Source: an uncultured Verrucomicrobiae bacterium (GTDB lineage: Bacteria > Verrucomicrobiota > Verrucomicrobiia > Limisphaerales > J093). From it: a stretch of 64,000 nucleotides of DNA. Within the stretch, counting starts at the first letter, position 1. Every line of letters begins with the position of its first letter. The DNA lies in assembly GCA_937946835.1 (NCBI GenBank), contig CALFAV010000067.1, positions 1 through 64,000 on the forward strand. The letters are read 5' to 3'. A program made the position numbers and the translations under genes. The notes below the pieces were generated by a model, which did not search any database, was not told the origin of the DNA, and saw nothing but the letters and a program-made list of their open reading frames with translations. Positions 1-64,000 of the stretch are shown one piece after another.

Positions 1-194
1 GGCCGGTGCGGGAGCTGCACGGGGGCTCGGGGTACTGGTCGTTGGACGGGGCGGTGGTGGTGCCGGCGTGGGGAGGGGCGGCCACGCATCTGGCGGTGCG
101 CTGGCCGGGGCGGGGGGAGTGGCGGGAGGTACCCCTGCCAGCGGGGGCACGGGAGGTGGAGGTGCACCCGGACGGCACGGTGCGGGCCCGCTGA
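1..194 (+). CDS. C-terminal end of an ASPIC/UnbV (CRTAC1-type) repeat protein, cut by the left edge
   Basis: Only about the last 63 codons lie in the window; the frame uses codons starting at base 3 and stops at 192-194. The readable tail contains VRELHGGSGYWSLD and a following VRWPG. This matches the C-terminus of the complete CRTAC1-like protein at 4580-8365 (VREVRAGSGYWSQD ... VVRWPGG), which is the ASPIC/UnbV domain. In that family the domain follows FG-GAP/VCBS beta-propeller blades in secreted proteins of unclear role. The two genes are probably paralogues separated by the gene at 437. The start and the propeller part are outside the window. Confidence 0.8.
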   Translation, partial: PVRELHGGSGYWSLDGAVVVPAWGGAATHLAVRWPGRGEWREVPLPAGAREVEVHPDGTVRAR

Positions 195-338
195 GGGGCC
201 GGTGGACCGGACTTAGCGTCGGCACGCCGTCACGTGGCCGGGCCGGCCTTGGCTCCATTGAGAGCGAGTGGGCGCAGTACCTTGACTGTCGGAGGGTGAA
301 GATCCCGGGGTATGGGAGGTTGTGTTGCCGGCAAATTC

Positions 339-389
339 CTCAGGTCGGCCGGGCTTTTTCCCGGGTCGGACCTGCCTGAGTAAATTTTT
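339..389 (+). terminator. Possible factor-independent terminator after the left-edge gene
   Basis: An inner CCGGG/CCCGG stem (349-353 with 360-364) sits inside an outer CTCAGG/CCTGAG pairing (339-344 with 375-380), or alternatively CAGGTC/GACCTG. It is followed by TAAATTTTTG at 381-390. The stem has an internal loop and the T tract is interrupted, so this is a candidate only. Confidence 0.4.
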
Positions 390-436
390 GCCACAATTTG
401 CTTGACGGCTTTGCGGCCGGCTGTTGAGGTGCGCCC

Positions 437-3400
437 ATGCAAATCCTGCGCTTCGCAGTTAGTTCCCTCTCCTTGTTCGCCTTCTTCACGGCGGCGGCCC
501 AGGACTTCAAGGTCAAGTCCGTTGGCTCCGTCCGACACGGCACGGACACCCAGGTCACGGTGGTTTTCTCCAAGCCCGTGGATGAAGCCACTGGAACGGC
601 CGTGGCCAATTACAGTTTCTCGGGCGGCATCACGGTCACCGGGGCCTCCCTGATGACCGGCTTGCCCGGGCCGAACCTCCTGGACGTGCAGGAAAATCCG
701 GCGCCCTTCGGCCGGGTGTTTGACAACGAGTGCGTGGTGCTGACGGTCAACGGCCTGGCGCCCAACGCCGCGGCCAGCGTGCTCATCCAGAACGTCAAGG
801 ACCGGGAGGGCAACACCATCGCCCCGACCACCATCAACTTCCGGGACTCGGGCTACACGTGGGTGGACATCGGCATTCATCCCATCCCGGGCAAGGTCAT
901 TGCGATCAACACCAACGGCTTTGACATCTACAGCTCGGGAGTGACGCAGTGGTCGGACCACGACCAGACCACCTTTGTGTACAAGGAAGTGACCGGCGAT
1001 TTCGACATGACCGCGCGGGCCGAGTTTCAGGATTACTCCAGCCGGTGGGGCCGCGCCGGGTTGATGGCGCGGGAAGAGTTGAACGCCGGCGAGAACGACG
1101 TGATCCAGGACACCACCGCCAGCCGGTACTGCGGGGTGCACGCCAATCCGTACAAGTGCTACAACAACTCGGGCGCGGGCATTGTCGTGGCCAACAACCA
1201 GTTCGAATCCCACTTCCGCAGCGTGGTGGGAGGCGAGACCGCCAGCACGGCCGGGGGCACGCCCCAGTACCCCAACGCCTGGCTGCGCGTCCAACGCCAG
1301 GGCGACAGCATCTTCACCTTCCGCAGCGACGACGGGGAAAACTGGGTTCAGATGGCGGAGCGCACGGTGGACGATCCGGGTCCATGGAATCCGAAGCTGT
1401 ACGTGGGCTTTGCCTACTCGCCGGAGACGGGCAACATCCACGCCGCCAACCCTCCGGACGCCAAAAACCGACTGTTCCTGTTCCAGGTGCGCACCACCAG
1501 GATCACCCTGCCGCGGGTGAACCTGTTTGATCCCAACCCGGTCGGGTTCCGCATCGAGATCACGGACGCCGAATCCCAAGTGGTGCCCGGCACCGTCAAG
1601 CTCAAGCTGGACAACAGCGCCGTGATTCCCACCTCGGTCAACAAGGCGGGAGCGGTGACCACGGTCCGTTACCAGCAGGCCGAGCCGTTCGTGCCCGGCA
1701 GCAGCCACAAGGTGGACGTGGAGTTCCAGGACAATGCCGGCGTGACAGTGACTTCCACCCACAACTTCGTGGCCAGCTACGTGAGCATTCCGGCGGACTA
1801 CCGGGTCGCCTCGGCCTCCAATCCCGGCATGGTGGCCAATGTGTACCAGATTGACTTCGTCCGCACCGGCGATGACGAAAACTCGATCGGCAGCGCCGAG
1901 CACCAACTGGCCCGGGGCTTCATTGACCCCGGCACCGGTCAGCCCTTCCCGAACGTGGCCAACACCAGCTCCGAGAACGTCGCGCTCGTGAACTGGGAAC
2001 AAAACGGGGGCGACATTGACGCCACCCCCGAGGACGGCCCGGACAACTTCAACAGCGCCCGACCGCCCGCCAGCCCGGTGCCCAACGACTACATCCCGGG
2101 CATTCCGGGCTTTGGGTACGACCCCGGCCCGGGCGGCCGCAACGGAATGCCGGACAACAACATCACCGTGGAGGTGCTCACCTACCTGCAGTTGAACAAG
2201 GGGGCCTACCGGATGGGCGTCAACAGCGACGACGGGTTCAAGGTCTCGGTTGCTCCCGGCGTGGGAGACGTCTTCGGCCTGGTGCTCGGCTCGTACAACG
2301 GCGGGCGCGGTGCCGCCGACACGCTGTTCGACTTTTACGTGCCCGAATCGGGTTACTACCCCTTCCGCCTGACCTGGTGGGAAGGTCAGGGCGGGGCCAA
2401 CGTCGAGTGGTTCACCGTGGACCTGAACACGGGCGAACGGACCCTGGTCAACGGCACCGGCGCCGGAGCGGTCAAGGCGTTCCGCACCGCCGCCGGCCGG
2501 GCGTACGTGAAGAGCTTCCTGCCCGCCAACGGATTTACCGCCGCCGACCGGCGTCCCACCATCAAGGCGGAACTGGTCAACGGCAGCACCACGGTCGTGG
2601 CCGGCCAGACCCGCCTGATCCTGGACGGCGTGGAAGTGGCCACCGGCGGCAACACCGTCTCCTACATCCCGCCGCGCGACTTCGAGTTCGGCTCGGTCCA
2701 TACCGGCCAGCTCATCTGGGTGGAAAGCACCACCCCACCGACCACCTGGACTCACAACTTCACCTTTACGGTCAAGCCGGCCGAGCCGGATGATCTGCCC
2801 ATGCCCGGCTCGTTCTGGATCGAGGCCGAAGACTTCGACTACAACCGCGGCCAGCATGTGGCGGCGGCCAGCCAGATGCCCTACACCGGCGCGGCCTACG
2901 AGGGCCTGGTGGCGGTGTACAACGTGGATTACAACTCCAACAACAACAACCCGGACTCCGACGCGGGCATTGACTACACCTACCGGACCGACCAGCGCCC
3001 GCGCCACGTCAACCTCACCGTCAGCAACGGCAACCGCTACAGCAACGACCGACCGGGCGACGTGGACGTGACCATGAACTACCGCATCGGTTGGGCGGGC
3101 GGCAACCAGTGGTGGAATTACACCCGCCAGGTGCCGCCGGGCGTGTACAAGGCCCTGGCAGCCCTCTCCATTGCCGACACCAACCCCGACTCGATGCGGG
3201 CCAACCTGCACCGGGTCACCGCCGGGGTCGGGACCGAGAACCAGACCCTGGAATACCTCGGGCAGTTCCGCGGCCGCGGCAGCGGCGGTTGGGGCGTCAA
3301 CAGCCTGGTGCCGCTCAAGGCGGCCGATGGCTCGGACGCCGCCTTCAAGGTCACCGGCAACGCGCCCACCACCTTCCGCATCACCAGCGAGGCGGGCGAC

Positions 3401-4525
3401 TTCGACTGGTTTGTCCTCTTCCCGGCGGCCAATGTCCCGCCCCAAATCAAATCGGCCACCCCGGCCAACGGCGACATTGTCAACCTCAACGCCAAGCTGG
3501 AGTTCGTGATCGAGGACTTCTCCACCTCGGTGAACCAGGCCTCCATCCGGCTGGAGCTTGACGGCCAACAGGTCACGCCGCAGGTCACCAAGACCGGCGA
3601 CCGCACCACCATCAGTTACCAGCCATCGGCCCTGTTCGTGCCCGACAGCGCGCACACCTACAAGCTGTCCTTCAGGGACAGCGCCGGCGCGGCCCAAGAG
3701 GTCAACGCCGCCTTCCGCGCCTACCCGGTCGGGGCACCGGGCATGTTTGCCATCGAGGCCGAGGATTACGACTACAATTCCGGCATGTCCGTGGCCGCCG
3801 CCAGCGTCATGCCCTACCAGGGCGGCGCTTACAACGGCCTGGCCGCCACCCTCGACGTGGACTACCACAACGAGGACGCGAACGACTCGGATGTGTACCG
3901 GCCCGACAAGGCCCCGAACAACGTCAACATCAACGACAATCTGGGCGGCCGCCTCGGCCGGGCCCGCGGGCTGTGGGACGTGACCACCAACTACAAGATC
4001 GGCTGGGTGGCCGCCACCGACTGGGGCAACTACACCCGCACCGTGCCGCCGGGCAACTATGCGGTCTATGCCGCCCTGTCCTACGACGGCACCGACGCCA
4101 ACCAGCTCCGCGCCAGCCTCGGCTTGGTAACCGCCGGCAAGGGCACGGCCAACCAGACCGTCCAACCGCTGGGTCTGTTCCGGGCGCCGGGCAGTGGTGG
4201 CTGGGGCGCCAACAACCTGGTGCCGCTGACCGAAACCGGCAGCGGCGCTCCCAAGGTCCTCGCCCTCGGCGGCGAGCACACCTTCCGCTTCACCATGGAC
4301 AGCGGCGACTTCGATTACTTCCTGCTGGTCCCGGCCGCGGCGGGTGAGATTCGAGCGTCCATTGTTCGCAACGCTAACGGAACCCTCACCATCTCCTGGA
4401 GCGGCGCCGGTACGCTGCAGGCCGCCCCGGCGGTGACCGGGCCCTGGAACGACGTGGCGGGCGCCTCCAGCCCGTACACGGTGAGCCCCACCGGCACGGC
4501 CCAGTTCTACCGGATTCGGCAGTAA
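437..4525 (+). CDS. Large secreted multidomain protein with PA14-like and duplicated CBM-like modules
   Basis: A 1362-residue protein. The ATG at 437 is preceded by GAGGTG (426-431), and residues 1-21 are a signal peptide ending in AAAQ. About residues 140-355 look like a laminin-G/DUF1349-type jelly roll (GDFDMTARAEF, RAGLMAREE). About 470-680 look PA14-like (YRMGVNSDDGFKVS, ESGYYPFRLTWWEG). Two homologous CBM6/35-like blocks start with FWIEAEDFDYN (about 790-1000) and FAIEAEDYDYN (about 1100-1300), separated by Ig-like linkers. The last 60 residues (LTISWSGAGTLQAA ... FYRIRQ) form a C-terminal beta domain that I associate with secreted Verrucomicrobia proteins. No catalytic domain is recognisable. 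The likely role is polysaccharide binding outside the cell. A strong terminator follows at 4546, so it is probably transcribed alone. Confidence 0.75.
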   Translation: MQILRFAVSSLSLFAFFTAAAQDFKVKSVGSVRHGTDTQVTVVFSKPVDEATGTAVANYSFSGGITVTGASLMTGLPGPNLLDVQENPAPFGRVFDNECVVLTVNGLAPNAAASVLIQNVKDREGNTIAPTTINFRDSGYTWVDIGIHPIPGKVIAINTNGFDIYSSGVTQWSDHDQTTFVYKEVTGDFDMTARAEFQDYSSRWGRAGLMAREELNAGENDVIQDTTASRYCGVHANPYKCYNNSGAGIVVANNQFESHFRSVVGGETASTAGGTPQYPNAWLRVQRQGDSIFTFRSDDGENWVQMAERTVDDPGPWNPKLYVGFAYSPETGNIHAANPPDAKNRLFLFQVRTTRITLPRVNLFDPNPVGFRIEITDAESQVVPGTVKLKLDNSAVIPTSVNKAGAVTTVRYQQAEPFVPGSSHKVDVEFQDNAGVTVTSTHNFVASYVSIPADYRVASASNPGMVANVYQIDFVRTGDDENSIGSAEHQLARGFIDPGTGQPFPNVANTSSENVALVNWEQNGGDIDATPEDGPDNFNSARPPASPVPNDYIPGIPGFGYDPGPGGRNGMPDNNITVEVLTYLQLNKGAYRMGVNSDDGFKVSVAPGVGDVFGLVLGSYNGGRGAADTLFDFYVPESGYYPFRLTWWEGQGGANVEWFTVDLNTGERTLVNGTGAGAVKAFRTAAGRAYVKSFLPANGFTAADRRPTIKAELVNGSTTVVAGQTRLILDGVEVATGGNTVSYIPPRDFEFGSVHTGQLIWVESTTPPTTWTHNFTFTVKPAEPDDLPMPGSFWIEAEDFDYNRGQHVAAASQMPYTGAAYEGLVAVYNVDYNSNNNNPDSDAGIDYTYRTDQRPRHVNLTVSNGNRYSNDRPGDVDVTMNYRIGWAGGNQWWNYTRQVPPGVYKALAALSIADTNPDSMRANLHRVTAGVGTENQTLEYLGQFRGRGSGGWGVNSLVPLKAADGSDAAFKVTGNAPTTFRITSEAGDFDWFVLFPAANVPPQIKSATPANGDIVNLNAKLEFVIEDFSTSVNQASIRLELDGQQVTPQVTKTGDRTTISYQPSALFVPDSAHTYKLSFRDSAGAAQEVNAAFRAYPVGAPGMFAIEAEDYDYNSGMSVAAASVMPYQGGAYNGLAATLDVDYHNEDANDSDVYRPDKAPNNVNINDNLGGRLGRARGLWDVTTNYKIGWVAATDWGNYTRTVPPGNYAVYAALSYDGTDANQLRASLGLVTAGKGTANQTVQPLGLFRAPGSGGWGANNLVPLTETGSGAPKVLALGGEHTFRFTMDSGDFDYFLLVPAAAGEIRASIVRNANGTLTISWSGAGTLQAAPAVTGPWNDVAGASSPYTVSPTGTAQFYRIRQ

Positions 4526-4545
4526 TCGCCGTCGCGAACCTCACG

Positions 4546-4577
4546 GAAGGCCGGGGCATCCCCGGCCTTCTTTTTTT
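4546..4577 (+). terminator. Strong intrinsic terminator
   Basis: A perfect 11-bp stem, GAAGGCCGGGG (4546-4556) with CCCCGGCCTTC (4560-4570), has loop CAT and is followed by seven T (4571-4577). It ends the gene at 437-4525. The T tract ends 2 bases before the first ATG of the next frame, which argues that the true start of the next gene lies further in. Confidence 0.9.
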
Positions 4578-4579
4578 GG

Positions 4580-7500
4580 ATGGGCGTGGGAATGACGGTT
4601 GACTTCCGGGGGCGCCCCGGCTTTTTAGCGGGCGTGGATTCCGCATCCGCCCATCGCCGGGGGGGCGCGCTGTTGCTCCTTGCCTTCGCGGGGGCGACCG
4701 GGGCGTTTGAGGCCGCCGCAGACACGCTGATTACCCCGCTCCATCCCCCTGCGGCCGGCCGCGCCGGCTTCACCCGCATGGCGGCGGATCAAACCGGGGT
4801 CGCCTTCACCAACCGGCTCGCTCCGGACCGCAGCCTGACCAACCAGATTTACTTCAACGGCTCCGGCGTGGCCGCGGGTGACGTGGACGGCGACGGCCGT
4901 TGCGACCTGTTTTTCTGCGGCCTCGACTCCCCCAATGCCCTGTACCGCAACCGCGGCGCGTGGCACTTCGAGGACATCGCGGCGCCGGCCGGCGTGGACG
5001 GCCCCGGTCTGGACTGCACCGGCGCGGCCCTGGCCGACCTGGACGGCGACGGGGACCTCGACCTGGTGGTCAACACCATCGGGGCGGGCACCCACGTCTT
5101 TCTCAACGACGGGACGGCGCGGTTCACACGCCGAACCGTGCTCAACCCCGATCGCGCCGGCCATTCGCTGGCGCTGGCCGATGTGGACGGCGACGGCGAC
5201 CTCGACCTGTACGTCGCCAATTACCGCACCACCACGCTCCGGGACATGCCCGGCACCAAGTTCCGCGTGAACGTGGTGGACGGCCGGCCGGTGATCACTC
5301 ACGTCAATGACCGTCCGGTGACCGAACCGGACCTCGAGGGCCGCTACGTCGTGGACGCGCAGGGCCGCGTGACCGAGTTTGGCGAGCCGGACGTGTTGTA
5401 CCTCAACGACGGGACCGGTCAGTTCACGGCCGTCCCCTGGACCGACGGGGCCTTCCTGGACGAAGACGGTCGTCCCCTGGACCGGCCGCCCCGGGATTGG
5501 ACGCTCTCGGCGATGTTTCGCGACTTCAACGGCGACGGTGCGCCGGACCTGTACACGTGCAGCGACTTCAGTCCGCCGGACCGGCTCTGGCTCAACGACG
5601 GCCACGGGCGTTTCCGCCTGGCACCCCGGCTCACCCTGCGGACCACACCCATGTTCTCGATGGGCCTGGACGTGGCCGATGTGAACCGGGACGGGCACGA
5701 CGACCTGTTTGTCAGCGACATGCTCAGCCGCTCCCACCGGTTGCGCATGGTGCAGGTGGGCGATCTGGTGCCGGTGTTCCTCGAGGTCGGCCGGCTGGAC
5801 GACCGGCCGCAGTACCTGCGCAACACGCTTCAGGTCAACCGCGGCGACGGCACCTGGGCCGAACTGGGACGCTTCGCCGGCGTGGCCGCCTCCGAATGGA
5901 CCTGGTGCCCGGTGTTCCTGGACGTGGACCTCGACGGCTATGAGGACCTCCTGGTCACCACCGGCCACGAGCGTGACGCCATGAACGGCGACATCGCCGA
6001 GCAGGTGCGCGCCGCCCGGCGGCGGCAGGACCTGAGCCGGCGCCAAATGCTCGAGTTGGGCCGCCTGTTTCCCCCGCTGGCCACGCCCAACGTCGCCTAC
6101 CGCAACCGGGGCGATCTGACCTTTGAAGATTTCAGCGAGGCCTGGGGCTATGCCGTGCCGGGCGTCTCCCAGGGTCAGGCACTGGCCGATCTGGACGACG
6201 ACGGCGACCTCGACGTGGCGATCAACCAGCTCAACGGCCCGGCCCTGTTGCTCCGCAACGATGCCCCAGCGCCCCGGCTGGCCGTGCGCCTGAAAGGCCG
6301 TGCCCCCAACACCCGCGGCATAGGCGCGCGGATCGTGGTCGAGGGCGGTCCGGTCCGCCAAGGCCAGGAAATGATCGCCGGCGGGCATTACCTGTCTTCG
6401 AGCGAGCCGCTGCGCGTGTTCGCGGCCGGCAGCCCCACCGCCCGGTTGCGGGTGGAGGTGCACTGGCGTTCGGGCCGGCACAGTTTCGTCACCAACGTCC
6501 CCGCCAACTGCTTGGTGGAAGTGGATGAGTCCGGGGCCGGGTCGCCGGGATCGGTTCCCCCACCGCCGTTCGGGCCGCTGTTCGTGGATGTGAGTGAGCG
6601 CCTCAACCATCGCCACACCGAGAACTACTTTGACGACCTCGCCCGCCAACCGCTCCTGCCCCGCAAACTCAGTCAGCTCGGCCCGGGCGTTACCTGGGCC
6701 GACGTCAACGGCGACGGCCCCGATGATCTGATCATTGCCAGCGGCAACGGGGGCACGCTGGCCCTGTACCTGAACAATGGCCGCGGCGACTTCACACTGA
6801 GCCGCACGCCCCCGCTGAACTTTGCGGTCACCCGCGACCAAACCACCGTGCTCGCCTGGCCGCGCGCCCCGGGTGAGGTGGTCCTTCTGGCCGGATCGGC
6901 CAACTACGAGGACGCGCTCGCCATCGGCCCCGTGACCCGGCAGTACGACCTCGCCGCCGGGCGGATGGACGACTCGCTCCCGCCCGCGGCCTGGAGCGCG
7001 GGCGCCCTGGCCCTGGCGGACGTGGACGCGGACGGGGACCTCGACCTGCTCGTGGCCGGCCGTTGCACCGGTGAGCGCTACCCGGAACCCGCTGCCGCCT
7101 GGCTGTTCCGCCGGGAAAACGACCGGTGGCAGAAGGATGAGGCAACGGCGTCTCTGCTGGAGCGCGTTGGACTGGTCACCAGCGCCATGTTTTCCGATTT
7201 GACCGGTGATGGTTGGCCGGACCTGGTGCTGGCAACCGAGTGGGGGCCTTTGCGCCTTTTGCGCAACGAACGCGGCCGCTTCGTGCCCTGGGACCCGCCG
7301 GTACGGGCCGAGGCTTACCCGGGAACCACGCGGGCGCTGAGTGAGCTGACCGGTTGGTGGCAGGGCGTGGCGGCCGGGGATCTCGACGGCGACGGGCGGC
7401 TGGACCTGATTGCGGCCAACTGGGGGAACAACACCTTCCACCAGCCGACGCCGGACCATCCCCTGCGGCTGTACTTCGGCGATTTCGATGCGAACGGCAC

Positions 7501-8365
7501 GCTGGACGTGGTCGAAGCCGGTTGGGACCCGGAAAGCCGTCAGGAGGTGCCCCTCCGCGGGCTTCAGGTGATGAAGGCGGCCCTGCCGTTCCTGGAAGCG
7601 GTAACACCGACCTACGAGCAGTACGGCCGCGCCGGCGTTCAACAATTGTTGGGCGCCCGCTTCGACAAAGCGACCCGGCTGGAAGCCCGCACCCTGGAAA
7701 GCATGGTGTTCCTGAACCGCGGCGATCACCTGGAGGCACAGCCACTGCCGGCCGAAGCCCGATGGGCACCGGCCTTCGGCGTGGTGGTGGCGGACTTCGA
7801 CGGGGACGGCGTCGAGGACGTGTTCCTGAGTCAGAACTTTTTCGCCGTGCGCCCGGATGACTGGCGCTGCGACGCCGGCCGCGGGTTGCTGCTGCGCGGG
7901 GACGGCCGGGGCCAACTCACCCCGGTCCCCGGGCAGGTCAGCGGACTCAAAATTTACGGCGAGCAGCGCGGCGCCGCCGTGGCGGATTTCGACGGGGACG
8001 CCCGCGCGGACCTGGTCGTGACCCAAAACGGCAACCAGACCCGGTTGTTCCGCAACGCGGCCGCCCGGCCCGGCCTGCGCGTGCGGCTGCGCGGCCCGCC
8101 CGGGAACGGATGGGGGATTGGGGCGACGGTGCGCCTGCGCTTCGCGGATCGCCTCGGCCCGGTCCGGGAGGTCCGCGCCGGCTCGGGGTACTGGTCCCAG
8201 GACAGCCCCACGGTGGTGTTGGGCACCCCCGAGCCGCCCGAGGCAGTGGTGGTTCGCTGGCCCGGCGGGAGCGAAACGGTCACACCCGTCCCGGCCGATA
8301 CTCGGGAAGTGGAGGTCCGTTGGGGCGCGCCGCCGCAGACGGAAACGCCGACGCGCGCGCCGTGA
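4580..8365 (+). CDS. Duplicated CRTAC1-family protein: FG-GAP/VCBS repeats with two ASPIC/UnbV domains
   Basis: The open frame codes 1261 residues. It holds many calcium-binding-type FG-GAP/VCBS blades (DVDGDGRCDLFF, DLDGDGDLDLVV, DFNGDGAPDLYT, DFDGDGVEDVFL). An ASPIC/UnbV domain sits at the middle (about residues 565-650, NTRGIGARIVV ... GGHYLSSSEPL) and again at the C-terminus (GWGIGATVRLR ... GSGYWSQDSPTVV). The protein is therefore two CRTAC1 units in tandem. The ATG at 4580 touches the upstream terminator and is preceded by no Shine-Dalgarno. The GTG at 4634, just before RRGGALLLLAFAGATGAFEA, would give a cleaner signal peptide and is my preferred start. It is likely secreted; the function of the family is not established. 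Confidence 0.85.
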   Translation: MGVGMTVDFRGRPGFLAGVDSASAHRRGGALLLLAFAGATGAFEAAADTLITPLHPPAAGRAGFTRMAADQTGVAFTNRLAPDRSLTNQIYFNGSGVAAGDVDGDGRCDLFFCGLDSPNALYRNRGAWHFEDIAAPAGVDGPGLDCTGAALADLDGDGDLDLVVNTIGAGTHVFLNDGTARFTRRTVLNPDRAGHSLALADVDGDGDLDLYVANYRTTTLRDMPGTKFRVNVVDGRPVITHVNDRPVTEPDLEGRYVVDAQGRVTEFGEPDVLYLNDGTGQFTAVPWTDGAFLDEDGRPLDRPPRDWTLSAMFRDFNGDGAPDLYTCSDFSPPDRLWLNDGHGRFRLAPRLTLRTTPMFSMGLDVADVNRDGHDDLFVSDMLSRSHRLRMVQVGDLVPVFLEVGRLDDRPQYLRNTLQVNRGDGTWAELGRFAGVAASEWTWCPVFLDVDLDGYEDLLVTTGHERDAMNGDIAEQVRAARRRQDLSRRQMLELGRLFPPLATPNVAYRNRGDLTFEDFSEAWGYAVPGVSQGQALADLDDDGDLDVAINQLNGPALLLRNDAPAPRLAVRLKGRAPNTRGIGARIVVEGGPVRQGQEMIAGGHYLSSSEPLRVFAAGSPTARLRVEVHWRSGRHSFVTNVPANCLVEVDESGAGSPGSVPPPPFGPLFVDVSERLNHRHTENYFDDLARQPLLPRKLSQLGPGVTWADVNGDGPDDLIIASGNGGTLALYLNNGRGDFTLSRTPPLNFAVTRDQTTVLAWPRAPGEVVLLAGSANYEDALAIGPVTRQYDLAAGRMDDSLPPAAWSAGALALADVDADGDLDLLVAGRCTGERYPEPAAAWLFRRENDRWQKDEATASLLERVGLVTSAMFSDLTGDGWPDLVLATEWGPLRLLRNERGRFVPWDPPVRAEAYPGTTRALSELTGWWQGVAAGDLDGDGRLDLIAANWGNNTFHQPTPDHPLRLYFGDFDANGTLDVVEAGWDPESRQEVPLRGLQVMKAALPFLEAVTPTYEQYGRAGVQQLLGARFDKATRLEARTLESMVFLNRGDHLEAQPLPAEARWAPAFGVVVADFDGDGVEDVFLSQNFFAVRPDDWRCDAGRGLLLRGDGRGQLTPVPGQVSGLKIYGEQRGAAVADFDGDARADLVVTQNGNQTRLFRNAAARPGLRVRLRGPPGNGWGIGATVRLRFADRLGPVREVRAGSGYWSQDSPTVVLGTPEPPEAVVVRWPGGSETVTPVPADTREVEVRWGAPPQTETPTRAP

Positions 8366-8581
8366 ACCCGGAGCTTGACCCGGGCGGGTGAGATTTTGTT
8401 AACCTTGTTCAGTAATCAGCGCGTCACCGCATGAACCGGTGTTTCAGGGGCCCGCGCCCCGCCGAGCGGAGCGGCGGGCTCGCGCTGGTTTTCCGGCGGT
8501 TGACGCCGCCCGGTGCCGCGCCCCGGACAGCGTCCTCCGAGCATTCCTCCGGTTAATCACAACCAACCAACTTCCCGACTC

Positions 8582-10267
8582 ATGCACTGGCTGGACTGGA
8601 TCGTCATCGTTTTTTATTTCGCGCTCATCGGCTGGGTGGCCTGGTGGTACGGGCGGCACCAGCGGGACAGCATTGACTACTTCCTGGCCGGGCGGAATGC
8701 CGGCTGGGTGGTGATCGGCGCCTCGATCTTCACCTCGAACATCGGCTCCGAGCACATCGTGGGCCTGGCGGGGCAGGGAGCCGCGACCGGCATGGCCATG
8801 GCGCACTGGGAGCTGCACGCCTGGTGCCTGATCGTGTTGGCCGGGTTGTTCGTGCCCTTTTACTACAAGTCCGGCGTCCAGACGATCCCCGAGTTTCTGG
8901 AGAAACGATTCAGCGCCCGCACCCGCTGGATTCTCTCGTGCGTGTCGCTGGTGGCGTATGTGTTCACCAAGGTCAGCGTGACGGTGTACGCCGGGGCGAT
9001 CGTGTTTCAGGCGTTGCTGCCGGACATCGCGCTGACCGTGGGCGGGCAGACACTGAACGCATTTTGGATCGGTGCCTTCACCACGGTGATCGTGACCGGC
9101 GTGTACACCGTCTTCGGCGGGATGCGGGCCATCATGTCCACCGCCACGCCGCAGGCGGTGATCATCCTGTTCGGCTCGGCGGTGATCACCACCATCGGGC
9201 TGGCCAGGTTGGGCGGCTGGGGCGAACTGGTGGCCGCGTGCAAAACCAACGCGGCCAACTTCGCCTTGTGGCGCCCGCTCTCCGACCCCGGTTTCCCCTG
9301 GCTGGGCATTCTGGTGGCGTCCCCCATCGTCGGGTTGTGGTACTGGTGCACGGACCAGTACATCGTCCAGCGCGCGCTGTCGGCCAAAAACCTGGCCACG
9401 GCGCGACGCGGGGCGTTGTTCGGCGGCCTGCTCAAGGTCTGGCCGGTGCTGATTTTCCTGGTGCCGGGCATGATCGGCTGGGCGCTGCACCAGAAGGGGA
9501 TCATTCAACTCCCGCTCAAGCCGGGCACTGCGGACATTGATGGAGACCAGGTTTTCCCCTCTCTGGTGCGCCTGCTCCTGCCCCCGGGCATTCGGGGGCT
9601 GATCGTGGCGTGTCTGCTGGCCGCGCTGATGAGTTCGCTGGCCTCGCTGTTCAACTCGAGCGCCTCGCTCTTCACCGTGGACATCTACGAGAAACTGCGG
9701 CCCGGCCAGAGTGAACGGCACCTGCTGACCGTGGGCCGCATTGCCACGGCCACGGTGGTGGTGCTGGGCATCATCTGGATCCCGGTCATGGCCCGGATTT
9801 CCGGCGGCGGCCTGTACCAGTACCTCCAAAGCGTGCAGGGTTACCTGGCCCCGCCCATCACGGCGGTGTTTTTCCTGGGCCTGTTTTGGAAGCGGATCAA
9901 CTCCGCCGGCGCCACGTGGGGGCTGGCCGCCGGGTTCGTGTTGGGCATGATCAAGCTCACCATCCAGGCGTTTTTCGGGAAGGGCAAGATCGAGAGCCCG
10001 ACCTGGCTGGCGGCCATCGGCGACTTCAACTTCCTGTACGCCACCGGCATTCTGTTTGCCGCCAGCGCGGTGATCATCGTGGTGGCCTCGCTGCTCACCC
10101 CCCCGCCGCCGGAGGAAAAAATCCGCGGCCTGACCTACGGCTCGATTCACCAGGAAGCGGCCGAAGAAATCCGCGCCAGTTGGGACACCGCCAACAAGGT
10201 CATGGCGGCGGTCATCCTGTTGCTGGTGCTGGGCCTGTACCTGTACTTCAGCTTCTGGCTGGGCTGA
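8582..10267 (+). CDS. Sodium:solute symporter (SSS/SLC5 family)
   Basis: 561 residues from the ATG at 8582 (MHWLDWIVIVFYF). An in-frame GTG at 8513 would add 23 hydrophilic residues and is less likely. The protein is a polytopic membrane protein with about 13-14 hydrophobic segments. SSS hallmarks are visible: DYFLAGRNAGW after helix 1, SNIGSEHIVGLAGQGA, the cytoplasmic YKSGVQTIPEFLEKRF, and WCTDQYIVQRALSAKN in mid protein. The family imports sugars, polyols, amino acids or sialic acid with Na+; the substrate cannot be read from the sequence. It lies next to carbohydrate-binding-type secreted proteins, so a sugar is a reasonable guess. A possible promoter is TTGACC (8375-8380) and TGTTAA (8397-8402), 16 bases apart. 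Confidence 0.9.
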   Translation: MHWLDWIVIVFYFALIGWVAWWYGRHQRDSIDYFLAGRNAGWVVIGASIFTSNIGSEHIVGLAGQGAATGMAMAHWELHAWCLIVLAGLFVPFYYKSGVQTIPEFLEKRFSARTRWILSCVSLVAYVFTKVSVTVYAGAIVFQALLPDIALTVGGQTLNAFWIGAFTTVIVTGVYTVFGGMRAIMSTATPQAVIILFGSAVITTIGLARLGGWGELVAACKTNAANFALWRPLSDPGFPWLGILVASPIVGLWYWCTDQYIVQRALSAKNLATARRGALFGGLLKVWPVLIFLVPGMIGWALHQKGIIQLPLKPGTADIDGDQVFPSLVRLLLPPGIRGLIVACLLAALMSSLASLFNSSASLFTVDIYEKLRPGQSERHLLTVGRIATATVVVLGIIWIPVMARISGGGLYQYLQSVQGYLAPPITAVFFLGLFWKRINSAGATWGLAAGFVLGMIKLTIQAFFGKGKIESPTWLAAIGDFNFLYATGILFAASAVIIVVASLLTPPPPEEKIRGLTYGSIHQEAAEEIRASWDTANKVMAAVILLLVLGLYLYFSFWLG

Positions 10268-10289
10268 GCCGGGCCGCCCGTCATACCCG

Positions 10290-10420
10290 TACCGCCACTT
10301 CCTGGCGGCGCAGACCAGTGGCCGGCCAGGGCTTGGCCATCGTCGTCCGGCTGAACCTCCGACCTGGCCATCCTCCTGTCGTCTTTTCTGTCCAATACCT
10401 CCGGGTACAGGACAAATCGG
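10290..10420 (-). pseudogene. Relic of the C-terminal end of a paralogue of the gene at 11095-12720
   Basis: Read on the minus strand, this stretch gives RFVLYPEVLDRKDDRRMARS followed by EVQPDDDGQALAGHW. It aligns with the end of the intact gene at 11095-12720 (RFVLYSVGLDGKDDDGQPTK, then EVRLGDKGEAPFGDW). The DNA also matches, for example GTACAGGACAAA in both. No extended open frame or upstream part remains, so this is a decayed gene end of about 130 bases. The hicBA genes lie between it and the intact paralogue. Confidence 0.65.
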
Positions 10421-10493
10421 TCCAACGCCAGCGGCGGGAGCGAAACGAGCCTGCCCGTTGACGCTCGGCTTGTTGAATCCTGGGGTGCTGTCC

Positions 10494-10706
10494 ATGAAAG
10501 CGTTTACCGCGGTGATCGAGCGCTGTCCCGACACAGGGTTGTACGTGGGGTACGTGCCCGGTTTTCCCGGCGCGCATTCCCAGGGGGAAACCCTGGATGA
10601 GTTGCAGCGCAACTTGCGCGAGGTCATCGCGATGCTGCTTGAGGATGGCGAACCCCGCATTGAGTCGGAATTCGTGGGTATTCAAAGCATCCCGGTGACC
10701 GCCTGA
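10494..10706 (+). CDS. hicB: HicB-family antitoxin
   Basis: 70 residues from the ATG at 10494 (MKAFTAVIERCPDTGLYVGY). A start at 10458 is possible but adds residues unlike the family. The partial RNase H-like fold of HicB is visible: beta strand MKAFTAVIE, GLYVGYVPGFPGAHSQGETLDEL, and the helix LQRNLREVIAMLLEDGEP. HicB neutralises the HicA mRNA interferase and usually represses the operon. The protein is short, with no C-terminal ribbon-helix-helix or HTH domain, so DNA binding may rest on another region. It ends 3 bases before hicA, so the two are co-transcribed, antitoxin first. Confidence 0.88.
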   Translation: MKAFTAVIERCPDTGLYVGYVPGFPGAHSQGETLDELQRNLREVIAMLLEDGEPRIESEFVGIQSIPVTA

Positions 10707-10709
10707 GAC

Positions 10710-10934
10710 ATGTCCAAGCCCCCCATTCTCAAGCCGCGTGAGGTTTGTCGTATCTTGGTGAACTTGGGCTTTCACCTGGTCCGACAGCGGGGTTCCCATT
10801 TGCAGTATCGCCCTCCGGATGGACGCTGCACCACGGGCCCCAATCACCCCGGTCGGGACATTTCGCCCGTGCTGCTGCGGCAAATCATCAAGGACATTGG
10901 ATTGACCGTGGACGAGTTCTTGCGGCCTCGCTGA
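10710..10934 (+). CDS. hicA: HicA-family mRNA interferase toxin
   Basis: 74 residues with the HicA/YcfA double-stranded-RNA-binding-like fold: KPREVCRILVNLGFHLVRQR, then GSHLQYRPPDGR, and the C-terminal helix with LRQIIKDIGLTVDEFL. The histidine in the GSH motif is the expected catalytic residue of HicA ribonucleases and is present. The family cleaves mRNA when the antitoxin HicB is lost. The frame is intact and starts 3 bases after hicB, so the pair is probably functional. Confidence 0.9.
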   Translation: MSKPPILKPREVCRILVNLGFHLVRQRGSHLQYRPPDGRCTTGPNHPGRDISPVLLRQIIKDIGLTVDEFLRPR

Positions 10935-11094
10935 GGCGCGTCGCTGTTGCGACGGCTGCTCGACCCGCAAAAGCGTTTCGGCTCGGGGCGACCCAGGGGC
11001 AGGAGACTGTTGCGGCGGCGTTCTTCTGTCTTGCCGTGCACGCTTGCCATGATTTCCCCACCGGGCCGGCGACCCGGGGATTGCTCCGGCGGCT

Positions 11095-12720
11095 TCAAGG
11101 GGTTGCCGCCGACTCGACAGGCTCGCTGCGCCAGACCCAGTCGCCGAAGGGCGCTTCGCCTTTGTCGCCCAGCCGGACTTCCTTGGTGGGCTGGCCGTCG
11201 TCGTCTTTGCCGTCCAAACCCACCGAGTACAGGACAAACCGGTTCGGGGCCTCGCGGCGATACTTCAGCGCGCCGCCGTTGACCGGGTCCGGCGGCACGC
11301 GGGCCAGGAAACGCGGCGCGAGTTCTTCAAGTCGTTCCGGATAGGCGCCCGTGGCCAGCCGATGCCGCTCCAAGGCGCACGCCACCCGCGCCAGGGTCAC
11401 CGTGGCCTGGCTGACTGCCGCCTTTTCGAGCGACCTTTCCACCGCCGGCAGCAGCATGGCGGCGAAGACCGTGTAGGGCGAACGGGCACCCCAACCTTGG
11501 CGCAACGCCTTGTCTTCAGGCGAAGGCGTGACGCGGACCGCCGGGCCCGCCGGGTCGAGCCGATCCAGGAGCACGGCCTGAAAAGCGCGCGCGATGTTGA
11601 GTTGGTTGCGATAGACGAACGCGCGCGGCCAGTACCGCAGGGTTTTCCGGTAGGGATTTTCCGGCACCCCGGGGCCCTCGTCCGGGTCGAGCGCCGCCCC
11701 CAGCATGGCCAGGCTGAAAGCCCGCTCGCCACGGATGCAACGCTGGAAATCCGCCACGACGTTGAGGCGTTCCAAGCGGGCCTCGATCCGGGCCAGGGCG
11801 GGTTCCGTCCAGCGGTGTTCCGCCAGCCCGGCCCAGAGCGGTTGAATGGCGAGTTCAAGTACGGCGATTTTCACCAGCGCGCCGAGGAGCAACGGCTGAC
11901 TGCCGGCGGCTTCGGTGAGGGCCAGCAAGGTGGCGAAGTCCTCGGCCGCCACTTCCGGGTTGCCCGCCGCCAGTTCGGTCCGGCAGGAGGCCCGGAAGAG
12001 AAGGGTCAGGCTCTTCAGCGTGCTCATCCAGGGCAGCATTTCGCCGGAGTACAGGTCCGTTGGCGTGCGGAGTTGGGCCAATGGCCGCCGGGCGGCCGCG
12101 CGCATCTCGTCCAGGATCGCTTTGTCATGACCCAGCAGAAAGCGCAGGTCTTCCAAGGGTGTTCCGGCCGGCCGGGCCCGCAATGCGGCCAGCGCCGGAT
12201 TGTCCGGCGCGGGGCGGCCCGGCGGTGGTGGGTCGGGAGGTGCCTCGGACAAACCGTAGCGCTGGGCCATCCGTTGATCCACCTGACGCCGGCCCGAAGT
12301 GCCGGGGGTCGCGCGCAGTTGCGCCTGCCAGGTCTCCAGCGGCGTGACCGTGCCTTCGCGCCAATTCCCCGGTGCTTGGAGCCAGCCGGCCCAGTTGAAA
12401 CGGTGTTTCAATTCCTCGCAGGCATTCGTGTCACCCGCCCCGGCGGTTGCCCCGGTCTGGTTGGTGGCGAATCCGAAGCACGCAGCCAGCGCCGGGGTGG
12501 CGAGGAAGTTCTGGTCGTCTGGCACGGGTGGTGGTGCGAACGAGGCCCAATCCAACTTCTCGCCGCGGGCGGCGAGTTCCCGCTTGTACGCCTCCCACGC
12601 GCGTTTGGCACGCCAACCTTCGCAAGTCAGCACCAGTACGGTGAGGGTGACCAGCACGGCCAGCGCGAAGGCGAGGCGCTTCAGCCATTTCCTCCAACGG
12701 GGCCAGCGGGCAGTTTTCAT
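11095..12720 (-). CDS. Single-pass membrane protein of unknown function in a sigma-factor operon
   Basis: 541 residues from the ATG at 12720 (MKTARWPRWRKWLKRLAFAL). A basic N-terminus is followed by one transmembrane helix (about residues 14-31), and the rest is a helical soluble domain. Near the C-terminus it reads RFVLYSVGLDGKDDDGQPTK, an ending I associate with paralogous Verrucomicrobia proteins located beside ECF sigma factors. It starts 1 base after the stop of the putative anti-sigma gene at 12722, which itself overlaps the sigma gene. It is the last gene of that operon. A relic of a second copy lies at 10290-10420. I do not recognise an enzyme motif; the soluble domain may sense or act outside the membrane. 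Confidence 0.7.
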   Translation of the reverse strand: MKTARWPRWRKWLKRLAFALAVLVTLTVLVLTCEGWRAKRAWEAYKRELAARGEKLDWASFAPPPVPDDQNFLATPALAACFGFATNQTGATAGAGDTNACEELKHRFNWAGWLQAPGNWREGTVTPLETWQAQLRATPGTSGRRQVDQRMAQRYGLSEAPPDPPPPGRPAPDNPALAALRARPAGTPLEDLRFLLGHDKAILDEMRAAARRPLAQLRTPTDLYSGEMLPWMSTLKSLTLLFRASCRTELAAGNPEVAAEDFATLLALTEAAGSQPLLLGALVKIAVLELAIQPLWAGLAEHRWTEPALARIEARLERLNVVADFQRCIRGERAFSLAMLGAALDPDEGPGVPENPYRKTLRYWPRAFVYRNQLNIARAFQAVLLDRLDPAGPAVRVTPSPEDKALRQGWGARSPYTVFAAMLLPAVERSLEKAAVSQATVTLARVACALERHRLATGAYPERLEELAPRFLARVPPDPVNGGALKYRREAPNRFVLYSVGLDGKDDDGQPTKEVRLGDKGEAPFGDWVWRSEPVESAATP

Positions 12721-12721
12721 A

Positions 12722-13141
12722 TCAGGCGGCGAGGCGATGAGTTTGACGGAGCAACAACCCTTGGTCGGGTGAACGGCGTGGAGGTGGCGGAGGTGGCGGC
12801 GGCTCGGCCAGCACAGCCATGAATTCAGGGTTGCCAAGCAGATGATTGCAGGCGGCAGCCAATCGGGCCCCGACGCGGGCTTGCGCGATTTCGGCCGCGC
12901 TGGGCGCGCTGGCCAGGTGGAGCGCCAGGATGGCGACCCAGCATGCCGCCAGACCGGCCCAGGCCGCCGGATGCGGCCAGAGCCAGTGTCGAAGTCGAAG
13001 GATGAAGGTCGGAGGACGAGAGGGCTCGCGCCGGGCCGCCGCCTCCCCCGTGGCGGCGCGCAGGATTTGGCCGCGCCACTCCGCGGGGACGGGACGCAGC
13101 GGCTGCCGGCTCAGGTGTTGTTCAAAATCGTCGGTCTTCAT
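12722..13141 (-). CDS. Putative anti-sigma factor (single-pass membrane protein)
   Basis: 139 residues. Its start codon overlaps the stop of the sigma gene by four bases (13138-13141), the usual arrangement for a sigma/anti-sigma pair. The N-terminal 45 residues are acidic/basic and probably cytoplasmic (DDFEQHLSRQPLRPVPAEWR). A hydrophobic segment follows at about 58-78 (AAWAGLAACWVAILALHLAS). The C-terminal part contains a run of eight prolines and would lie outside. The zinc-binding HxxxCxxC motif of ZAS anti-sigmas is absent, so the call rests on position and topology rather than a recognised domain. Confidence 0.6.
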   Translation of the reverse strand: MKTDDFEQHLSRQPLRPVPAEWRGQILRAATGEAAARREPSRPPTFILRLRHWLWPHPAAWAGLAACWVAILALHLASAPSAAEIAQARVGARLAAACNHLLGNPEFMAVLAEPPPPPPPPRRSPDQGLLLRQTHRLAA

Positions 13142-13650
13142 TTGATCGCGTCGTAAAGGGGACGCAGCCGGGCGCGCAGTTTGTCCAGCCCGTAGCGATA
13201 CCGGCTGGCGGCGGTGTTGAGCGGGATGCCCAACGCCGTGCCGATGGCTTCGAACGTCAGGCCCTCCCAGAGCTTCAGGTGAACGACCGCTCGTTGCTCC
13301 GCGGGCAGCTCGGCCAGCGCCGCCTCGAGTTCCGCGCGGAACGCGGCGGCGTCGGGATCGGTCGCGGGCGCAAACAGGCCGGCGGATTCCGCGGCCAGGG
13401 CATCGCTGGCGCGCTGACGGGCGGCGCGGCGGCGGACGAGGTCCACCACGGTGTTGTGGGTCATGCGCAGCAGAAAGGCGCGTTTGTCACGGACCCCGTC
13501 CAAAAGCTCGGGTCGGGCCGCCAGCCGGGTGAACACCTGCTGGAGCGCGTCGTGGGTGTCGTCTTCGCGGCGGGTGAGGTTCAGCGCAAAGCCGAACAGC
13601 GCCGCGGCGTGCGCGTCGTACAGGCGCTCCAGATCGGGTCGGCCGGTCAT
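13138..13650 (-). CDS. ECF RNA polymerase sigma factor
   Basis: 170 residues, the usual size for an extracytoplasmic-function sigma-70 protein. Region 2 is LYDAHAAALFGFALNLTRRE ... DALQQVFTRL with KRAFLLRMTHNTVVDLVRRR. Region 4 is LPAEQRAVVHLKLWEGLTFE ... IGTALGIPLNTAASRYRYGL, the helix-turn-helix that reads the -35 element. Regions 1 and 3 are missing, as expected. It is the first gene of a three-gene operon with a probable anti-sigma and a membrane protein. Such systems answer envelope signals; the signal here is unknown. Promoter-like sequence could not be confirmed in the 199-base gap upstream. Confidence 0.92.
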   Translation of the reverse strand: MTGRPDLERLYDAHAAALFGFALNLTRREDDTHDALQQVFTRLAARPELLDGVRDKRAFLLRMTHNTVVDLVRRRAARQRASDALAAESAGLFAPATDPDAAAFRAELEAALAELPAEQRAVVHLKLWEGLTFEAIGTALGIPLNTAASRYRYGLDKLRARLRPLYDAIK

Positions 13651-13849
13651 GCCTCACCGCGATGACGCGCGCGGCGGGGGGATTTGTCTATGTGAACCTC
13701 GGGAGGCCGGGGGGACCCCTGCTTCATCTCACCCGGCCTGGACGAAGCGGACCGAGCGCGCCGGCCCTTTCCAATTCGCCGGCAATGGCGGTATTTTGCC
13801 CGGGTCAGCCGTGGCTTGCGTCAACCGCGCGTCCGGCTGGGCGTTGAAC

Positions 13850-14247
13850 ATGAGCATCCGCACCTTCTCCCCGCGACTGCAGGTGGCGCTCGGGCTGGGC
13901 TTGGCGCTGGCGGCGCCGCGGCCCGCCCGGGGTGTCGAGCTGGGCATCGCCGGCCCGACCTTCACGCTCGATGGACGGCCGGCCTTTCTGCTGGGCGTCA
14001 GCTACTACGGTGCGCTCGGCGCGCCCGAGGATTTCATCCGCCGCGACCTCGAGGACCTGCAGCGGCACGGCTTCCACTGGCTTCGCGTCTGGGCCACGTG
14101 GGCCGCGTTCGGCAACGATGTCTCGGCGGTGGACGCCGAGGGCCGCGCGCGCGAGCCGTACCTGGCCAAGCTGGTCTGGCTGGTGGCCGAGTGCAACCGG
14201 CGCGGCCTGGTGGTGGACGTGACCCTGTCGCGGATTGGCAGTCCGCG
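13850..14247 (+). pseudogene. Glycoside-hydrolase-like gene truncated at a palindromic repeat
   Basis: The ATG at 13850 starts a protein with a signal peptide (VALGLGLALAAPRPARG), then GPTFTLDGRPAFLLGVSYYG and LQRHGFHWLRVWATWAAFG. This is the N-terminal third of a (beta/alpha)8 cellulase-type hydrolase. After about 126 residues (LVVDVTLSRIG) the similarity ends inside the hairpin CGCGGATTGGCAGTCCGCG at 14229-14247. The frame stays open to 14410, but those 54 codons translate hairpin repeats and not enzyme. Catalytic glutamates and most of the barrel are missing. The gene is therefore almost certainly dead. What remains cannot say which GH family or substrate it had. Confidence 0.7.
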
Positions 14248-14445
14248 TCGGGACCACTTCGGTCTTGGTGTGTGGCATGGGCGTCCTGCATGCAGCCCGG
14301 GCAGGCTCGAAGCCGTCACCGCATCCCGCCCGGGCTGGAAGCCCGCGATACAGCAGACTGGAAGTCTGCGCTACGCCCGCCGCCGGGCGGGACGCCCGGC
14401 TCTACGGTAAGCGAGCCGCCTGCCGCTATTGTAGCGGGCCACGTC
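14229..14445. repeat. Modular hairpin array A
   Basis: Four short hairpins: CGCGGATTGGCAGTCCGCG (14229-14247), CGGGCTGGAAGCCCG (14331-14345), GCAGACTGGAAGTCTGC (14353-14369) and GCCGGGCGGGACGCCCGGC (14382-14400). Spacers such as CGATACA, GCTACG and TCTACGG join the last three. Stems differ but loops are of two kinds (TGGNA or GGGAC). The first hairpin is the break point of the truncated hydrolase gene. Confidence 0.75.
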
Positions 14446-14535
14446 CTGCCGCCCGGCGCCGGCGGCGGTGCTTGCGGCTCGCCTTGCAACCGGCGAAGCT
14501 GTCCGTGGCCGGAAGCCGGGACCCGAACCGAAAAC

Positions 14536-14865
14536 ATGGCCCTCAAGATCAATCGGCGCCGCCGCTGGTTTGGCCTGCTGTACCTGATCCTCGCCGGAGG
14601 CCTGTTGATCTGGGGCCTGACCTGGTTGCGACCGGGGCTGCACGGCATCGGGTTTGTGATCTATTGGCTGGCCTGCCTGGGCTGCGCGCTGGCCGCGCTG
14701 ATCATTGCCTGGCTGGATTGGCGGAGTGTGCGCCGGCAGATCCGGGCCGAGCAACGGGAACTGCTGGAACACGCGCTGGATAAAATCCGGCCGCCCCAGC
14801 CGCCGCCGCCCCAGCCGCCGCCGCCCGCCGCGCCGCCCGAGTCCCCGACCCGTTCCCCGAAATGA
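14536..14865 (+). CDS. Small two-helix membrane protein upstream of tatD
   Basis: 109 residues from the ATG at 14536. A basic N-terminus (KINRRRRW) leads to two transmembrane helices (about 13-33 and 41-61), then a charged helix (RSVRRQIRAEQRELLEHALD) and a proline-rich tail (PPQPPPPQPPPPAAPPE). It resembles small inner-membrane proteins often found next to tatD or holB in this phylum, but I do not recognise a named family. Its stop overlaps the tatD start (ATGA at 14862-14865), so the two are translationally coupled. Proline-rich tails often mediate protein contact. Confidence 0.65.
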   Translation: MALKINRRRRWFGLLYLILAGGLLIWGLTWLRPGLHGIGFVIYWLACLGCALAALIIAWLDWRSVRRQIRAEQRELLEHALDKIRPPQPPPPQPPPPAAPPESPTRSPK

Positions 14866-15659
14866 CCGCCTTTTACGACACCCACGCGCATCTGGATCAC
14901 CGGCAGTTTGCCGCCGACCTGCCGCAAGTGCTGGAACGCGCCGCAGCAGCCGGTGTCCGGCGCCTCATTACGGTGGGCACCAATCAGGAGAGCAGCCGCC
15001 GGGCCGTGGCCCTGGCGGAGGCGCACCCGGAGATTTACGCCGTGGTGGGCTGGCATCCCGGCGAGGCGCTGGAGGCGCCGGCCGATCTGCGCCCCTGGCT
15101 GCGCGCGGCGGCGCGCCATCCCCGGGTCGTGGCCCTGGGCGAAACCGGCCTGGATTACTACCGGCTGCCGCCGGGCGGCGCGGCCGTGGCCGCGGCGTAC
15201 AAGGCGCGCCAGGCCGAGTTGTTTCGGCAACACCTCGAGGTGGCGGCCGAAACGGGGTTGAACTGCGTGATTCACCAGCGCGCCGCCCTCGAGGACACGC
15301 TGCGGGTGTTCGCGCCGTTTGCCGACCGGGTGCGCGGGCAGTTCCACTGCTTTTCCGAAGGGCCGGAGGCGCTGGCGCGGATTCTGGCGCTGGGCTCGCT
15401 GGTGAGTTTCACCGGCATCCTCACCTTCAAAAACGGGGAGCCGGTCCGCGCCGCGCTGGCCGCCACGCCGCGCGACCGGTTCATGCTCGAAACCGACTGC
15501 CCGTACCTCGCGCCCCAGCCCTTCCGCGGGCAGCGGTGCGAGCCGGCCCACGTGCGGGAGACCGCCGCCGTGGCGGCGGTGGTGACCGGGCTGAGCCTGG
15601 AGGAACTGAGCGCGGCGACCTGCGCCACCGCCCATCGGTTTTTCCCCAGGCTGGGTTGA
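14862..15659 (+). CDS. tatD: TatD-family metal-dependent DNase/hydrolase
   Basis: 265 residues, normal length. The family motifs of this amidohydrolase-type TIM barrel are all present: YDTHAHLDHRQF (first metal pair), VGWHPGEA, VALGETGLDYYR (bridging glutamate), CVIHQRAALED, FHCFSEG, and the final LETDCPYLAPQPFRGQRCEP with the metal-binding aspartate. TatD proteins are cytoplasmic 3'-5' exonucleases or DNases that need divalent metal. The start is fixed by the 4-base overlap with the upstream membrane-protein gene. Confidence 0.93.
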   Translation: MTAFYDTHAHLDHRQFAADLPQVLERAAAAGVRRLITVGTNQESSRRAVALAEAHPEIYAVVGWHPGEALEAPADLRPWLRAAARHPRVVALGETGLDYYRLPPGGAAVAAAYKARQAELFRQHLEVAAETGLNCVIHQRAALEDTLRVFAPFADRVRGQFHCFSEGPEALARILALGSLVSFTGILTFKNGEPVRAALAATPRDRFMLETDCPYLAPQPFRGQRCEPAHVRETAAVAAVVTGLSLEELSAATCATAHRFFPRLG

Positions 15660-16347
15660 TGGCGCGCGCGGGTTTGCCCCGGCCGCGCGGGCCGGGCCTC
15701 CGTCCCGGCGGGAAGTGGGTGTAGCGTGGATGGGGCAATCTGCCGTACCGCCGGCTGGCCGCCAACGGGCGCGGGTGCCGACTTCCAGTCCGCCCGGACC
15801 GCGACGCAGCGCGGCCCTACCAGGGGCCAATCAAGAGTAGGGCGCCGCGGCGTTGGCGCCGCTAACCCGGGCGGCAAGCTGCCGCCCTCTACGGCAACCG
15901 GGACGGTTGCCGCTACGCCGGAGCGCCGGCTTCCAGCCGGCGAGCGGGGGGGTGGACTTCCGGCCCGCTTGGGCCGCGCCGCAGCGCGGCCCTACCAAGA
16001 ACTCAGTCGGGCCCTCCTCCCGGTAGGGCGCCGGTGATCCGGGTGGCAGGATGCTGCCCACCGTGGCAGCCGGGGCGGCTGCCGCCACAACAAAGCGGAC
16101 CCCGGCTTTGAGGCGGGTGCAAATACTGAAATGCGCCCGCGCAAAGGGGCGGGGCCGAAATTGACTCGCCTTTTCCCGAAGCGTTACCCAAGCTGTCAGG
16201 CATGGCCCTGTACCAAACTGCACCTTCGGAAGGTCCGCGCCCGGCCGGCGCGTTGTTGGAGACAGGTCGGCACAGGACCTTCCGGCGACCGGGCAATTTG
16301 GTGTGCGGGGATCAACCTGAATCGGGAACCTTTCTCCCATCCATCCC
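15660..16347. repeat. 688-base gap filled with hairpin array B and two GGTAGGG elements
   Basis: No gene is visible. Hairpins include GGGCGGCAAGCTGCCGCCC (15869-15887), GGCAACCGGGACGGTTGCC (15893-15911) and GCCGGCTTCCAGCCGGC (15925-15941). Two inverted copies of a 26-base element (GGTAGGGCCGCGCTGCG followed by a GC arm) are at 15796-15821 and 15971-15996. Partial copies begin TAGGGCGCCG near 15838 and 16023. From about 16100 the repeats stop, and the rest is upstream sequence of the beta-barrel gene. Confidence 0.8.
16227..16284 (+). promoter_or_regulatory. Long inverted repeat upstream of the beta-barrel gene
   Basis: CGGAAGGTCC (16227-16236) pairs perfectly with GGACCTTCCG (16275-16284) around a 38-base loop that itself contains the palindrome CCGGCCGG. 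It ends 63 bases before the ATG at 16348. It could be a 5' leader structure, an operator or an attenuator. No downstream T tract argues against a plain terminator. Confidence 0.4.
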
Positions 16348-17373
16348 ATGACCAACTCAGCCTTGTTCCTGACCTGTACGGCGCTGAGCGGCGCCGCGTT
16401 CTTGCCCGCGTCCGAGGCGGGCGAAGCGATTCCCCAGCCCAATCGCCTGAGCTTTGCGGCGCGCGCCGCGTTGCACGTGCGGGCCTCCTTCACCAGCAGC
16501 CTGCCCGCGCCCACCACCCGGCCCGGACCGCCCACCGGCGGGGGACTGCTCCGCGCATATGATGACGGCTTTGTGGGCGTGGACAGCCGGAACAACGCCG
16601 AGGGACAGACGTGGTTCTGGGGCTACGTCTCGGACAGCCAGGTGAATTCCGCGGCCAACACCCTCACCTTCAGCACCCGCGCCAACGACGGGCGCACCAC
16701 GTCGCCGGAGCGGGACGAAGACCCGCACTTCGGCGGCGAAGTCAGTTACGCGCGCACCCTTTTCGAGTGGGGCCGGGCCTTCTGGGGCCTGGAGGTGGGA
16801 GCCGCCTACATTCCAGTGACCATTAAAGACCACCAGGAACTGCGCGGGTCCGCGCAGTACCTTCGCGACACCTTCCCGCTCCGGGACAGCGCGCCCGCGG
16901 CGCCGTACATCGGCACCTACGCGGGGCCGGGACCGTTCCTGGGCGATGCCCCCACCCGGAGCCTGGTCACCCGGGAGGTGGTGTACACCGGCCGCCGCGA
17001 AATCGAGGCCGACACCTTCGGCTTCCGGCTCGGACCGGTGCTGGATATCCCGATGGGCGAGCCTCTGAGCCTCCAGTTGAGTGGCGGCGCCTACCTGCTT
17101 TACGCCGACGCCCAGTTTAAATACGCCGAAACCGCCACGGACGCCGGCCGCCCCCTTGCTTCCCAGAGTGCTCGGGTGGACAAACAGGATTGGACCTGGG
17201 GCGCCTACGTACGCGGCCAGGTGCTGGTCAGTCTTACCGAGCACCTGGGCGTGTTCGCCGGCGTGGATTACCTGATGCTGGACGAAATCAAAGTGGGCAG
17301 CGTCGGTCACGAGGCGAAGTTGGACTTCGGCGAGTCCTACGCCGCCTTCCTGGGCCTGGCGATTAACTTCTAG
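16348..17373 (+). CDS. Outer-membrane beta-barrel-type protein
   Basis: 341 residues. The N-terminus MTNSALFLTCTALSGAAF followed by LPASEAGEA is a probable signal peptide. The rest alternates polar and aromatic residues in strand-like blocks with glycine-rich turns (FWGLEVGAAYIPVTI, LSLQLSGGAYLLYADAQF, WTWGAYVRGQVLVSL, LGVFAGVDYLM). It ends in SYAAFLGLAINF, so the last residue is phenylalanine as in BAM substrates. No porin or enzyme family is recognised. The stop overlaps the stop of the convergent ROK gene in a shared CTAG (17370-17373). The upstream inverted repeat at 16227-16284 may control expression. Confidence 0.65.
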   Translation: MTNSALFLTCTALSGAAFLPASEAGEAIPQPNRLSFAARAALHVRASFTSSLPAPTTRPGPPTGGGLLRAYDDGFVGVDSRNNAEGQTWFWGYVSDSQVNSAANTLTFSTRANDGRTTSPERDEDPHFGGEVSYARTLFEWGRAFWGLEVGAAYIPVTIKDHQELRGSAQYLRDTFPLRDSAPAAPYIGTYAGPGPFLGDAPTRSLVTREVVYTGRREIEADTFGFRLGPVLDIPMGEPLSLQLSGGAYLLYADAQFKYAETATDAGRPLASQSARVDKQDWTWGAYVRGQVLVSLTEHLGVFAGVDYLMLDEIKVGSVGHEAKLDFGESYAAFLGLAINF

Positions 17374-18323
17374 CCCGCCGAGGTCGCCGCTGCGCCCGCC
17401 AGTAACAGCGCGCCCACCGGCACCGCGTCCTCGGCCAGCGCCGCCAGCACCACCGCCGGGCCGGGCTGAAAAGCCTCCATCAAAAACCCGGGCAGCGCCG
17501 CCGCCACCGCCGCCCGCAACGGCTCGCCCACCAGGGACAACCCCCCGCCCAGGATCACCACGGTCGGGTGGAGCAGATGCACCGCGTGCGAGAGGCCAAA
17601 CGCCAGGTCCGTGGCGGTTTCCTCAAGCAGGCGCCGCGCGTCAGCGTCGCCCGCCGCCAGCGCCGCGCCCAGGTGCCGCGCCTCGCCGCCGCGTTGCGGG
17701 CCCACCAGATGCGCCAGCCGACAAGCGGGCCGGGCCGCGATCAGTTCCCGGATTTTCCGGTCCACCGCCCATCCCGAGCAGCGCGATTCCACCGTGGCGC
17801 CGGTGCGGTCCAGCCGCACGTGGCCGATCTCGACCTCCCCCGGCGGGGCGCCGTGAAAAATCGCGCCGCCGCAAACCAACCCGCCGCCGACGCCGCTGCC
17901 CAGAGTCACATACAGGACCGGGTCGTGGCCGCGGCCCGCGCCCGCCCGCGCCTCGCCCAGCGCGGCCACGTTGGCGTCGTTGTCCACCGCCACCGGGCGT
18001 CCGGTCAGTTCGTACAACCACTCGCCCAGGGGGAACTCGGCCCAGCCCGGCACATGATGCGAGCAGCAGATGCGCCCGGTGCGCCAGTCCACCGGCCCCC
18101 CGAAGCCCACCCCGGTGGCGGCGATGGTTTCCCGGGCGCGGATTTCGTTCAGCGTCGCCGCGATGCGCTCGCGGAGGCCGGTGGCGCCGGCCGCCGGGTC
18201 CACGGTAAACCGGAACCGCCGGCGGATCGCGCCGCGGGCGTCGCCCAGGGCCAGTTGCAGCTTGGTGCCGCCGATTTCGATGCCGAGTAGGTCCCCCGGC
18301 TCTGGCTTTGAATTCATGCTCAA
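17370..18323 (-). CDS. ROK-family sugar kinase-like protein lacking the zinc motif
   Basis: 317 residues, normal ROK length. The N-terminal ATP phosphate loop LLGIEIGGTKLQLALGD is present, as are GVGFGGPVDWRTG, the catalytic-region VDNDANVAALGE and the glycine-rich VTLGSGVGGGLVCGGAIFHG. After EIGHVRL the canonical CxCGxxGCxE zinc site of ROK kinases is replaced by ESRCSGWAVDRKIRELI, with one cysteine only. This points to a ROK subfamily that does not bind zinc in the usual way. The likely role is phosphorylation of glucose or a related sugar; regulator activity is unlikely without an HTH domain. Start M at 18323 or the second M at 18317. Confidence 0.85.
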   Translation of the reverse strand: MSMNSKPEPGDLLGIEIGGTKLQLALGDARGAIRRRFRFTVDPAAGATGLRERIAATLNEIRARETIAATGVGFGGPVDWRTGRICCSHHVPGWAEFPLGEWLYELTGRPVAVDNDANVAALGEARAGAGRGHDPVLYVTLGSGVGGGLVCGGAIFHGAPPGEVEIGHVRLDRTGATVESRCSGWAVDRKIRELIAARPACRLAHLVGPQRGGEARHLGAALAAGDADARRLLEETATDLAFGLSHAVHLLHPTVVILGGGLSLVGEPLRAAVAAALPGFLMEAFQPGPAVVLAALAEDAVPVGALLLAGAAATSAG

Positions 18324-18416
18324 TTGGATGGCTTACACCTCGTTCGAACAAGGCACAATCGGGCAAATCGAGCACCACCCTGCTGACTGGCAAAGCGCGA
18401 TCAACACCTTTGGTTC

Positions 18417-18660
18417 TCAGGAACGGTACACGTCGCGACGGTGGCCGAGTGTGATGAGGTAAAGCTCGTTCCGGGAAAGGTCGAATTCGTAAATGACGCG
18501 GTAATCCCCAACGCGAAGACGGGATTCACTCCGTCCTGCCAGTCTTTGGTGGGGAAGCAATCCAGACGACGCCCCATGTCCCGTACTTTTTCGAGAATTC
18601 GGCGCTGCCAGGGCGGGGATAATGGGAAGAAAATGGAGTCGAACTCGCGCGAGTAAATTT
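18417..18660 (-). pseudogene. RelE/ParE-family toxin gene with a frameshift
   Basis: Minus-strand translation gives IYSREFDSIFFPL, then WQRRILEKVRDMG in one frame. The typical RelE/ParE end is in another frame: RLRVGDYRVIYEFDLSRNEL, then YLITLGHRRDVYRS and a stop at 18417-18419. The two parts join if one C is added to the four-C run complementary to 18551-18554, giving LDCFPHQRLAGRSES between them. No clear start codon is visible after the antitoxin stop at 18673. It is a toxin partner of the antitoxin just upstream, inactivated by a one-base loss unless the base call is wrong. Confidence 0.65.
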
Positions 18661-18672
18661 CAGTGGCCTGGT

Positions 18673-18867
18673 TTACTTCTCGGCGGGAGGATGAATGCGG
18701 ACCCGCCCCACGCGCAGGTCGGCCCGGCCACGTTCGATGCTGGCGGCAAATTCTGGATTTATTGGGGCGTCCCGTTCCAGAAAATCCGCCAGCCGGTCCA
18801 GCAGCTCCAGGGCCTCTTCCCGCGGCAACTGCCGCACTGCGGCTTCAATGGCTTCCAACTTGTTCAT
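18673..18867 (-). CDS. Small antitoxin-like protein (addiction module component)
   Basis: 64 residues from the ATG at 18867 (MNKLEAIEAAVRQLPREEAL). It is helical and charged, ending NPEFAASIERGRADLRVGRV ... PPAEK. Size, composition and position directly before a RelE/ParE-type toxin frame fit the small antitoxins of that class. It is open in a longer frame back to 19221, but the upstream part belongs to a different, broken toxin. If the downstream toxin is dead, this antitoxin is an orphan. Confidence 0.6.
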   Translation of the reverse strand: MNKLEAIEAAVRQLPREEALELLDRLADFLERDAPINPEFAASIERGRADLRVGRVRIHPPAEK

Positions 18868-19077
18868 GACCGAAGAATTCGCGGCTCCAACTGGGTTGTC
18901 AAACGGTACGGAGAACCCCCTTACGCCCCGGCCAAAGCTTGCGCCTCCGAGATCCACTGTATTCCCTCGATCGGCGCCTCCTTCCGCACGCGGGTCAGGC
19001 GTTGGAAGCAGACCGGACGGGAGGGCGTTAAAGAAATGCCGAGACCATCCCGGCACGGCCTCTGCAGGTTGTGATTC

Positions 19078-19206
19078 TCGTCCGGCCAAGATAACCCGCG
19101 GCGGGTCGGCAAAAGCAGCCACGGCCTCCACAAACGACACCCCGTGCTTGGCCAGGTTCGAGGCTTCTTTGGTTTCGTCCCACTCGAAGTAATTGGCGAA
19201 AATCAT
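19078..19206 (-). pseudogene. N-terminal fragment of a BrnT-type toxin
   Basis: From the ATG at 19206 the translation MIFANYFEWDETKEASNLAK followed by HGVSFVEAVAAFADPPRVI matches the start of BrnT toxins (FEWDxxKxxxNxxKHGVSF, then FxDP). BrnT is normally about 90 residues; after about 40 the similarity ends and the frame runs into unrelated sequence fused to the next antitoxin. The catalytic C-terminal half and the BrnA antitoxin are missing. Confidence 0.6.
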
Positions 19207-19239
19207 CCTGAACCCGGGCAATGGTTGGCAGACCCCGGT

Positions 19240-20727
19240 TTAACCCAGGGGCTCGGCCAGGCGGGTGGCCGTCGCCCGCAGGTGCTCCCACGCCGCCTTG
19301 ACGTGCCGCGCCCGGGTGTGCGTCTGGCCCACGCACAGGCGCAGCGTGTAGCAGCCGTCCAGCACCGTGTGGGTCAGGTACAACGCGCCGCCGGCATTCA
19401 CGGCCTCCAGCAGACGGCGATTGAAGTCGTCGCCGGCCCGGTGGCGAAAACAGACCAGGTTCAGCGGCACCGGCGCGGCCAGTTCAAAGTCCGGCGAGGC
19501 CCGGACCCACGCGGCGAACTCCTGCGCCAGCCGGACATGCTCGCGCACGTGCCGGCGCAGGCCCTCGGCCCCGTAGTGGCGGAGGACGAGCCACAGCTTC
19601 AGCGCGCGGAAGCGCCGCCCCAGCGGCACCTGCCAGTCCCGGTAGTCAATCACCGCGCCGCTCTGGCTGGCGGCGTTGCGCAGGTACTCGGGCTGGACGC
19701 TGAAGGTGCGAATGAGCGCGGCCCGGTCCGCCACCCAGAAGCAGTCGCAGTCGAAGTTGGTGAACATCCACTTGTGCGGGTTGAAGGCGTAGCTGTCGGC
19801 CAGTTCCACGCCGTCGTGCATCCAGCGGAACTCCGGGCACAGCGCCGCCGTGCCGGACATGGCCGCGTCCACGTGCAGCCACACCCCCTCGCGCCGGCAG
19901 ATTTCGCCGAGGGCCCGCACCGGGTCCATCGCGTTCGAGGAGGTCGTGCCCACCGTGGCGCAGACGAAACACGGCGTCAGCCCGGCCGCGCGGTCGGCCG
20001 CGATTTGCGCGGCCAGTGCCTCCGGGCGCATCGCCCCGGCGGCGTCCACCGGAATCAGGCGCAGATGGGCGCGGCCCAGGCCGGCGATCTTCACCGCTTT
20101 TTCCACGCACGAATGCGCGTGGGTCGAGGCATAGGCGGTCAACCCGCCGTGCACGCCGGTTTCGTTGGTGGCAAAACCGGTGGCCCGCTCGCGCGCGGCC
20201 AGCAGCGCCGTCAGCACGGCGCTCGAGGCGGTGTCCTGGATCACCCCGCCGCCGGGGCCGGTGGACTTGAACCGCGCCGGCAGACCCAGCAGGTCCACCA
20301 GCCAGTCCAGCACGTGCGTTTCCAGTTCCGTGCACGCCGGGCTGGTGATCCACATCATGCCCTGCACGCCCAGGCCCGCCGCCAGCAACTCGCCCAGGAT
20401 GGACGGGCCGGAGTTGTTCGCCGGAAAGAACGCGAAAAAGTTCGGCGACTGCCAGTGGGTCAGGCCGGGCAAAATCAGCGTTTCCACGTCGCGCAGGATT
20501 TGCTCGAACGGCTCGCCGGTTTCGGGGGGAACCGGGGGCAGGGCTGCGCGCAACTCGCCCGGCCGGGCGCGCGAGAGCACCGGGAAGGACTCGACGCGGC
20601 GTTGGTACTCGGCCAGCCAGTCCACCACCGCGTGGCCCCAGCGCCGGAATTCATCCGGCGCCATGTGCTCGCCGGGCGCCCCGGCGGGGGATGTGCCAGA
20701 CCTTGAAGGTGCGGAAGCGGGGTTCAT
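19240..20727 (-). CDS. Pyridoxal-phosphate-dependent group II decarboxylase (aromatic amino-acid type)
   Basis: 495 residues from the ATG at 20727; another ATG at 20664 (MAPDEFRRWGHAVVDWLAEY) also fits the family start. Group II decarboxylase features are clear: THWQSPNFFAFFPANNS, the PLP region GVIQDTASSAVLTALLAARE, WLHVDAAMSGTAALCPEFR with the aspartate facing the PLP nitrogen, and SYAFNPHKWMFTNFDCDCFW with the Schiff-base lysine. The overall pattern is that of aromatic-L-amino-acid decarboxylases (Tyr, Trp or Dopa to amines) in the cytosol. Substrate cannot be fixed. No transporter or amine pathway lies beside it, and it appears to be monocistronic. Confidence 0.9.
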   Translation of the reverse strand: MNPASAPSRSGTSPAGAPGEHMAPDEFRRWGHAVVDWLAEYQRRVESFPVLSRARPGELRAALPPVPPETGEPFEQILRDVETLILPGLTHWQSPNFFAFFPANNSGPSILGELLAAGLGVQGMMWITSPACTELETHVLDWLVDLLGLPARFKSTGPGGGVIQDTASSAVLTALLAARERATGFATNETGVHGGLTAYASTHAHSCVEKAVKIAGLGRAHLRLIPVDAAGAMRPEALAAQIAADRAAGLTPCFVCATVGTTSSNAMDPVRALGEICRREGVWLHVDAAMSGTAALCPEFRWMHDGVELADSYAFNPHKWMFTNFDCDCFWVADRAALIRTFSVQPEYLRNAASQSGAVIDYRDWQVPLGRRFRALKLWLVLRHYGAEGLRRHVREHVRLAQEFAAWVRASPDFELAAPVPLNLVCFRHRAGDDFNRRLLEAVNAGGALYLTHTVLDGCYTLRLCVGQTHTRARHVKAAWEHLRATATRLAEPLG

Positions 20728-21200
20728 GCGTGCCGGGCAGCCTGAGCAAGCGGTTCGGGCTGTCAAGGCAGGGGCCGCAGAGTTCGCCCCGCGGCGGTAA
20801 GACAAACACCAAGGACACCAAGACCACGAAGACCCTCTCGCAAGCGGTGCTTCAACCACCTCCGCAGGGATTAGCAATCAGCCCGCCGGGCGGAAGCGTT
20901 TGAGACCGCAGCCCCGTTGGGAAATCGCTCCGCTCCTTCGTTCTCTTGGTGGGCTGGGTGTTCTTGGTGGTTCCAATTGGGGTGCTCGGTCCGCCGGCCG
21001 GAAGCTGCCCAGGGTTGCGCCGCCGCCGCAGCGGTGCCCTGTCAGTCCCGGTGACCAATTCCGGTAGGGCCGCGCTGCGGCGTGGCCAAAGGTGGGGTAC
21101 GCCAGTCTGCTGGCGCTTTCCATTGGGGACCGATTAACGGGTTGCCCCAGGTGTGACACCGTTCGGTTGACCGCCGGAGCCGGCGTTTCACAATCGCCGC
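20728..21200. other. 473-base gap with micro-repeats and repeat array C
   Basis: No gene is visible. It contains an AC-rich stretch with CACCAAGGACACC (20809-20821) and an inverted near-copy read on the minus strand as CACCAAGAACACC near 20957-20969. A 25-base GGTAGGGCCGCGCTGCG element is at 21063-21087, and the hairpin CGCCAGTCTGCTGGCG at 21100-21115. Promoters for both flanking divergent genes should lie here, but none is clear. Confidence 0.7.
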
Positions 21201-24200
21201 GTGAACCGTGCCCTTGCTCGCCTTCAGTCGCTGTTTGCCACCGTGCTGGCCGGCCTCGCGCTCTGCCTGAGCGCCGTCCCGGTCGCGCGGTCCGCCGAGC
21301 CGGAGGCGGACCCGGCCGAGCTGCCGCATTTCCCCGCGCTGTCGCCCGAGGAGGCGTTGAAGACCTTCAAGCTGCGGCCCGGCTTCCGCCTTGAACTGGT
21401 GGCCGCCGAGCCGCTGGTGCGCGACCCCATCGAGCTGTGCTTCGACGAGGACGGGCGGATGTTCGTGGTGGAGATGATTGACTATTCCGAACTGCGCGAC
21501 GTGACGCCGCACCTGGGGCGCATCCGCCTGCTGGAGGATACCGACGGCGACGGGCGCATGGACCGCAGCCGGGTGTTCGCCGACGACCTGCCCTGGCCCA
21601 CGGCGGTGTTCCGGGCCAACGGCGGGGTCTATGCCGCGGCCACGCCGGACGTTTTCTTTTTGCAGGACACCGACGGCGACGGCCGGGCGGACCGGCGCGA
21701 GGTGGTCTTCACCGGCTTTGCCATTGATTACGCGCCGTACCGGACCAACCAGCTCAACATGCAGGCCATGCTCAACAGCTTTCGCTGGGGGCTGGACAAC
21801 CGCATCCACGGCTGCACCGCGCCCAACGGCGGGGAGATCACCTCCCCGCGCTGGCCGGCCGGCCGCTCGGTGAACGTGCGCGGCCGGGACTTCGCCTTTG
21901 ACCCCCGCACGCTGCTGCTGGAGGCCGAAGCCGGCGGGGGCCAGTACGGGCTGTGCTTCGACGATCGCGGCCGGCGCTTCACCTGCAACAACAGCGACCA
22001 CCTGCGCGTGTTCCTGTACGAGGCGCGGTATGCGGACCGGAACCCGCACTTCACGATGCCGCCCGCGTTGCAGAGCATCGCCGCCGACGGCCCGGCGGCG
22101 ACGGTGTACCGCACCAGCCCGGAGGAACCGTGGCGGGTGTTGCGCACCAAGTGGCGGGTGGCGGGCCTGGTGCCGGGACCGGTCGAGGGCGGGGGGCGGG
22201 CCAGTGGGTACTTCACCAGCGCCACCGGCATCATGATCTACCGCGGCGACGCCTGGCCGGAGGAGTACGTGGGCGACGTGTTTATCGCCGACTGCGGCAG
22301 CAACCTGATTCACCGCAAAAAGCTCCGGGCCGACGGCGTGGCCCTGATCGGCGAACGGCCGGCCGACGAGCAGCAGACCGAGTTTCTGACCAGCACCGAC
22401 ACCTGGTTCCGGCCCGTGCAGATGGCCAACGCGCCCGACGGCGCGCTTTACGTGCTGGACATGTACCGCGAGATCATCGAGCACCCGTGGTCACTGCCCC
22501 CGGGCATCAAGAAGCACCTCGACCTGACCGCCGGCAGTGACCGCGGACGCATCTACCGCATCGTGCCCGAGGGGTTCCGGTCGCGGCCGCCGCCGCGGCT
22601 GAGCCGCGCCACCACGGCGGAGTTGGTGCAAACCCTTGGCCACCGCAACGCCTGGCATCGCGAGACCGCCGCCCGCCTGTTGTACGAGCGCCAGGACCGC
22701 GCGGCCGTGCCGCTGCTCGAGGTCCTGGCACGCGGGGGCGGCTTTGCGCTCGGGCGCTTGCACGCCCTCTACGCCCTCGCCGGGCTGGGCGCGCTCTTGC
22801 CCCGGCATCTGGAACCCGCTTTGCACGACCCCGACGACCGGGTGCGCGAGCACGCCGTGCGCCTGGCGGAGCCGTTTTTGCGGAGTGGGGAAGGTGGGGC
22901 GGCGCTGCTGTCCCGGCTGCTGTCCCTGGCCGAGGACCCCAGCCCGCATGTGCGCTATCAACTGGCGTTCACCCTGGGTGAAACCCGCGCGCCGGAGCGC
23001 CTCGAGGCCCTGGCGCGCATCGCCCGCCGCGACGCCGCCAGCCCCTGGACCCGCGCGGCGGTGTTAAGCTCGCTGGCCGAGGGGGCGGACGCGATGTTTG
23101 CCCGGGTGCGGGCGTGGTTTACCGAGACCTCCGGGGAGGCGGCCCTCGGCCCGGGCGAGTACGAATTTCTGCGGCAACTGGTCCAAATGCTCGGCGCGCG
23201 CCGTCGCCCCGAGGAGTTGGCGGCGGTGCTGGACTTCGTGGACCGGGCGCCGCCGGCGGTGGCGTTCACCCTGGTCCATGCTCTGGCCGAAGGCGTACGG
23301 CAGGCGCGTGGCACGCTGGAGGTTGCCCGGGTTCGCCCGGTGTTGGAGCGCGCGCAGGCCGTGGCGGTGGACCCGCGGGCGCCGGAAACCGCGCGGGTGC
23401 AGGGCATCGAGTTGCTCGCTCTGACCGACTTCGCCACCGCGGGCGAGCGGCTGCTGGGGTTGCTGGACGATCCCACCCAGCCGCAGGCCGTGCACCTGGC
23501 GGCGGTGCGCACATTGAATCGGTTCGCCGACCCCGCGGTGGGGCCGGCCCTGGCGGGACGCTGGCCGGGGTTGGCGCCGCGGGTGCGCGCGGCGGTGTTG
23601 CCGGTGTTGCTGGCCCGGCCCGAACGGGCGCGGGCGTTGCTGGATCAAGTGGAAGCCGGCGTGGTCCGCCGCACGGAGCTGGATTCGACGCAACTGGATT
23701 TTCTGATGAACCACCGCGACGCGGCGTTGCGGCAACGCGCCCTGCGGCTGCTGGCCGGCACCGTGGCCGGGGATCGCCAGGCGGTGGTGGAAAAATTCCG
23801 TCCGGCCCTGACGCTGGCGGGTGAGGCGACGCGCGGCCGGCGGATTTTTCAGGAGCGCTGCGCCTCGTGTCATCGGCTGGGCGGCGAGGGCTTCGCCCTG
23901 GGGCCGGACCTGGCGAGCGTGCGCAACGCCGGCAAGGAGAAGATGCTCATCAACCTCCTGGATCCGAGTCGCGAGGTGCTGCCGCAGTACCTGGCCTACG
24001 AGGTGGAAACCCGCGACGGCGAAAGCCTGCTGGGCGTGGTGGTCCAGGAAACGGCGGCGCAGGTCACCCTGCGTCAGGCCTACGGGCGGGAAACGGTCAT
24101 CCCGCGGGCCGAGATCGTCTCGATGCGCAGTCAGGGCAAATCCCTCATGGCCGACGGTCTGGAGGAGGGACTGACCGCGCAGGACCTGGCCGACCTGCTC

Positions 24201-24224
24201 GAGTTTGTGGGCAACGCGCCCTAG
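21201..24224 (+). CDS. PVC-type membrane-bound dehydrogenase with HEAT repeats and C-terminal cytochrome c
   Basis: 1007 residues from a GTG. A signal peptide (LAGLALCLSAVPVARSAEPE) leads to a beta-propeller-type N-terminal domain (LVAAEPLVRDPIELCFDEDG, RMFVVEMIDYSE, repeated DTDGDGR motifs). The middle third (about residues 480-870) is HEAT-like helical repeats rich in RHLEPALHDPDDRVREHAVR-type units. The C-terminus has one c-type haem site, CASCH, in GRRIFQERCASCHRLGGEG, with a later methionine region (SMRSQGKSLMADGLEEGLTA). Such proteins are abundant in Planctomycetes and Verrucomicrobia and are thought to oxidise sugars or alcohols in the periplasm, passing electrons to haem. The specific substrate is unknown. 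Confidence 0.88.
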   Translation: MNRALARLQSLFATVLAGLALCLSAVPVARSAEPEADPAELPHFPALSPEEALKTFKLRPGFRLELVAAEPLVRDPIELCFDEDGRMFVVEMIDYSELRDVTPHLGRIRLLEDTDGDGRMDRSRVFADDLPWPTAVFRANGGVYAAATPDVFFLQDTDGDGRADRREVVFTGFAIDYAPYRTNQLNMQAMLNSFRWGLDNRIHGCTAPNGGEITSPRWPAGRSVNVRGRDFAFDPRTLLLEAEAGGGQYGLCFDDRGRRFTCNNSDHLRVFLYEARYADRNPHFTMPPALQSIAADGPAATVYRTSPEEPWRVLRTKWRVAGLVPGPVEGGGRASGYFTSATGIMIYRGDAWPEEYVGDVFIADCGSNLIHRKKLRADGVALIGERPADEQQTEFLTSTDTWFRPVQMANAPDGALYVLDMYREIIEHPWSLPPGIKKHLDLTAGSDRGRIYRIVPEGFRSRPPPRLSRATTAELVQTLGHRNAWHRETAARLLYERQDRAAVPLLEVLARGGGFALGRLHALYALAGLGALLPRHLEPALHDPDDRVREHAVRLAEPFLRSGEGGAALLSRLLSLAEDPSPHVRYQLAFTLGETRAPERLEALARIARRDAASPWTRAAVLSSLAEGADAMFARVRAWFTETSGEAALGPGEYEFLRQLVQMLGARRRPEELAAVLDFVDRAPPAVAFTLVHALAEGVRQARGTLEVARVRPVLERAQAVAVDPRAPETARVQGIELLALTDFATAGERLLGLLDDPTQPQAVHLAAVRTLNRFADPAVGPALAGRWPGLAPRVRAAVLPVLLARPERARALLDQVEAGVVRRTELDSTQLDFLMNHRDAALRQRALRLLAGTVAGDRQAVVEKFRPALTLAGEATRGRRIFQERCASCHRLGGEGFALGPDLASVRNAGKEKMLINLLDPSREVLPQYLAYEVETRDGESLLGVVVQETAAQVTLRQAYGRETVIPRAEIVSMRSQGKSLMADGLEEGLTAQDLADLLEFVGNAP

Positions 24225-24519
24225 CGCCGAGATTTCCCCGGCGGTCGCGGCTCACGGGCCGGGGCACCGATTTTCCGGGGTGGTTCGTCAAGTTCCCCCG
24301 ACCGGTTGCGCCGCCAAATCCAACCCGCCACCAGGGGTGATTCGGTGGACCGGACCGAGAAAAATCCTCGCTCCAGGCCCCGGGGCGCGGGCCGGCTGGC
24401 CGGGTGAGGCAAAGCCCTGGGGGTGTTCCAAAGGGCGCAGTGGGAAGCTCAAGATGTTGTTTATTTGAACCATAAATTTGCCATTGACTTCATGGAATTG
24501 ATTAGCAGCTTCTGCTTCG

Positions 24520-26271
24520 GTGTCCCCACCGAAACGCATTTCGGCTTTCGCTGCGACAGGCGCCGGGCTGTGTGTTGCGTTGCTGACTCTCCGCGCCCAA
24601 GTACCGCCGCTATTGCCTCACCAGGGCCGCGTGGCGGTGGGGGACACCTACTTTGACGGGTCGGGTGCGTTCAAGTTCGGCCTGGTCAACCCGGGCGCCA
24701 CGCAGATTTTCTGGCTGAACGCACCGGACGCCGACAGCGACGGCGAACCGGACGCCGCGGTCACGCTCCCGGTCCGGCGGGGGCTTTACTCGGTCCTGCT
24801 GGGGGACACCGGTTTGGTCAACATGGCGCCGTTGACGGTCGCGGTCTTTCGCGAGCCGGAGATTTACCTGCGGGTCTGGTTCGATGACGGCACGCACGGC
24901 TTTGAGCGGCTGGAGCCGGACCAGCGGGTGGTCCCGCCGCCGTATGCGTTGCTGGCGGCGGACGTGCCGGATGGATTGATCACCGCCGCCAAGCTGGCCC
25001 CGAACGCGCTGGAGACGTTGCAGACCCAACTGGCCGCGCTCACCGCGCAGGTGCAGGCGCTCTCCAATCAGGTGCAGGCGCTGGCCGCCGGGGTGGTCTC
25101 GGGACTGCCGCCGGGGGTGCCCGTGCTTTCGACCCAGGCCGGGGACCCGGCCCTGCTGGCCGGCGGGTTCACCCCCGTCCTTTCGCAGCCGGCGCCCGGC
25201 TGGGGACCCGGTTCCCCGACCGATGCCCCCGCGGCGCGCCTTGGGCACTCGGCTGTGTGGACGGGGCAGGAACTGCTGGTCTGGGGCGGGAACCTGAATC
25301 CGGTGATGGAAACGTTGTCCGGTCTGGGTGCCGGCTACCGCGTCACCACCGATCAATGGCAGGCGCTGCCCACTTTTAACGCCCCCGCGCCCCGCACCGA
25401 TCATGCCGCGGTGTGGACCGGGCAGGAAATGGTGGTCTGGGGCGGCTTCGCCGGCGGCGCTTACCTCAACTCCGGCGCGCGATTCAACCCGCTCACCCGG
25501 ACCTGGACCCCCCTGCCCACCAGCGGCGCGCCCGCCGGCCGACGCGGGCACGTGCTGGTCTGGACCGGGGCACGGGTGTTGATCTGGGGCGGGCGCAACG
25601 CCACCGGGCTGGTGAACGACGGTGCTTTGTACGACCCGGCCACGGATGCCTGGTCGGCGCTGGGCGTGGCCGGGGCGCCGGCAGCCCGCGCCGAGGCCGG
25701 GGCGGCGTGGACGGGCGCAAGTCTGCTGGTGTGGGGCGGGCTGGGCGCCACCGGTGAGTTGGGCGACGGTGCGCGCCTGAGTTTCGATGCCGCGGGCAAT
25801 CCGGTGGCCTGGACGCCGCTCAGTTCAACGGGCGCGCCGAGCGCGCGGGCCGGGCACACGGCCGTGTGGACGGGGCAACACCTGCTGGTCTGGGGCGGTT
25901 TCGGCCAGTCCACCTACCGGGGCGACGGCGCCCGTTACGACCCGGCCACGGACTCCTGGCAGCCGCTGGCCGCCCAGGACGCGCCCACCCCACGCCGCTT
26001 TCACAATGCCCTCTGGACCGGCAGCGAGATGCTGGTGTTGGGCGGCGAGACGGTGGCAGGCGCCACCGCCAGCGCCCACGCCTACGCGCCGGGGCGAAAC
26101 GCCTGGCGGCAGTTGAGCCACGCCGGCAATCCCCCGGCGCGCGCCGAGGCCACGGCGATTTGGACCGGCACCGAAGCGCTCGTTTTCGGCGGCCGGGCCG
26201 GCGGAGCGCCCCTGGCCGCCCTGTACCGTCTGGACCCGCGCCCGACCTGGTATTTTTACCTCAAACCCTGA
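24520..26271 (+). CDS. Secreted kelch-repeat protein with a fibre-type N-terminal domain; first gene of an 8-gene operon
   Basis: 583 residues from a GTG at 24520, giving a signal peptide (FAATGAGLCVALLTLRAQ). The N-terminal domain (HQGRVAVGDTYFDGSGAFKF ... RGLYSVLLGDTG ... PPPYALLAADVP) is the YQG...PYA beta domain also present in the S74 protein of this operon. A short heptad coiled coil follows (ETLQTQLAALTAQVQALSNQ). From about residue 245, six or seven kelch motifs repeat, each reading like RLGHSAVWTGQELLVWGG; they should close into a beta-propeller. The next gene starts 6 bases after its stop. AT-rich promoter-like sequence lies upstream (24452-24505). The role is unknown; propellers usually bind ligands or partner proteins. 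Confidence 0.8.
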   Translation: MSPPKRISAFAATGAGLCVALLTLRAQVPPLLPHQGRVAVGDTYFDGSGAFKFGLVNPGATQIFWLNAPDADSDGEPDAAVTLPVRRGLYSVLLGDTGLVNMAPLTVAVFREPEIYLRVWFDDGTHGFERLEPDQRVVPPPYALLAADVPDGLITAAKLAPNALETLQTQLAALTAQVQALSNQVQALAAGVVSGLPPGVPVLSTQAGDPALLAGGFTPVLSQPAPGWGPGSPTDAPAARLGHSAVWTGQELLVWGGNLNPVMETLSGLGAGYRVTTDQWQALPTFNAPAPRTDHAAVWTGQEMVVWGGFAGGAYLNSGARFNPLTRTWTPLPTSGAPAGRRGHVLVWTGARVLIWGGRNATGLVNDGALYDPATDAWSALGVAGAPAARAEAGAAWTGASLLVWGGLGATGELGDGARLSFDAAGNPVAWTPLSSTGAPSARAGHTAVWTGQHLLVWGGFGQSTYRGDGARYDPATDSWQPLAAQDAPTPRRFHNALWTGSEMLVLGGETVAGATASAHAYAPGRNAWRQLSHAGNPPARAEATAIWTGTEALVFGGRAGGAPLAALYRLDPRPTWYFYLKP

Positions 26272-26277
26272 CAACCC

Positions 26278-28182
26278 ATGAGCCGCACGCCTGCTGCTTC
26301 TCCCGTGCCTCCCGGCCGGTCGCCGATCACGCTTCCCGGCCGGGGATGCGTTTCGCGCCGGTGCTTCCGTCCCGCGTTCGGGCCGGTCGGTCCGCGCGCG
26401 CTGTGGGCCCTGCTGCTGGCCTGGGGCGCGCTGCAAACCGCGCGGGCGCAGTGGCTGACCCAGTCGTTTGACCTGGTGGCCGGTTGGAACGCCGTGTACC
26501 TGCACGTGGACGCCTCGCACGCGGTGTTGGATGACCTGATGGCGGCGCCGGTCAACGCGCCCATCGAGGAGGTCTGGCAGTGGAATTCGGACGTGCCCGC
26601 CGCCCAGTTCACGCAAAATCCCGCCGTGCCGGCCGACACCGGCTCGCCCTGGGCCAGTTGGGTGCGCGGGCAGGGGGCCGAGGCGGTGTTGAAACGGCTG
26701 GCGGGCAACCGCGCCTACCTGGTCCGCCTGCGCAACGACACCCCCGGCTTCCGCTGGCAGGTGCAGGGTCGGCCCGTGGCGCCGCGCTACATCTGGACCA
26801 CCACCGGATTGAACTTCCTGGGCTTTCCCACCCCGCCGGAGGCGGCGCCGAGCTTTGAAAATTTTCTCCAGCCCGCACCGGTGTTGTTGAACAACCTGGA
26901 GTTGTACCGGTACGGGGGCGGGCCGATGGGCCCCGGCAATCCGGTGCGCGTGTTTGCCCTGCACACCACGCCGGTGCGACGGGGCGAGGCGTTCTGGCTG
27001 CGCGCCGGCGATTACTTCAACCGCTACTTCGGCCCGTTTGCGCTCGAGTTGCCTCCGGGCCGGAGCCTCGAGTTTGGCGACGCCAGCAGTGCCAGCAGCC
27101 TGCGGTTGCGCAACCTCACCGCCCAGCCCCTGGTGGTCACCCTCAGCCTGGTGGCTTCCGAGTCCGCGCCCGCCGGCCAGCCGGCGATTTTGGGGCCGCC
27201 GCCGGTGTTGATTCGCGGCCCGCGCAATCTGACCGACCTGACCTACGGCTACCAGGACCTCTCGGCCCCGCGCTCCTGGGCCCTCCAGCCCGCCGGGCAG
27301 CCCGGGTCGGATGTGGAAATGGTGCTCGGGGTCAACCGCAGCGCCATGTCGGGCCAACCGGGCGACCTGTATGCCGGCATCCTGCGCCTGACCGATTCGC
27401 GGGCGCTGAGCCAGGTGGACCTGCCCGTCAGCGCCACGGTGGCCTCCCGGGCCGGGTTGTGGGTGGGCGCCGCCGCGGTGACGCAGGTGCGGCACTACCT
27501 CACGCAGTACCAGCGCGGCGACGATGGCAAACCGGTGCTTCAGCCCGATGGACGCTACGCGGTCGAGTCGGTCAAAAACGATCTCGGCACGGTGGGGCGG
27601 CCGTATCCGCTGCGGCTGATCCTGCACACCGGGGCCGACGGGGCGGGGGCCAGACTGCTGCAACGTGTCTTCATCGGGCCCAAGCCGGACGGCACCGTGG
27701 GGGTGACCACGCGGGAAGAGCTGCTTGACGCTGCGCAACTGGCCCACGCCCGGCGCATCAGCGCCGTCCACCTGCCCTGGTCGGCCGCGAATGTGCCCTG
27801 GGCCGGCACGGGCGCGTTGCGGCCCGGCGCCGCGGTGAGCGTGCCGGTGACCGTGAGCTACGACGACGCGGCCAATCCCTTTCTCCACCTCTACCACCCG
27901 GACCACGACAACCTGAACGCCACGTTTGATCAACGGCTGGAGCGGGGCGAGGAATCCTACGAGCTCCGTCGGGACATCACTCTCACCGTGCGCCCGCCGG
28001 CCGATGACTTCGACAGCCTGACCCGCGGCCACAACACCGTAAGCGGCCACTACGCGGAGTTGATCACCCTGACCGGGACCACCAAGGCCGGGCGGCCCGG
28101 GCCGGAAAGCCGCACCTTCGAGGTGCGGGGCACCTTTGAACTGACCCGCCTGACTGACATTGCCGAACTGACCACGGACTGA
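26278..28182 (+). CDS. Secreted protein with N-terminal GWNAVYL domain, unknown function
   Basis: 634 residues, starting 6 bases after the kelch gene. A long n-region precedes the hydrophobic signal core (LWALLLAWGALQTARA, cleavage near AQWL). The first domain begins TQSFDLVAGWNAVYLHVD and continues with EEVWQWNSDVPAAQFTQNP and GNRAYLVRLRNDTPGFRWQV. The remainder is strand-rich and glycine/proline-rich, with no enzyme motif seen. I associate the GWNAV[FY]L opening with uncharacterised secreted proteins of Verrucomicrobia and Planctomycetes, but know no function. It ends with a beta-sandwich-like FEVRGTFELTRLTDIAEL. Position in the operon implies it works with the giant protein. Confidence 0.7.
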   Translation: MSRTPAASPVPPGRSPITLPGRGCVSRRCFRPAFGPVGPRALWALLLAWGALQTARAQWLTQSFDLVAGWNAVYLHVDASHAVLDDLMAAPVNAPIEEVWQWNSDVPAAQFTQNPAVPADTGSPWASWVRGQGAEAVLKRLAGNRAYLVRLRNDTPGFRWQVQGRPVAPRYIWTTTGLNFLGFPTPPEAAPSFENFLQPAPVLLNNLELYRYGGGPMGPGNPVRVFALHTTPVRRGEAFWLRAGDYFNRYFGPFALELPPGRSLEFGDASSASSLRLRNLTAQPLVVTLSLVASESAPAGQPAILGPPPVLIRGPRNLTDLTYGYQDLSAPRSWALQPAGQPGSDVEMVLGVNRSAMSGQPGDLYAGILRLTDSRALSQVDLPVSATVASRAGLWVGAAAVTQVRHYLTQYQRGDDGKPVLQPDGRYAVESVKNDLGTVGRPYPLRLILHTGADGAGARLLQRVFIGPKPDGTVGVTTREELLDAAQLAHARRISAVHLPWSAANVPWAGTGALRPGAAVSVPVTVSYDDAANPFLHLYHPDHDNLNATFDQRLERGEESYELRRDITLTVRPPADDFDSLTRGHNTVSGHYAELITLTGTTKAGRPGPESRTFEVRGTFELTRLTDIAELTTD

Positions 28183-28207
28183 AGACCTTTCCCCAACCGA
28201 ACCACCC

Positions 28208-29941
28208 ATGAACCGCTTTGCCACCCTTCACCTCAAACCCTCCATGAACACCCATCGTACCTCCCTGACCGGCCGGTGTGGGAACCGGCCGGCATCAACC
28301 GCAACCGGCCGCATCATCCTCGGGCTGCTGGTCACCCTGCTCCTGCCCTTGCCCCGGACCGGGGCGGCCGACGCCCGGCCGCCCGAGTTCATGACCTACC
28401 AGGGCTTTCTGGTGGATGCCAACGGCGACCCGCTGGCGCCCAACAACCCGGCCAATTACCCGGTGGTCTTCCGCATCTTCGACCAGGCCACCGGCGGCAC
28501 GCGCCTGTGGTCCGAGCAGCAGATCGTGACCATTGACAAGGGCAACTTCAGCGTGCTGCTGGGCGAGGGCACCGAGGTCAGCGGCGAGAGCCGGCCGCCG
28601 CTGTCCCAGGTCTTTGGCGGCAGCGGCCTGGCGGCGAGCGCCTCGGATCGGTTCCTGGGCGTCACCGTGACCATCAACGGCGTGCCCACCGAGATTCTGC
28701 CGCGACTGCGGCTGTTGCCCGCGCCCTATGCCTACCTGGCCCGCCACGCCAACGCGCTGGTGAACGAGGTGGGCCAGCCGCTGGTGGCGGCCGGCAGCGG
28801 GGACAACCTGGTCGTGGCCGGCAAGGTGACCGCGAACGAGTTTGCCGGCAACGGCGCGGGCTTGAACAACCTCGACGCCTCCAAGATCACCAGTGGCACG
28901 CTGGCCAGTGCGCGCATCCCCGGCTTGGACGCGGGCAAGATCACCACCGGCACGCTCGCCGCCGACCGCATCCCGGGCCTCGACGCCGGCAAGATCACCA
29001 CCGGCACGCTGGCGGATGGGCGGTTGCCGGGCAACCTGGCCCGGCTCGATCAGGCCAACAACTTTGCCGCAAACGTCCAGGTCAACGGGACGTTACGGGT
29101 GGGGGAGATTGGCAATTTCCCCATCAGCTCCATGGGGTATGGCAAGGCCCTGATCTTTTCCGGGGGGCCGGACCTTTCGCCCACCTGGAGCAACGACAAC
29201 TCCGACCCGCTCTGGATCGCCCGGTACAACGAGGCGGAAAATACAACCCAGTTGCGCATCAACATCGGCGACGATCCCGGTGGTGGGGACAGTCTGGTCG
29301 TCGGCACGACCAGTGGCGGCGGCGCCGAGTTCAATCTAACCGGCACGTGGACGCCCCGGTTTACCGTCACCTCTTCTGGGAACGTGACGGCGGAGGGAGG
29401 AATGACGGTACGGGGGGGCTTGTGGGTGGGTAACCTGCCCTTCGGGGATTTTCGCAACGTCCAGTGGAACGATGCCACGGGGCGGATCGGCTACGACAAT
29501 TCCTCGCGCCGGTTCAAAGAGAACATCACGCCCTTGAAAGACGACTTCTCCCGGCTGTTGAAGGTCCAGCCCATGACCTACACCCGCCCGGGCGATTCCA
29601 ACCGCTGGGAGATCGGCTACATCGCCGAGGATTTCCACGACCTGGGCCTGACCAAGCTGGTGGATTACGACCGGGAAGGGCGACCCGACGGCATCAATTA
29701 CGAAAAAATCTGCCTTTACCTGAACGAGAATGCCAAGCAGCAGGCCCGCGAGTTGGCGGAGTTGAAAACCGCCCAGCAGGAACAGGCGGCCGTCATCACC
29801 GCCCAGCGCACCGAGCTGGAGGAGTTAAAGGCACGCGTCAAGTCCCTCGAACAACTGCTCCGCCAGGTGGCTGAAGCAACCGCGGCGTCGCGCCCCGGTG
29901 TGGTGGCCCTGGCCCCGGACAACGCGCAGAGCGCGGATTGA
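28208..29941 (+). CDS. Tail-fibre-like protein with C-terminal Peptidase_S74 chaperone domain
   Basis: 577 residues (a second ATG at 28244 is equally possible as start) with a signal segment (RIILGLLVTLLLPLPRTGAA). An N-terminal YQG...PYA domain (EFMTYQGFLVDANGDPLA ... LPAPYAYLARHA) is followed by a linker with three 18-residue repeats (LDASKITSGTLASARIPG and two variants, DNA 28871-29032) typical of trimeric fibres. The C-terminal part, about residues 430-550, is the S74 intramolecular chaperone: NSSRRFKENITPLKDD with the self-cleavage serine/lysine region, IGYIAEDFHDLGLTKLV, INYEKI, then a coiled coil (ELEELKARVKSLEQLL). In phages and bacteria this domain drives trimerisation and cuts itself off. 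No other phage genes are near. Confidence 0.88.
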   Translation: MNRFATLHLKPSMNTHRTSLTGRCGNRPASTATGRIILGLLVTLLLPLPRTGAADARPPEFMTYQGFLVDANGDPLAPNNPANYPVVFRIFDQATGGTRLWSEQQIVTIDKGNFSVLLGEGTEVSGESRPPLSQVFGGSGLAASASDRFLGVTVTINGVPTEILPRLRLLPAPYAYLARHANALVNEVGQPLVAAGSGDNLVVAGKVTANEFAGNGAGLNNLDASKITSGTLASARIPGLDAGKITTGTLAADRIPGLDAGKITTGTLADGRLPGNLARLDQANNFAANVQVNGTLRVGEIGNFPISSMGYGKALIFSGGPDLSPTWSNDNSDPLWIARYNEAENTTQLRINIGDDPGGGDSLVVGTTSGGGAEFNLTGTWTPRFTVTSSGNVTAEGGMTVRGGLWVGNLPFGDFRNVQWNDATGRIGYDNSSRRFKENITPLKDDFSRLLKVQPMTYTRPGDSNRWEIGYIAEDFHDLGLTKLVDYDREGRPDGINYEKICLYLNENAKQQARELAELKTAQQEQAAVITAQRTELEELKARVKSLEQLLRQVAEATAASRPGVVALAPDNAQSAD

Positions 29942-30011
29942 AAGCGGCGCGGTGCCTTTGCCCGCGCTCCGGGTCCTGTCCCTGGTCAACGGTCTTCCCA
30001 AAACGGTTCCC

Positions 30012-33000
30012 ATGAAACCACCTGCCCGGTTTCCTTTCAAAGTGGTGTGGTTGGGGCTGTGTGGCCTCTGGGGTTGCGGCGTTCTTCAGGCCCAGGTCCG
30101 CAATCCGGTGCCCCCGCCGCCCTTCGAGCTGCGCCAGGACCGCACCGCCTACAACCTCCAATCTCCCGGCGGCGTGCCCCTTTCCAGCACCCCCGGCGAC
30201 CCGCCCGGCTCGAACGGCCGGGCGCCCACGCCCGAACAGCAGCGCGCCGACGGGCTGACCGAACTGCCCGCCACGCCCCGGCAGTTTCAGGGCCGGATCA
30301 CCTTTGGTGCTCTCGCGGCCCCGCGCCAGCGCAACCTCAACCCCAATGTCAGCTACGTGGCCAACGCCGGGGCCGCCAACCTGGACCTGCCCCGCGGCGA
30401 AGTCGGTGGCCAGATCGTGGTCGTGATGCCCCGGGCGCTGGTCGGCGCGCCCTGGCTGAGCCGGAGTGTCAGCTTTTTGTTCGGCGCGCCCATTCCCCCG
30501 CCGCTGGTGGACGTCAACGGGGAGCCGCTGCCGGCCGGCACCCTGCCCCAGGATTACTGGGCTCCGGAACCGCACCGCCCCAGCCGCCTGGCGCCGCATG
30601 AGATCGTGAACAAGAACGCCCTGGCCGCCAAACTGGAGGCGGCCGCCGATCCGGTCTCGGCCTTCGTGAAGTCCCGGCTTTCCGAGAACACCCGGACCCT
30701 GTTGACCAATCCGGCTCATCCCGAGTTTCTCGACAAGTTGCTGACCGACCTGAACAACCTCATCGCCGGGCCTTCGATCTACACGCTGGCCCGCTTCACC
30801 AACGTGGCGCTGTCGCTCGAGACCCAGATTCTGGACCCCGCCGGCACTTCGGACGCCCGCCCGGCCCGGCTCAACCGGCTCCTGCTCGAGGATGCCTACC
30901 CGAACGAACTGGCCCGCACGGCGGTGAACTTCTACTGGAGCCCGCACGCCCGCATCGCCTATGCCATCCAGCCCGGTCCGGTGGACGTGGTCTGGCGCAA
31001 GGCGGAACCCAGCACGGTCCCGCCCGCCGACTTCGCCACCAACCCCGGCCGGTACTGGGTGGACTCGGGCAACTACTACACGCTCTACCGCGCCCGCCAT
31101 GTGGTCTCGGGCAGTCCGGTCAAGCCCCCGCGCAAGATTTACTGGACCGAGGGGGTGTTCCGCCCAACCGGCAAGCCGGTGGGGGTGCCGCCCGGGCGCG
31201 TGTCCGTGGTCAATGTGATTTACAACAACAACTTCCCCCGCCGGGTCGAGACGCCCTACCGCGCCCTGGGCCAGACGCCGGTGGTCGAGGACCCCAACGC
31301 CCAGTTGGAGGAGAACCGCACCCTCTGGTACGAGAGCGCGCGGCGCGAAATCCTGGCCTACAACCTCGAGGGGCGCGTCTTTGTCGAACTGCTCGGCGAG
31401 ACCGAGGCGGGCGGGCGCACCCGGCGGCCGCTGGGCTTCGAGGTGGTGGACGTGGTGCGGGAGCCGCAGCCGGCGGACGTGATCGCCGAATTGGGCGAGG
31501 CGCTGACCGCCTACGCCCCGGAGGAGAATCAGGATGATTCGGCCCTTTACCCCGAGCCGGTTTCCGGCAGCCAGGACTTCATCTTCCAGCAGTTCATCTC
31601 CGATGCACCCCGGCCGGTCATTTACGCCACGCGCGAAACGCGCAACCGCAACGACGTGCAGGTGCACTGGCTGGAGACGGGCGTCGAGGGGCTGCGCTGG
31701 CCGTTTCGGTTCGTGCGTTACCGGCAGGTCTGGCCGGTGGACATCCGCAAATACAGCCATTACCTGCGCCCCCGGGTGGCCACCGAAAGCGAAGCCCGCG
31801 CCACCGCCGTGCCGCTGCCGGCGGAGAACGCCCCGATCATTGATTACCAGGACCCGCTGGATCAGCCACGGGCCAAGCTCACCGAGACCTTCGCCTTTTA
31901 CACCTTCCTGACCGACCAGTTTCCCGTGCATCGCACCCTGCTGCGCTTCCGCGCCGGCGAGGCGGTCCGCTTCGAGCGCGTCTTGTCCTGGCTGGATGCG
32001 GCGTTGAAGGCGCCGGAACGGCTCGCCGGCTCGGCGGCCACCGGGCTGATGGTGACCGACCCGGCCACCGGGACAGCCGCGCCGATTTGGGATTCCAACA
32101 CCCGGCGGTTCCGGTTCCCGGAGGCCCTGCCTTACGCGCAAATCTCGCCGCGGGTCGAGGAACGGGCCGTAGCGGTGGGCGAGCGCATCCTGGCGCCCGG
32201 CGGCGAAGTCGGTGCCGATGGCCGGGAGTACCTGGCCGGTTACATCCTCCAGAGCGCGGGCACGGCGTTCAACCCGGGCGCCTACCAGGACCCGTTTGCC
32301 GCGGGCTTCGAGGCGGCCAACCGCGGCGCCATCATCCCGGTGAATGCCGCGCCGGGCAACGACCGGCTTGAGGTGTGGTGGTTCCGTCTCAACGGCCTGG
32401 CGCCCACGCAACTGGCCCAGGGTTTCAAGCCGGTGTACTGGCCGGCGGTGCTGGGCCGCTACACCCTGCGCTGGCCGGAGCAGCCGCGGGAGATTGTGTT
32501 GGCCAGTAACGACGGGAGCGGCCCACTGCAAAGCCTCGAGGCCCGGGGCCGGATTTACTACCAGAACGACCGGCGCCTGCCCGGCTTCAATCCCAACGAG
32601 GAGCACGCCCTGATGCAGGGCGGTCAGGCCTACGCGCTGCGCGACGACCTGAACATCACCGCTGGCGACGCCTACACCTCCGAGCCGTACGTGTTGCTCG
32701 AGTACACCGCGGCGGATGGCCGGCCGGCGATGACCGTCTTCAAGGTCCTCCGCGAGCGGCTCGAGACGGGCGACGTGTTTGATTACGTGGTGGAGGCGGG
32801 CACGGTGCTCCAGCCGCCCATGCCGCTGCCGTTACTGGACCTGCCGCTGGCGCCCAAGATCATCGGCGCCCCGCCGCGGAGCGTGAACCGGGAAATTCGC
32901 GCCTGGCAGGTCACCGACACGGCGGTGGAGACCACGGACGGCGTGCGCCGCGTGACCCTGACCACCGACGCGCCGCACGGCATCGGTAAAACCCGGACCC

Positions 33001-36000
33001 TGTTCCTCCAGAACCCGGACAACCTGAGCACGCCGGCGAAAGTGTTCCTGGTTACCGGCGTGGATTACACCGCCCGGACCCTGACGGGGGTGGTGCTGGA
33101 CCGGGACCTGATCGAGCTGACCCCTTGGACCGGCACGCCGGCGGGCGAATTTGCCCGGCGCCGTTTCGGGGTCGCCGCGCCGGTCAGCCTGGACGTCGGC
33201 ACCGCGCTGGTGGCGGCGGACCGGGTCTCCCGCCAGAGTTGGAAGGTGGAATTCATGGGCGCGGGCAACGAAGGCGGTGCCCATTACGTGGACCTCCAGT
33301 TTTCCGGCACCGAGACCTACGAGGCGGGCGCGGCGGCGCGGTTCCTGGCGGTGCCGGAATCCACGGTCTTTGCCGGTCGCTTCAACAACTGGCGACTGGG
33401 CTTCGAGCCGCTGCCGGTCAACGTGGCTGAGCCCACGCTGCGCGAGCAGTACGCGGCCTTCACCCTGCAGGACCGCAAGGGCAACGTGTGGGTTTACCGC
33501 GGACCCCACGATCCGGGCGACCAATCCACCATGGCGATGCGCTTTTACTACAAGACCCTGCCGGGCTTTTTCTTCCCGACGCTGCCGCTGGAGGCCCAGC
33601 CGCCCGTGGGCACCATCACACCGTATCTGCGCCCCCGCAACGACAACGGCACTTATGCCGGCGACCCGGTGTACGGCAACCGGCTCGACCCCCAGGGCGG
33701 CGATAACAACGCCCTGTTGATCCACTACGCGCCGGTCTGGCCCGCCCACCCGCCGGTGCTCCAGATGGGCGAAACCCTGACGCTGCCCAAGCGCGGCCTG
33801 CCGGCAATGCGCGGGCAGACCAGCCTCCAGGTGGTGTACCAGCAATCGCAGGTCGTGCGGGCGGACACGGGCGAATCGGTGATCCTCCACGACCCCACCC
33901 GCGAAAAGGTCTTTGAACTGGGCCCGGCCGGAGGCGTGAGCCGGCTGGGCAAAATCCCCGACTCGGTCCACACCACCTCCTACCGCGGCAAGACCTACTT
34001 CCCGAACCTGCCGCCGCACCTGAGCGAACGATTCTTCCTGGATCCCAACCGCGGCGAGTTTGGCGCCCTGGTCTTTCGGGGTGAATTCCGCGACGAACCC
34101 ACGGGGGATGATTACCTGCTCCTGAACGTCCTGGGTGCCGACGACCGGGGGCGGCTCAAGGACCTGTGCCTGCCCGACGACCCCGAGCGCAGTCGCTGGG
34201 AAGCGGCGGTGGACGGGCTGGCCACGGACCTCTGGTTGTTTGTGGAGAATCCGGCCCGCCCCGGCACCTACTACCCCCGCGACGCCGCCAGCTTCGGCCC
34301 GGCCGACCTGACGCGCGTCACCGATGACGACCAGGCGGTGGACTCCTACGCCCTGACGGCGGTCGGCCCCGGCACGGGCTTTGTGACCCTGATTGCCGGC
34401 AACGGCCTGGCCTTCACTCCGCCCGCCGAGCCGGTGAGCGTCCACATCTTCCGTGTAGTGGACACGCTCTACCGCGGCGAGCTCAAGGTCGTGGCCTCGT
34501 CCAACCCCCTGAGCGAAATCCTCACCCTCCAACAGGTCGTGGACCTGGCCGGCCGGGCCGGGGATTACAACTTCGAGTGGAAGATCGCCGCACCCGTGGA
34601 CGGCCAGCCGCCGGACGTGTACCAGAACACCCGCGTGCTGGTGCTGGGCGACGGCGTCTGGCAACACCTGCCATTTCCGGGGGCCACCGATCGCGCAACG
34701 ACCGCGACCCGGGCACCCGGTGAGCGGCTGGTGGCCGACGTGACCACCAGCGTCGCGCCGCGGGGCCGGGTGCCGTTTGTTTCCGCTGCGCGCCAGGGCC
34801 CGCAGTTCCAGCTCGAGCTGGCACCGGGGTTTGGCCTGCGACTGCTGCCCGGCACCCCCTTGGTCCTGCGCGATGCCGGGGGCCGCGAGGTGGGAGGGAG
34901 CGTGCACGGCCTGAGTACGGCCACGCAATTGATCGTCGAGCCGGACGCCGGTGGACCGCCGGTGCCGCCCGACTTTGTTCCGCTGGAGGCCTACGAGCCG
35001 GTGGTCAACGGCCGACCGCAAAGCATCGTGTTCCGCGAGTTCGACGTGCCGGCCGCCGCTGCCTACGGCGAACTCTGGCTCAGCCTCGACCTCGATGCCG
35101 CCTTGGGCGCCCGGGTGTACCTGGACGGCCAGCCGGTGGTGCAGGCAAATCTGGGGGCGGACGACACGCCGCGCTCTTCCGCCCCCGCCAACTTCTTCCC
35201 GCTCAGCCGGGCCTACCGGCTGGACACCGGGGTCCTTTCCGGCGGGCAGCCCCAGCCGGGCGGTCTGGTCCGGCACGCCGTCGCCGTCGAGCTGTTCTCC
35301 GGCGCCGTGCCGGACGCCCGTCTGGCCTTTAATCTGCGCCTCGAGGCCGGCGAGATCGTGGACGTGACCGACGCCGGCTGGTTGCCGCTGGACGCCGGCC
35401 GCTTCCCGGATGGGGTCCGCGCCCTGCTTGGCGGCCGGGCGGACGTGCGCGCCCTGAGCGACAATTACCTCATCATGCGTTACCAGGCCAAACGGGCGGG
35501 CCATGCCTCGTTCCGGCCCGACCCCGGCAACCCGGCGCGCAACCTGAACTGGTCGGCGTGGACCCGGCCGCAACTGGCCGAGGGCTGGATCAAGCGGGTG
35601 CTGGCCGGCATCAACCCCTTCAACCAGCGCGTGGCCGATCTGTTTGCCAACCAGGTCAGCACCGACGTGAGCATCATTCAACAGGCCGGCCCGCGCTGGG
35701 AGGGCGACGTGGCACTGAACCTGGATACGCTCAACCAGTTCGGCCTGATCGAAATTTACGAGACCGTCCTGCGCCGCGGCCGCAAGCTGAGCATTGACGC
35801 CGGCATCAACTACGGCCCGGCCAACGACGCCCTGCTGCTGGCCGCCGGCTACCTCAACGACCTGTACGTGATGCTCGGCCACGAGGCCTGGGCCGACGCC
35901 GCCAATCCGACCATCGGCATCGGCACCAAGGACCGCACCTACGGCGAAATCGCCACCGCGCTGTTTGCCTTCCGCGGCCAGATGCCTTCGCTGCTGGAGG

Positions 36001-39000
36001 AGGAGCTGGCCCTGCTGCGCGGGCGGGACGATTTCCTCCTGCCCGGGGTGGAAATCCGCCCGGTGTACAACCGGCTGTACTGGAACTACACCCGGGGCAT
36101 TGACGCCGGCGAGGTGATCTACGCCCTCAACTACAACATCCTCGATCTGGACGAAAACGGGCGGGTGGACGCCGATGACGCCCGCCGGCTCTACCCCCAG
36201 GGCCACGGCGACGCCTACGGCCATTACCTCACCGCGCTCAAGGGCTACTACAGCCTGCTGATGAACACCGACTTCGACTGGGTGCCGCGCATCGAGGCGG
36301 TGCTCGTGCTCGGCCAGCCGGTATCGGTGGATTACCAGGACGAGCGCAAGTTCGCCGCCGCCGCCGCCGCGCTCGCGCGGGCCGGCAAACAAATCCTCGA
36401 TCTGACCTGGCGGCGGGATTATCGCCCCGGACCGGGTCTCGGGTGGAAGCATCTGGCCGAGTCCCGCGTGAACTCCCGGCGCGCCATTCCCACCCGCCGG
36501 GATTGGGGCGTGGATCACTGGGCCACGCGCACCGGGCAGGGGGCCTACCTGCACTGGGTGGTGGGCAATGCCATTGTGCCCGACCACGACCCCGATCCCA
36601 CTCACGAGGGGGGCATCCAGCAGGTGGACCGCACCACGGTGGTCGAGCTGCTCGAGCTGCCGGCCCTGGCCGGCAGCCTCCAAACCGCCCTGGACAACGC
36701 CGAGGCCGGGATGAACCCCTTGGGGCTGCCCGATTCCGCCGTGCCCTTTGACCTGAACCCCACCCAGGTCGTCGGGGCCGAACCCAAGACCCACTTCGAG
36801 CAAATCTATGACCGCGCGCTCCGGGCCCTGCAAAACGCCCTGGCCGCCTTCGACGACGCCAAAGACGTGACCCGCCTCATGCGCTCGGAAGAGGATTCGC
36901 TGGCCGATTTCCGGACCAGCGTCAACCGCCAGGAACTGGCTTACACCAACCAGCTCATCGAGCTGTACGGCACGCCGTACCCGGACGACATCGGCCCCGG
37001 CAAGACCTACCGTACCGGCTACACCGGGCCGGACCTGGTGCACCACATGTACGTGGACCTGGCGGAGCTGAGCACCAGTCTGCTGGACCCGGCGGCCGAC
37101 GCCGCCTGGCGCATTGATACCCAGACCTTCGTGGCCAACTGGGTGGATGCCAGCAGCGGCATCTCCGACTTCAACTTCATCACCAAGGCCCGCGTCAACG
37201 GCATTGACCTGGGGCTGGACCCCAATCCCTGGGCGCCCAACTACAACACCAACCACTACGTCGAGTTTGTCCTGCCGGCCCACGGCTTCTTCGGCAAACC
37301 CGCCACCTGGAAGAGCCGGCGCGCCTCCCCCGGCCGCATCCAGCAGGCCATCTCCGACATCATCAAGGCCCGCAACGCCGCCTACCTGGCGCTCTACAAC
37401 ATTGACGCCGCCAAGGGCGACCTGGACTGGGCCCTCGCGGCCTTCGAGCGGCAGAAGAATTCCCACGAGACAATCCGCAACTGGAAGGCCGGCCTGCTCG
37501 CCGCCGAGCAAACCCTCGAGTTGGTGAAATCCGCGGTCGAGATCGTGGACAAGATTCTCGACGTGACCAGCCAGCAGGTGAACATCGTGGCCAACGCCGC
37601 CTCGGAATCCCTGCCCACGGTCTTTATCGCCGGCCTGGCTTCCGGCGGCGACCTGACCGCCCCGGCGCGCGCCACGCTCAAGCAGGCGGGCGTCACGTTC
37701 AAATCGGTGGTGGACTGGAAGAAGGTCGCCACCTTCGCCGCCATCAAGGCGCTCGAGACAGCCAATGAAACCACCAAACGCTGGATCGAGTTTGGCCAGA
37801 TCGAACCGGAGGAATGGAACCAGTCCCTGCGCGACGCCACCAGCGAGCTGCGCGACAAGGTGTACGGCGTGCAAAACCTCCTGCCCGCGCTCAACGCCCG
37901 GCTCCAGGAACTGGACGACGCCCAGCGCAAGTACCGCGCCCTGCTGGCCGAGGGCGACCGCATCCAGGAGGAGCGTCGCATCTTCCGCCAGCGCGCGGCG
38001 GCGGTCATCCAGGGCTTCCGCACCCGCGACGCCGCCTTCCGCATCTTCCGCAACGAGAAACTGGAGCGCTACAAGGCGCTGTACGACCTGGCCGCCCAGT
38101 ACACCTTCATGGCCGCCAAGGCCTTCGACTACGAGACCGGCCTGCTGGGCACCGAACAGGGCCGGCGGTTCATCAGCCGGACGGTCAATGCGCGCGCCCT
38201 GGGCGTGGTGCGCGGGGGCGTGCCGCAATTCGCCGGCAGCAATACCGGTGACCCCGGCCTGTCCAGCGTGTTGGCCGAAATGCAGGCGGATTGGCAGGTG
38301 CTCAAGGGCCGCCTGGGCTTCAACAACCCGGACGCCTACGGCACGACGGTGTCGCTGCGACAGGAGTTCCTCCGCCTGCTGCCGGGTGCCGAGGGCGACC
38401 AGGCCTGGAAAGATTACCTGGCCGGCCGCCGCCGGGCCCATGTGCTCGATGACCCGGACGTGCGCCGGTACTGCCTGCAGATTGACCCGGGCAACGGCCT
38501 GACCGCCCCCGGGCTGGTGCTCGAGTTCAGCACCACCATCGCCGACGGGTTGAATCTCTTCGGCCGGCCCCTGGCCGCCGGCGACCACGCCTTCAGCCCG
38601 AGTTCGTTTGCCACCAAGATTCACGCGGTGGGTGTGGCCCTGGAGGGCTACCGGGGCATGGACACGCCCGCGGCCAATCAGGGCGCCGTGGGGTTTGGCG
38701 GCGGCATTTCGCCCGCCGATCCAGCCACACCGTTCCTCGACCCGCTGGCCCTGGCCGCCACGCCTTACGTGTACCTGGTGCCCGCCGGCCTGGACTCGAT
38801 GCGCAGCCCGCCCCTGGGCGACCAAAGCGTGGTGCGGACCTGGGCGGTGGACGACGTGGCCGTGCCACTGCCGTTCAACCTCGGCGGCTCGGACTTCTCC
38901 AGTTTCCCGTTCTGGCAATCGGGCGAGTCGTTGACCGAACCGCTGTTTGCCATCCGCAAGCACCAGGCCTTCCGCCCCGTGGCCTCTGCCAGCCTGTTCC

Positions 39001-39212
39001 CGGCGGACCTCTACGGCCCGTTCGGCCAGCTCCAGCAGTCCCAGTACACCAACCGCCGGCTCATCGGCCGCTCGGTCTGGAACAGCCGCTGGAAGCTGGT
39101 CATCCCGGGCCGCACCCTGCTGCATGACCCCGAGGAAGGCCTGGACCGGTTCATCCAAACCGTGCGCGACATCAAGTTGCGCTTTGTGACCTACTCCCAT
39201 GCCGGCAACTGA
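30012..39212 (+). CDS. Giant secreted protein (3066 residues) of unknown function
   Basis: The ATG at 30012 gives a signal peptide (FKVVWLGLCGLWGCGVLQAQ); the frame is open further upstream but without one. Residues about 100-2000 are mostly beta-rich with many aromatic and GxY/W patterns. An EF-hand/dockerin-like loop (NILDLDENGRVDADDARRLY) is near 2040. A long alpha-helical stretch runs about 2260-2720 (FEQIYDRALRALQNALAAFD ... LEAAEQ-type heptads, DKILDVTSQQVNIVANAASE, RIQEERRIFRQRAAAVIQGF). A compact C-terminal beta domain ends SVWNSRWKLVIPGRTLLHDP ... FIQTVRDIKLRFVTYSHAGN. Cysteines are few. The beta shell, long helices and beta cap recall very large surface or toxin-like proteins, but I recognise no family. 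It sits in the middle of an operon of secreted proteins. Confidence 0.8.
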   Translation: MKPPARFPFKVVWLGLCGLWGCGVLQAQVRNPVPPPPFELRQDRTAYNLQSPGGVPLSSTPGDPPGSNGRAPTPEQQRADGLTELPATPRQFQGRITFGALAAPRQRNLNPNVSYVANAGAANLDLPRGEVGGQIVVVMPRALVGAPWLSRSVSFLFGAPIPPPLVDVNGEPLPAGTLPQDYWAPEPHRPSRLAPHEIVNKNALAAKLEAAADPVSAFVKSRLSENTRTLLTNPAHPEFLDKLLTDLNNLIAGPSIYTLARFTNVALSLETQILDPAGTSDARPARLNRLLLEDAYPNELARTAVNFYWSPHARIAYAIQPGPVDVVWRKAEPSTVPPADFATNPGRYWVDSGNYYTLYRARHVVSGSPVKPPRKIYWTEGVFRPTGKPVGVPPGRVSVVNVIYNNNFPRRVETPYRALGQTPVVEDPNAQLEENRTLWYESARREILAYNLEGRVFVELLGETEAGGRTRRPLGFEVVDVVREPQPADVIAELGEALTAYAPEENQDDSALYPEPVSGSQDFIFQQFISDAPRPVIYATRETRNRNDVQVHWLETGVEGLRWPFRFVRYRQVWPVDIRKYSHYLRPRVATESEARATAVPLPAENAPIIDYQDPLDQPRAKLTETFAFYTFLTDQFPVHRTLLRFRAGEAVRFERVLSWLDAALKAPERLAGSAATGLMVTDPATGTAAPIWDSNTRRFRFPEALPYAQISPRVEERAVAVGERILAPGGEVGADGREYLAGYILQSAGTAFNPGAYQDPFAAGFEAANRGAIIPVNAAPGNDRLEVWWFRLNGLAPTQLAQGFKPVYWPAVLGRYTLRWPEQPREIVLASNDGSGPLQSLEARGRIYYQNDRRLPGFNPNEEHALMQGGQAYALRDDLNITAGDAYTSEPYVLLEYTAADGRPAMTVFKVLRERLETGDVFDYVVEAGTVLQPPMPLPLLDLPLAPKIIGAPPRSVNREIRAWQVTDTAVETTDGVRRVTLTTDAPHGIGKTRTLFLQNPDNLSTPAKVFLVTGVDYTARTLTGVVLDRDLIELTPWTGTPAGEFARRRFGVAAPVSLDVGTALVAADRVSRQSWKVEFMGAGNEGGAHYVDLQFSGTETYEAGAAARFLAVPESTVFAGRFNNWRLGFEPLPVNVAEPTLREQYAAFTLQDRKGNVWVYRGPHDPGDQSTMAMRFYYKTLPGFFFPTLPLEAQPPVGTITPYLRPRNDNGTYAGDPVYGNRLDPQGGDNNALLIHYAPVWPAHPPVLQMGETLTLPKRGLPAMRGQTSLQVVYQQSQVVRADTGESVILHDPTREKVFELGPAGGVSRLGKIPDSVHTTSYRGKTYFPNLPPHLSERFFLDPNRGEFGALVFRGEFRDEPTGDDYLLLNVLGADDRGRLKDLCLPDDPERSRWEAAVDGLATDLWLFVENPARPGTYYPRDAASFGPADLTRVTDDDQAVDSYALTAVGPGTGFVTLIAGNGLAFTPPAEPVSVHIFRVVDTLYRGELKVVASSNPLSEILTLQQVVDLAGRAGDYNFEWKIAAPVDGQPPDVYQNTRVLVLGDGVWQHLPFPGATDRATTATRAPGERLVADVTTSVAPRGRVPFVSAARQGPQFQLELAPGFGLRLLPGTPLVLRDAGGREVGGSVHGLSTATQLIVEPDAGGPPVPPDFVPLEAYEPVVNGRPQSIVFREFDVPAAAAYGELWLSLDLDAALGARVYLDGQPVVQANLGADDTPRSSAPANFFPLSRAYRLDTGVLSGGQPQPGGLVRHAVAVELFSGAVPDARLAFNLRLEAGEIVDVTDAGWLPLDAGRFPDGVRALLGGRADVRALSDNYLIMRYQAKRAGHASFRPDPGNPARNLNWSAWTRPQLAEGWIKRVLAGINPFNQRVADLFANQVSTDVSIIQQAGPRWEGDVALNLDTLNQFGLIEIYETVLRRGRKLSIDAGINYGPANDALLLAAGYLNDLYVMLGHEAWADAANPTIGIGTKDRTYGEIATALFAFRGQMPSLLEEELALLRGRDDFLLPGVEIRPVYNRLYWNYTRGIDAGEVIYALNYNILDLDENGRVDADDARRLYPQGHGDAYGHYLTALKGYYSLLMNTDFDWVPRIEAVLVLGQPVSVDYQDERKFAAAAAALARAGKQILDLTWRRDYRPGPGLGWKHLAESRVNSRRAIPTRRDWGVDHWATRTGQGAYLHWVVGNAIVPDHDPDPTHEGGIQQVDRTTVVELLELPALAGSLQTALDNAEAGMNPLGLPDSAVPFDLNPTQVVGAEPKTHFEQIYDRALRALQNALAAFDDAKDVTRLMRSEEDSLADFRTSVNRQELAYTNQLIELYGTPYPDDIGPGKTYRTGYTGPDLVHHMYVDLAELSTSLLDPAADAAWRIDTQTFVANWVDASSGISDFNFITKARVNGIDLGLDPNPWAPNYNTNHYVEFVLPAHGFFGKPATWKSRRASPGRIQQAISDIIKARNAAYLALYNIDAAKGDLDWALAAFERQKNSHETIRNWKAGLLAAEQTLELVKSAVEIVDKILDVTSQQVNIVANAASESLPTVFIAGLASGGDLTAPARATLKQAGVTFKSVVDWKKVATFAAIKALETANETTKRWIEFGQIEPEEWNQSLRDATSELRDKVYGVQNLLPALNARLQELDDAQRKYRALLAEGDRIQEERRIFRQRAAAVIQGFRTRDAAFRIFRNEKLERYKALYDLAAQYTFMAAKAFDYETGLLGTEQGRRFISRTVNARALGVVRGGVPQFAGSNTGDPGLSSVLAEMQADWQVLKGRLGFNNPDAYGTTVSLRQEFLRLLPGAEGDQAWKDYLAGRRRAHVLDDPDVRRYCLQIDPGNGLTAPGLVLEFSTTIADGLNLFGRPLAAGDHAFSPSSFATKIHAVGVALEGYRGMDTPAANQGAVGFGGGISPADPATPFLDPLALAATPYVYLVPAGLDSMRSPPLGDQSVVRTWAVDDVAVPLPFNLGGSDFSSFPFWQSGESLTEPLFAIRKHQAFRPVASASLFPADLYGPFGQLQQSQYTNRRLIGRSVWNSRWKLVIPGRTLLHDPEEGLDRFIQTVRDIKLRFVTYSHAGN

Positions 39213-39233
39213 GCCGCACCCGACTTGCACGCC

Positions 39234-40091
39234 ATGAAAACCCGTGTGTCTTCCCTGGCCCTGAGCCTGCTCGCGGCGGGGTGGCCCGGCCCGGGTCTGC
39301 CCGCCGCCCGCGCCTTCCCGCCCGCACCGCATCACGTCATCGAAGGCGTGGTGCGGGACGCCTACGGCCATCCCCTCACCCTGACTTCGGCCCGGATCCT
39401 TTTGGAAACCGCCACCGGCAAACAAATCGTCGGTCGCGTCCGGCCCGAGATGGGTCGCGGGCTCAACTACACCCTCACCATTCCCATGGACGCGGGCATC
39501 ACGCCGGAGGAGTATCGGCCCACGGCCCTGCAGCCCCTGGTGCCCTTCCGTCTCCGGGTTCAAATCGGCGGCGTCACCTACCTGCCCATCGAGATGTCCG
39601 GCGATTACGCCCGCCTCGGCCAGCCCGCGCAGCGCACCCGCCTGGACCTCACCCTGGGCGAGGACACCGACGGCGACGGTCTGCCGGACGCCTGGGAACG
39701 GGCGCTCATCGAGCTGCTGGGTGGCCATCGCACGCTGGCCGACATCCGCCCCGAGGACGACCTGGACAACGACGGCCTGACCAACCTGCAGGAATACCTG
39801 GCCGGCACCTACGCCTATGACCCGGCCGACGGCATCGTTCTGGACCTGCGGCAACTGGAGTCGGACCACGCCTGGCTGGAATTCACCGTGGTCCGCGGGC
39901 GCACCTACGCGGTGCTGGCCGGCGACGAGGTGACCGCCTGGCGCCCGGTCGCCTTCATTGTCGAGGGGGCCGGCGGGGACCCCGTGCAGGAATATCGCGC
40001 CGCGGACGTGCGCCGGCTGCGGGTGCGGGTGAACCTCGCGGAATCCGGCCCTCTGGCCGGGCAACGTTTCTTCAAGCTGATGGTTCGGTAG
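39234..40091 (+). CDS. Secreted protein with calcium-binding (EF-hand/thrombospondin-3-like) repeats
   Basis: 285 residues from the ATG at 39234, 21 bases after the giant gene; an in-frame TTG at 39225 is less likely. It has a signal peptide (SLALSLLAAGWPGPGLPAARA) and an N-terminal beta domain (HHVIEGVVRDAYGHPLTLTS, a carboxypeptidase-regulatory-like opening). Then come two acidic calcium motifs, EDTDGDGLPDAWERALIELL and DLDNDGLTNLQEYLAGTYAY. The tail is a beta domain (LEFTVVRGRTYAVLAGDE ... RFFKLMVR). Such motifs bind Ca2+ and stabilise extracellular proteins. It may be a linker or accessory of the giant protein; no catalytic site is seen. Confidence 0.75.
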   Translation: MKTRVSSLALSLLAAGWPGPGLPAARAFPPAPHHVIEGVVRDAYGHPLTLTSARILLETATGKQIVGRVRPEMGRGLNYTLTIPMDAGITPEEYRPTALQPLVPFRLRVQIGGVTYLPIEMSGDYARLGQPAQRTRLDLTLGEDTDGDGLPDAWERALIELLGGHRTLADIRPEDDLDNDGLTNLQEYLAGTYAYDPADGIVLDLRQLESDHAWLEFTVVRGRTYAVLAGDEVTAWRPVAFIVEGAGGDPVQEYRAADVRRLRVRVNLAESGPLAGQRFFKLMVR

Positions 40092-40098
40092 CCCGCTC

Positions 40099-40758
40099 AT
40101 GACCCCGCCCGCCTCCCGCCACGTCCGTCCCGGCTGTCGCCTCGCCGCGCTCGTGTTTTTGGGTCTGCTGGGCGTGGCGCTCGGGCTGGCGGTGCTGCTC
40201 CGAAAACCCGGGGTTCCGCCGGGCGCGACGGCGGCCGAGGCCCTGCGGGCGGAGCTCGAACTGCGCGAGGGACTCCTGTTCCGGAAGGGCGCCGCCGAAC
40301 CCTTCACCGGCGTGATGCTCGAGCAGTACCCCGACGGGGCGCTCTTGTCCCGCTCGACGGTGGTGGCCGGCCGCCTGCACGGGCTTTCGGAGGGCTGGTA
40401 TCCGGACGGCCGCCTCCAGGTGCGCGAGCACTTCGTCCGCGGCGTCTCTCAGGGCGAACGGATCAAGTGGCACGCCAACGGCGCCACGCAGTCGCTGGCC
40501 ACCATCGTCGAGGGGCAACTGCACGGACGGTTCCTCCGCTGGCACGAAAACGGGGTGCTGGCCGAGGAGATGACCCTCAACCGCGGGCGGCCGGACGGCT
40601 GGGCGCGTTCCTTTTACCCCAGCGGCTTTCTCAAGGCCCGGGTACGGCTGGCCGCCGGCGCGGTTGTCGAGCAACAATTCTGGCCCGAGGACGCCCGGTG
40701 CACGGAGGAACCCACCCTCACCGTCGCCACCCGGAAGGCGTCACCGCAAAATCGGTAG
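40099..40758 (+). CDS. MORN/YwqK-type repeat protein with N-terminal membrane anchor
   Basis: 219 residues, starting 7 bases after the previous stop. One N-terminal hydrophobic segment (LAALVFLGLLGVALGLAVLL) anchors or exports it. Four to five YwqK/MORN-type repeats follow, each with G-x-x-x-x-W/Y-x-x-x-G-x-L (GLSEGWYPDGRLQVREHFVR, GERIKWHANGATQSLATIVE, GRFLRWHENGVLAEEMTLNR, GWARSFYPSGFLKARVRL). Proteins with these repeats are often annotated as antitoxin-like, but no toxin is known for most, and here a structural or binding role in the secreted operon is more likely. Confidence 0.75.
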   Translation: MTPPASRHVRPGCRLAALVFLGLLGVALGLAVLLRKPGVPPGATAAEALRAELELREGLLFRKGAAEPFTGVMLEQYPDGALLSRSTVVAGRLHGLSEGWYPDGRLQVREHFVRGVSQGERIKWHANGATQSLATIVEGQLHGRFLRWHENGVLAEEMTLNRGRPDGWARSFYPSGFLKARVRLAAGAVVEQQFWPEDARCTEEPTLTVATRKASPQNR

Positions 40759-40764
40759 CCAGCC

Positions 40765-41583
40765 ATGCCGCGAGCCCCAATCACCCGACCCGCCCGCGCC
40801 AGCGCCGCCCGGCCTCCCGTCCCGCGCCTAAAGCGCGCGGGCCTGGGGGTTTTGGTCGCGGCGTGCCTGGTCCTCGAGGCCCGGGAACCGCTGGCCCTTT
40901 CCCCGCATTACACCCTGCACCCGTCCGTGGCGGCGGCCGGCGGCGGGGTCGCCGCCTCAACGCATTACCGGCTGGTCAGCCAGACAGGCAGCCACGGCGG
41001 CTTCACCGCCCCCGGCCCGGCCCTCCGGTTCGGGCACGGTTTTGTCGCTGCGCTCAACGAGCCGCCGCTGGCCCGCCACGACACCTTGAGCCGCACTCCG
41101 GGCCAAACCGCCAAAATCCACCTCAGCCGGGTTTACCTCAACGACACGGACCCGGACGGGGACGCGCTGCGGTTGTTGCGCTTCGACGCGATCAGCGAGC
41201 AGGGCGGTCGGGTGGCTCTGGACAACGACTGGCTGTTGTACGAACCCCCGGCCGGCGGCGCCGCAACCGACACGTTCACTTACACCTTGCGCGACGCGGC
41301 GGGCCACTTGGCCACGGCCACGGTGTTCGTGCTCGAAACCGCGCCCGGTCTGGCGCCCTCGCAGAACCTCATTGCCCTCACCCTGCTTCCCGGAGGAGCC
41401 CGCCGCCTGACCTTTGCCGGCGTTGCCGGTCGCCGCTACGTCATCGAATGGAGCGACACGCTGCCAGCCACGCGATGGGAGCCGCTCACCGCGGTGGAAG
41501 CCGACAGTCGCGGACTCATCGAATGGGTGGATGCCACCGAGCCGCCGCCCGCCACGCGCTTTTATCGCACCGTGGGCCAGTGA
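40765..41583 (+). CDS. Secreted Ig/cadherin-like domain protein
   Basis: 272 residues, starting 6 bases after the MORN gene. A signal segment (LKRAGLGVLVAACLVLEARE) is followed by a short repeat-like part (HYTLHPSVAAAGGGVAASTH ... LRFGHGFVAALNEPP). Then comes a cadherin-like/Ig domain with the calcium-type NDTDPDGDALRLLRF and the closing TDTFTYTLRDAAGHLATATV. The C-terminal 70 residues (LTFAGVAGRRYVIEWSDTLP ... RFYRTVGQ) are the same type of beta domain that ends the protein at 437-4525. The next gene starts inside its stop codon region. Confidence 0.75.
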   Translation: MPRAPITRPARASAARPPVPRLKRAGLGVLVAACLVLEAREPLALSPHYTLHPSVAAAGGGVAASTHYRLVSQTGSHGGFTAPGPALRFGHGFVAALNEPPLARHDTLSRTPGQTAKIHLSRVYLNDTDPDGDALRLLRFDAISEQGGRVALDNDWLLYEPPAGGAATDTFTYTLRDAAGHLATATVFVLETAPGLAPSQNLIALTLLPGGARRLTFAGVAGRRYVIEWSDTLPATRWEPLTAVEADSRGLIEWVDATEPPPATRFYRTVGQ

Positions 41584-42347
41584 AAACCCGACCCGCCAGA
41601 TTCGGGAAGCGGCGCGGCGCCGGGCTTGCGGCGGGGTTGGCGCTGCTGGGAGCGCCGCCGGCTGCCGCCCAGCCGCCGCCGGAGCACTTCACGTTCTCCG
41701 TCGGCCAGGCCGTGCCGGACGGCGACTTGTCCGGCCTGGCGGACACGCGCCAGTTGCCGGCCGGGCCGGCCCCCATCCAATCCGTGGCCGTAACGTTGCA
41801 ACTGTCCCCGCTGGGCGAGGGCGGTTTTTTCGGCGACCTGTACGCCACGCTCACGCGCCTGGCCGACGGTTACGCGGTCCTGCTCAATCGCTCCGGCCGC
41901 CGCGCCGAGCGCCCGTTCGGTTACAGCGACGGCGGCCCGGTCCACATCACCCTCACGGACTCCGCGCCGGCTGACATCCACCGGTATCGGCTGGTTTTGC
42001 CGGGCGGGGAGAACACGCCGTTGAGCGGCCCACTCACCGGCCTGTGGCAGCCCGACGGCCGCGCGGTGGACCCGCTGGAAGTCCTCGATACTCACCCGCG
42101 GACCGCCATGCTGGTCAGTTTTAGCGGCACCGAACTGGCCGGGGATTGGACCTTGTTTGTGGCGGACGTGAGTGGCGGCGGCGAGTTCCGGCTCGACGCC
42201 TGGGGGCTTGAAGTGACCTACATCCCCGAGCCGGGAACCGGCGGCCTGCTGGGGCTGGCATGGGTCCTTTGCGCCTGGTTCCCGCCGCGGCGATCGGTCG
42301 GGAGAGCAGTGAACGAGCCGTCCGCTCAGCCCGCTGCCACACCGTAG
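41580..42347 (+). CDS. P-domain-like secreted protein with PEP-CTERM sorting signal
   Basis: 255 residues from a GTG at 41580 that overlaps the TGA of the previous gene, so translation is probably coupled. Signal peptide: RGAGLAAGLALLGAPPAAAQ. The domain (GQAVPDGDLSGLADTRQL ... VAVTLQLSPLGEGGFFGDLY ... LAGDWTLFVADVSGGGEFRL) resembles the proprotein-convertase P-domain/jelly-roll found in surface proteins. The C-terminus has a PEP-CTERM signal: PEPG, hydrophobic GGLLGLAWVLCAWF, then basic RRSVGR, although 14 more residues follow. PEP-CTERM proteins are exported, then cut by an exosortase (not in this window). It ends the eight-gene operon. Confidence 0.75.
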   Translation: MKTRPARFGKRRGAGLAAGLALLGAPPAAAQPPPEHFTFSVGQAVPDGDLSGLADTRQLPAGPAPIQSVAVTLQLSPLGEGGFFGDLYATLTRLADGYAVLLNRSGRRAERPFGYSDGGPVHITLTDSAPADIHRYRLVLPGGENTPLSGPLTGLWQPDGRAVDPLEVLDTHPRTAMLVSFSGTELAGDWTLFVADVSGGGEFRLDAWGLEVTYIPEPGTGGLLGLAWVLCAWFPPRRSVGRAVNEPSAQPAATP

Positions 42348-42440
42348 CGGCAGCCAAAAGGCGTCGCGCCGACTGGCAGTCGGCCGGGTGACGGATTGGT
42401 AATCCGGGACGGGGCAACTCCGGCCTTGTTGGTTTGGTGC
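42345..42440. repeat. Modular hairpin array D
   Basis: Hairpins GCCGACTGGCAGTCGGC (42368-42384) and CGGATTGGTAATCCG (42392-42406) follow a GTAGCGGC spacer at 42346-42353 that overlaps the stop codon of the operon's last gene. The remaining bases to 42558 hold no recognised signal. Confidence 0.7.
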
Positions 42441-42558
42441 AGCCATCCTGCCTGCCGTCTTGGCAAGCGGGCAGTCGGCACTCTGCGGACGGAAAGCCCG
42501 GCACGACAGCGACAGAACCCGCTTGCCCCGCCGGCAACCGCTTCGGCAACTTCACCGG

Positions 42559-43443
42559 GTGCGGTTTCAAAAAGTGGCCCTTCTGGGCGTGGGTTTGCTG
42601 GGCGGCTCGCTGGGACTGGCGTTGCGCCGGCAACACCTGGCCGGGCGCGTGCACGGTTACGTCCGCCGTGAAGCCGCCGCGCCCGAATGCCGGGCGGCCG
42701 GCGCGGTGGACACCGCCGGGACCGACCTGGCCGAGGCCGTCCGGGATGCCGACCTGGTGGTGTTCTGCACCCCGCTCGGCCAAATGCCCCTCCTGGCGGA
42801 ACAGGCCGCGCCTTTCTTGAGCGCCGGCGCCCTGGTAACCGACGTGGGCAGTGTCAAAGGCCCGGTGGTGCGCGCGTTGGAACCGCTCTGCACCGCCGCC
42901 GGCGCCCGTTTTGTGGGCAGTCACCCGATGGCCGGCTCGGAACGCACCGGCGTGGGCGCCGCCCGGGCGGACCTGTTTGCCGGGGCGGTGTGCGTGGTCA
43001 CCCCCACCTCCCGCAGCGACCCGGCGGCGGTGGCGACCGTGACCGGTCTCTGGGAAGCCCTCGGGGGGCGGGTGCTGACGATGCCGCCCGAGGCGCACGA
43101 CGAGCGCGTGGCCCGCACCAGTCACCTGCCCCAGGCGCTGGCCGCGACGCTGGCGCATCTGGTCCTCGCACCGGAGGCCCCGCCCGAGCAGGCGCGCCTG
43201 TGCGCCGGAGGCTTCCGCGACGGGACCCGCGTGGCCTCCGGTTCCCCGGAAATGTGGCGCGACATCTTCCTGGCCAACCGCGAGCCGGTCATGCGCGCCC
43301 TGGAGGAGTTCGGCCGGGCGCTGGACTCCCTGCGCCGGGCCGTCGCCGCGGGCGACGCCGCCGCGCTGGAGCGCTTTTTGACCACCGCCCGGGAGCGCCG
43401 CGAAGCCTGGCGCCAGGCCGGCTCCACCCCTCCTGCCGAGTAG
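42559..43443 (+). CDS. tyrA: Prephenate/arogenate dehydrogenase
   Basis: 294 residues if started at the GTG at 42559, just before the Rossmann fold; longer starts at 42523 or 42460 would add repeat-derived residues. The NAD(P) loop is VALLGVGLLGGSLGLALRR. DLVVFCTPLGQM, DVGSVKGPVVRALE, and the prephenate site FVGSHPMAGSERTG (histidine and serine as in TyrA) follow, then VARTSHLPQALAATLA. The enzyme oxidatively decarboxylates prephenate or arogenate in tyrosine synthesis. No chorismate mutase or ACT domain is present. It is the first gene of tyrA-aroA-cmk-plsC; aroA starts 12 bases after its stop. Confidence 0.9.
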   Translation: MRFQKVALLGVGLLGGSLGLALRRQHLAGRVHGYVRREAAAPECRAAGAVDTAGTDLAEAVRDADLVVFCTPLGQMPLLAEQAAPFLSAGALVTDVGSVKGPVVRALEPLCTAAGARFVGSHPMAGSERTGVGAARADLFAGAVCVVTPTSRSDPAAVATVTGLWEALGGRVLTMPPEAHDERVARTSHLPQALAATLAHLVLAPEAPPEQARLCAGGFRDGTRVASGSPEMWRDIFLANREPVMRALEEFGRALDSLRRAVAAGDAAALERFLTTARERREAWRQAGSTPPAE

Positions 43444-43455
43444 CCCTCCCCGCCC

Positions 43456-44733
43456 ATGCCGCTGCCCGAGTGGATCGAAATCGTGCCGCCCGCCGCGGTG
43501 CCGGAGGTCGAAATCCCCGTCCCCGGCTCGAAAAGCCTGACCAACCGGGCCCTGGTGCTGGCCGCGCTGACCGCGGGCGAGACCGAACTGCGCGGCGCGC
43601 TCTGGAGCGAGGACACGGAGATCATGGTCGCCTGTCTGCAGGAACTCGGCTTCCTGATCACCGTGGCGCCGGACCCGGGCGAGCCGGCCAATCGGACCAT
43701 CACCGTGTACGGCCAGGGCGGCCGGGTGCCGCGGGGCGGCACGCCGGCCCGGCCGCTGGAGTTGTTTGTGGGCAACGCCGGCACCGCGGCCCGTTTTCTG
43801 GCCGCGCTGGTGTGTCTGGGCTCGGGCGCCTACCGATTGCACGGCACGCCGCGGATGCACCAGCGCCCCCAGGCGGCGCTGTTTGCCGCGTTGCGCGAGC
43901 TGGGCTACCGGATCGAGTCGCCCAACGACCGGCTGCCGGCGGTGATTCACGGCGCGGGGCCGCGGCCCGGGCGGTGCCGGGTGAGCGTGGCGGAAAGCTC
44001 CCAGTTTGCCTCGGCCCTGCTGCTGGCCGGCCGGGTCGGCGGCTGGGAAATCACGGTGAGCGGCGACAACGCCGCGGAACAGCCGTACGTGGAAATGACC
44101 CGACAGTTGGTGCGGGCCTTCCCCGGGGCCGGGGGGCGATGGACGATTGAACCCGACGCCTCCAGCGGCAGCTACTTTTGGGCGGCGGACTGGTTGCTGG
44201 GGGGACAAGGGCGGATTCGGGTGGCGCGCTGGCCGCGGTCCGATTGGCAGGTGGACGCGCGTTTCCCGCGGTACCTGCCGCTGCCCGAGACCGTGTCCCG
44301 GGCGCGCGACCTGGGCGACAGCATCCTCACGGCCATGGTGCTGGCGCCGTTTGCGGCGCGGCCGGTACGCTTCACGGACCTGGGGCGACTGCGGCTCCAG
44401 GAATGCGAGCGCGTGGCCGCGATGCGCGCCGGCCTGACCCGTTGCGGTGCGCGGGTGGAGGAGGTCGGCGACACGCTGACGATTTATCCCGCGGCCGGCC
44501 CGCTGCACGGGGCGGCGATCGAGACGCACGGCGACCACCGCATCGCCATGTGCTTTGCGATTCTGGGATTGAAGGTGCCCGGGGTCCGCCTCCAAAATCC
44601 GGCCTGCGTGCGGAAGACCTTCCCCAACTTCTTCCAGAAACTGGCCGCGCCGCCGCCGGCGGGGCTGGGGGTGGAGGTGCGCGACGCCGGCAGCGGCCGT
44701 CGGTTGGACCCGGAGGTCCTCCGCGCCGATTGA
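43456..44733 (+). CDS. aroA: 3-phosphoshikimate 1-carboxyvinyltransferase (EPSP synthase)
   Basis: 425 residues, usual length. The EPSP synthase features are PGSKSLTNRALVLAAL (shikimate-3-phosphate/PEP lysine), LFVGNAGTAARFLAALV (variant of the LGNAGTAxR motif), AESSQFASALLLAG, the catalytic aspartate region SRARDLGDSILTAMVLA, and ETHGDHRIAMCFAILGL. The usual RxKESDR motif reads RLRLQECERVAAM, so the lysine is a glutamine and the aspartate a glutamate; the catalytic glutamate and the arginine remain. It transfers enolpyruvate from PEP to shikimate-3-phosphate in aromatic amino-acid synthesis. Co-directional with tyrA and cmk. Confidence 0.92.
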   Translation: MPLPEWIEIVPPAAVPEVEIPVPGSKSLTNRALVLAALTAGETELRGALWSEDTEIMVACLQELGFLITVAPDPGEPANRTITVYGQGGRVPRGGTPARPLELFVGNAGTAARFLAALVCLGSGAYRLHGTPRMHQRPQAALFAALRELGYRIESPNDRLPAVIHGAGPRPGRCRVSVAESSQFASALLLAGRVGGWEITVSGDNAAEQPYVEMTRQLVRAFPGAGGRWTIEPDASSGSYFWAADWLLGGQGRIRVARWPRSDWQVDARFPRYLPLPETVSRARDLGDSILTAMVLAPFAARPVRFTDLGRLRLQECERVAAMRAGLTRCGARVEEVGDTLTIYPAAGPLHGAAIETHGDHRIAMCFAILGLKVPGVRLQNPACVRKTFPNFFQKLAAPPPAGLGVEVRDAGSGRRLDPEVLRAD

Positions 44734-44749
44734 TTGTCCCGGTCCGACC

Positions 44750-45493
44750 ATGACCCGCGTCACCGCCGCCGTCGCCTCTTCGGCTTCCCGCGCCGAATCC
44801 CGCGCTGGCCGGTCCCCAACCCGACCGATAGTGATCGCCATTGACGGTCCCAGCGCCAGCGGCAAAAGCACCAACGCCCGGCTCGTGGCGCGGGCGCTGG
44901 GTTACGCCTACGTGGACACCGGGGCCATGTACCGCACCCTGGCCTGGTACTGCCTCCAACACGGGGTGGACGTGCACCACCCCCGCGCCGTCACCGCCGT
45001 GTTGCGCCGCTGGAAAACCCGGCTGGACTGCGTGGACGGCCACGTGCGCCTGCTGGTCAACGGGTACTACCCCGAGAAGGAAATCCGCACCCCCGAGGTC
45101 AGCGCCGCCGTGCCGCTGGTCGCCGCCATCCCCAAGGTGCGCGCCTGGATGGTCAAGACCCAGCGGGCGTGCGTGCGGTTCGGGAATCTGGTCATGGAAG
45201 GCCGCGACATCGGCACCCAGGTCTTCCCCGAGACCGAGTTCAAGTTCTACCTCGATGCCTCGCTGGCCGAGCGCACGCGACGCCGCCAGGCCGACGGCAT
45301 CCCCGAAGACCTCGCCCAGCGCGACCACCGCGACAGCCAGCGCAAGGCGGCCCCGCTGATGGTGCCGCTGGGCGCGATGGTGGTGAACAGCTCGGGCCAA
45401 ACCCCGGAGCAAACCAGCGCGTTGATCCTGGCCGAGATTCGCCGGCGACTGGAGGCGCGTGCCGCCGAGCCCCCTGGCGCGCGGCCGGGATAA
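44750..45493 (+). CDS. cmk: Cytidylate kinase
   Basis: 247 residues with an N-terminal extension of about 25 residues. The P-loop is IAIDGPSASGKSTNARLVAR, followed by GYAYVDTGAMYRTLAWYCL (CMP binding), VMEGRDIGTQVFPETEFKFY, the lid LAERTRRRQADGIPEDLAQR, and VVNSSGQTPEQT. These are canonical. It phosphorylates CMP and dCMP with ATP. Gene order aroA-cmk-plsC is common in bacteria; the start ATG is 17 bases after aroA. Confidence 0.92.
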   Translation: MTRVTAAVASSASRAESRAGRSPTRPIVIAIDGPSASGKSTNARLVARALGYAYVDTGAMYRTLAWYCLQHGVDVHHPRAVTAVLRRWKTRLDCVDGHVRLLVNGYYPEKEIRTPEVSAAVPLVAAIPKVRAWMVKTQRACVRFGNLVMEGRDIGTQVFPETEFKFYLDASLAERTRRRQADGIPEDLAQRDHRDSQRKAAPLMVPLGAMVVNSSGQTPEQTSALILAEIRRRLEARAAEPPGARPG

Positions 45494-45562
45494 ACCATAA
45501 ACCAAGGCGGGCGGCGCCTTCGGACCACCGCAGCTCCGGGACGGCGGGTCTGCCCGGGCGGA

Positions 45563-46219
45563 ATGAACCTCAGTTACACCCTCGGCTGGTGCGCGGCGCA
45601 GGTGGTGTTCCGCGGCCTGTTCCGCGCGCGCTTTTACGGCGCGGACCAGGTGCCCCGCACCGGGCCGGTCATTCTGGCCGCCAACCACGCCAGTTACCTC
45701 GACCCCCCGCTCATCGGCACCGGCCTGCCCCGACTGGTCCATTTCCTGGCCCGCAACACCCTGTTCGACCAGCCGCTCCTGAACGCCCTGCTCCGCTCTT
45801 GGGAGGTCGTGCCGGTGGACCGCGACGGCGCCGGCGCCGCGGGCTTGAAGGCGATTCTGGACCGGCTCCGGGCCGGCGGCGCCATCCTGCTTTTTCCCGA
45901 GGGCACCCGCACCGCGGACGGCCGCCTGCAGCCCGCGCGTCCCGGCATCGGCCTGATCGTCGCCAAGAGTGATTGTCCGGTGGTGCCCGTGCGGGTCTTC
46001 GGCACCTTCGAGGCCTGGGGACGCCATCAGCGCCGGCCCCGCCTGCGGCCGGTGGCGGTCAAGTACGGGGCCCCCTTGGATTTCGCCGCGGAGCGGGCAG
46101 CGGCGCGGGCGGCCGACAAGGCCCGGCTCAAGGCGATTTACCAGCAAATCGCCGAGACGCTGATGGCCCGCATCGCCGCTCTCCAACCCTGTCGGGAAGT
46201 GCGGATCTTCCCGCCCTGA
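45563..46219 (+). CDS. plsC: 1-acyl-sn-glycerol-3-phosphate acyltransferase
   Basis: 218 residues. Motif I is NHASYLDPPLIG (NHxxxxD catalytic pair), motif II about FLARNTLFDQPL, motif III FPEGTRTADGRLQ (binds the glycerophosphate), and motif IV DCPVVPVRVFGTFEAWG. A hydrophobic N-terminus (LGWCAAQVVFRGLFRARFYG) lies at the membrane. It acylates lysophosphatidic acid in phospholipid synthesis. It is the last gene of the tyrA-aroA-cmk-plsC group, 69 bases after cmk. Confidence 0.9.
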   Translation: MNLSYTLGWCAAQVVFRGLFRARFYGADQVPRTGPVILAANHASYLDPPLIGTGLPRLVHFLARNTLFDQPLLNALLRSWEVVPVDRDGAGAAGLKAILDRLRAGGAILLFPEGTRTADGRLQPARPGIGLIVAKSDCPVVPVRVFGTFEAWGRHQRRPRLRPVAVKYGAPLDFAAERAAARAADKARLKAIYQQIAETLMARIAALQPCREVRIFPP

Positions 46220-46316
46220 AGCGCGGCGTCGTGTTGACTCCCACCGCGCAGGGTGCTGCTTCTCCTTGCCGCCCCCGGGCCGCCAGGAGCCACGGGCCCA
46301 CCCGAGCCGGCGCGCT

Positions 46317-46398
46317 GGAGGGCCGTGCTGCGTCGCGGCCCGGGTAACCGCGGCCAGGATGTCCTCAATCCATGGTAGGGCCGCGCTGCGCCGCGGCC
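46317..46398. repeat. Repeat array E: GGTAGGG elements and copy 1 of a 53-bp element
   Basis: A GGTAGGGCCGCGCTGCG element (46374-46398) and a degenerate copy (GGAGGGCCGTGCTGCG, 46317-46340) flank a unique middle. Bases 46334-46386, read on the minus strand, match 45 of 53 bases of 50360-50412. The stop codon and last codons of the glycosyltransferase (46365-46400) lie inside this repeat. The gap between plsC and the glycosyltransferase holds no gene. Confidence 0.75.
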
Positions 46399-47546
46399 GC
46401 GGCCAGGCGGCCATACAGGGCCGCCAACTCGTCCACCATCCGCTCTACCGGGAACCAGTCTCGGACCAGCATTTGGCCCTGCCGGCCCAGGTGCCGGCGC
46501 AGGCCGGCGTCGGCGGCCAATTCGATAAGGCGCTGCCGCAGCCGGTCCAAGCGCCCCGGGGGGATCAGGAAGCCGGTCTCGCCGTCGCGGCAGACTTCGC
46601 TCGCTCCGTCACAGTCGTATGCCACCACGGGGCGCGCGGCGGCCAGGGCCTGGGGCAGGGCCCGGGCCAGTCCTTCGCGGCGCGACAGGTGCACCACCAC
46701 GTCCATTACACCCACCAGGGCCGGCACCTGCTCGGGCGGGACCAGCCCGGTAAAAATCACGTGACGCGCCACGCCCAGCGCCCGTGCCCGCGCTTCGAGC
46801 CGTGCCCGCCACGCGCCGTCGCCCACCAACAGGAACTTCATTTGCGGGTATTGCCGGATCAGGTCCGGCGCCACGGCGAGCAGGTCGTCGTGGCCCTTGA
46901 GTTTGAAGAGGCGGGCGATTTTCCCGACCACGAAATCATCCGGGGCCAGGCCCAACCGGGCGCGCAATTCGGGATCGTTGCGGGCGGTGAGGAACGGCTC
47001 GAGGTCGAACCCGCTGACGACGCGGGTGAACTGGTCGCGCCGGCCGATGCCCGCCGCCAGGTACTGCTCGGCCATGGCCTGCGCCACGACCACGAAGTGC
47101 GTGGTGACCCGGCCGGCCAGACGTTCGGCCGCGGTGAACAGCGCGTTGGCCACCGGCCCCTGGAACGGGCCGAACGACGGGCCGTGAATGGTGTGCACGA
47201 TCAACGGCACGCCCGCGGCGTGCGCGGCCAGGCGCCCCAGCACGCCGGCCTTGCCGCTGTGGGTGTGGACCAGGTCCGGCCGCCGCTCCCGAAACAGGCG
47301 GCGCAGCGCGAGGTAGGCGCGCAGGTCCCGCCAGGGATTGACCGCCCGCACCAGGTCCGGCAGGCAGGTGTACAGACCGGGTTCGCCGCGGACCCGGGAT
47401 TCGAGCGAGCCTTCCGGCCCGGTGGTGGGGCCGGCGACCAGGTCCACCGCGAAACCGGGTTTGCGGCGCAACCCCAGGACCGAGGCGACGGTATTTTCCT
47501 GGGCCCCGCCCACGACCAGGCGGGTGATGACGTGGGTGACCCGCAT
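46365..47546 (-). CDS. Glycosyltransferase (GT4-type, GT-B fold)
   Basis: 393 residues. The N-terminal domain starts HVITRLVVGGAQENTVASVL, a glycine-rich acceptor-side motif typical of GT4 enzymes. DLVHTHSGKAGVLGRLAAH follows. The C-terminal donor domain has KIARLFKLKGHDDLL, FLLVGDGAWRARLEARA and the E-x7-E motif in EGLARALPQALAAARPVVAY with DGASEVC. It moves a sugar from a nucleotide donor to a lipid or polysaccharide acceptor at the cytoplasmic membrane face; substrate unknown. The next gene upstream on this strand is the DUF2723 protein, ending 7 bases before. Its last residues (QRGPTMD) are encoded by an intergenic-type repeat. Confidence 0.85.
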   Translation of the reverse strand: MRVTHVITRLVVGGAQENTVASVLGLRRKPGFAVDLVAGPTTGPEGSLESRVRGEPGLYTCLPDLVRAVNPWRDLRAYLALRRLFRERRPDLVHTHSGKAGVLGRLAAHAAGVPLIVHTIHGPSFGPFQGPVANALFTAAERLAGRVTTHFVVVAQAMAEQYLAAGIGRRDQFTRVVSGFDLEPFLTARNDPELRARLGLAPDDFVVGKIARLFKLKGHDDLLAVAPDLIRQYPQMKFLLVGDGAWRARLEARARALGVARHVIFTGLVPPEQVPALVGVMDVVVHLSRREGLARALPQALAAARPVVAYDCDGASEVCRDGETGFLIPPGRLDRLRQRLIELAADAGLRRHLGRQGQMLVRDWFPVERMVDELAALYGRLAAAAAQRGPTMD

Positions 47547-47553
47547 GAGCGGG

Positions 47554-50268
47554 CTAGGCGCCGCCGGCCTTCAACTGGCGCACCCGCTCGGCCACGGCCT
47601 TGTACTCCTCGGAGCCGGGGATGCCGTACTTGAGGTAGGTTTCAAAGTGGCGCAGCGCCGCCGCGCGGTCCTGCTTGCGCCAGGCGATCTCGCCCAGACC
47701 GAAATACACCGCGTAGGACTCCGGCACCAGGCCGCGCAGCGCCTCGTAGTCCTGGCGGGCCTCGTCCAGCCGGCCGGCCTGAAGTTGGGCGATGGCCCGG
47801 TTGAGCAGGGCGGCGGCGTGGCGGGGGTTTTTCGCCAGCAACTTGTTCAAGGGCGGCAGGGCGCCGGCGTAATCCTTCATTTGAATGTGCAGCGCGGCCA
47901 GGTTGAGCAGCACCGATTCGTTGTCCGGCTCGAGCGTCAACTGGGTCTGCAGGGTCTCCAACGCATTGGTCAGCCGGTCCGTGGCCTGGTACACCTGCCG
48001 CAACGCCTCCAGCACGGTGAGATGGCGGGGATGCCGGGTGCGCAGTTCGAGCAGTTGCGCCTCCGCGCCGGTTGCGTCGCCACTGGCAAAGCGGTTCAGC
48101 GCCAGCGCGGTTTGCTCCCACACCTGAAGATTTTCGTCTCCGGGCAGGAGGGTGCGCAGCCGGCGAAACTCGTCCAGCGCCTGCCGGAAGTAGGCGCTTT
48201 GCATGTAGAGCAGGGCCTGGTGGTAGGAAAGCTGGGGGTGATCAAACAGGCCGTCCTCGAGCAGCAACCGGTCAATCTGGCTCAACCAGCTTTTGAGCTC
48301 GTCGTTCAGGTCCCCGTTCGGGGCGGGCAGGGCGGTGCCGGCGCGCACCAGCTCGTTCAACGCCAGGGTGAGCTTTGCGGCCCGGTTGGCGGGATTCAGA
48401 TGCAGGGCCAGCTCGGCCCAACGCCGCGCCCGGTCGGGCTGCCCGGCCCGTTGCACCAGGGCGCTCCACGTGGCCAGGGCGCGGGCATAAAAGGCGTTCA
48501 CGTAGCGCCGTTCCAACGGTGCGGTCCGCTCCGCCGGCGGCCGGCTCTCCAGATCGGCGCGCAGCCCTTCCCAGTACGCCTCCCCGCGGGCCAGTTCCTC
48601 GCTCGAAAGCGCGGGCCCGGCGGCCGGTTCGGCGGCCCGGGGCTGGAGCCGGAAGATCAGCCCGGCCGGCCTCAGTTCAACGCGTTCGAAGTAGTAACCA
48701 AAGCTGGGGCGCAGGTAAAAAAGCTGGTTGGACGCGGCCACCGACTCGACCACCCGGGCCAGACTCTCGGGGGCGATCACCTCCGGCAGGGCCGGGCTTG
48801 CGCCCCAGGACCAGCGCGTCCCGTACCGGTCGTGCAGTTGCTGCTGGTACAGCCGGTAGGGCATCAGGCGGGACCAGAGCAGCACGTGCGCCCCCGCCGC
48901 TCCGCGCCGGGCCAGGCCGGCCTCCAGCAACAACAAATCGGTCTGCTCGTCGCTCAGGACGTAGGCGTTCTGCGCCGGCAGCGCCTCCACCAGCCGGTCC
49001 GCCAGCCGGGCCAGCTCGCGGCCCTGAAGCGCCGCCACGGTGGGCGCGTTGCGTGCCACCAGGACCACCGGGAGCACCCCCACGGCCACCAGCGTGGCCG
49101 CCGCCAGCGCGCGCCCGAGCAGGCGCGTCCCCGGGGTCACCAGATACGCCGCGCGCCCGGCCGGATCTCGGGCCACCAGCAGCAGATAACCGGCGTAGTA
49201 CCCGGCGGCCAACGCGGCCAGATAATAAAACGGGAGCATGGGCCGGCCGAAACCCAGCGAACGCGGACTCCAAACCGGGTCCAGAAAGACCGACACCGCC
49301 GCCGCCAGCATGACCACGTGCACAAAGCGGGTGATGAAATTCGCCATCACCACCCCCGCGCGACTGGTGTCCTCGACCGCGCGTTGCCAGCGGATGCCCA
49401 GGACAAACACCGGCAGCACCGTGCACAGGCTTGCCAGCAGGATGGCAAAGGGCGGCACGCTGCCCAACGCGGCCTTTTGCGCCGCCAGTTGCGAGCGCAG
49501 GTACGTCCCAAACCCCGCGCCCTCGCGCTGCTGGGTCCACACCGCCACCGCCGGTAGCAACAGGTACAACAACAGCCCCGCCACCCCCGCCGCGGTCATC
49601 CGGGCCAGGAAGCGTCCGTTGAAAAAGCCGAAGCCCTTCACCCAAATCACCGCGATCAGGAAACACGGGAAGAAGGCGATCATCGCATGGTTGTTGGTGA
49701 CCGCCAGGCCGTAAAGGAAGGCCAGGGCGGTGAGCCAGCCTTCGCGTCGCCAGAGGCGGTACTCGAGCAGGCACCAGATGGGCACGGCAAACAGCACCAG
49801 GTCCAGCATCTCGCCCGTGGCCACGGTGGCGTGTTCCCAAAAGGTCAGTTGCAGCCCGCAGAGCAGCACGGCGAACACCGGCCCCACCCAGGCCAGCGGG
49901 GTGCTCAACAGCGCCCCCTCACTGCGCTCGCGCAGACGCGCCTCGCGCGTGCGGTCGTAGGGCAGCAACGCCACCGAGCGGGCCAGCACCGCCAGCGTGA
50001 GCGCGGCCAGCAGGGCGGTGAACAGGTTGAGCACCACCGGCAACACCCCGCCCGGCAACACGCGCGTTGGCAGCGTGAGCAGAAACCACAGCGGGGCGCT
50101 CAGGTTGGGCGAGGGGTCCCAGCCGGCCACCCGCGCCACCAGCGGCAGACTGGTCAATTGCAGCCAGCGGTTGAGGGTCACCAAGTACAACAGGAGGGCC
50201 GCGGCGGCGACCAGCCACGGCAGCCGGGACCGGGCAAAAGTCCGCGGCAGGCGATCCGTCATGTCCAT
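47554..50268 (-). CDS. DUF2723 (TMEM260-like) membrane protein with C-terminal TPR repeats
   Basis: 904 residues (start ATG at 50268, or the second at 50262). The first 470 residues hold about 11 membrane helices (LPWLVAAAALLLYLVTLNRW, VFAVLLCGLQLTFWEHATVA, AFFPCFLIAVIWVKGFGF). The motif FWEHATVATGEMLDLVLF and NNHAM in the early loop are typical of DUF2723, which is distantly related to GT-C protein O-mannosyltransferases. The last 260 residues are TPR units (VLLNLAALHIQMKDYAGALP, AALLNRAIAQLQAGRLDEAR). It is upstream of the glycosyltransferase in one operon, which suggests glycan or glycoprotein assembly at the inner membrane. Confidence 0.85.
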   Translation of the reverse strand: MDMTDRLPRTFARSRLPWLVAAAALLLYLVTLNRWLQLTSLPLVARVAGWDPSPNLSAPLWFLLTLPTRVLPGGVLPVVLNLFTALLAALTLAVLARSVALLPYDRTREARLRERSEGALLSTPLAWVGPVFAVLLCGLQLTFWEHATVATGEMLDLVLFAVPIWCLLEYRLWRREGWLTALAFLYGLAVTNNHAMIAFFPCFLIAVIWVKGFGFFNGRFLARMTAAGVAGLLLYLLLPAVAVWTQQREGAGFGTYLRSQLAAQKAALGSVPPFAILLASLCTVLPVFVLGIRWQRAVEDTSRAGVVMANFITRFVHVVMLAAAVSVFLDPVWSPRSLGFGRPMLPFYYLAALAAGYYAGYLLLVARDPAGRAAYLVTPGTRLLGRALAAATLVAVGVLPVVLVARNAPTVAALQGRELARLADRLVEALPAQNAYVLSDEQTDLLLLEAGLARRGAAGAHVLLWSRLMPYRLYQQQLHDRYGTRWSWGASPALPEVIAPESLARVVESVAASNQLFYLRPSFGYYFERVELRPAGLIFRLQPRAAEPAAGPALSSEELARGEAYWEGLRADLESRPPAERTAPLERRYVNAFYARALATWSALVQRAGQPDRARRWAELALHLNPANRAAKLTLALNELVRAGTALPAPNGDLNDELKSWLSQIDRLLLEDGLFDHPQLSYHQALLYMQSAYFRQALDEFRRLRTLLPGDENLQVWEQTALALNRFASGDATGAEAQLLELRTRHPRHLTVLEALRQVYQATDRLTNALETLQTQLTLEPDNESVLLNLAALHIQMKDYAGALPPLNKLLAKNPRHAAALLNRAIAQLQAGRLDEARQDYEALRGLVPESYAVYFGLGEIAWRKQDRAAALRHFETYLKYGIPGSEEYKAVAERVRQLKAGGA

Positions 50269-50659
50269 AGCAGTGGGTTGGAGGTCAAAGGTCGGTACAG
50301 TTGAAACGAACCGCCGCCCGCTGGCAAGGCTGCACTGGCCGGGCGATCACCGCCCGGCCGCGCGGCCCCACCCTGGATCGAGCACATCTTGGCCGCGATC
50401 ACCCGGACCGCGGTGGAATGCGGCCGCTGAGGTAGCGGCAGGCGCCCCGCCTGCCGTAGCGCCGGGCGTCCTGCCCGGCGGTTGTCCCGGGTCGCGGCGG
50501 AACACAGCCCTCCACCGGGTAGGGCGCCGCGGCGCCAGCGCCACACTTCCGACCGGCAAGCCGCCGCCCCCTCGACGGCCCCAGGGAGGGCCACTGCTCC
50601 AAGCGCCCGGATCACAATTTTCCTTGGCCGGCTCCGGCCGGGGCGCACGATTGCCCGTC
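50269..50659. repeat. 391-base gap: array F and copy 2 of the 53-bp element
   Basis: No gene is visible. It holds the 53-bp element copy at 50360-50412, hairpins GGCAGGCGCCCCGCCTGCC (50437-50455) and GCCGGGCGTCCTGCCCGGC (50461-50479) joined by GTAGC, and a TAGGGCGCCGCGGCGC palindrome at about 50519-50534. Divergent promoters for the DUF2723 and rmuC genes should lie here but are not clear. Confidence 0.75.
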
Positions 50660-52111
50660 ATGCACGACTGGCAGTTTGTGGTTCTCCTGGCGGTTCTGGG
50701 GTTGGGGCTGGCCGGGTTGGCCTGGGGGCTTTGGCGTCGCGGCCCCGGCGCCGGCGTTCCGGCCGAGGAACTGGCGAGCCGGCTGGCGGGGTTGGAAAAA
50801 ACCCTGGCGGAGGCCTTTACCCGCGCCCAGACCGACATGGCGGCGCGGGTTGAGCAGATCAAGGGCGACCTGCGCACCGATCTGGCCGAGCGGCTCCAGG
50901 CCGGCGTGCTGGCGCTGCGCGACGGCGTGGAGCGGCAGTTGAGCGAGGGCCGCGGCGAACAGGGCCGACGCCTGGAGGCGGCGGTGGCCGCGCTGGAACA
51001 GAAATTCGAGCAGCTCCGCACCGCCACCGAGTCCCGCCTCGGGCAGGTGGGCGACAAGTTGGCGGCCAAGTTCGATCAGCTCAGCGAGACCCAGGCCCGG
51101 GCCGCGCGCCAGGCCCGGGGGGAGCTGGCCCAGGCGTTGGGCGAGTCCACCCGCACCCTGGAGCAGCGTTTTGCCGCGCTGGAGCAGCGCACCGCCCAGA
51201 GCCTGGAGGCCATTCGCGCCAACGTGGACGCACGCCTGGGCATGATCAGCGAGCAGGTGCAGGCCAAGCTGGAGAAAAACCTGCAGGAGGGCTTCGCGCA
51301 CTTCCAGAAGGTGCAGGAGCACCTGCGCGCGGCCGAGGAACAGTTGCGCAGCGTCGGGCAGGTGGGCCAGTCCATCAACGAACTCAACGCCCTGCTCAAG
51401 CTGCCGCACCTGCGCGGCAAGTTTGGCGAGGCGGAGCTGAGCCGGCTGCTGGCCGACTTCCTCCCGGCCGGCGCCTTCGAGGAGCAGGTGCCGATCGTGC
51501 CCGGCTCGCGCGAGGCGGTGGACGCGGTGGTGAAGTTTCCCAACCACCGCCTGCCCATTGACAGCAAGTTCAACCGCGAGCAGGTGCTGCCGTTGTTCGA
51601 GACCAGCGACCCGGAGACGCTCCGGGCCGCGCGGGAACAACTGGCCCAGACCATCAGGGCCCAGGCGCGCGAGATCAGCGAGAAGTACATCCACCCCGAG
51701 CACGGCACCACGGACCTGGCGCTGATGTTCCTGCCCAGCGAGACGTTGTACTTCGAGGTGATCCGCAACGGGGAATTGTGCGAGGCGCTGCACAAGTTGA
51801 AGGTTTTTCCGGTCTCACCCAACACCCTGGCCATCACCCTCCGCGCCGTGGCCATGAGCATCAGCCAGTTCGAGTTCGCCCGTGGGGTGCAAAAAACCCT
51901 CGAGCAACTGGGCGCGGCCCAGCGCAGTTTCGCCCTGTTCCAGCGCAAGTTCGAGGAGGTCGGCAAGGGCCTCGAAAAGGCCCAGGAGGCCTACCAAACC
52001 GCCAGCGGTCATCTGAACCGGTACGCGAACCGCGTGGTGCGCCTGACCGGCGAACCCCCGCCCGAACTGCCCGAGGCCGCGGAAGCGGCGGACAACTCCG
52101 GCAGTGGCTGA
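50660..52111 (+). CDS. rmuC: DNA recombination protein RmuC
   Basis: 483 residues from the ATG at 50660. One N-terminal transmembrane segment (FVVLLAVLGLGLAGLAWGLW) is followed by a long coiled coil (about 40-230). The RmuC domain then reads LPHLRGKFGEAELSRLLADF, VDAVVKFPNHRLPIDSKFNR, TTDLALMFLPSETLYFEVIR and VFPVSPNTLAITLRAVAMSI. RmuC limits inversion at short inverted repeats and has an endonuclease-like core. This is of note in a genome so rich in short hairpins. It stands alone; the larE-like gene starts 104 bases later. Confidence 0.92.
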   Translation: MHDWQFVVLLAVLGLGLAGLAWGLWRRGPGAGVPAEELASRLAGLEKTLAEAFTRAQTDMAARVEQIKGDLRTDLAERLQAGVLALRDGVERQLSEGRGEQGRRLEAAVAALEQKFEQLRTATESRLGQVGDKLAAKFDQLSETQARAARQARGELAQALGESTRTLEQRFAALEQRTAQSLEAIRANVDARLGMISEQVQAKLEKNLQEGFAHFQKVQEHLRAAEEQLRSVGQVGQSINELNALLKLPHLRGKFGEAELSRLLADFLPAGAFEEQVPIVPGSREAVDAVVKFPNHRLPIDSKFNREQVLPLFETSDPETLRAAREQLAQTIRAQAREISEKYIHPEHGTTDLALMFLPSETLYFEVIRNGELCEALHKLKVFPVSPNTLAITLRAVAMSISQFEFARGVQKTLEQLGAAQRSFALFQRKFEEVGKGLEKAQEAYQTASGHLNRYANRVVRLTGEPPPELPEAAEAADNSGSG

Positions 52112-52214
52112 GCCGGGGTGGCGGGCCCGGGGGCCGCGGATTTGCCGCCGCCCGGGGGGAACGGCCTTCCGGCCGCCACTCGACAAGCCCGGCAGCCCGT
52201 GCCAACTTCCCGCC

Positions 52215-53063
52215 GTGGTGGAAGCCAAGCTGGAACGATTGCGGGAGCTGTTGCGCGGCTACGGCTCGTGTCTGGTCGCCTACTCGGGCGGCGTGGACTC
52301 GGTGTTCCTGGCCCACGTGGCCCATCAGACCCTGGGCGCGCGCGCGCTGGCCGTCATTGCCGATTCCCCCAGCCTGCCGCGGCGCGAACTGGCCGAGGCG
52401 CTCGAGCTGGCGCGGCGCTTTGGCTTTCCGGTGCGGGTGATTCACACCCGGGAGTTCCTCAACCCGGACTACCTGGCCAATCCCCAAAACCGCTGCTATT
52501 TCTGCAAGCAGGAGCTGTTTTCCGAGCTGGCCCCCCTGGCCCGCGCCGAAGGGTTTGCCGTCATCGCCTACGGCGAAAATGCCAGCGACGCGGGCGACCA
52601 TCGGCCCGGGGCGCAGGCCGCCGCCGAGTTTCAGGTGCGCGCCCCGCTTCGGGAGGCCGGACTGACCAAGGCCGAGATTCGGGCGCTCTCCGCCCGGCTC
52701 GGCCTGCCCACCGCCGACAAGCCGCAAATGGCCTGCCTGAGTTCGCGCATCCCCTACGGCGAGGCGGTCAGCCCGGAGAAACTGCGCCTGATCGAGGCGG
52801 CGGAAAATCTCCTGCGCGACCTGGGCTTTTACGACGTGCGGGTGCGGCATCACGAGCTCAAGACCGGCGCGCTGGCCCGGATCGAGGTCGGCTGCGGGGA
52901 ATTGCCGAAATTCCTGGCCGACGGCGTGCCCCAGCGCGTGGCCGGGGCGTTAAAGGACCTGGGTTACGTGCACGTGACGCTGGACCTGCTGGGCTACCGG
53001 CGCGGCAGTCTGAACGAGTTGCCCGCTCCCACCGCTGCCTTCGGCCCGCCGCCAACCGCCTGA
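52215..53063 (+). CDS. larE: LarE-like ATP-dependent sacrificial sulfur transferase
   Basis: 282 residues from the GTG at 52215 (second GTG at 52218); longer starts add low-complexity residues. The PP-loop is LVAYSGGVDSVFLAHVA, followed by NPQNRCYFCKQELF with two cysteines and KPQMACLSSRIPYGEAVSPE with the conserved cysteine that donates sulfur in LarE. LarE builds the pincer nickel cofactor of lactate racemase-type enzymes by adenylating and thiolating the ring. No larA, larB or larC is in this window, so the dependent enzyme may be elsewhere. A close family member could act in another sulfur transfer. Confidence 0.85.
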   Translation: MVEAKLERLRELLRGYGSCLVAYSGGVDSVFLAHVAHQTLGARALAVIADSPSLPRRELAEALELARRFGFPVRVIHTREFLNPDYLANPQNRCYFCKQELFSELAPLARAEGFAVIAYGENASDAGDHRPGAQAAAEFQVRAPLREAGLTKAEIRALSARLGLPTADKPQMACLSSRIPYGEAVSPEKLRLIEAAENLLRDLGFYDVRVRHHELKTGALARIEVGCGELPKFLADGVPQRVAGALKDLGYVHVTLDLLGYRRGSLNELPAPTAAFGPPPTA

Positions 53064-53233
53064 GCCGCGCGGGCGGCGGCAAGGGCGCAGTCCCTCCCGG
53101 GCGGGCGGCGTGCGTGGATCGTTCCCCACCGGGCTCTGGCCGGCCCGGCAGCCGACAGCAGGTCTGGCGAGCCCGGCCCCCGACGCTTTGGACTCGACGG
53201 CGCAAGCTTTCCCCGCCACTTTCCCCGCCATTC

Positions 53234-54535
53234 ATGAACGCTTCTTTTGCGCGCCGCTTGGCGGGTCGCCTCGTTTTCCGCATCGCGGTGTTGATGGGCG
53301 TGGGTCTGTTTGGCCCGGGGTGGATCCTCCGGGCCGAGTTCCGCGCCGCCATCGCGGTGCGCCACGTCACGCCGGACCCGCTGCTGCCCGTCTCGGGCGG
53401 GGTCGGCCCCTCGTATCCGGTGACCCGCAAGGCGGGCGAGTTGACCGTGCGCGCGCTGGTGCTGGAAAACGACGGCACGAGGGTGGCGATTGTGAGCGCG
53501 GATTTTCTCGGCTTCCCGGCCGTGCTCGGCGACCGGGTGCGCGCGCAGGTGCGGGGCGTGCCGGGCACGAACATTCTCATCGGCGTCACCCACACCCACA
53601 GCGCGCCGGATTGTTACGGGTTTCCGGACGAGTCCGGGCGCACCGGCGCCGACCTGAAATACCTCGATTGGGTGTGCGGGCGCATGGCCGAGGCGATCAA
53701 TGAGGCGGTGGCGCGGCTGGCGCCGGCCGCGGTGAAGATTGCCACGGGCGAGGCCCGGGGCCGCATCGCCTACAACTACTACGCGGAGCAACTCTATGAC
53801 CCGCGCTGTCACGTCATTCAGTGCCTGGACGCCGCGGGCCGCCCGCTGGCCACCCTGGTCAATTACGCCATTCATCCCGAGGTGCTGGGCCCGCGTCAGG
53901 GTCTCCTCAGCCCGGACCTGATCGGGCCGCTGTACGACCGGCTGGCCGAGGCGGGCGGGGGCACCGGCATTTTCATGAACAGCGCCCAGGGCGGGATGGT
54001 CACCGCCGACAACCGCCGGCCCGGCGGCACGGAGGCCAACACCTGGGAGGAATGCGAGCGCATCGGCCGGCTGCTGGCGGACGAGGCGCTGCGCCTGGTG
54101 GCCCCGGCGCCGGTGCAGAAAAACCCGCGGCTTTACTGCGCGGCGCGCACCATCGAGTTTCCCGTGGATTCGCCCCTGCTGCTGGCGGTGATGCAAAGCT
54201 CGCCGCTCGGGTTCCGCGCGGTCCGCGAGCACCACGTGGCCACGGTGCTGAACCTGGTGAACCTGGGCAACGCCCAGATCTTGACCATCCCCGGCGAGGC
54301 GTTGCCGAACATCGGCTACTACCTCAAGCGCAAAATGGCCGGCGAGCACAACCTGCTCTTCGGCCTGACCAACGACGCCTTCGGCTACATCCTCACCAAG
54401 GAAGACTGGGGCAGCTTCAAGCGCTACGACTACATCACCCGCACCTGCCTGGGCGAGCGGACCGGGGAAATCTACGTCACCGAAGCCCTGCGCCTGGTGG
54501 CGGACAGCCCGCGGCCGGAACGACTCGGGCCTTGA
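53234..54535 (+). CDS. Secreted neutral/alkaline ceramidase-like protein
   Basis: 433 residues. The signal peptide core is IAVLMGVGLFGPGWILRA. The ceramidase N-terminal fold is visible: VRHVTPDPLLPVSGGVG, VRALVLENDGTRVAIVSADF, the zinc site GVTHTHSAPD, NYAIHPEVLG with another histidine, and FMNSAQGGM. A C-terminal LTIPGEALPNIGYYLK and GLTNDAFGYILTKEDW complete it. In this phylum such proteins are numerous and often annotated as hypothetical hydrolases; true ceramidase activity is not certain because the family acts on several amides. The ceramidase C-terminal domain is missing. It is preceded by a 170-base gap without signals. Confidence 0.85.
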   Translation: MNASFARRLAGRLVFRIAVLMGVGLFGPGWILRAEFRAAIAVRHVTPDPLLPVSGGVGPSYPVTRKAGELTVRALVLENDGTRVAIVSADFLGFPAVLGDRVRAQVRGVPGTNILIGVTHTHSAPDCYGFPDESGRTGADLKYLDWVCGRMAEAINEAVARLAPAAVKIATGEARGRIAYNYYAEQLYDPRCHVIQCLDAAGRPLATLVNYAIHPEVLGPRQGLLSPDLIGPLYDRLAEAGGGTGIFMNSAQGGMVTADNRRPGGTEANTWEECERIGRLLADEALRLVAPAPVQKNPRLYCAARTIEFPVDSPLLLAVMQSSPLGFRAVREHHVATVLNLVNLGNAQILTIPGEALPNIGYYLKRKMAGEHNLLFGLTNDAFGYILTKEDWGSFKRYDYITRTCLGERTGEIYVTEALRLVADSPRPERLGP

Positions 54536-54710
54536 GCGGGACCCGCGGGAACTCCGGAGGACCCGCCCGGACAGCCGCGGTCCAGGTGAATTGGTGGAAA
54601 GGGGACCCGGCGCGGAGCCCGGAAGCTGGCGCGCTGAACCGTTTTCCCAGCCCCGGTGTTGCCGGTGACTTGACGGGGACACGGGAATGTTTGAGGGAGC
54701 AACCGGGCGG

Positions 54711-55121
54711 TCAGGCCCTGCCGCCCAGGCTTTCCATGAACTGCCGGGGCTTTTGCATCAGCTCGATCTCGTAGCCGTCCGGCGCGTCAATGAAGGCGAA
54801 GCCGCTGCCGTCGGGGCGCAACGTCGGTCCATCCGAGTACTTCAACCCGTGCCGGGCCAGGTGTTTTTCAAACTCCTCGAGGCTTTCGACCTCGAAGGCC
54901 AGGTGGGTGAGGTCAGGCTGCACCTGCACCGGCCCGCTGGCCGGGTAGTAGCACAGCTCGAGGGTTTCCTCGCTCTGAGGCGCCTTGAGAAACACCAGTT
55001 CCGAACCGCGCGGGGACTTGTGACGGCGGATTTCCCGCAGGCCGAGCACCTCGGTGTAAAAGCGCACGCTGCGCTCGAGGTCGTTCACGCGGTACCGGGT
55101 GTGGAGCAACTTGGTCACCAT
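54711..55121 (-). CDS. VOC-family (glyoxalase-like) protein
   Basis: 136 residues from the ATG at 55121. The fold repeats as two beta-alpha-beta-beta-beta modules: KLLHTRYRVNDLERSVRFYT, LGLREIRRHKSPRGSELVFL, then LTHLAFEVESLEEFEKHLAR and GSGFAFIDAPDGYEIELMQK. Metal ligands are a histidine in LLHTRYRV, a glutamate in LELCYYP, a histidine in DLTHLAFEV and a glutamate in GYEIELMQK, the pattern of glyoxalase I. It could be lactoylglutathione lyase, but thiol-independent VOC proteins look alike. It lies 61 bases downstream of the RNase P RNA gene. Confidence 0.85.
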   Translation of the reverse strand: MVTKLLHTRYRVNDLERSVRFYTEVLGLREIRRHKSPRGSELVFLKAPQSEETLELCYYPASGPVQVQPDLTHLAFEVESLEEFEKHLARHGLKYSDGPTLRPDGSGFAFIDAPDGYEIELMQKPRQFMESLGGRA

Positions 55122-55182
55122 GTCGGCAGGGTAACGACGCGGCCCGGGCCTGCCAAGCCACGCCGCCGGGCCCCGAAAGGGA

Positions 55183-55589
55183 ACCCCGGAAGGGCTGTAA
55201 GCCGAGTTCTGTCTGCCCCGCCCACAAGCGGGGGAGAGGCTCATTTCTCTGAGCGGCCAACCCGGGATCTGCGCCGCGGTTGGCGGCGCGCGGCGCGGGC
55301 CACGCTCTGGATCCCCTATTTGGCCTTGCACCCGATGGGGTTTTCCGTGCCCCGGCGCTTGCGCGCCGGGCGGTGGGCTCTTACCCCACCTTTTCACCCT
55401 TGCCGGACGGCCCGAAGGACGCCCGGCGGTTTGTTTTCTGTGGCACTGTCCGTCGGCCGGGCCTCGCGACCCGACCGCCCGCGTGTATTCCCGGGCCGCA
55501 GCCCGGGGTTACGCGGCATCGCGCCCTGTGGTGCTCGGACTTTCCTCCCCCGGTGGTCACCGGGAGCGAGCCTCCGCCCTTCCGGGGTT
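55183..55589 (-). ncRNA. rnpB: RNase P RNA (class A)
   Basis: About 407 bases on the minus strand. Conserved bacterial RNase P elements are readable in transcript order: GAGGAAAGTCCGAGC, CAGAAAACAAACCGCC, GGTGGGGTAAGAGCCCACCG, and ACAGAACTCGGCTTA near the 3' end. The ends pair perfectly as stem P1: AACCCCGGAAGGGC at the 5' end (55589 down to 55576) with GCCCTTCCGGGGTT at the 3' end (55196 down to 55183). This ribozyme removes 5' leaders from pre-tRNA. It is transcribed divergently from rpsT, with its own -10/-35 just upstream. Confidence 0.95.
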
Positions 55590-55598
55590 CGTGGAAAG

Positions 55599-55627
55599 AC
55601 ATTACGCGCCGCGCGCGGCCGGGGCAA
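55599..55627 (-). promoter_or_regulatory. Sigma-70-type promoter of rnpB
   Basis: On the minus strand, TTGCCC (55622-55627) and TAATGT (55599-55604) are 17 bases apart. TAATGT ends about 8 bases before the expected 5' end of the RNA (55589-55590), as a -10 box should. Confidence 0.6.
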
Positions 55628-55749
55628 GGGCGCACCAGGGTGCCGGCAGACCCAGCTCGGCTTGCGGACCGGTTCGGTTCTCGGTGCCCATTGGTCCCGT
55701 CCCACCGCGGGAAAACGAGGGGCCGGGCTGAAGCCGCTCCAAACCATCG

Positions 55750-55777
55750 TTGACACGAGCAAGCTTTGGGATACGAT
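55750..55777 (+). promoter_or_regulatory. Sigma-70-type promoter of rpsT
   Basis: A consensus -35 TTGACA (55750-55755) and -10 TACGAT (55772-55777), 16 bases apart, lie 25 bases before the rpsT start. They are the best promoter match I see in the window. Confidence 0.7.
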
Positions 55778-55802
55778 GCCGGGCCTTTGACCAGACATTG
55801 CT

Positions 55803-56099
55803 ATGCCCAGAACCGCATCAGCCGCACGGCGCGTCCGCGTCAACGCCCGGCGGACCGCCCGGAATCAAAGCGTGAAGTCGCGCCTGAAGACCTTGGAAAA
55901 ACACTTCCGGGAGGCCCTGGCCGGCAAACAACGGGACGCCGCGGCCGCCGCCCTGCGCCAGGTGGTGTCTGCACTGGACAAAGCGGCCAAGACCGGCGTC
56001 ATCCATCGCGGTAAGGCCAATCGCAAGAAATCCCGCCTCACCACCCTGCTGGCGCGCCTGACTCCGGCTCCCCCAACCCCGGCGGCGGCGACGGCTTGA
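55803..56099 (+). CDS. rpsT: 30S ribosomal protein S20
   Basis: 98 residues, basic and alanine-rich helical protein typical of S20: RRTARNQSVKSRLKTLEKHF, then ALRQVVSALDKAAKTGVIHR and GKANRKKSRLTTLLARL. It binds 16S rRNA in the small subunit. The C-terminal tail APPTPAAATA is a short extension. A near-consensus promoter (55750-55777) drives it. There is no Shine-Dalgarno before the ATG. Confidence 0.93.
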   Translation: MPRTASAARRVRVNARRTARNQSVKSRLKTLEKHFREALAGKQRDAAAAALRQVVSALDKAAKTGVIHRGKANRKKSRLTTLLARLTPAPPTPAAATA

Positions 56100-56153
56100 A
56101 TTCTCCGGCCCGGTCGGGAGGCCGTCGGTGGGTCGAGACTGTCCGAACGGATT

Positions 56154-56822
56154 TCAAGGTGCTGGTGGGGCGCGCGGTTGGATCAGCACCCGGCCGTCGG
56201 CCACCACGATGGCTTGGAGTTTTTTGAGCAACTCAACGCTGGCCGCGTCTTTGTAAAGATCCTTGGCCAGATTCTGACTGCGGATGCCGACCATGGCCTG
56301 CTCGGGCACGCGCTGGCCGTTGACCTCGAGCGCGTCGAGGGTGACCAGCAGGATGCCGTTGTCGAGCGAGGCCTTGACCTCGGCGACGCCGTTGAAATAA
56401 CGCCCCCGCAACACCCGCCAGCCCGGTACCAGACGCTCCAGGGGCAGGCTGAGCGTGCCCCGCAGTTTGTTCCCCACGATGGCCACGTGCACGTGGTCCT
56501 TGAACTCACCGGCCTGGGGGGCGTGGGCAATCAACAGGTTCAACTCCCGTTCGGACAGGGAAAGCGGGGCGGTGGGACGGCCGGCCTTGAGGGCCTCGGC
56601 GAATTCCCCGAACCGCTCCTGCACGCTGCGAATCTCCTCCGGGCTGGCCTCCACGCGCGGGACGGGCATGGGGGTGGGCGAGGTGTAGCGGGCCACCAGC
56701 CGGTTGAGGGTGTAACGGGCGCCGAAATACAGGCCGAAAGCGCCGACGACCAACAGAACCACCAGGGTGAGGCACCCGTAGAACAAACAGCCACGTCCTT
56801 TGCCGGTTGGGGTTTCCGCCAT
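56154..56822 (-). CDS. Single-pass membrane protein of unknown function
   Basis: 222 residues from the ATG at 56822 (MAETPTGKGRGCLFYGCLTL). One transmembrane helix (FYGCLTLVVLLVVGAFGLYF, about residues 14-34) precedes a proline-rich linker and an external domain. The domain reads PLSLSERELNLLIAHAPQAG, VAIVGNKLRGTLSLPLERLV, and ITLDALEVNGQRVPEQAMVG-like strands. This resembles LptA/Lpt- or lipid-binding-type beta domains loosely, but I recognise no family. The frame reads further upstream, but only into repeat sequence. Confidence 0.65.
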   Translation of the reverse strand: MAETPTGKGRGCLFYGCLTLVVLLVVGAFGLYFGARYTLNRLVARYTSPTPMPVPRVEASPEEIRSVQERFGEFAEALKAGRPTAPLSLSERELNLLIAHAPQAGEFKDHVHVAIVGNKLRGTLSLPLERLVPGWRVLRGRYFNGVAEVKASLDNGILLVTLDALEVNGQRVPEQAMVGIRSQNLAKDLYKDAASVELLKKLQAIVVADGRVLIQPRAPPAP

Positions 56823-57769
56823 AAACGCAAGGGGTGATGTGCGGCTACTGTGCCGGCCCCTCCGGATTCCACAATGAAAATCGCCGCCTCCATCTGGGGG
56901 ACATGTCTCTCCATGTCTGGCGGTGAACCGGCAATCAGGGTGACGGCAGAAACCCAGCCCGCCCACCACGGGGGGTAATCCCACGGCTCGTCTTCCGACC
57001 AGATGTGGATGAAAAGCCAGGGAATCAGCCCTGGAGTCGCCCTCAACGGTGGCGACAGGCGTCCCGCCTGCCGGAGCGCCGGGCTTCCAGCCCGGTGGCA
57101 GTCGCCTTCCGGAGCGCAGATTGGTAATCTGCTGTATCGCCGATTGGCAGGGCGGCGGCACGGCGAGAATCTGGTGGAGCGCCGGGCTGGCTGCCAAATC
57201 GCCACTGCGGCGGTGGGTGTGCCCGGCCGCGGAGAATCGTGTTCCCGTCCCGGCATGGCCCCGAGACCCGATGGAACCAGTGCCCGATAAGAAGGATTGA
57301 CGATGAGCGGATTGGCGACGCCTTCATCTTGAGGCCCGCTGGGGCCTCGCCTCGGTTTGTGGAGCGAGGCCACTGGTGTTTTGTGGGATCGCCTGACCCC
57401 ACGTGGACCTCAGGTCCGGTGCACACCGGCGGGAGCTCGTTCCGGGCTCCGGGGCCATGCACGGGGACGCGACGCAACGCAGTTGTTTCCGCTCCGGGGG
57501 ACCATTCCCAATCTTTTGCCTCCGCCCCAGAGGCGAAAATTTCGTCCCCTACCGAGGTTGAAAAGGGGGCTTTCTGGGCGCTTCAAAATTCACTTGGCAA
57601 GGTTCAAGAATGGGAAAAATTAAATGCAAACCTAAACCCTAAACTCCGATTAAAACCATGAAAAAAAATTGTTCAACAGTTTGCTTGGGTCCGCCACGCT
57701 TGGGGCCGTTGCGCCCTGGTCGGACAGCATCAAGACCGGCTTCGGGCAGCTCCACGACGTTCTCCCGGT
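56823..57769. repeat. 947-base gap with hairpin array G and a paired GC-rich structure
   Basis: No convincing gene. Hairpins CCAGGGAATCAGCCCTGG (57017-57034), CAGGCGTCCCGCCTG (57056-57070), CCGGGCTTCCAGCCCGG (57079-57095) and GCAGATTGGTAATCTGC (57116-57132) form array G. Downstream, GAGGCCCGCTGGGGCCTC (about 57331-57348) is a 7-bp stem followed by GGCCTCG...CGAGGCC. From about 57580 the base composition turns AT-rich, which suggests the promoter of the PEP-CTERM gene. On the minus strand 56870-57010 reads PWLFIHIWSEDEPWDYPPWW, protein-like but with no start. Confidence 0.65.
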
Positions 57770-58852
57770 TTGCTGATGTTGGTACTGGGAACGGTTGTAC
57801 CGGTAATCGGCGCGCCGGTATTTATGAACACCGGCGGACCTGACGGGCCCGGGGGACTCGGCGGCGGGGCCATTTCATTTGGGGTCGCGCCGTGGGGACT
57901 TCCCCTGAATCCCGGAGCGCCCACCTACCTGCCGAACAATTTCAACGGGCGCGCCGACATTCTGACCAATCCCGGGATCGGTTTGACCGCCGATCCGGTC
58001 GTTGCGAACAACACCAAGTCGGTGATTTCAGGGCCGTGGGGACCGGCGAATTTCCTGTATCTGACGCAAGTAGGGGGCGGGAACGTCCACGGGCCGTTCG
58101 GCGTTGGCGGCGCGGTGATTCACGGACCAACGTTTGGTTTCCAGTTGGCTGATGGGGGCGTTCCCGGGGGCGTGAGCGCTTCGTATCAGGTCATGTCTTG
58201 GAATGCCACGTTTACCGATGCGGCCGGCTCCGCCGCCGGAACTCTGGGCAATTACATTGCCATGGCCGGTACGGTCCCGGCGGTTCAGGACGTGGCGATG
58301 GTGGCCTTGCGGCTTCAACTGAGTGGCTTGGCCATTGGGGTCGTGGAGGTACCGGGCCTCATCTTGGCGGTCGAGCGATTCGGTCCGACGACCTATAACG
58401 CTTTGGCCCTGCAGGACGTCTTGGGAATTGGGGCCTTACCGATGCCGGGTGGGTGGGGTATCATGATCAATCCGGCCACGGGTCAGTTTTTGGCCATGGC
58501 CTACAACGTCTTCCCTTTCGCGATTCCCCCCGGCGAAACACTTACGGCCAGGGTCACGGCCACCGTTTATGCCGATCCCGCCGATCTTCAGTTCCCCGCT
58601 TCAAGCTTTTTTGACGTCTTCACTGAAATTGACATTGGTCCAGGAATGCAGGCTTTCGACGGCGGCGCACCACCACCCCTACCCAACAACATGTTGTTCA
58701 CCGGGGTGGGAGTGCCCGAACCCTCCGCAGCGCTCATAACCGCGGTGGGGCTCTTGATGGCTGCTGCTGCTCGCACCGCGCGCCGGAGGCGGGCCTCTTC
58801 CTCGCGGCGGATCGCCGGTCTCACAGCGACCCACACACCCAGTTTCACCTGA
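57770..58852 (+). CDS. PEP-CTERM protein, start uncertain
   Basis: The frame codes 360 residues from a TTG at 57770 (ATG at 57776). It begins with a hydrophobic signal core (LLMLVLGTVVPVIGA, cut before PVFMNTGG). The body is glycine-rich and beta-type with no known domain. It ends VPEPSAALITAVGLLMAAAA then RTARRRR, a PEP-CTERM signal, with about 20 extra residues. Upstream, an ATG at 57658 in a different frame, followed by eight A, could have supplied a leader if frames were shifted. Codon third positions are noticeably less GC-rich than in neighbours, a hint of transfer. The 3' end overlaps the convergent YkgJ-type gene by 8 bases. Confidence 0.65.
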   Translation: MLMLVLGTVVPVIGAPVFMNTGGPDGPGGLGGGAISFGVAPWGLPLNPGAPTYLPNNFNGRADILTNPGIGLTADPVVANNTKSVISGPWGPANFLYLTQVGGGNVHGPFGVGGAVIHGPTFGFQLADGGVPGGVSASYQVMSWNATFTDAAGSAAGTLGNYIAMAGTVPAVQDVAMVALRLQLSGLAIGVVEVPGLILAVERFGPTTYNALALQDVLGIGALPMPGGWGIMINPATGQFLAMAYNVFPFAIPPGETLTARVTATVYADPADLQFPASSFFDVFTEIDIGPGMQAFDGGAPPPLPNNMLFTGVGVPEPSAALITAVGLLMAAAARTARRRRASSSRRIAGLTATHTPSFT

Positions 58853-59315
58853 AGCTAAAACGTCTCCGAAGGGAACTTTGCCGAGCCGGTTCCGGCCCCG
58901 TTTTTCGTGATTCGAAGGGGATGCGCCGATCTCGGGAGCCGCACCGCGGCCACGGGAACAAGGGGAAAAGTTCACCTCCGGTCGCTACGCGGATGAGCTG
59001 CTGCCATTCGTCCGGCGAGACCTCGCGCGGTACGGCGCGGCAAAACCGTTCAAAGCCGGGAAAGTTCCACCCGTTGGGGAAGTCCCGGCACTGCTGCGGC
59101 TTGACCGGCTGAATCCGGCAGTCGCGTCCTTCGAGAAAGTCGCACTCGCCGTTGGCCTTTTCGAGCAGCGCCAGGCCCCGGCGATCCGGGCGCAGCCGTG
59201 TGTGCCGCGCGATGAACTCCCGCTCGCCCGGGCCCAGAAACGCCGCGCTGCCCCGCACCCAGCCCGGCCAGCGGCAACACACCGCGCAGCGCTGGCATTC
59301 CAGAAACGTGGGCAT
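58845..59315 (-). CDS. YkgJ-family cysteine-cluster protein
   Basis: 156 residues from the ATG at 59315 (MPTFLECQRCAVCCRWPGWV); a GTG at 59327 is possible. The cysteine pattern CxxCxxCC at the N-terminus, then DCRIQPVKPQQCRDFPNGW, is that of YkgJ/zinc- or iron-cluster proteins (PF03692-like). The function of the family is not firmly known. The C-terminal tail is basic and low complexity. It follows pncA on the minus strand by 47 bases and may be in its operon. Its end overlaps the PEP-CTERM gene. Confidence 0.8.
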   Translation of the reverse strand: MPTFLECQRCAVCCRWPGWVRGSAAFLGPGEREFIARHTRLRPDRRGLALLEKANGECDFLEGRDCRIQPVKPQQCRDFPNGWNFPGFERFCRAVPREVSPDEWQQLIRVATGGELFPLFPWPRCGSRDRRIPFESRKTGPEPARQSSLRRRFSFR

Positions 59316-59362
59316 GAGCAGCTCGACTTGTCCGGCCCGGGGGCGACCGGCCCGCCCGGTTT

Positions 59363-59977
59363 TCAACCCGGCCGCAGCGCGTCGCTCGGGCCGATGCGCA
59401 CCCCGCGCTGGCGCAGTTCGGCGGCCCCTTGCGCAAAGCCCGCCGCCGAAATCGGGCGCGTGGCGTCCTCCAGTATCGCGACGCGGAAACCCAGCTCGGC
59501 CGCGTCGCGCGCGGTGCAAGCCACGCAGAAATCGGCGGCCAGCCCGGCCACGTGCACCTCGCTCACGCCCAGACCGCGCAGCCATTCGGCCAGGCCGGTC
59601 TTGCGCCGCCGGCCGTTGTCGAAAAAGCCCGAGTAGCTGTCCACGCGCCGGTCCAGGCCCTTGCGAAAAATCGCCGCCGCACGGCCGGTGTCGAGCGCGT
59701 CGGCCAGCGCCGCGCCCGGGCTGTTCCAGACGCAGTGCTCGGGCCAGAGCACCTGCTCCAGGCCGTCGAGCACGATTCGCTCGAGCGGTTTTCGGCCCGG
59801 ATGCTGCGAGGCGAAGCTCAGGTGATCGGGCGGATGCCAGTCCTGCGTCAACGCCACCAGCGGATAGCGCGCCTGGATGCGATTGAGCACCGGGATCACC
59901 GCGTCGCCCTCCGGCACGGGCAACGCGCCGCCGGGCAGAAAATCCCGTTGTACGTCCACAATGATCAGCGCGGTCAT
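59363..59977 (-). CDS. pncA: Nicotinamidase
   Basis: 204 residues. The isochorismatase-like hydrolase motifs are complete: IIVDVQRDFLPGGALPVPEG with the catalytic aspartate, TQDWHPPDHLSFASQHPG with metal-binding D, H and H, FRKGLDRRVDSYSGFFDNGR with the lysine, and GLAADFCVACTARDAAELGF with the nucleophilic cysteine. It deamidates nicotinamide to nicotinate. It follows pncB by 22 bases on the same strand, so the two form a nicotinamide-salvage operon to nicotinate mononucleotide. Confidence 0.93.
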   Translation of the reverse strand: MTALIIVDVQRDFLPGGALPVPEGDAVIPVLNRIQARYPLVALTQDWHPPDHLSFASQHPGRKPLERIVLDGLEQVLWPEHCVWNSPGAALADALDTGRAAAIFRKGLDRRVDSYSGFFDNGRRRKTGLAEWLRGLGVSEVHVAGLAADFCVACTARDAAELGFRVAILEDATRPISAAGFAQGAAELRQRGVRIGPSDALRPG

Positions 59978-59999
59978 GGCTTCAGGTCTCCGACACGGT

Positions 60000-61427
60000 T
60001 CAGCCCTCCAACCAGGGGCGCATCAGTTCCTCGCGCAACGCCGCCAGGCGCGGGCTGATGCCCACCTGGTAAAGGTGCGGATTTTCAAAGCGCTGATGCT
60101 CCGGCGGCAGGGCCGCCAGCCGCCGGGCCGCATAAGCCGCCGCCCCGCTCACGTCGGCCAATGTGCCCACTCGCCGGCCGTTTTCCAGCACCGGGCGCAG
60201 CAACGGCTCGGGCTGCCACGCGCTCAACACCAGCCGGCGACTCGGATCGTGGGGGTCGGTCATCCGCTCGGGCGGCGGTTCGTCGGCCAGGTGAATCGCG
60301 TCGGCGCGAAACCAGCCCTCGCGATCGCAATAGCGCGACACCGTTTTGCGCCCGGGCAGGGTTTGTTTGGCCAGGCCGTCGGCGCGCTTCAGGCAAGGAC
60401 GCCCCGCGCACGCCGCCAGTTTGTAAACCCCGTCCAGCGCCGCGTCCGGCAATCCCGTGGCCAGGGCTGTGCCCACGCCAAAAATGTCAATCGGCGCGCC
60501 CTGTTCGAGCAGGCTGCGGATGAGAAATTCATCGAGCTGGTTGGAGGCGATGATTTTCACGTCCGCAAATCCCGCCGCGTCGAGCGCCTGTCGCACCGCG
60601 CGCGCCTGGTGGGCCAGGTCGCCGCTGTCAATGCGCACGCCGGCCAGTCGCTGCCCGCGCGCGGCCAGTTCGCGCGCCACGGTGATCGCGTTGGGCAGGC
60701 CCGAGCGCAACGTGTCGTAGGTATCCAGCAACAGCACCGTGTGCGCGCCGTGCACGGCGGCGAAGGCCCGAAACGCGGCCAGTTCGTCGCCGTAACTCTG
60801 CACGAACGAATGCGCCATCGTGCCCGCGCTGCGCAGGCCGTAACGCCGCGCGGCGTCCAGATTCGAGGTGCTGGCGCAGCCGCCGATGCACGCGGCGCGA
60901 CTCGCCCAGCGTCCGGCCAATCCCTGGGCGCGGCGCAGGCCGAACTCGCTCACCGCCCGGCCGCGCGCCGCCCGGACGCAGCGCGCCGCCTTGGTGGCGA
61001 TGAGCGTCTGGAAGTTCAGCACGTTCAGCAGCAGGGTCTCCAGAAGCTGTGTTTCCAGCAGCCCGCCCTCGACCCGCGCCACCGGCTCGAACGGAAACAC
61101 CACCTCGCCCTCCGGTGGCAGCCAGATCGAACCGCGAAACGCAAAGCCGCGCAGTGCCTCCAGAAACTCCGGCGCGAAACCCTCGCCCCGAAGAAACGCC
61201 AGCTCCGCCGCGCCGAACCGGAACTGTTCGATCGCCTCGACCAGCGTGGCCGCGCCGGCGAACACGGCGAAACCGCCGCCGAACGGCAGGGTGCGGAAGA
61301 AGTAGTCAAACACCGCCGGCACATCGGCCCGGCCCTCGCGCCAGTACACCCAGGCCATGCTCACCTGGTAACGGTCAGTGTACAGGCCGCCCAAGGGCGA
61401 GGGCGTTTCGGTCTGCGCCAGGTCCAC
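60000..61427 (-). CDS. pncB: Nicotinate phosphoribosyltransferase
   Basis: 475 residues, usual length. The type II PRTase signatures are GGLYTDRYQVSMAWVYWREG, the phosphorylated-histidine region SAGTMAHSFVQSYGDELAAF, LLLDTYDTLRSGLPNAI, LAGVRIDSGDLAHQARAVRQ, IIASNQLDEFLIRSLLEQGA and GVGTALATGLPDAALDGVYK. The enzyme joins nicotinate and PRPP with ATP to make nicotinate mononucleotide. It is the first gene of pncB-pncA (and perhaps the YkgJ gene). Confidence 0.94.
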   Translation of the reverse strand: MDLAQTETPSPLGGLYTDRYQVSMAWVYWREGRADVPAVFDYFFRTLPFGGGFAVFAGAATLVEAIEQFRFGAAELAFLRGEGFAPEFLEALRGFAFRGSIWLPPEGEVVFPFEPVARVEGGLLETQLLETLLLNVLNFQTLIATKAARCVRAARGRAVSEFGLRRAQGLAGRWASRAACIGGCASTSNLDAARRYGLRSAGTMAHSFVQSYGDELAAFRAFAAVHGAHTVLLLDTYDTLRSGLPNAITVARELAARGQRLAGVRIDSGDLAHQARAVRQALDAAGFADVKIIASNQLDEFLIRSLLEQGAPIDIFGVGTALATGLPDAALDGVYKLAACAGRPCLKRADGLAKQTLPGRKTVSRYCDREGWFRADAIHLADEPPPERMTDPHDPSRRLVLSAWQPEPLLRPVLENGRRVGTLADVSGAAAYAARRLAALPPEHQRFENPHLYQVGISPRLAALREELMRPWLEG

Positions 61428-61500
61428 GGCCGCACTCTATGAACCGCTCAAGCCGCCTGCAATTCGGGACTCCGGCCACCGTGCGTGCAGCGACCGCTGG

Positions 61501-61640
61501 AACCGCCCGCGGAGCGCGGATTTCCCGCCTGTGTCTGTGCGCCGAGGTAGCGGCGAGAGCCGCGGCCGGAGCGCAGTCACAGGCAACGCCCGGCGGGCCG
61601 TGCCGGCAAAGGGTCGGTCGGGCTGCTTTTCGGGGCGCAT
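61501..61640. repeat. Short hairpin repeat (array H) between pncB and the ATPase gene
   Basis: GAGGTAGCGGC (61544-61554), followed by the hairpin GCGGCGAGAGCCGC (61550-61563), shares its GAGGTAGCGGC start with array F at 50430-50440. The 214-base gap otherwise shows no gene; the pncB promoter must lie here. Confidence 0.5.
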
Positions 61641-61641
61641 T

Positions 61642-64000
61642 TCAGAGCCAGCTTTTGAATCGCCGGACGTAGGCGACCTTCACTCCTTGCGTCAACAGGC
61701 AATACCCCAGCAGCACCAGCGGCAGGTAAATGAAATAGCCGGCGGGCAGCGGTTGCAACCTGAGGGCTGAAGCGATCGGCGTAAAAGGCAGCGCCACGCC
61801 CACGGCCATCACGGTCGCCGTTGTGATCAGGACCACGGGCGCGGCCGTGCTTTGCACAAACGGAACTTTCTCGGTGCGGATCATGTGCACGATGAGCGTC
61901 TGCGTCAGCAACCCCACGACAAACCAGCCGGATTGAAAGAGGGACTGCTGCTCGACGGTGTTCGCCCCGAAAACATGCCACATCACCCAAAACGTGGTGA
62001 GGTCGAAGAGGGAGCTGATCGGCCCGATGCAAAGCATGAACGTGGCGATCGTGCCGGCGCTCCATTGCCGCGGCTTTTGCAAAAACTCCTCGTCCATGCG
62101 ATCCCACGGAATGGCGATCTGGGAGAAGTCGTAGAGGAGGTTTTGCACCAGCAGTTGCACGGCGAGCATCGGCAGAAACGGCAGGAAGGCACTGGCCACC
62201 AGCACGCTGAACACGTTCCCGAAGTTCGAGCTGACGGTCATTTTGATGTATTTGATGACGTTGCCGAACGTGCGCCGGCCCTCGAGGATGCCGCGCTCCA
62301 GCACCAGCAGACTTTTCTCCAGCAGGATGATGTCGGCGGCCTCCTTGGCCACGTCCACGGCGGTGTCCACCGAGATGCCCACGTCGGCTTCGCGCAACGC
62401 GGTGGCGTCGTTGATGCCGTCGCCCATGAACCCGACGGTGTGGCCGTTGGCCTTGAGCACGCGCACGACCCGGGCCTTCTGCATCGGGGACAGCTTGGCG
62501 AAAATCGTGGTGCGCTCGGCCAGCTCGGTGAGGGCAGCGTCATCGAGCGGCTCGACTTCCGCGCCGGTGGCGATGTGCTGCACGTCCAGCCCCACCTCGC
62601 GACAGATTTTGCGGGCCACGACGGCATTGTCGCCGGTGAGAATTTTCACGGTGACGCCGTGCGCGCGGAGCAACCGCAGGGCCTCGGCGGTGGTTTCCTT
62701 GGGCGGATCGAGGAAGGCGACGAAGCCGGAGAAGACCAGGTCGCACTCGTCCTTCACGGTCACGGGCGGCTGGTCCGCCGGCAGTTTCTTGTAGCCGACC
62801 GCAATCACCCGCAGGCCGTCTTCATTGAGCCGGTCGCGCAGTGCCTTCAACTGCGCCCGCAAGCCGTCGGACATGCCAACGACCTGCCTGTGGTCTTCGA
62901 CCTGGGTGCAGATGTCGAGCATCTCCTCGACCGCTCCCTTGCAGAAAAGGACGCGCTCCCTTCTTGTTCGCGTGAGCACCACCGACATGCGCCGGCGCAC
63001 AAAGTCGAAAGGGATCTCATCCTGTTTCCACCACGTCTTGGCAAGCTCGCGCAAGCCGAGCGCTTCGGCGCGGTCAATGACGGCGCGGTCCAGCAGGTTT
63101 TTGAGGCCGGTTTGAAACAGGCTGTTGAGATAGGCGTGTTCGAGCACGCGCCGGCTGTCGCTGCCGTTCAGGTCCACATGCCGGATCAGGACCACCTTGT
63201 CCTGCGTGAGCGTGCCGGTTTTGTCGGTGCAGAGCACATCCATCGCCCCAAAGTTCTGGATGGCGTGCAGGCGCTTGACGATGGTTTTCTGCCGCGACAT
63301 CGCAATCGCCCCACGGGCGAGGTTGGCGTTGACGATCATCGGCAGCATTTCCGGCGTCAGGCCCACGGCGATGGCGACGGCGAACAGAAACGCCTCCAGC
63401 CAATCGTGCTTCATCAGGCCGTTGATGAGGAACACGATGGGCGTCATCACCAGCATGAATTTGATCAGCAGCCAGCTCACCTGCTTGACGCCACGGTCAA
63501 AGGCCGTTTCCGGGCGTTTGCGGGCAAGTTTCTCCGCCATCGCGCCGAAGTAAGTGTGATTGCCGGTGGCCAGCACCACGGCCCTGCCCGTGCCGCTGAC
63601 GATGCTGCTGCCCATGAACAGCAGGTGCGGCGAATCGAGCACTTCCACCGGCAGCCCCTCGCGTGCCACGGCCTCCCGCCGGGGCAAACGGCGTTCCGGC
63701 TCGTATTTCTCGACGGGCATCGCCTCGCCGGTCAGCGCCGATTGCGTGACGAACAGGTCGCGCGATTCCAGCAGGCGCAGGTCGGCGGGGATCATGTCCC
63801 CGGCGGAAAGCAGGACGAGATCGCCCGGTACAACCTCACGGGTTGGGATGTCGGAAGCCAGTCGGTTCAATGCATTGGGCTTGCGAGCCACTCCTTTATT
63901 CTCGGCGCGCAGCACCGTGGTCTCGGTGCGGACCAATTTGCGCAACGACTCGGCCTGGACCTGCGATTTCATTTCCTGCCAAAAACGCAGCCCGACACTC
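61642..64000 (-). CDS. mgtA: Magnesium-transporting P-type ATPase (MgtA-like), N-terminus cut by the right edge
   Basis: About 786 residues are visible; the frame runs off the window (SVGLRFWQE before MKSQVQAESLRKLV), so about 100 N-terminal residues are missing relative to family length. The domains in order are: actuator with SALTGEAMPVEKYEP; membrane helices; phosphorylation loop VLCTDKTGTLTQDKVVLIRH with the catalytic aspartate; nucleotide domain; hinge VGFMGDGINDATALREADVG; and six C-terminal helices. This is the P3B class that imports Mg2+ across the inner membrane using ATP. No mgtA leader or riboswitch can be judged because the start is outside. Confidence 0.92.
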   Translation of the reverse strand, partial: SVGLRFWQEMKSQVQAESLRKLVRTETTVLRAENKGVARKPNALNRLASDIPTREVVPGDLVLLSAGDMIPADLRLLESRDLFVTQSALTGEAMPVEKYEPERRLPRREAVAREGLPVEVLDSPHLLFMGSSIVSGTGRAVVLATGNHTYFGAMAEKLARKRPETAFDRGVKQVSWLLIKFMLVMTPIVFLINGLMKHDWLEAFLFAVAIAVGLTPEMLPMIVNANLARGAIAMSRQKTIVKRLHAIQNFGAMDVLCTDKTGTLTQDKVVLIRHVDLNGSDSRRVLEHAYLNSLFQTGLKNLLDRAVIDRAEALGLRELAKTWWKQDEIPFDFVRRRMSVVLTRTRRERVLFCKGAVEEMLDICTQVEDHRQVVGMSDGLRAQLKALRDRLNEDGLRVIAVGYKKLPADQPPVTVKDECDLVFSGFVAFLDPPKETTAEALRLLRAHGVTVKILTGDNAVVARKICREVGLDVQHIATGAEVEPLDDAALTELAERTTIFAKLSPMQKARVVRVLKANGHTVGFMGDGINDATALREADVGISVDTAVDVAKEAADIILLEKSLLVLERGILEGRRTFGNVIKYIKMTVSSNFGNVFSVLVASAFLPFLPMLAVQLLVQNLLYDFSQIAIPWDRMDEEFLQKPRQWSAGTIATFMLCIGPISSLFDLTTFWVMWHVFGANTVEQQSLFQSGWFVVGLLTQTLIVHMIRTEKVPFVQSTAAPVVLITTATVMAVGVALPFTPIASALRLQPLPAGYFIYLPLVLLGYCLLTQGVKVAYVRRFKSWL

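What the first reader, a model, noticed from the sequence alone, without database searches (positions are those of the whole stretch)
13850..14410. Hydrolase gene broken exactly at a hairpin unit
Seen: the GH-like frame is normal to LVVDVTLSR and then runs into CGCGGATTGGCAGTCCGCG (14229-14247), the same loop class as the arrays, followed by three more units at 14331-14400. The frame stays open, but the protein is repeat translation. This ties the repeats to a gene-breaking event: insertion with deletion, or recombination between repeats.
Basis: partly seen in the sequence, partly recalled or inferred. Interest (0 to 1): 0.65.

Follow-up and report, generated by a model that had tools for sequence, protein, structure and literature searches.

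The report
Sugar-enzyme gene cut at REP repeats
A gene for a sugar-cleaving enzyme has lost its second half exactly where a cluster of short mobile hairpin repeats (GTAG-type REP elements) begins; this is a clear new example of a known kind of genome damage at such repeats.

Summary
The frame at 13850-14230 is the first ~127 codons of a GH5-like hydrolase. Thirteen held orthologues run about 200 residues further. In the window, conserved sequence stops at VVDVTLSR, and a repeat array starts at the same bases (14228 on). The missing half is absent from this assembly (89% complete), while the same query finds it in four relatives. The repeats are GTAG-tagged REP elements: tens of sites in this genome, none in three sister species of the genus, and a REP-associated tyrosine transposase present. 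Two other genes in this genome, an RND pump and a kinase, carry 133-134 bp GTAG...CTAC arrays as insertions, and their homologues have empty sites; the pump frame is intact. The hydrolase differs: no GTAG at the junction, a 6-base overlap TCGCGG between gene and repeat, and no gene after the array. Best reading: a deletion or rearrangement with one end in coding sequence and the other in a REP array, joined at microhomology. 'Recombination between repeats' alone does not fit, because the gene side is not a repeat. Main rival: an in-gene array whose right flank was misassembled; contig ends cluster at these arrays. REPs in genes and microhomology junctions at REPs are both published.

The parts
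13850..14230 (+). 5' fragment (127 codons with signal peptide) of a GH5-like (clan GH-A-like) hydrolase; lacks the half with NER and QEP motifs
   Evidence: orthologue search and alignment; codon score; fold of intact homologue
14228..14233 (+). junction: TCGCGG fits both the conserved Ser/Thr-Arg codons of the hydrolase and the first bases of the repeat unit (6-base microhomology)
14229..14247 (+). REP hairpin unit 1 (8-bp arms, GGC loop), at the break
14331..14345 (+). REP hairpin unit 2 (GGA loop)
14353..14374 (+). REP hairpin unit 3, followed by GCTAC, i.e. GTAGC + palindrome on the minus strand (GTAG-tagged REP)
14379..14402 (+). REP-like hairpin unit 4 (GGA loop), followed by CTAC
14229..14437 (+). 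whole REP array; pieces recur at about 50 places in the genome
14536..14865 (+). small membrane protein gene, intact, first gene to the right of the array; next to TatD in G002 and G005 as well
14862..15659 (+). TatD family DNase gene, intact; next to citrate synthase in four relatives but not here
15663..16110 (.). second REP array, on the other side of the membrane protein-TatD pair
13138..13650 (-). ECF sigma factor gene, divergent neighbour of the hydrolase fragment; its block (with 12722-13141 and 11095-12837, minus strand) is conserved in relatives without the hydrolase beside it

Best explanation
A secreted GH5-like hydrolase gene was cut by a deletion or larger rearrangement. Its left end fell in ordinary coding sequence after codon ~127 (variable loop behind strand 3 of the barrel). 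Its right end fell inside a GTAG-type REP array that now lies about 100 bp before the membrane protein-TatD pair. The ends met at the bases TCGCGG, present on both sides. Hairpins in the array probably stalled or broke a replication fork, and repair or template switching used the short match. The remaining 127 codons plus repeat translation cannot make an active enzyme. Shown: truncation, coincidence with the array, the overlap, absence of the 3' half from the assembly, absence of arrays at sister loci. Inferred: ancestral DNA at the site, the order of events, fork stalling as cause.
For: 13 orthologues intact past the break; two further intact homologues. 3' half missing here but found by the same query in G002, G004, G005, G013. 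Unit consensus starts TCGC in all 17 copies found with that register, while TCG CGG also encodes the conserved [ST]-R; a random join gives 6 or more matching bases with P about 0.003. No GTAG at the junction, unlike the two in-gene insertions. Hydrolase and TatD are not neighbours in any held relative, so distant sequences were joined. The fragment's branch length equals that of intact sisters (0.152 vs 0.158) and its codon usage is intact, so the break looks recent. Precedent: in E. coli 22 of 90 sequenced rearrangement junctions lie in REP sequences, 14 of them with only 5-20 bp homology (PMC3161906).
Against: The assembly is a draft of 88 contigs and its contig ends cluster at REP arrays (10 of 47 clusters within 600 bp of an end, 1.0 expected), so the right-hand link is not secure. 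The microhomology rests on inferred ancestral codons. A single locus cannot give the order of events.
Confidence: 0.55

Rival explanations
1. Assembly error on the right side: the hydrolase carries an in-gene REP array, like the RND pump and the kinase, and its 3' half still follows in the living cell. The assembler left the array through a repeated stretch into the wrong flank.
For: Contig ends are about ten-fold enriched at REP arrays; the array shares an exact 34-bp stretch with other arrays; two other genes of this genome hold in-gene arrays and continue after them; completeness is 89%.
Against: The 3' half is on no contig of the assembly. The gene-array junction shares at most 15 bp with other held stretches of the genome, so the gene-to-array join itself is not a repeat-driven misjoin. 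The GTAG terminus of real in-gene insertions is missing. The membrane protein keeps its own ~100-bp leader.
Confidence: 0.22
2. Two steps: first a REP array was inserted into the hydrolase gene, then homologous recombination with another REP array before the membrane protein-TatD pair removed the 3' half and left one hybrid array.
For: In-gene REP arrays exist in this genome; both sides of the membrane protein-TatD pair are REP arrays and its usual neighbour citrate synthase is elsewhere.
Against: No GTAG end at the gene side; no reciprocal product found; the relocated citrate synthase has no array near it.
Confidence: 0.15
3. Direct RAYT-driven transposition of a REP dimer into the gene, with loss of the rest as part of the same event.
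For: A REP-associated tyrosine transposase is encoded (NF047646, 90 bits, cut-off 80) with REP arrays about 70-370 bp upstream of it.
Against: No GTAG boundary; the two real insertions removed little or nothing around them.
Confidence: 0.04
4. The gene is naturally short and the array is an unrelated old neighbour.
For: The frame is open with a start and a stop.
Against: All 13 orthologues are about 200 residues longer, with conserved motifs; sister loci hold no arrays.
Confidence: 0.01

Closest known systems
GTAG-tagged REP elements / BIMEs with RAYT transposases (Di Nocera et al. 2013, PMC3733652; Opitutus terrae named as a rich Verrucomicrobia host)
   Same: 15-21 bp palindromes, GTAG tag, head-to-head dimers, clusters mostly between genes, RAYT gene with adjacent REPs, patchy species distribution
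   Different: loop and stem families not matched one by one to their 24 families; here one array sits at the broken end of a gene
Intragenic REPs / Rickettsia RPEs (PMC3733652)
   Same: arrays inside open frames, encoding tens of residues, in loops (RND pump, kinase in this genome)
   Different: the hydrolase frame does not resume after the array
Microhomology rearrangement junctions at REP clusters in E. coli (PMC3161906)
   Same: junction in a REP hairpin stem with a few bases of shared sequence
   Different: there observed in selected laboratory isolates; here a single natural, sequence-inferred case
GH5 mannanase/mannosidase-like hydrolases (PDB 1rh9, 5msy, 1uuq)
   Same: predicted (beta/alpha)8-type fold of the intact homologue, best Foldseek hits are GH5 and related families
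   Different: 15% identity; Pfam GH5 score 17.4 is below the cut-off of 23.5; the family is uncharacterised

Membership tests
GTAG REP elements | short palindrome with a stem of about 6-9 bp | tested here: met
   units with 6-8 bp arms
GTAG REP elements | GTAG motif at one end | tested here: met
   palindrome followed by GCTAC (GTAGC on the other strand) at 14353-14374 and at 30 genome sites including one-mismatch ones, control 0; not present at unit 1
GTAG REP elements | many copies, mostly between genes | tested here: met
   52 BLAST matches; most of the 48 clusters in 512 kb lie between genes by codon score, with a few intragenic or chance hits
GTAG REP elements | RAYT transposase in the genome, near REPs | tested here: met
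   L079:491-1165 minus, NF047646 over cut-off; array hits at C27:29237-29530
GTAG REP elements | assignment to one of the 24 published families | not tested
   consensus figure not held as text
RAYT-mobilised insertion at this gene | GTAG...CTAC ends at the junctions | tested here: not met
   present in the pump and kinase inserts, absent at 14228
RAYT-mobilised insertion at this gene | gene resumes after the insert | tested here: not met
   no 3' half here or elsewhere in the assembly
Microhomology deletion | few shared bases at the junction | tested here: inconclusive
   TCGCGG, 6 bases, P about 0.003 for a random join, but the gene side is inferred from orthologue residues
GH5 / clan GH-A | fold of the intact homologue | tested here: met
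   Foldseek E 1e-8 to GH5 enzymes, model pLDDT 63
GH5 / clan GH-A | family profile above cut-off | tested here: not met
   PF00150 17.4 bits, cut-off 23.5

The most novel reading that the evidence does not exclude
In this lineage REP arrays act as repeated break and deletion points that cut genes and help shrink the genome (3.5 Mb assembled, against 6-8 Mb in three species of the same genus), with some arrays kept inside working proteins.
Probability: 0.12. Interest if true: 0.5.

Novelty: new member of a known kind. Interest (0 to 1): 0.3.

Why it matters
It gives a natural, sequence-level case of a REP hairpin array at a gene-breaking junction outside the Proteobacteria, next to two in-gene REP insertions in the same genome. 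Together they separate two outcomes, insertion with the gene kept (GTAG-bounded) and a break with the gene lost (microhomology, no GTAG). That contrast could be tested across the many REP-rich genomes of this order.

Tried and rejected
Naturally short gene: rejected by the alignment. Open frame through the repeats as a sign of selection: rejected, 49% of array stretches are open. Old array next to the gene: rejected, no arrays at ten sister loci. Missing half moved elsewhere in the genome: not found. That scan found no second gene ending abruptly at an array, but two in-gene arrays. These stretches were picked around REP hits, so they are not a random sample. A terminator role for the array was not supported (no terminator-like site). 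A search for the kinase empty site in three relatives gave nothing; a PDB homologue served instead.

Full report
What is there. The window is bases 1-64000 of contig C67 (72,327 bp) of a draft genome of 88 contigs, 3.46 Mb, 89% complete. The frame 13850-14410 begins with a signal peptide and a hydrolase-like domain. It is coding by codon score up to 14230 (+0.45 per codon) and not after it (-0.12). The following 14229-14437 is an array of four hairpin units.

The gene is broken. In a search of the own genome and 57 relatives, 14 relatives have a match. Thirteen are clear orthologues (54-72% identity); the fourteenth, L017, is distant. All thirteen run about 200 residues beyond VVDVTLSR, with strongly conserved blocks. 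Two homologues from another collection agree. The 3' half gives no hit in this genome, while the same chimeric query finds it in G002, G004, G005 and G013 and finds its other parts here. The predicted fold of an intact homologue (pLDDT 63, alternating strands and helices) matches GH5 and related hydrolases. The fragment keeps strands 1-3 and loses the NER and QEP motifs, which in clan GH-A enzymes would carry both catalytic glutamates (inference from established knowledge of that clan). The fragment has no excess divergence, so the break looks recent.

The repeats are known elements. Units have the form GCAGACTGGAAGTCTGC-GCTAC, i.e. GTAGC plus a palindrome on the other strand. The 19-mer GACTGGAAGTCNGCGNTAC has 14 exact sites here, or 30 with one mismatch, and 0 for the reversed control. 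Pieces of the array match 52 places. The three congeners have no exact site, while some other genera of the order have them, so the distribution is patchy. A tyrosine transposase passes the NCBIfam cut-off for REP-associated transposases, and arrays lie just upstream of it. GTAG REPs with RAYTs, including many inside genes of the verrucomicrobium Opitutus terrae, are described in PMC3733652.

Two other arrays lie inside genes. On C54 an RND efflux pump of 1111 residues has a 133-bp GTAG...CTAC array, and the pump sequence goes on in frame. MdtB and a Paraburkholderia homologue lack the segment. On C37 a Ser/Thr kinase has a 134-bp GTAG...CTAC array, and PDB 9eed has only two residues there; the kinase frame shifts again further on. 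These show what an insertion looks like in this genome: GTAG/CTAC ends, both gene halves kept.

The hydrolase junction is different. There is no GTAG. The bases TCGCGG are both the start of the repeat unit (TCGC in all 17 copies found with that register) and the expected codons for the conserved [ST]-R. A random join would give 6 or more such bases with P about 0.003. No hydrolase sequence follows. Instead, about 100 bp of leader and the membrane protein-TatD pair follow. That pair is flanked by a second array at 15663-16110 and has lost its usual neighbour citrate synthase, which lies on C11 with no array nearby. In no held relative is the hydrolase next to TatD or next to the sigma factor block.

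Interpretation. The simplest account is one deletion or rearrangement with one end in coding sequence and the other in a REP array, joined at microhomology. This is as reported for E. coli, where 22 of 90 novel junctions were in REPs and 14 of those had only 5-20 bp of homology (PMC3161906). Recombination between two REPs alone does not explain a junction whose left side is not a REP.

Main doubt. Ten of 47 array clusters lie within 600 bp of a contig end, against 1.0 expected, so the assembler struggled at arrays. The array has an exact 34-bp match elsewhere, so its right flank could be wrong. The gene-array join itself shares at most 15 bp with other held sequence and is unlikely to be a repeat-driven misjoin. 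If the right flank is wrong, the hydrolase would be a third in-gene array, its 3' half lying in the missing part of the genome.

Verdict. The case is new but of a known kind.

Noticed in passing
L082:9029-12364 (G000:C54, array at L082 10544-10676): RND efflux pump gene with a 133-bp REP array in frame in a loop; the full frame is open and homologues lack the segment.
   Followed up: yes
L087:4460-5800 (G000:C37, array at 4950-5083): Ser/Thr kinase gene with a 134-bp REP array, a frame change near 5254 and a further REP-like unit near 5614; probably decaying or a sequencing error.
   Followed up: partly
G000 contig ends (C9, C25, C28, C48, C49, C54, C55, C58, C66): Contig ends of this draft genome cluster at REP arrays (10 of 47 clusters within 600 bp, 1.0 expected), a warning for any rearrangement inferred at an array.
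   Followed up: yes
window 15663-16110, with minor stretches near 21063, 42358, 46315, 50421 and 57049: Further REP-array sequence; the largest stretch lies between TatD and the next gene, where relatives have citrate synthase.
   Followed up: partly
G000 compared with G001, G002, G003: The genome is 3.5 Mb against 6.1-8.2 Mb in three species of the same genus, and only it holds these REPs.
   Followed up: no
L079:491-1165 minus strand (G000:C27): REP-associated tyrosine transposase gene with REP arrays just upstream (C27:29237-29530).
   Followed up: partly
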